This document shows, piece after piece, positions 1-16,824 of a stretch of 16,824 nt of DNA. Origin of the DNA: Elusimicrobiota bacterium. Its GTDB lineage: Bacteria > CG03 > SLGR01 > PWQF01. The stretch's first letter is position 1. Every line of letters begins with the position of its first letter. The translations under genes were made by a program, and so were the position numbers. The stretch spans positions 1-16,824 of the forward strand of contig PWOI01000096.1 of NCBI GenBank assembly GCA_003557485.1, given 5' to 3'. The notes beneath the pieces are model-generated. The model did no database searches and was not told where the DNA came from. It saw nothing but the letters and a program-made list of their open reading frames with translations.

Positions 1-599
1 CATCTGCAGATGAAAATATTCTGCTCATGTACCCCATGATAACCGGAGTCAAGGAGCTTAATTCGGCAAACCACATACTTGAAGAAGTCAAAGAAGATTT
101 GAGAAACGGCGGGATAAAATTTAACGAAAATATAAAAGTGGGATGTATGGTTGAAACGCCTGCCGCCGTAATGGATATAACCCACATAGCCCAGATGTCG
201 GACTTTCTGAGTATCGGTACAAATGACCTTATACAGTACACATTTGCCGTAGACAGGGTACTTGAGAGTGTTTCCTATCTTTACAACCCTGCGGACATTT
301 CAATAATCAAAATGATAAAAATGATTGACGAGGCAGCTTATGCTGCGGGTATATGGGCGGGGGTATGCGGGGAAATGGCGGCCGATACTCTCTATACGGA
401 GCTTCTTATAGGTCTGGGTATAAGAAAGCTTTCTATGACGGCTTCCGCTATACCCAAGGTTAAGCAGATTATCATAAGAACAACAGTTCAGAAATGCCGC
501 GACCTCGCCCAAAAAGTTTTATCACTTTACCAGCCCCAGGAAATAATAGACCATCTTAAAGAATCAAGGGACCTAATTCTTCAGGATACGGACAATTAA
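1..599 (+). CDS. ptsI: PTS enzyme I (PEP-protein phosphotransferase), C-terminal fragment
   Basis: The gene runs in from the left edge (reading frame from base 3); about 198 C-terminal residues are visible. It is the PEP-binding TIM-barrel end of enzyme I, which takes phosphate from PEP and passes it to HPr in the cytoplasm. Visible motifs are GCMVETPAAV, the PEP-utilizer signature DFLSIGTNDLIQYTFAVDR (from base 201), and GVCGEMAAD with the catalytic cysteine codon at 366-368, corresponding to E. coli Cys502. The order and spacing to the stop match normal enzyme I, so the 3' end looks intact. The N-terminal His domain is outside the window, so a PtsP-type (GAF-fused) variant or another PEP-utilizing relative cannot be excluded. 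The stop TAA lies one base before the annotated TTG of lepA, suggesting co-transcription. Confidence 0.88.
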   Translation, partial: SADENILLMYPMITGVKELNSANHILEEVKEDLRNGGIKFNENIKVGCMVETPAAVMDITHIAQMSDFLSIGTNDLIQYTFAVDRVLESVSYLYNPADISIIKMIKMIDEAAYAAGIWAGVCGEMAADTLYTELLIGLGIRKLSMTASAIPKVKQIIIRTTVQKCRDLAQKVLSLYQPQEIIDHLKESRDLILQDTDN

Positions 600-600
600 T

Positions 601-2352
601 TTGAGAAATTTCACGGTTATAGCTCATATAGACCACGGCAAGTCTACCCTGTGCGACAGGATACTTGAACTTACCGGTGACATAGAAAAAGGAAAACATC
701 AGGACCTGATACTTGACTCCATGAGCCTTGAAAGAGAAAGAGGCATAACGATAAAAGCAAAGGCCGTGAGAGTTATATATAAAGGGCATGTCCTGAATAT
801 GGTTGATACGCCCGGGCACGTAGATTTTTCCTATGAAGTTTCCCGGACTCTTGCAGCCTGTGAAGGAGCAGTACTTGTTGTAGACGCCTCCCAGGGCGTA
901 GAAGCCCAGACTATGGCAAACCTGGACGCAGCTGTTAAAAGCGGTCTTAAAATAATACCGGTTATCAATAAAATAGATCTGCCGACTGCCCGTATTTCAT
1001 CTACGGAGGAGGAATTGATGTCTCTTCCCGGAGTTGACGGAAAAATAATAAGAGTCAGCGCAAAAACAGGAGAGGGAGTTGAGGATCTGCTTGACGAAAT
1101 TATAGAGAAAATACCTTCACCTGAAAGTGTTACCGGAAAAAAAAGCTCCGGGCTTATATTCGACTCGCTCTTTGATCCTTTCAAAGGAGCGGTCGCTTAT
1201 GTAAGAGTAACTGGCGGGAGTTTCAGATCCGGTGAAAAAGTGACATTTTTAAATGCAGGCAAGCAGTATGAAATAAAAGAACTGGGTTATTTCGGCGTAG
1301 GAAAAATGCATGCAGTTAAAAAAATAACTTCAGGTGAGATAGGTTATATAATATGCGGGGTTAAAAATCTCAGGGATATAAAAATAGGAGATACCATTAC
1401 CACGGCTTCGGATGGGGTTGAAACCCCCCTGAAAGGTTTCATGACCCCGAAAAATTTTGTTTTTGCAGGGCTTTATCCCGTAGACAACGCGGAATTCGGC
1501 AAACTTAAGAAGGCTCTTGATAAGCTTTCTATAAATGACACATCCTTTACATACCACGGAGAAGAATCCCCTAGCCTGGGGCCCGGTTTCAGGTGCGGTT
1601 TTCTGGGGGTCCTTCATATGGAAATAATAAAAAGCCGGCTCGAAGAAGAATATAATTTGCATCTTCTTATTACGAAACCCCAGGTTGAATATATTGTTGA
1701 CGGTAAAGCAATTGATAATCCTATAGATTTTCCGCAATCTGGTTACGAAAAAGTCGAGGAACCGTTCATTGAAGCGACCGTTATAACTCCGGATGACTGT
1801 CTCGGCAGGATTTTTGAGCTTTTTGAATCCCGCGGCGGGTCGCATGTGGAAATGAAATATATAAACCCTATGAGGGTAGTAATTAAATATCAGCTTCCTC
1901 TCAGGGAACTCGTGAGCGGCTTTTACAGCCAGCTCAAATCTGCAAGCAGCGGCTACGCCACGCTTGATTATCGCCACATAGGATACCGCGCTTCAAAACT
2001 GGCAAAACTACTTATACTTATAAACGGGAGAGAAGTAGATGCTCTTTCTTTCATAGTTCCTTCATCAGATGCAATGAGGTCCGGAAGAAACATACTTACC
2101 CAGCTAAAAGAAGAAATCCCTAAACACCAGTTCAAGATTCCGTTGCAGGCCATGGCGGGAAAGAACATAGTAGCCCGCGCCGATATTCCGGCCCTGCGGA
2201 AAAACGTAACTGCCGGTCTTTACGGCGGAGACGTTACGCGTAAGCGCAAACTTCTTGAAAAACAGAAGAAAGGCAAGAAAAAGATGAAACAGATAGGTAA
2301 TGTAAGCATACCGCCTCAGGCATTTATAAAGGTAAAATCTTATGGAGATTAA
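601..2352 (+). CDS. lepA: Elongation factor 4 (LepA), ribosomal back-translocase GTPase
   Basis: A 583-residue protein, close to the usual ~600 of LepA, a ribosome-binding translational GTPase. G1 is AHIDHGKST (residues 8-16), the switch I segment is ERERGITIK (~44-52), G3 is DTPGH (69-73, with the conserved His), and G4 is NKID (123-126). The LepA-specific C-terminal domain is present, with ALRKNVTAGLYGGDVTRKRK and MKQIGNVSIPPQAF, which separates it from EF-G and IF2. The start is uncertain. TTG at 601 begins directly at the conserved RNF, but its only purine-rich site (AGGA 583-586) is 14 nt away. An in-frame ATT at 595 lies 8 nt from that site and would give M-N-L-R-N-F, like the usual M-x-x-IRNF start. 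The 3' end overlaps lepB by 11 nt, as in the classical lepA-lepB pair. Confidence 0.96.
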   Translation: MRNFTVIAHIDHGKSTLCDRILELTGDIEKGKHQDLILDSMSLERERGITIKAKAVRVIYKGHVLNMVDTPGHVDFSYEVSRTLAACEGAVLVVDASQGVEAQTMANLDAAVKSGLKIIPVINKIDLPTARISSTEEELMSLPGVDGKIIRVSAKTGEGVEDLLDEIIEKIPSPESVTGKKSSGLIFDSLFDPFKGAVAYVRVTGGSFRSGEKVTFLNAGKQYEIKELGYFGVGKMHAVKKITSGEIGYIICGVKNLRDIKIGDTITTASDGVETPLKGFMTPKNFVFAGLYPVDNAEFGKLKKALDKLSINDTSFTYHGEESPSLGPGFRCGFLGVLHMEIIKSRLEEEYNLHLLITKPQVEYIVDGKAIDNPIDFPQSGYEKVEEPFIEATVITPDDCLGRIFELFESRGGSHVEMKYINPMRVVIKYQLPLRELVSGFYSQLKSASSGYATLDYRHIGYRASKLAKLLILINGREVDALSFIVPSSDAMRSGRNILTQLKEEIPKHQFKIPLQAMAGKNIVARADIPALRKNVTAGLYGGDVTRKRKLLEKQKKGKKKMKQIGNVSIPPQAFIKVKSYGD

Positions 2353-3037
2353 ACTATTATATATAACGGCAGCGATAGTGGTTCTCAGGCTTGTAGCAGG
2401 CTGGGGATTGAAAAAATATAAAAAGGGCTTTGCAAAGAAGTTTTTCAGTGAGCTGAAGGAATGGATGAATGCCGGGCTGTGGGCTGTAATCATAGCTCTT
2501 TTTGTGATGTCTTTCATAATTCAGGCTTTTAAAATCCCGTCCGGTTCAATGGAGGATACCCTTTTGATAGGGGATCACCTCTTTGTTAATAAATTTATAT
2601 ACGGAATAAAAGTTCCGTTTGGAGGCAGCAGAAGGATACTGGAGTTTACCGAACCCGGAAGAGGAGACCTGATAGTTTTTAAATATCCCGAAGATACGCG
2701 TGTGGACTTTATAAAAAGAGTCATAGCCAAAGGCGGCGAAGAGATAGAAATAGTAGATAAACAGGTTTACATTAATGGGGAGAAACTTGATGAAACCGGC
2801 TATGTCGTTCATAAAGACCCCAATATTTATCCTCCGGCGGAATATCTGCCTCCCCAACGCAGATACAGGGATAATTTCGGCCCCTATTCTGTGGAAGAAG
2901 GAGAATATTTTGTTATGGGAGACAACAGAGACTATTCTTCCGATTCAAGGATGTGGGGGCCCCTGAGAAAAAATAAAATAAGAGGAAAGGCTCTGTTTAT
3001 ATACTGGCCTCCCTCGCGCATAGGGCTTATACACTAG
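2342..3037 (+). CDS. lepB: Type I signal peptidase (leader peptidase)
   Basis: A 231-residue membrane protease that removes signal peptides from exported proteins. A weak hydrophobic stretch occupies residues 5-20, and the main transmembrane segment lies at ~45-63 (GLWAVIIALFVMSFIIQAF). This is followed by box B IPSGSM with the catalytic Ser at residue 69. Box D (DFIKRVIAKGG) carries the general-base Lys at 125, and box E GDNRDYSSDSRMWG spans ~193-206. All Ser/Lys dyad motifs are intact. The start ATG overlaps the end of lepA by 11 nt, implying translational coupling. The periplasmic insert between boxes D and E is of ordinary length. TAG at 3035-3037 ends the gene. Confidence 0.95.
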   Translation: MEIKLLYITAAIVVLRLVAGWGLKKYKKGFAKKFFSELKEWMNAGLWAVIIALFVMSFIIQAFKIPSGSMEDTLLIGDHLFVNKFIYGIKVPFGGSRRILEFTEPGRGDLIVFKYPEDTRVDFIKRVIAKGGEEIEIVDKQVYINGEKLDETGYVVHKDPNIYPPAEYLPPQRRYRDNFGPYSVEEGEYFVMGDNRDYSSDSRMWGPLRKNKIRGKALFIYWPPSRIGLIH

Positions 3038-3052
3038 AAAAGGAGAAATACA

Positions 3053-3994
3053 ATGAGCGGTAAAAAATATCTTGTAACAGGCGGGGCAGGGTTCATAGGT
3101 TCCCATATAGTTGAGATGCTGCTGGAAAAGGGGAAAGAAGTTGTTGTAGTAGATAATTTCATAACAGGGAAAAAAGAAAATCTTTCCGGAGTAATTAATG
3201 ATATAGAGCTTGTAGAGGGTGATATAAGAGATAAAGAACTGATGGATAAGCTCTGCGGGCAATGCGGTATTGTTATTCATCAGGCAGCGCTCCGTTCCGT
3301 GCCCCGCTCTGTTGATGATCCTATGTCAACAAATGACTACAATATTACGGGAACGCTTAATCTGCTTATGGCAGCATCCGCCGCGGGAGTAAAAAGGGTT
3401 GTCTACGCTTCATCTTCTTCAATATACGGGGATACGGCGCAGCTTCCTAAAAAGGAAGACCAGGTTCCTCTTCCTATATCTCCCTATGCCGTATCAAAGC
3501 TTACCGGGGAACATTACTGTCGGGCTTTTTCCCGTACTTTCGGGATTGAAACGGTAAGTTTAAGATATTTCAATGTATTCGGCCCTAGACAGAACCCGGA
3601 GTCCAAGTATGCAGCTGTTGTACCTATATTTGCGAAACAGGCGCTTGAGGGCAGGCCCCTCACAGTCCACGGAGACGGAAAACAATCGAGAGATTTTACC
3701 TATGTCAAAAATGTTGCTCTTGGCAATCTTCTCGCTGCCGAGGCTGAGGGTGTAAGCGGGGAGTCATTCAATATAGCCTGCGGCAACAGATTCAGTGTAC
3801 TTGATATAGCTTCTGAAATTTTAAAACATACCGGCGCCGATGTTGTGATGAACCATGAACCCAGAAGAAAAGGAGATGTAGAACACACACAGGCCGATAT
3901 TTCAAAAGCTTCATCGATGCTAGGCTACAAACCGGAAGTGGATTTTCATGAAGGGATGAGGATAACAGTGGAAGCTTACAGTAGCCTGTTCTGA
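3053..3994 (+). CDS. NAD-dependent sugar-nucleotide epimerase (extended SDR, UDP-GlcNAc/UDP-Glc 4-epimerase type)
   Basis: A 313-residue extended short-chain dehydrogenase/reductase. The Rossmann dinucleotide motif is TGGAGFIGSH (9-18), Asp34 in VVVDN should bind the NAD ribose, the catalytic Ser lies in YASSSSIYG (~118-126), and the YxxxK pair is Tyr145/Lys149. The segment RYFNVFGPRQNPESKYAAVV (171-190) is typical of WbpP/TviC-like UDP-GlcNAc 4-epimerases, so C4 epimerisation of a UDP-HexNAc is the likeliest activity; UDP-glucose epimerase or 4,6-dehydratase relatives remain possible. A good ribosome site (AAGGAG, 3040-3045) sits 7 nt before the ATG. It heads a four-gene sugar cassette (epimerase, glycosyltransferase, second epimerase, hexose-phosphate mutase), consistent with surface polysaccharide or glycan precursor supply. 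Confidence 0.9.
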   Translation: MSGKKYLVTGGAGFIGSHIVEMLLEKGKEVVVVDNFITGKKENLSGVINDIELVEGDIRDKELMDKLCGQCGIVIHQAALRSVPRSVDDPMSTNDYNITGTLNLLMAASAAGVKRVVYASSSSIYGDTAQLPKKEDQVPLPISPYAVSKLTGEHYCRAFSRTFGIETVSLRYFNVFGPRQNPESKYAAVVPIFAKQALEGRPLTVHGDGKQSRDFTYVKNVALGNLLAAEAEGVSGESFNIACGNRFSVLDIASEILKHTGADVVMNHEPRRKGDVEHTQADISKASSMLGYKPEVDFHEGMRITVEAYSSLF

Positions 3995-4008
3995 TACCTT
4001 ACTTAGAG

Positions 4009-4686
4009 ATGCGGCTTTCGGTTATTATACCCTTTTACAATGAAAAAAAAACAATAGGTAAAATATCAGAAAAAGTTCTTTCCCTTAAATATATACATGA
4101 AGTAATTGCGGTCGATGACGGGTCTGTGGACGGTTCCGGCATGGTTTTAAAGACTTTTTCCGATACACGGCTTAAGATGTTCCGGATAGAAGAAAACAGA
4201 GGGAAAGCCGCTGCAGTCAGGCTAGGAATGGATAAGGCGTCGGGTGACTATATTCTTGTGCAGGATGCTGACCTTGAATACGACCCGGATGATTACTGCA
4301 GGCTTATTGCTCCTGTGAAGAAAGGGGCAGGCAATATTGTTTACGGTGACAGGTTTCCCCTCGGAGGAGAGAACATGTTCCCTGCCCAGAAAGCGGCCAA
4401 CAGGTTTCTGACATTTCTCACCAACCTTCTTTACGGGGGTGGCGTAAAGGATATGGAAACGTGCTATAAACTGATTCCTTCGGAAGTGCTTCGCAGCCTG
4501 AATTTAAAGGAGAACGGTTTTGCCATTGAAGCGGAGATAACCGCTAAACTTCTCAAAAGAGGGAGAACCATAATTAACGTCCCCGTTTCTTACAGGGGAC
4601 GCTCATACAGCCAGGGTAAGAAGATAAAGTTTTCTGATGCGGCTATAGCATTATGGGTGTTGATCAAATACAGATTTTTTAATTGA
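4009..4686 (+). CDS. Family 2 glycosyltransferase (dolichol-phosphate-mannose-synthase-like)
   Basis: A 225-residue single-domain GT-A enzyme with no transmembrane segment. It starts with LSVIIPFYNE (3-11), has VDDGSVDGS (35-43) for nucleotide binding, and QDADLEYDPDDY (85-96), whose D86-x-D88 should hold the metal-nucleotide sugar. The remainder (CYKLIP, FAIEAEITAKLLKRG, IINVPVSYRGRSYSQGKK) matches DPM1-like/GT2 enzymes that transfer a sugar from a nucleotide donor to a lipid phosphate or glycan. Donor and acceptor cannot be told from sequence. It lies 14 nt after one epimerase and 16 nt before another, so it probably uses their products. A run of nine A (4043-4051) near the 5' end is a possible slippage site. 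The ribosome site is weak (ttagag). Confidence 0.88.
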   Translation: MRLSVIIPFYNEKKTIGKISEKVLSLKYIHEVIAVDDGSVDGSGMVLKTFSDTRLKMFRIEENRGKAAAVRLGMDKASGDYILVQDADLEYDPDDYCRLIAPVKKGAGNIVYGDRFPLGGENMFPAQKAANRFLTFLTNLLYGGGVKDMETCYKLIPSEVLRSLNLKENGFAIEAEITAKLLKRGRTIINVPVSYRGRSYSQGKKIKFSDAAIALWVLIKYRFFN

Positions 4687-4702
4687 AGGACGGATAAAAA
4701 TT

Positions 4703-5659
4703 ATGGAACAGCGAATCGGTGGAAAAGAAAAAGAATTAAGGAATGTTCTTGTAACCGGCGGAGCCGGTTTTATAGGTTCGCATCTTACGGACGGACTTAT
4801 CAAAATGGGATTCAGGGTGACGGTAGTTGATAACCTGCAGACCGGGAAAAAAGACAATCTGAATCCTTCGTGCATTTTCAGAAAGATTGACATAAGGTCT
4901 CCCCGGATGGAAAAAGTATTCAGAAAGGGCAATTTCGACTCGGTCTTTCACCTTGCCGCCCAGCTGGATGTAAGGAAATCGGTAGAAGATCCGGGTTATG
5001 ATGCCGATGTAAATATATTAGGGGGCATAAACCTGCTTGAAAACTCACGGAAATACGGAGTAAAAAACTTCATTTTTGCCTCTTCGGGGGGTGTTATGTA
5101 CGGTGAATGCCCCGACAGGTATCCCGCCGAGGAACTTTACCCGGATCCGCTATGTCCTTACGGAAACTCTAAGGTTGCTTTTGAATTCTACCTGAATACG
5201 TACAGCCATCTTTACTCACTTAAAACATCATCTATGTGATTTGCCAATGTTTACGGCCCGCGCCAGGATGCCGGAGGTGAAGCAGGGGTCGTTGCAATTT
5301 TCACAGGCCGGATGCTCCGTGGAAAAGATATAAAAATTTTTGGAAACGGGAACCAGCTCAGGGACTATATCTATGTTGAAGATGTTGTGAGCGCCTGCAT
5401 CAGCGCGCTTGACACTCCGTGCGGAGTATGCAATATCGGAACGGGAGAATCAAGAAGCGTTAACGAGCTTTTTAAGATGATAAAGGATAAAACCGGCTAT
5501 GACAGTAATCCCATTTATGAACCAGCGCGTTCCGGCGAACTGCAGGCGAGCCGTATGAATGTTCAGAAAGCTGCTTCGGTTTTGGGCTGGAAAGCTCAAA
5601 CTTCCTTTGAATCCGGGATAGGCAAAACTATTGAATGGTTCAAAAATAACGATTTCTGA
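4703..5659 (+). pseudogene. GalE-like UDP-glucose 4-epimerase interrupted by one in-frame TGA
   Basis: One reading frame encodes a 318-codon extended-SDR epimerase, broken by a single TGA at 5237-5239 (codon 179). Before the stop are TGGAGFIGSH (18-27), VVDN, and Tyr153/Lys157 (YxxxK). After it, without a frame change, come FANVYGPRQDAGGEAGVVAIF and a complete C-terminal half with RDYIYVEDVV. The QD..GEAGVVAIF signature is typical of GalE-type UDP-glucose 4-epimerases. Aligned with the upstream epimerase, the TGA falls exactly on the Arg of LRYFNVFGP, so one C-to-T change (CGA to TGA) explains it. TGA is used as an ordinary stop elsewhere here (3992, 8282, 15437). No other damage is visible, so the mutation is recent or is a sequence error. 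A site GAAGGA (4685-4690) precedes the ATG. The final TGA overlaps the mutase ATG by one base. Confidence 0.85.
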
Positions 5660-7041
5660 TGGTTGACAGTATAAGGTTTGGGACCGATGGCTGGAGAGGA
5701 ATAATATCCAGGGATTTCACCTTCGGGAATCTTGAGATAGTTGCCCGCCGCATTGCGCGGTGGATAAAAAACAAGGACGGAGGTGTATGCGTAGGATATG
5801 ACAACCGGTTTCTGTCTCCGGAATATGCTTCATTTACAGCTGCCGTTATATCAAAGGAAGGAGTCAGTGTTGACCTGTCTTCAAGGCCGGTTCCCGCTCC
5901 CTGCGTATCACACAGAGTTAAAAAATCCGGAGCTGCAGTTGTAGGAGTCATGATAACTGCCAGCCATAACGGCCCGGAATATAATGGGTTTAAGATAAAG
6001 GAGAAATACGGGGGTTCTGCAAGTCAGCAGACCACTTCTGAAATAAGTAGCGGACTCGAAAACAATTCCCCTTCCTGCGGAATTATTGAATTCAAAGGGA
6101 AAAGAAACGACTGGACCGAAGCCTACCTGGATGAAATGCGGAGGATTCTTCCGCCAGGTGATTTTTCAGTTGCCTGTGACTTTATGTACGGTACAGGCTC
6201 TCCCTTTTTTGAACAGCTGCTTGCTGAAAAGGGTTATAATGTTATTCCTCTTCATAATTGGCGCGATCCGCTGTTCGGAGGCAGGAGTCCCGAACCTAAA
6301 CCCCAATCACTGAAAGAACTAAGCAGATCCGTTATTGAAAAAGGGGCTGAAATAGGGTTTGCGTTTGACGGAGATTCAGATAGAATTGCGGCGGTAGATG
6401 AAAACGGTAAGTATCTGTCTCCCCAGGTAATACTAGCTGTACTTGGCGAGGATATCCTCAGTAGGGGAATAAAAGGAAAGATTATTATGTCTGTTGCGGG
6501 AAGTTATCTTATAGAGCGTATAGCGTCCGCTTATAATACCGAGGTTGAGATTGTGCCGATAGGATTTAAGAACATGTGCCCCCATCTTTTAAAAGGAGAC
6601 GCTGTACTGGCCGGTGAAGAAAGCGGAGGAATTGGTTTCGGAGATTACCTTCCGGAAAGGGATGCAATATATGCCGCCTCAAGAATTCTGGAAATGTGCC
6701 GGAGAAGAGGAAAAACAATAGGGGAAATATGGAAAGAGGTAAAGGGTAAATACGGAAATAGCGCCTATCTCAGGAAGGATATTAAAGTAACTCCGGGTAT
6801 TTCACCTTTAGTGATAATTGAACGGATAAAAAAGAGTGTTCAAAACGGCAGATTTCCTTTCAAGGTTAAAAGCACCCTTGCGCTTGACGGTTTGAGAATT
6901 ATAATGGAAAATGGTAGGTGGCTTCTTATACGTCCCTCCGGAACCGAACCGGTTGTCAGGATTTATGCGGAGTCTGAGCAGATGGAGGATACGGAAATTC
7001 TTCTTGAGGAAGGAGAAAAAGCCGTACTGGGAAAACAATAA
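5659..7041 (+). CDS. Phosphoglucomutase/phosphomannomutase (alpha-D-phosphohexomutase)
   Basis: A 460-residue enzyme that interconverts hexose 1- and 6-phosphates, feeding nucleotide-sugar synthesis. All four family motifs are present in order: RFGTDGWRG near the N-terminus, the phosphoserine loop ITASHN with Ser102, the metal-binding loop FDGDSDR (236-242), the sugar-binding GEESGG (319-324), and the phosphate-binding RPSGTEP (425-431). The loop reads TASHNG instead of the common TASHNP, a tolerated variation. GEES with GDSDR fits phosphogluco-/phosphomannomutases better than GlmM, but the sugar specificity is not decidable. The ATG overlaps the stop of the interrupted epimerase (ATGG within TGATGG), so it should be translationally coupled to that gene. 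A premature stop upstream could therefore reduce its translation. Confidence 0.92.
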   Translation: MVDSIRFGTDGWRGIISRDFTFGNLEIVARRIARWIKNKDGGVCVGYDNRFLSPEYASFTAAVISKEGVSVDLSSRPVPAPCVSHRVKKSGAAVVGVMITASHNGPEYNGFKIKEKYGGSASQQTTSEISSGLENNSPSCGIIEFKGKRNDWTEAYLDEMRRILPPGDFSVACDFMYGTGSPFFEQLLAEKGYNVIPLHNWRDPLFGGRSPEPKPQSLKELSRSVIEKGAEIGFAFDGDSDRIAAVDENGKYLSPQVILAVLGEDILSRGIKGKIIMSVAGSYLIERIASAYNTEVEIVPIGFKNMCPHLLKGDAVLAGEESGGIGFGDYLPERDAIYAASRILEMCRRRGKTIGEIWKEVKGKYGNSAYLRKDIKVTPGISPLVIIERIKKSVQNGRFPFKVKSTLALDGLRIIMENGRWLLIRPSGTEPVVRIYAESEQMEDTEILLEEGEKAVLGKQ

Positions 7042-7063
7042 ATTTAGAAAGGTATAAACTATT

Positions 7064-8284
7064 ATGAGAGGAAAAGATTTTACGTTTACATCCGAGTCCG
7101 TTACGGAAGGCCATCCGGATAAGGTCAGCGACCAGATTTCAGACGCGGTACTTGATGAGATTCTTAAATATGACGTCAGCGAGAGCCTGAAGCCGTATCG
7201 CCTTGAAGAAAAAGACCGCAGGGGCAGCCGCGTTGCATGCGAAACGTTTGTAAGCACGGGGCTGGCTCTTATAGGGGGTGAAATAACAACGGAAACTTAC
7301 GTTGACTTCCCAAGTATTGTTCGCGGGGTGGTAAAAGAGATAGGCTATACAGATCCGGCGCTTGGATTTGAATATAAGTCACTCTGTCTTCTGAATGCCA
7401 TAAACGAGCAGTCACCCGATATTGCGCAGGGAGTTGACAGTGGCGGAGCCGGAGACCAGGGGCTGATGGTTGGTTACGCCTGTACCGAAACCGAAGAGCT
7501 TATGCCGGTTCCTGTAATGCTTGCACACAAGCTTTCAATGCAGCTTGCAAAAGTAAGAAAAGAGGGGAAAATGAATGCCCTGAAACCTGATGGTAAGTCC
7601 CAGGTGACAATGACTTACCGGGATGGGGTACCGGTTTATGCGGAGACGATTGTTGTTTCCACCCAGCACGACAGTTCCGTGCTTGATTCTGCAGGAAGGC
7701 ATATAACGGATGATTTCAAAGATGAAATTATTGAAAAAGTGGTAAAACCGGTTATACCTGGGCAGTATCTTACAGACAAAACCAGGTACCTGGTAAACCC
7801 GACAGGAAAGTTTGTAACCGGCGGGCCTCAGTCAGATACGGGAATGACCGGCCGGAAAATAATAGTTGACACCTACGGCGGTATGGCTCTTCATGGCGGC
7901 GGAGCTTTTTCCGGAAAAGATCCGACCAAAGTGGACCGTAGCGCAACCTATGCGGCAAGGTACGTGGCTAAAAATATCGTGGCCTCCGGCATAGCGTCAA
8001 GGTGTACAGTTCATATAGCTTATGCAATAGGCGTTAAGGATCCTATGAATATAACCATTGATACGGATTCAACAGGAAAAATCCCGGATACTGAAATAGA
8101 AAAGATAGTTAGAAAAGTCTTCGACCTTTCTCCTGCAGGAATAATAGAAATGCTTGAACTGTGGAGGCCGATTTACAGGGAAACTGCCTGTTACGGCCAT
8201 TTCGGCAGGGAACAGTTTCCCTGGGAGAAAAAAGACAAGGCCGAAGATATAAAGAAGGAAGCTGGAAACAGGGGAGGAGAATGA
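7064..8284 (+). CDS. metK: S-adenosylmethionine synthetase (methionine adenosyltransferase)
   Basis: A 406-residue cytoplasmic enzyme making S-adenosylmethionine from methionine and ATP. Visible signatures are [20 protein letters not shown] (10-29, with the catalytic His17 and the metal-binding Asp), GAGDQG (128-133) and the P-loop-like [10 protein letters not shown] (277-286), all intact, followed by [14 protein letters not shown]. The C-terminal CYGHFGR is also typical. The length is slightly above the usual 380-400 because of a charged lysine/glutamate-rich tail. An AGAAAGG site (7046-7052) precedes the ATG. The 22-nt gap to the mutase is too short for a SAM riboswitch. The TGA overlaps the next gene's ATG by four bases (ATGA), coupling it to the HD protein. 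SAM is a substrate of pcm further down. Confidence 0.97.
8271..8280 (+). promoter_or_regulatory. Strong ribosome binding site fixing the HD protein start
   Basis: The purine run GGGGAGGAGA lies immediately before ATG 8281, inside the 3' end of metK. It favours that start over an in-frame ATG at 8161, which would extend the protein 40 residues into metK coding sequence. Confidence 0.75.
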
Positions 8285-9732
8285 ACCGCAAAATTGGTAA
8301 TATAAGAGACGTTATACACGACTACATATATTATACGATTCCTGAGAAAGAGGGTGAAACAACAGAAAGAGACCTGATTGACTCGGAATGGGTGCAGCGG
8401 CTCAGGCAGGTTTTTCAGCTTCAGTCTGCGTGGCTTATATATCCTAATGCCATACATACGAGGTTTCAGCATTCCCTGGGCGTTATGCAGATGGCCGGGG
8501 ATATGGCCTTTCAACTATATCCTATGTTCAAAGAAGCTTTTCCCGGAGAGAAAATCCCTTCTGAAAGAAATTATGTTGAAGAACTTTTCCGGCTTGCCGG
8601 ACTTTTTCACGATATAGGCCACGGGCCTTTCGGCCACCTCCTTGATGAGGTGTACACTCATCCTAATTATAAAAAAACACATGAAGATATTTCTTCGGCG
8701 GTAATAACAAAGGAACTTGGTGACATTATAAAAAAGATAAAGAGATCCCCTCACGGTTCCTTTAAAAAGGAGATATCTCCAGAGCAGATAACGAAATTCA
8801 TAAAAATGCCGTCAAATTTTGAGAATTACTCACTTTGGGAACAGGTTTTCGCAAAGATAATGCTGGGTATTTATTCGGCTGACGCCATGGACTTTCTGCT
8901 CAGAGACCAGTATTTCTGTGGGACCGGAGAATTCGGAAGAATAAATTACAGGAACCTGCTTGACAGTACAATTATAACCAAAAACGGTATGACTTTGAAG
9001 AAAAGCGCGCTTCCGGCGTTCAGGACTTTTCTGCAGACCAGGTTCAATATGTTCCGTCACGTATATTTATATGAAAAAAACGAACTCTACGACCTGGCTT
9101 TCGGAAAACTCATACCTCAAGTCCTGAAAGAAATGCGTCTCGGTAACCCGATAAAAAATCTTTCAAGGTTTAAATCCGTGACAGACTTCTCGCTCCACAC
9201 AACTGTTCCCTCCTGGAGCAGCAGCAAGGGGGATAAGGGCCATCTGGGCCGTTACTGGAGAAAACTTCTTCTGCGCCGCCAGATGCCCTATTTCAAAGCC
9301 ATGGAAATAGAAAATTTTTATCACAATGTGGGTGAAGTAAGCCAGATGGTTTCAAAAGACATAATGGAAAACGAATTGCGGAAAAAATTCAAAGATTATT
9401 CAGATGTGAAGATAATGATACTTAGAAACGATGTCCGGTTACAGCAGCAGTTTATGGAGTTTGAAAATATTAAAGGCCTTAGGAGTATTGATAACGTAAA
9501 GGCACTCAGCCTGATGGATGATGTAACTGGAGAGTTCTGCTCCCGGGAGGGAAATAATTACATAAAAGATATACCTCTGAAGTATGAAGTTATCAGGGTA
9601 TATCTTCCGGATCAATACAAAAAAGCCGTTGAAGAGTACAAGAAGAAAAAACCAGAGCAGGCCGAACTTTTCGCCGACCATCTTGGTGTCGGAAACGAAA
9701 GTGATTTGAGAGACGATATTACAAGTATGTAA
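8281..9732 (+). CDS. HD-superfamily phosphohydrolase (dNTPase/SAMHD1-like, COG1078 type)
   Basis: A 483-residue protein. The start at 8281 was chosen because of the GGAGGAGA site and the ATGA overlap with metK. The metal-binding HD set is His64 (in TRFQHSLG), His110-Asp111 ([12 protein letters not shown]), with His114 and His119 and a downstream Asp in [20 protein letters not shown] plus [11 protein letters not shown] is characteristic of the family containing dGTP/dNTP triphosphohydrolases and SAMHD1. Members hydrolyse nucleotides or related phosphate esters in the cytoplasm, often controlled by an allosteric nucleotide. The exact substrate here is unknown. The C-terminal ~200 residues are family-like but poorly annotated. 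Coupling to metK hints at a nucleotide-metabolism role, but this is inference only. Confidence 0.88.
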
Positions 9733-9739
9733 AATTTTC

Positions 9740-10381
9740 ATGAACCGTCAAAACGAACGCGAGGAAATGGTAAAAACCCAACTTATAAGGCGCGGCATTT
9801 CGGATGAAAATGTTCTTAATGCATTCAGAAAAGTTCCGCGGCACATGTTTCTTTCACCCGGCCAGGCATCCGATGCGTACGGGGATTTTCCTCTTCCTAT
9901 AGGCTCGGGCCAGACTATATCTCAGCCCTACATAGTAGCCCTTATGACAGAACTTGCCCGTATAAAACCGGGTGACAGAGTCCTTGAGATAGGTACCGGG
10001 TGCGCTTACCAGTCAGCCATTATTCATGCGATGGGCGCAAAAGTTTATTCTGTCGAAAGAAAAAAAGAGCTTGCGGAGAAGGCCGGGGAGTTATTGAAAA
10101 AAATGCAGATTAATGATATAAGAATACTCGTGGGAGACGGGACTCTCGGATGGCCGGAAAACGCGCCCTATGACAGTATCGTCGTGACGGCAGCGGCTCC
10201 GGAAGCGCCGCCTTCTCTTTTTGAACAGATGGAGGAAGGCGGGAGGCTGGTTATTCCTACAGGCGGCAGGTTGTTCCAGGAGCTGATGGTTTTTGTTAAA
10301 ACCTCTTCCGGAATAGAGTCCGAATCGCACGGCGGCTGTAGATTTGTTCCACTTATAGGAAAATATGGGTGGAAAAACTAA
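9740..10381 (+). CDS. pcm: Protein-L-isoaspartate O-methyltransferase
   Basis: A 213-residue SAM-dependent enzyme that methylates isoaspartyl residues, starting repair of aged proteins. The diagnostic segments are KVPRHMF (31-37), the active-site loop IGSGQTISQPYIVALM (54-69), and SAM motif I VLEIGTGCAYQSA (81-93). Later, VTAAAPEAPP and GGRLVIPTGG are standard. The length is typical. No clear ribosome site precedes the ATG at 9740. A second ATG at 9767 sits behind GAGGAA but would cut the conserved N-terminal helix less well, so 9740 is preferred. It follows the HD gene by 7 nt and overlaps the acylphosphatase gene by 17 nt. In enterobacteria pcm sits beside nlpD and rpoS, and here too. Confidence 0.95.
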   Translation: MNRQNEREEMVKTQLIRRGISDENVLNAFRKVPRHMFLSPGQASDAYGDFPLPIGSGQTISQPYIVALMTELARIKPGDRVLEIGTGCAYQSAIIHAMGAKVYSVERKKELAEKAGELLKKMQINDIRILVGDGTLGWPENAPYDSIVVTAAAPEAPPSLFEQMEEGGRLVIPTGGRLFQELMVFVKTSSGIESESHGGCRFVPLIGKYGWKN

Positions 10382-10652
10382 ACAGTTAAAGCTGACGGTA
10401 TCCGGGAGAGTACAGATGGTGGGCTTCCGATATTTCACTGTAAAGGCTGCGAGAAATCTTGGCCTGAGGGGTTATGTGAGGAATCTTCGGTCGGGACAAG
10501 TTGAAATAGTTGCCAAAGGTGAAGAAAATGTCCTGCGCGAGTTGATAAGAGAAGTCAGCCGGGGTCCGGCGGCGGCCGATGTCAGGGGAGTTGAAACAGA
10601 CTGGTCTTTCTTTACTGAAGAAAAATTTGAGAATTTTGATGCCAGAACCTGA
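10365..10652 (+). CDS. acyP: Acylphosphatase
   Basis: A 95-residue cytoplasmic enzyme that hydrolyses carboxyl-phosphate bonds of acylphosphates. The signature GRVQMVGFR (14-22) carries the phosphate-binding Arg22, and GYVRN (36-40) gives the catalytic Asn40. These, and the C-terminal segment with GP, match the family (usually ~90 residues). A methionine replaces the common glycine in QGVGFR; this is seen from sequence, and its effect is unknown. The ATG lies inside the end of pcm (17-nt overlap), and the stop TGA at 10650-10652 precedes the lipoprotein gene by 22 nt. Inserting acyP between pcm and the NlpD-like gene departs from the enterobacterial order. Confidence 0.92.
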   Translation: MGGKTKQLKLTVSGRVQMVGFRYFTVKAARNLGLRGYVRNLRSGQVEIVAKGEENVLRELIREVSRGPAAADVRGVETDWSFFTEEKFENFDART

Positions 10653-10674
10653 GGCAGTTATTTGTTTCACACGC

Positions 10675-11319
10675 ATGTTTTCCCTTAAAAAGGTTATGTT
10701 CTTTATTTTATCCGTATTTGCAGTTATAACGGTTTATGGCTGTACCTATATAGGCCCCGGAATATATCATAAGGTTTCGGAGGGGGAAACAGTCTGGAGT
10801 ATTTCCCGTGCTTACGGGATTAAGCCGGAAGAGCTGGTAAGGGCCAATGCCCGCCATATTCCCGATCCTGACAGAATAAGTTCCGGTCAGCAGGTTTACG
10901 TTCCGGGTGCCCGCCGCCCTATTACCGCAAGAGCGGCTACCGTACAGGATATAGGCTTTATATGGCCAGTCAGAGGGGATATAATTCATAAGTACGGTCG
11001 TGAGGGAGCAAGACGTTATCTAGGACTTACAATAGGAGCTCCGGAGGGGACTCCGGTGCTGGCTTCGGAAGACGGCCAGGTGATTTTTGTCAGTGAAAGT
11101 TTTCGGGCATACGGAAATACAATAATTATTGAACATGCAAATGATTATGTTACTGTTTACGCGCATAACGGGATTATGTCCGTGCAGGAGGGTCAGGAAG
11201 TGGCAAAAGGCGAAAAAATAGCTGAAGTGGGAAGTACCGGCCATGCGGAAACGCCCCGTCTCTATTTTGAGATCCGGTATAAGGAAAAGCCTGAGAATCC
11301 GCTCCATCTGCTTCCATGA
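10675..11319 (+). CDS. nlpD: NlpD-like lipoprotein: LysM plus catalytically degenerate M23 (LytM) domain
   Basis: A 214-residue envelope lipoprotein. With this start the protein opens with a lipoprotein signal: MFSLKK, a hydrophobic core, and lipobox VYGC with the lipid-modified Cys23. In-frame ATGs at 10639 and 10579 overlap acyP or add a charged tail, so they are less likely. A LysM domain (31-77, YHKVSEGETVWSISRAYGI...) should bind peptidoglycan. An M23/LytM domain (95-210) has the fold signature GAPEGTPVLASEDGQVIFV, but the metal ligands are missing: HxxxD is Tyr115 and Thr119, and HxH is Arg195 and Tyr197 (RLYFEI). It therefore probably activates an amidase, as NlpD and EnvC do, rather than cutting peptidoglycan. 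No strong ribosome site is visible. Confidence 0.85.
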   Translation: MFSLKKVMFFILSVFAVITVYGCTYIGPGIYHKVSEGETVWSISRAYGIKPEELVRANARHIPDPDRISSGQQVYVPGARRPITARAATVQDIGFIWPVRGDIIHKYGREGARRYLGLTIGAPEGTPVLASEDGQVIFVSESFRAYGNTIIIEHANDYVTVYAHNGIMSVQEGQEVAKGEKIAEVGSTGHAETPRLYFEIRYKEKPENPLHLLP

Positions 11320-11369
11320 AAATGAACAGGGTTTAAAGGATAAGTAGTAGCGGCAAAGGAATTTCAAAA

Positions 11370-12215
11370 ATGTCAAAAATGGATTCAATAAAACTTTATT
11401 TAAAGGAAGTCGCCAAGATTCCTACTATTTCAAAAGAAGAAATGAAGGAACTGAAACTGCAGCTTAAAAAGCGCAATAACGTAAAGGCAAAGGAACGCCT
11501 TATTAAAGGTAATCTGCGGCTTGTTATAAGCATAGCGAAAAAATATAACCGTGAGGGGGTTGACCTGAATGACCTTATAGAGGCGGGAAACATCGGACTC
11601 ATAGCGGCTTCAAATAAGTACGATCCTTCGAGGGGAACAAAGTTTTCAACTTATGCATATGACTGGATAAAAGAATATATAAGCCGCGCTGTTCTGGAAC
11701 ATACCCGTACGGTACACATACCTGTTTACATATACAACAACTTTAAAACTCTTATGAAGTCCTGGGATAAGATTACCAAGCAGACAGGCAGAACACCTGA
11801 CATAAGAGAACTGGCAAAAGAAACTGGATTCAAGCAGAAGGATATTAAAAAATTCCAATACTATATAAAAATATTCAGTGAGATACCTTCCCTTGACGCA
11901 CCCATTTCAAATGAAATAGATATCCCCCTGAAGGCTACTATAGCCGCTTCGGGCCATTATGATCCGGAAGACGCCCTGGGTCTTGTGGGTATGCACCAGC
12001 AGATAGAACATCTCCTGGAATCTGTTTCAGAACGTGAAAGCCAGGTTATAAAACTGAGGTTTGGAGTAGGAACATCTCATCCCCATACACTTCAGGATGT
12101 CGGGAAAAAGCTTAATATATCCCGTGAAAGAGTAAGACAGATTCAGAATAAGGCTATCAAGAAACTTAAAAAGGTTGCTGTAGATCTTGATAAAAGCGAA
12201 AAGGAAGGTATTTAA
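11370..12215 (+). CDS. Sigma-70-family RNA polymerase sigma factor (RpoS/RpoD group), divergent region 2.4
   Basis: A 281-residue sigma factor. Region 1.2 is at the start (DSIKLYLKEVAKIP), region 2 runs about 42-125 (NLRLVISIAKKYNREG, DLIEAGNIGL, FSTYAYDWIKEYISRAV), region 3 about 126-190 and region 4 to the end, with a helix-turn-helix QDVGKKLNISRERVRQIQ. Compared with the usual STYATWWIRQAITRAI, the first melting Trp is Asp98, Arg-Gln is Lys101-Glu102, and Thr is Ser105. Region 3.2 reads IDIPLKATIA in place of the usual acidic DSxLGDFI finger. This suggests altered promoter choice or melting. A good ribosome site AAAGGA (11355-11360) precedes the ATG. It follows the NlpD-like gene by 50 nt, recalling nlpD-rpoS, but RpoS identity is unproven. 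Its TAA overlaps the apt ATG by one base. Confidence 0.9.
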   Translation: MSKMDSIKLYLKEVAKIPTISKEEMKELKLQLKKRNNVKAKERLIKGNLRLVISIAKKYNREGVDLNDLIEAGNIGLIAASNKYDPSRGTKFSTYAYDWIKEYISRAVLEHTRTVHIPVYIYNNFKTLMKSWDKITKQTGRTPDIRELAKETGFKQKDIKKFQYYIKIFSEIPSLDAPISNEIDIPLKATIAASGHYDPEDALGLVGMHQQIEHLLESVSERESQVIKLRFGVGTSHPHTLQDVGKKLNISRERVRQIQNKAIKKLKKVAVDLDKSEKEGI

Positions 12216-12736
12216 TGGATCTTTCAAAATTTATAAGGAATGTCCCTGATTTTCCAAAAGAAGGGATACAGTTCAAGGATATAACAACCCTGCTTAATAA
12301 CCATAAAGCCTTTGAAGAGGCGGTCAGCTGTATGGAGTCTCTTTTCAAACAGGAAAAAGTTGACAGGGTTGTTGCCATTGAGTCCAGGGGTTTCATATTC
12401 GGCGCGCCGCTTGCGCTGAGACTGAAAGCGGGGCTGGTTCTTGTAAGAAAGAAAGGCAAACTTCCCTCCGAGACGCTCTCCGCGGAGTACCAGCTTGAAT
12501 ACGGTACGGATTCGCTTGAAATGCACAGTGATTCGGTAAAAGAGGGCGAAAAGGTTATAGTTGTGGACGACCTTTTAGCTACAGGCGGAACGACAGAGGC
12601 CGTAATAGAGCTTCTTGAAAAAGTAAAAGCCGAAATACTGGGAATATGCTTTCTTATAGAGCTTGACGGGCTTAACGGGAGAGAAAAGTTGAAAGGGTAT
12701 CCCCTGCACTCACTGCTTAAGCTTCCCTGCGATTAA
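12215..12736 (+). CDS. apt: Adenine phosphoribosyltransferase
   Basis: A 173-residue cytoplasmic purine-salvage enzyme making AMP from adenine and PRPP. The PRPP-binding motif VIVVDDLLATGGTT is at 114-127. AIESRGFIFGAPLA (54-67) and VRKKGKLPSETLSAEYQLEYG (77-97) are typical Apt segments, and the N-terminal VPDFPKEGIQFKDIT (10-24) matches the family. The length is standard. The ATG overlaps the sigma factor's TAA, and its own TAA is immediately followed by the TTG start of larE in the same frame, so it sits between regulation genes and the cofactor operon in one transcript. Confidence 0.96.
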   Translation: MDLSKFIRNVPDFPKEGIQFKDITTLLNNHKAFEEAVSCMESLFKQEKVDRVVAIESRGFIFGAPLALRLKAGLVLVRKKGKLPSETLSAEYQLEYGTDSLEMHSDSVKEGEKVIVVDDLLATGGTTEAVIELLEKVKAEILGICFLIELDGLNGREKLKGYPLHSLLKLPCD

Positions 12737-13555
12737 TTGTCTGAGGAATTAAAAAAAAAGATTGAGGATACCGTAAAATTTCTGGGCGGCCTCAAAACCG
12801 CCGCCCTTGCCTATTCCGGCGGAGTTGACAGCACACTTCTGCTTTATATGTTAAAGGACGCCGGACTTGAACAGCTGATTGCTGTAACAGCGCTTTCGAA
12901 AACTTACCCGAAAGATGATTTTGAAACGGTCTGCCGGCATATTAAAAAAACGGGAGTTAGCCATGTAAAGATTAAGACTTCGGAAACCGATAATTCTGAT
13001 TTCATATTCAACAGTCCCCGGCGGTGCTACTACTGTAAAAAGGAACTCTTTGAAAAAATTTCGGAGATTGCCCGGGAAAAAGGCATATTGAATCTTATCG
13101 ACGGCTCCAACTATGACGAGGAAAATGACCACAGGCCGGGTATGGAGGCGGCCCGCGAGCTTAAAGTTATAAGCCCTCTTAGAAGTTTCCGATGGACAAA
13201 AAATGATATAAGACAGGCTTCAGAGCATCTGGGAATAGAAGGTTACGGAAGGCCCCAGACTGTATGTCTTGCCTCAAGAATACCTTACGGTACGCCCGTT
13301 ACGGAGAACCTTCTGAAAAGGATCGGCGAAGCGGAGCGGGTTCTTAACTCTATGGGCTTTGAGACTGTCAGGGTTAGAAGTTCAGGCGATGAGGCCCGCA
13401 TAGAAGTAGAGGAAAAAGATATAGAGAAACTTGTCTCCCCGGAAACAAGGAAACATATATCTTCCAAACTGATAGAACTTGGTTTTAAGTTTGTTTCCGC
13501 GGACCTTGAAGGATTCAGAAGCGGTAAAATGAACCGCCTTTTAGATAATGAATGA
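12737..13555 (+). CDS. larE: LarE, sulfur-inserting ATP pyrophosphatase for the nickel-pincer cofactor
   Basis: A 272-residue PP-loop enzyme that adenylylates pyridinium-3,5-biscarboxylate mononucleotide and replaces carboxylate oxygen with sulfur. The P-loop SGGVDST lies at 27-33, and RRCYYCKKELF (95-105) and CLASRIPYG (177-185) are LarE signatures. Cys97, Cys100 and Cys177 together correspond to the three ligands of [4Fe-4S]-type LarE, such as Thermotoga maritima, rather than the single sacrificial cysteine of Lactiplantibacillus plantarum. The start is TTG abutting the apt stop. No earlier in-frame start exists because the preceding codon is that stop, and later ATGs fall after the P-loop. 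Nine A (12751-12759) follow closely. It overlaps larB by 8 nt. Confidence 0.93.
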   Translation: MSEELKKKIEDTVKFLGGLKTAALAYSGGVDSTLLLYMLKDAGLEQLIAVTALSKTYPKDDFETVCRHIKKTGVSHVKIKTSETDNSDFIFNSPRRCYYCKKELFEKISEIAREKGILNLIDGSNYDEENDHRPGMEAARELKVISPLRSFRWTKNDIRQASEHLGIEGYGRPQTVCLASRIPYGTPVTENLLKRIGEAERVLNSMGFETVRVRSSGDEARIEVEEKDIEKLVSPETRKHISSKLIELGFKFVSADLEGFRSGKMNRLLDNE

Positions 13556-14324
13556 AGAAAACCTTAAAAAAATAATTAAAGATATAAAAGAAGGCAGTCT
13601 TAGTGAAGAAAAAGCCCTGGAAAACCTTAAAAAACTTCCTTATCTTGATATGGGTTACGCCAGAGTTGACCTGCACAGGCAGATCCGTACCGGTTATCCT
13701 GAAGTTGTATTTGGTGAAGGTAAATCAGCCCTTCAGATAAAAGAAATAGCATCCAGAATTTATGAGAATCACGGAAGCGTTCTTGTGACGCGCATTGACG
13801 GTGAAAAATATGAAAAGATAAAAGATACTCTTCCCGGGCACCGATACAGCAGCGAAGGCAGAATACTTTATGCGGGCCAGTATCCTGAAACCAGAGGCGC
13901 CGCCGTGCCGGTACTTACCGCCGGGACCGCAGACCTTCCGGTTGCCGAGGAAGCTGCCTGGACGCTTGCCGCCAAGGGCTGCTCCGTAAAGAAAATATAT
14001 GACGCAGGGGTTTCCGGGATTCACAGGATGCTTTTATCACTTCAGGACCTGGAGGAGAGCAATGTAATAATTGTAATTGCCGGTATGGACGGAGTTCTTC
14101 CTTCCGTGGTAGGGGGCTGCGTTAAACAGCCTGTAATAGCTGTGCCGACTTCCACCGGTTACGGTGCCGGGGAGGGAGGGATAGCCCCGCTTCTTACTAT
14201 GCTTAACTCGTGCGCGCCGGGTGTTGTTGTAGTAAATATAGATAACGGTTTTGGCGCCGCCTGCGCTGCAGCATCCATAAATTCACTTGCCCCTGAAAAA
14301 GGAAAAGGAGATAATAAGCCGTGA
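13548..14324 (+). CDS. larB: LarB, nicotinic-acid adenine dinucleotide carboxylase/hydrolase
   Basis: A 258-residue protein of the AIR-carboxylase (PurE-like) superfamily. LarB carboxylates nicotinic acid adenine dinucleotide and hydrolyses the phosphoanhydride, starting NPN-cofactor synthesis. Family segments visible are LDMGYARVDLHRQIRTGYPE (33-52), TAGTADLPVAEEAAWT (124-139), GVSGIHRM (154-161), AGMDGVLPSVVGG (178-190) and VPTSTGYGAGEGG (199-211). Cys222 in LNSCAPG probably equals the cysteine that forms the pyridinium adduct in the L. plantarum enzyme; the assignment is from memory and hedged. Length is normal. It overlaps larE by 8 nt and larC by 4 nt (GTGA). Confidence 0.94.
   Translation: MNEENLKKIIKDIKEGSLSEEKALENLKKLPYLDMGYARVDLHRQIRTGYPEVVFGEGKSALQIKEIASRIYENHGSVLVTRIDGEKYEKIKDTLPGHRYSSEGRILYAGQYPETRGAAVPVLTAGTADLPVAEEAAWTLAAKGCSVKKIYDAGVSGIHRMLLSLQDLEESNVIIVIAGMDGVLPSVVGGCVKQPVIAVPTSTGYGAGEGGIAPLLTMLNSCAPGVVVVNIDNGFGAACAAASINSLAPEKGKGDNKP
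14305..14310 (+). promoter_or_regulatory. Ribosome binding site for larC
   Basis: AAGGAG lies 10 nt before the GTG at 14321. It supports that non-ATG start, which coincides with the conserved IYFDCF beginning of LarC. Confidence 0.7.
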
Positions 14325-15439
14325 TTTATTTTGACTGTTTCCAGGGGGCTTCGGCGGATATGCTCTGCGCATCGTTGCTGGACTGTCTTGCGCCGGGAAA
14401 ACTTGAAGAAAAACTTAACCTGTTAAGGGATACAAAAATAACGGTTAATACAGAAAAAACCTGCTCCGGCGGCATATCCGGAACAAAAGTTTCATTTGAA
14501 GTTGAAGGCAGCGCCCCCCCCGCAGATTTTGAAGGAATAAAAAAGTTAATTGATGAATCATCTCTTGAAAAAGAAATCAGCAGAAAAGTCATTGAAACAT
14601 ACACCGAAATTTTCAGGGCGGAGGCAGCAGTCCACGGCATAGCGCCGGAAAAAGTTAAACTGCACGAACTTGCCGCCCCGCGAAAGATTGCCGAAATAAC
14701 TGCTTTTCATGTTATGACAGCCGGCCGTGAAATTTTTTTCTCAGTGCCTGTTCTGGGCTGCGGAACTACCGGGTCGGCTCACGGAAAGATACCTCTGCCT
14801 TCCCCCGCAACCGCGGAGATACTTAAAGGCATTCCCGTATCTTTTACAGATTCTGAAAAAGAGATGGTTACCCCCTCGGCTGCTGCGCTTCTTAAGGTTT
14901 CCGGAAAACCTGTCCGTCCGGATATGGTTATAAGCTCTATCGGTTACGGTATAGGCAAAACAAGTATATTAAGGGCCTTTGCCGGCAAAAGAATTATTTC
15001 TGCCGAGTCCGGCATAACCGAACTGGAATTTAATGTTGACGATATGACCCCGGAAGATATTTCTTTTTTCACCGAAAAAATCTCTTCAGTTGCAGTTGAC
15101 TGCTGGGTAACCCCCGTTATAATGAAAAAATCCCGTCCGGGTCATATGGTAACAGTACTTACCGAAGATGAGAAGTTGGGGGTTGTGCAGGATATGATAT
15201 TTGAGCATACTTCTACTTCCGGCATAAGGTTAAAAAGAACGGGAAGAGCGGTTCTCAAAAGAGATATTGTCAATATTGATACGCCGCTTGGGCGGTGTCG
15301 GATTAAAAAGTATACCCTGCCCTCGGGAAAGGTCAGAGTCAAGCCCGAGTACGAGGACTTGAAACTTCTTGCCGAAAAAAACAGCATAAGCGTAGCCCTT
15401 GCAAGGGAAAAAGTAATTATGGAGTATAGTGATATATGA
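14321..15439 (+). CDS. larC: LarC, nickel insertase (CTP-dependent cyclometallase) for the NPN cofactor
   Basis: A 372-residue single-piece LarC, the enzyme that inserts nickel into the bis-thiocarboxylate pyridinium to complete the NPN cofactor. In L. plantarum this is made from larC1 and larC2 by frameshifting; here one frame suffices. Visible are the start MIYFDCFQGASADM, the core HGKIPLPSPATAEILKGIP (154-172), TPSAAALLKVSG and the second domain beginning near NVDDMTPEDI (238-247) with TPVIMKKSRPGH and KPEYEDLKLLA. The N-terminal motifs differ from the usual GISGDM and HEVGAxDSI: they read GASADM and HELAAPRK (115-122). A run of eight C (14514-14521) is a possible slippage point. GTG starts the gene at the GTGA overlap with larB. 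Its stop overlaps the next ATG by four bases. Confidence 0.92.
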   Translation: MIYFDCFQGASADMLCASLLDCLAPGKLEEKLNLLRDTKITVNTEKTCSGGISGTKVSFEVEGSAPPADFEGIKKLIDESSLEKEISRKVIETYTEIFRAEAAVHGIAPEKVKLHELAAPRKIAEITAFHVMTAGREIFFSVPVLGCGTTGSAHGKIPLPSPATAEILKGIPVSFTDSEKEMVTPSAAALLKVSGKPVRPDMVISSIGYGIGKTSILRAFAGKRIISAESGITELEFNVDDMTPEDISFFTEKISSVAVDCWVTPVIMKKSRPGHMVTVLTEDEKLGVVQDMIFEHTSTSGIRLKRTGRAVLKRDIVNIDTPLGRCRIKKYTLPSGKVRVKPEYEDLKLLAEKNSISVALAREKVIMEYSDI

Positions 15440-16539
15440 GTGATGTATATTTTGCGTCAAGGCGAAGCGGCCCGGGAAGCTCCCTGATAGATAAGACAAG
15501 AAAACTTATAAAAAAAATAAATTTCGCCTCCGAACTTAAGGAAAAAGATACGGTTGCGATAAAACTGCATTTCGGCGAGCCGGAACTGACGACTAACCTC
15601 AGGCCTGCGTTTGTAAGGCCTTTTGTTGAAGAGATAAAAAAAGCAAAAGCCCATCCTTTTCTGACCGATGCCAGCACTATTTACGCGGGTCCCCGCTCAG
15701 AGGGAGTTACCCATGCCTGTGTTGCCGAGAAGAATGGATTTACCCTTTACTCAACCGGAGCGCCGGTTGTGATAGCTGACGGTATAGACGGAAATAACTA
15801 TGTGGAAGTGCAGGTAAATACTCCCCATTATGATAAAGTTAAAGTAGCCGGTGAAGCTCACAGGGCCAAAGTAATGGTGGTTCTCTCACATTTCAAAGGT
15901 CACGAGATTTTTGGTTTCGGGGGAGCGGTTAAGAATATAGCAATGGGACTTGCAAGCAAGCAGGGGAAACTTTCTCTCCATTCTACCGTAACTCCGTTCA
16001 TAAAACAGAAGCTCTGCACTGCCTGCGGGAGGTGCGTGAGGTGGTGCGCACCCGGCGCAATTGAAATAAGGGGTAAAACTGCAGTAATAACGGGAAGCAA
16101 ATGTACCGGGTGCGGACACTGCATAATGGTATGCCCCGAAAAAGCTGCAAAGATCAAATGGGATATAGATTTTTCAGAGGCGCAGGAAAAGCTTGCCGAA
16201 TACGCCTGGGGAATAGTGGAGCCAAAAAAAGGAAAGATATGGTATTTTAATTTTCTTCTGGATATAACGCCGGAGTGCGACTGTTATACTTTCTCTGATT
16301 CAGCTCTTGTACACGATATAGGTATCCTTGCCTCGCGCGATCCTGTTTCAATAGATAGCGCTTCATATGATCTAGTAAAGAAAGCCGCCCCCAACCCCGA
16401 CAGCAAAGCCTCCAAAGCCGGCCCCGGTAAGGACAAATTCGCCGAGGGTTACCCTGATACAAACCCCGAACCAATGTTTAAAATGGCGGAGAAAATAGGC
16501 CTGGGTCAACGCCGTTATAAGCTTATTGAAATAGAATAA
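15436..16539 (+). CDS. DUF362 protein with two 4Fe-4S ferredoxin motifs
   Basis: A 367-residue cytoplasmic protein. The DUF362 part occupies most of the chain, with VAIKLHFGEP near the start, NYVEVQVNTPHYD, VLSHFKGHEIFGFGGAVKN and a C-terminal FNFLLDITPECDCYTFSD. Inserted are two iron-sulfur motifs: Cys194, 197, 200 with Cys204 (CTACGRCVRWCA) and Cys223, 226, 229 with Cys233 (CTGCGHCIMVCP). Such proteins are widespread in anaerobes and their reaction is unknown; electron transfer is a reasonable expectation from the clusters. It overlaps larC by four bases (ATGA), so it belongs to the NPN-cofactor transcript. A link to cofactor maturation or use is inference from position only. No transmembrane segment or signal peptide is visible. 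Confidence 0.9.
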   Translation: MSDVYFASRRSGPGSSLIDKTRKLIKKINFASELKEKDTVAIKLHFGEPELTTNLRPAFVRPFVEEIKKAKAHPFLTDASTIYAGPRSEGVTHACVAEKNGFTLYSTGAPVVIADGIDGNNYVEVQVNTPHYDKVKVAGEAHRAKVMVVLSHFKGHEIFGFGGAVKNIAMGLASKQGKLSLHSTVTPFIKQKLCTACGRCVRWCAPGAIEIRGKTAVITGSKCTGCGHCIMVCPEKAAKIKWDIDFSEAQEKLAEYAWGIVEPKKGKIWYFNFLLDITPECDCYTFSDSALVHDIGILASRDPVSIDSASYDLVKKAAPNPDSKASKAGPGKDKFAEGYPDTNPEPMFKMAEKIGLGQRRYKLIEIE

Positions 16540-16548
16540 ATCTCTGAG

Positions 16549-16574
16549 AAAAAGAAAGATTGAATTTTCTTTTT
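16549..16574 (+). terminator. Possible weak A/T-rich hairpin after the operon
   Basis: AAAAAGAAA (16549-16557) can pair with TTTCTTTTT (16566-16574), just after the DUF362 stop. The stem has a single G-C pair and is followed by TAATTTTA. It could terminate the long transcript but overlaps the tRNA promoter. Weak evidence. Confidence 0.3.
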
Positions 16575-16588
16575 TAATTTTATACAAT
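16560..16588 (+). promoter_or_regulatory. Sigma-70-type promoter for tRNA-Arg
   Basis: TTGAAT (16560-16565, 4 of 6 to TTGACA) and TACAAT (16583-16588, 5 of 6 to TATAAT) are separated by 17 nt. Initiation near 16595 would give a short leader before the tRNA at 16604. Confidence 0.6.
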
Positions 16589-16603
16589 CACACCCGAAGC
16601 GTT

Positions 16604-16679
16604 ACCCCCGTAGCTCAGTGGATAGAGCACAGGTTTCCTAAACCTGGTGTCGAAGGTTCGATTCCTTCCGGGGGTGCCA
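16604..16679 (+). tRNA. tRNA-Arg (anticodon CCT)
   Basis: A complete cloverleaf of 76 nt. The acceptor stem ACCCCCG (16604-16610) pairs with CGGGGGT (16669-16675), followed by discriminator G and an encoded CCA (16677-16679). The D arm is GCTC/GAGC (16613-16616 with 16625-16628). The anticodon stem CAGGT/ACCTG has a loop with CCT at 16637-16639, reading AGG arginine codons, which are common in these genes. The T arm GAAGG-TTCGATT-CCTTC lies at 16652-16668. All stems pair perfectly. Confidence 0.97.
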
Positions 16680-16824
16680 CTTCCTTCCTTTTAATGTTTA
16701 TTGTTGAGGCATTTTCGCTGTAAAGAACCATCGACAATAGATAGAAGGCATCAAAAAAGACTTTTGCCCCAATCTGGATTGACGAGAAAGGTTTTGGGTA
16801 GTGTCAATTTTCGGTGTTTTCACC
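16680..16824. other. Non-coding tail after the tRNA, with an inverted repeat
   Basis: No open reading frame or RNA family was recognised in these 145 nt. An imperfect inverted repeat TATTGTTGA (16699-16707) / TCGACAATA (16731-16739) pairs over nine positions (one G-U) with a 23-nt loop. The last 30 nt contain two similar phrases, GTGTCAATTTTC and GTGTTTTCACC, that look like insertion-sequence end sequence, but this is unproven. Confidence 0.45.

Follow-up and report, generated by a model that had tools for sequence, protein, structure and literature searches.

A LarA-fold DUF362 ferredoxin protein as a candidate client of the nickel-pincer cofactor in a larBCE operon without a detectable larA

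The nickel-pincer cofactor (NPN) is rare. To our knowledge, its use has been established for one enzyme, LarA, and the characterised NPN enzymes that we know of are all redox-neutral racemases and epimerases. In LarA, a lysine carries NPN through a thioamide and a histidine above the ring (His174 in Lactobacillus plantarum) serves as the acid/base; the lar operon of L. plantarum includes a nickel transporter. LarA has been loaded in Escherichia coli by adding larBCE only, and about 15% of surveyed genomes have larB, larE and larC without larA, for which a yet-to-be-identified NPN protein is likely (PMC11796402). DUF362 and DUF2088 belong to one Pfam clan, CL0471, and DUF362 has served as an outgroup for LarA (PMC11770544). 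That outgroup use was the only mention of DUF362 together with NPN that our literature search returned, and the search, which did not reach bioRxiv's own collection or the majority of subscription papers, found no paper proposing DUF362 as an NPN user; the common clan was already known.

The larE-larB-larC-DUF362 locus

We analysed a 16,824-nucleotide stretch of an Elusimicrobiota contig (the window). The open reading frames and family profiles bore out what an earlier note on this DNA had described, namely, that larE, larB, larC and a DUF362 gene follow one another on the plus strand with overlaps of 8, 4 and 4 nt (Table 1). LarB, LarE and LarC, the last encoded by one intact open reading frame holding both the LarC1 and LarC2 domains, all exceeded their curated cut-offs, identifying the locus as an NPN biosynthesis operon (larBCE). 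The larE gene starts with TTG and encodes 272 amino acids; Cys97, Cys100 and Cys177 together with an SGGVDS loop mark the product as a [4Fe-4S]-type LarE, of which the CxxC-C cysteine pattern is typical (PMC9283937). The gene layout suggests that all four genes are read as one transcript, which probably also includes apt. Since larE abuts apt and apt overlaps a sigma-factor gene by one base, this transcript may start further upstream. A promoter-like TTGAAT-17-TACAAT lies at 16560-16588, upstream of the tRNA-Arg(CCT) gene, and a promoter scan of the region was at chance level (7 matches versus 6.4 expected). Elsewhere in the window, an NDP-sugar epimerase-like gene (4703-5659) is broken by an in-frame TGA at 5237-5239, after which the frame resumes (FANVYGPRQ), consistent with a nonsense mutation or an assembly error.

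Like the L. plantarum lar operon, the locus combines NPN synthesis genes with a presumed client, and the DUF362 gene lies in the place expected for larA. As the earlier note had held, larA appears to be absent: there was no Lar_N (LarA) match in the window's genome, a metagenome-assembled genome (MAG) of 2.07 Mb in 212 contigs with 86.6% completeness.

Table 1. Features of the lar locus, with positions in the window
Feature	Position	Strand	Evidence or remark
Sigma-factor gene	11370-12215		overlaps apt by one base
apt, adenine phosphoribosyltransferase	12215..12736	+	directly abuts larE; order kept in relatives
larE, NPN sulfur transferase, [4Fe-4S] CxxC-C type	12737..13555	+	TIGR00268 269 bits, cut-off 150
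larB, pyridinium carboxylase of NPN synthesis	13548..14324	+	NF033503 276 bits, cut-off 175
larC, nickel insertion	14321..15439	+	Ni_insertion PF01969 309 bits; NF052512, TIGR00299
DUF362 protein, proposed NPN client	15436..16539	+	DUF362 PF04015 151 bits, cut-off 24
LarA-like signature of DUF362 protein, H152 to H182	15889..15981	+	profile alignments, motif count
Two-cluster [4Fe-4S] ferredoxin insertion, residues 186-241	15991..16158	+	two CxxCxxCxxxC clusters
Cys-Asp-Cys motif C281-D282-C283 of DUF362 protein	16276..16284	+	invariant in 44 relatives
tRNA-Arg (CCT), downstream	16604..16679	+	not counted in the system

Fold and signature of the DUF362 protein

The AlphaFold2 model of the DUF362 protein, built from nine sequences, had a pLDDT of 87.8 and a pTM of 0.88. 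Foldseek against the PDB placed LarA-superfamily chains at all of ranks 1 to 17 (best E, 2.3e-6). In VIA-align, the top twelve entries matched with Z scores of 16.4 to 18.0 and rmsd values of 3.0 to 3.6 Å over 214 to 231 residues, and eleven of them carried the annotation LarA or malate racemase, with NPN-bound LarA (5huq and 6c1w) among them; the next rows, at Z scores of about 10.8, were ferredoxin-bearing proteins. Thus, the protein is predicted to have the LarA fold, a match which alone proves no function. The predicted fold is common to it and the LarA/DUF2088 superfamily (lactate racemase, malate racemase Mar2 and LarA homologues; 5huq, 6c1w, 9eia, 7s91 and 9q3k) over approximately 220 residues. 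The good model was obtained once relatives from viral contigs were added; a first model from five close sequences (pLDDT 51) was discarded, and its top PDB match was LarA, at a level that was not significant. A one-sequence PDB search with the protein gave essentially only ferredoxin-type matches. Residues 186-241 superpose on the 2[4Fe-4S] ferredoxin 1fdn at 1.5 Å and match 1fca likewise; unlike in these ferredoxins, the domain is inserted into a LarA-fold protein.

The DUF362 protein holds SHFKGHEIFGFGGAVKN, followed by a histidine 16 residues past the lysine, while LarA proteins have H-x3-G-[FY]-x-GG-x-K and then a histidine at equal distance. The LarA spacing of 16 is documented for two enzymes, as K195/H211 and K183/H199 (PMC12611868). 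Profile-profile alignment with hhalign, made from shallow alignments (156 columns; E, 0.0004; probability only 36%), placed H156, K166 and H182 opposite the catalytic His174, the NPN-binding lysine and the nickel-ligand histidine of LarA, so that in sequence register K166 and H182 correspond to the covalent-NPN lysine and the nickel-ligand histidine 16 residues on. H156, at lysine minus 10 as in LarA, was invariant in 44 relatives. The strict motif H-x3-G-x5-K-x15-H occurred in 41 of the 44 relatives and in 1 of 600 background open reading frames; it was found in 9/10 LarA rows, the remaining row being divergent and having lost the lysine. Residues 138-194 of the Pfam Lar_N profile paired with residues 128-184 of the protein at equal lengths (E, 0.0043), and Lar_N matched 37/44 DUF362 relatives, with a best value of 4.5e-5.

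The window protein also differs from LarA. At 16.7 bits it scored below the curated cut-off of Lar_N (PF09861; 23.3 bits), and we therefore class it by clan and by its LarA-like fold only, and do not assign it to the LarA/DUF2088 family. It has 367 amino acids compared with about 430, and it carries the 2[4Fe-4S] ferredoxin insertion as well as a Cys-Asp-Cys that does not vary among the 44 relatives. No histidine stood opposite His108, the second catalytic histidine of LarA, in the profile alignment, which is weak there; H93 and H152 are conserved elsewhere. A shallow profile search with the protein retrieved no LarA.

Within the DUF362 family (PF04015), of which the protein is a clear member, nearly all subtypes have H-x9-K-N. 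The window subtype has the ferredoxin inserted after the signature, which reads GFGGAxKN, whereas another subtype has K-x-KTH...KN and C-terminal clusters; a second DUF362 protein in the window's genome (G000:C127:16899-17504, L177) is of this other subtype. A degenerate Cyanobacteriota group (L137-L145) has lost the lysine, mostly the clusters, and the Cys-Asp-Cys motif together, as would be expected if the three form one functional unit. DUF362 proteins with the Lys/His signature and without Fe-S clusters were also seen on IMG/VR viral contigs of 167-274 kb (L182:4908-5771 and L184:4962-5825), in one case inside a 1247-aa protein.

Linkage and co-occurrence with the lar genes

DUF362 adjoins larB or larC in three phyla, namely, that of the window (16 genomes sampled), Bacillota_A and Cyanobacteriota, so the linkage is not a peculiarity of this genome, the outcome that would have told against the earlier note. 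In the window's phylum, the gene lies directly 3' of larC in the window's genome (G000), G009, G012 and G014 and, across a contig break, in G011, the common arrangement being sigma-apt-(larE)-larB-larC-DUF362. The cluster itself is without larE in G009, G011 and G015; in the first two, DUF362 stands beside larB-larC, and in G015 the contig stops inside larC. Among Bacillota_A, DUF362 was adjacent to larB-larC in G022 and G197. The cyanobacterial genome G522 has larB-larC-cbiM-larE-DUF362, and G385 is alike with one extra gene before DUF362; CbiM is a Ni/Co transporter, and DUF362 again takes the place where larA would be expected. The protein in these two genomes has 286 amino acids and no Fe-S motifs but retains HFKGH...GFGGALKN...H and CDC. 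Within the DUF362 tree, the lar-linked proteins fall at three distinct places. Beyond the taxonomic order to which the window belongs, adjacency was rare (2/100 Bacillota_A genomes having both); the surroundings of larB at 20 Bacillota_A loci were for the most part larEBC clusters that had no LarA or DUF362 gene next to them, so missing adjacency is uninformative there.

A distinct DUF362 clade of ~380 aa lies directly beside larA at three Bacillota_A loci (L163, L164 and L165), and in this clade the nickel-ligand-type histidine appears to be shifted by an insertion. Matches of ~430 aa ("T1") beside larB in Vampirovibrionia-like genomes were rejected, as they were Fer4_5 polyferredoxins where checked and not DUF362. 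In such genomes (L202-L207 and L160), a Fer4_5 polyferredoxin lies near larB in the lar cluster, with TatC as well in L160.

In the window's phylum, DUF362 was present in 7/7 LarB-positive and 2/9 LarB-negative genomes, and LarA was present in one. Six of the seven LarB-positive genomes were without LarA, including G009 (94% complete), G011 (94%) and G014 (97%). The LarB-negative genomes G006 and G008 carry type I DUF362 (an A1 alignment match with E below 1e-55) with the lysine kept. Among 299 Bacillota_A genomes, LarB was found in 157, LarA in 150, DUF362 in 234 and type I DUF362 in 126. DUF362 accompanied 148 of the 157 LarB-positive genomes versus 86 of the 142 LarB-negative ones, an odds ratio of 10.7, compared with the weaker 2.3 for LarB and LarA; ancestry was uncontrolled in both, and thus only the direction and relative size of the associations, and not p-values, are usable. 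Within the LarB-positive genomes, 54 had DUF362 without LarA, none had LarA without DUF362, and 9 had neither. Type I DUF362 was carried by 37/63 LarB-positive and 6/86 LarB-negative genomes when LarA was absent. In a logistic model including genome size and other DUF362, the odds ratio was 3.8 for type I and 0.9 for other DUF362; in genomes without type I, non-type-I DUF362 also tracks LarB. Type I DUF362 was found in 26 LarB-negative Bacillota_A genomes, and gaps in MAGs add to such cases. LarA was equally loose: LarB went unmatched in 56 of the 150 LarA-positive genomes, for which incomplete genomes, salvage, a different LarB or LarA-like proteins that do without NPN are candidate reasons.

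The situation was different in Cyanobacteriota, where 152 of 244 genomes had LarB and 3 had LarA. Type I-like DUF362 occurred in just 12 of the 152, leaving 140 without it, and we therefore reject DUF362 as a universal NPN client; it can be a client but is not everywhere the client. All six genomes with the short DUF362 were LarB positive, which was not significant (p 0.086).

Proposed role and alternatives

On balance, the DUF362 protein is itself probably a client of the NPN that larBCE supplies, and would be an enzyme of the LarA fold that works through K166, H182 and H156. By analogy with LarA, K166 would bind NPN by a thioamide link, H182 would ligate nickel, H156 would serve as acid/base, and a substrate hydride would move to the NPN pyridinium. 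The reactions of LarA are redox neutral, and the presence of attached clusters points to a way out for electrons or to reactivation of an oxidised cofactor. The built-in 2[4Fe-4S] ferredoxin probably would let electrons leave or enter, and the outcome would be either a net redox conversion of a hydroxy-acid-like substrate, in the direction of oxidation or of reduction, or the reactivation of oxidised cofactor. Because a version free of Fe-S clusters exists, the core can do without them, and the redox step, which we propose tentatively, is less certain than NPN binding, which we consider probable. It is possible, at that lower level of confidence, that DUF362-ferredoxin proteins form a second NPN enzyme class of net oxidoreductases, in which [4Fe-4S] clusters would be electrically coupled to a hydride carrier of the nickel-pincer kind.

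We consider it unlikely that the protein only binds NPN as a carrier, insertase or repair protein, delivering or re-reducing it for other enzymes including LarA. Such a role would fit the LarA fold with its NPN-site residues, the presence of a DUF362 protein in 94/94 Bacillota_A genomes positive for both LarA and LarB, and the location of a DUF362 clade beside larA in G056, G098 and G195. However, larBCE alone suffices to load LarA in E. coli (PMC11796402), and the window's genome shows no other client. Equally unlikely is an NPN-independent redox protein with an inherited LarA fold, whose linkage to larB and larC would be regulatory or coincidental. DUF362 with the lysine kept in LarB-negative genomes speaks for it, as does the H-x9-K-N of nearly all subtypes in a family more widespread than larB, whereas linkage in three phyla, placement with larBCE and the CbiM transporter, an association with LarB exceeding that of LarA, and retention of the nickel-ligand-type histidine at LarA spacing argue against it.

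The earlier note, whose gene order and lack of a detectable larA hold, had gone on to suggest that the ferredoxin reduces or repairs the LarE [4Fe-4S] cluster or aids NPN synthesis, with a LarA-type client elsewhere, and this part fared worse. LarE is of the [4Fe-4S] type, a reductant has been suggested as needed for forming its [4Fe-5S] cluster (PMC9283937), and the DUF362 protein combines two [4Fe-4S] clusters with tight gene overlap. In contrast, DUF362 lies beside larB-larC in the G009 and G011 clusters without larE, Fe-S clusters are missing from the G522 and G385 versions, the conserved core is itself LarA-like in its predicted fold and carries residues of the NPN site, and LarA was not found in the window's genome. 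A helper of LarE is thus somewhat less likely still than the two preceding readings, and the fold, the signature, the larE-less linkage and the cluster-free versions make DUF362 itself the likelier client. It is very improbable that the user of NPN is an ordinary LarA homologue encoded in the unassembled part of the genome, roughly 13%, since, although the MAG is fragmentary, six of the seven LarB-positive genomes of the phylum are without LarA and all have DUF362.

For a bacterium with larBCE and no detectable larA, the DUF362 protein of the same operon is a concrete candidate for the missing NPN user and, as it sits in the synthesis operon and has the LarA fold in prediction, one that can be tested in the published E. 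coli co-expression system. It would leave unexplained the photosynthetic cyanobacteria, where in most cases type I-like DUF362 appears to be lacking. If DUF362 does use NPN, a widespread and unassigned family, found in 234 of the 299 Bacillota_A genomes sampled, would gain a function, and the chemistry of NPN might be widened to net redox reactions.
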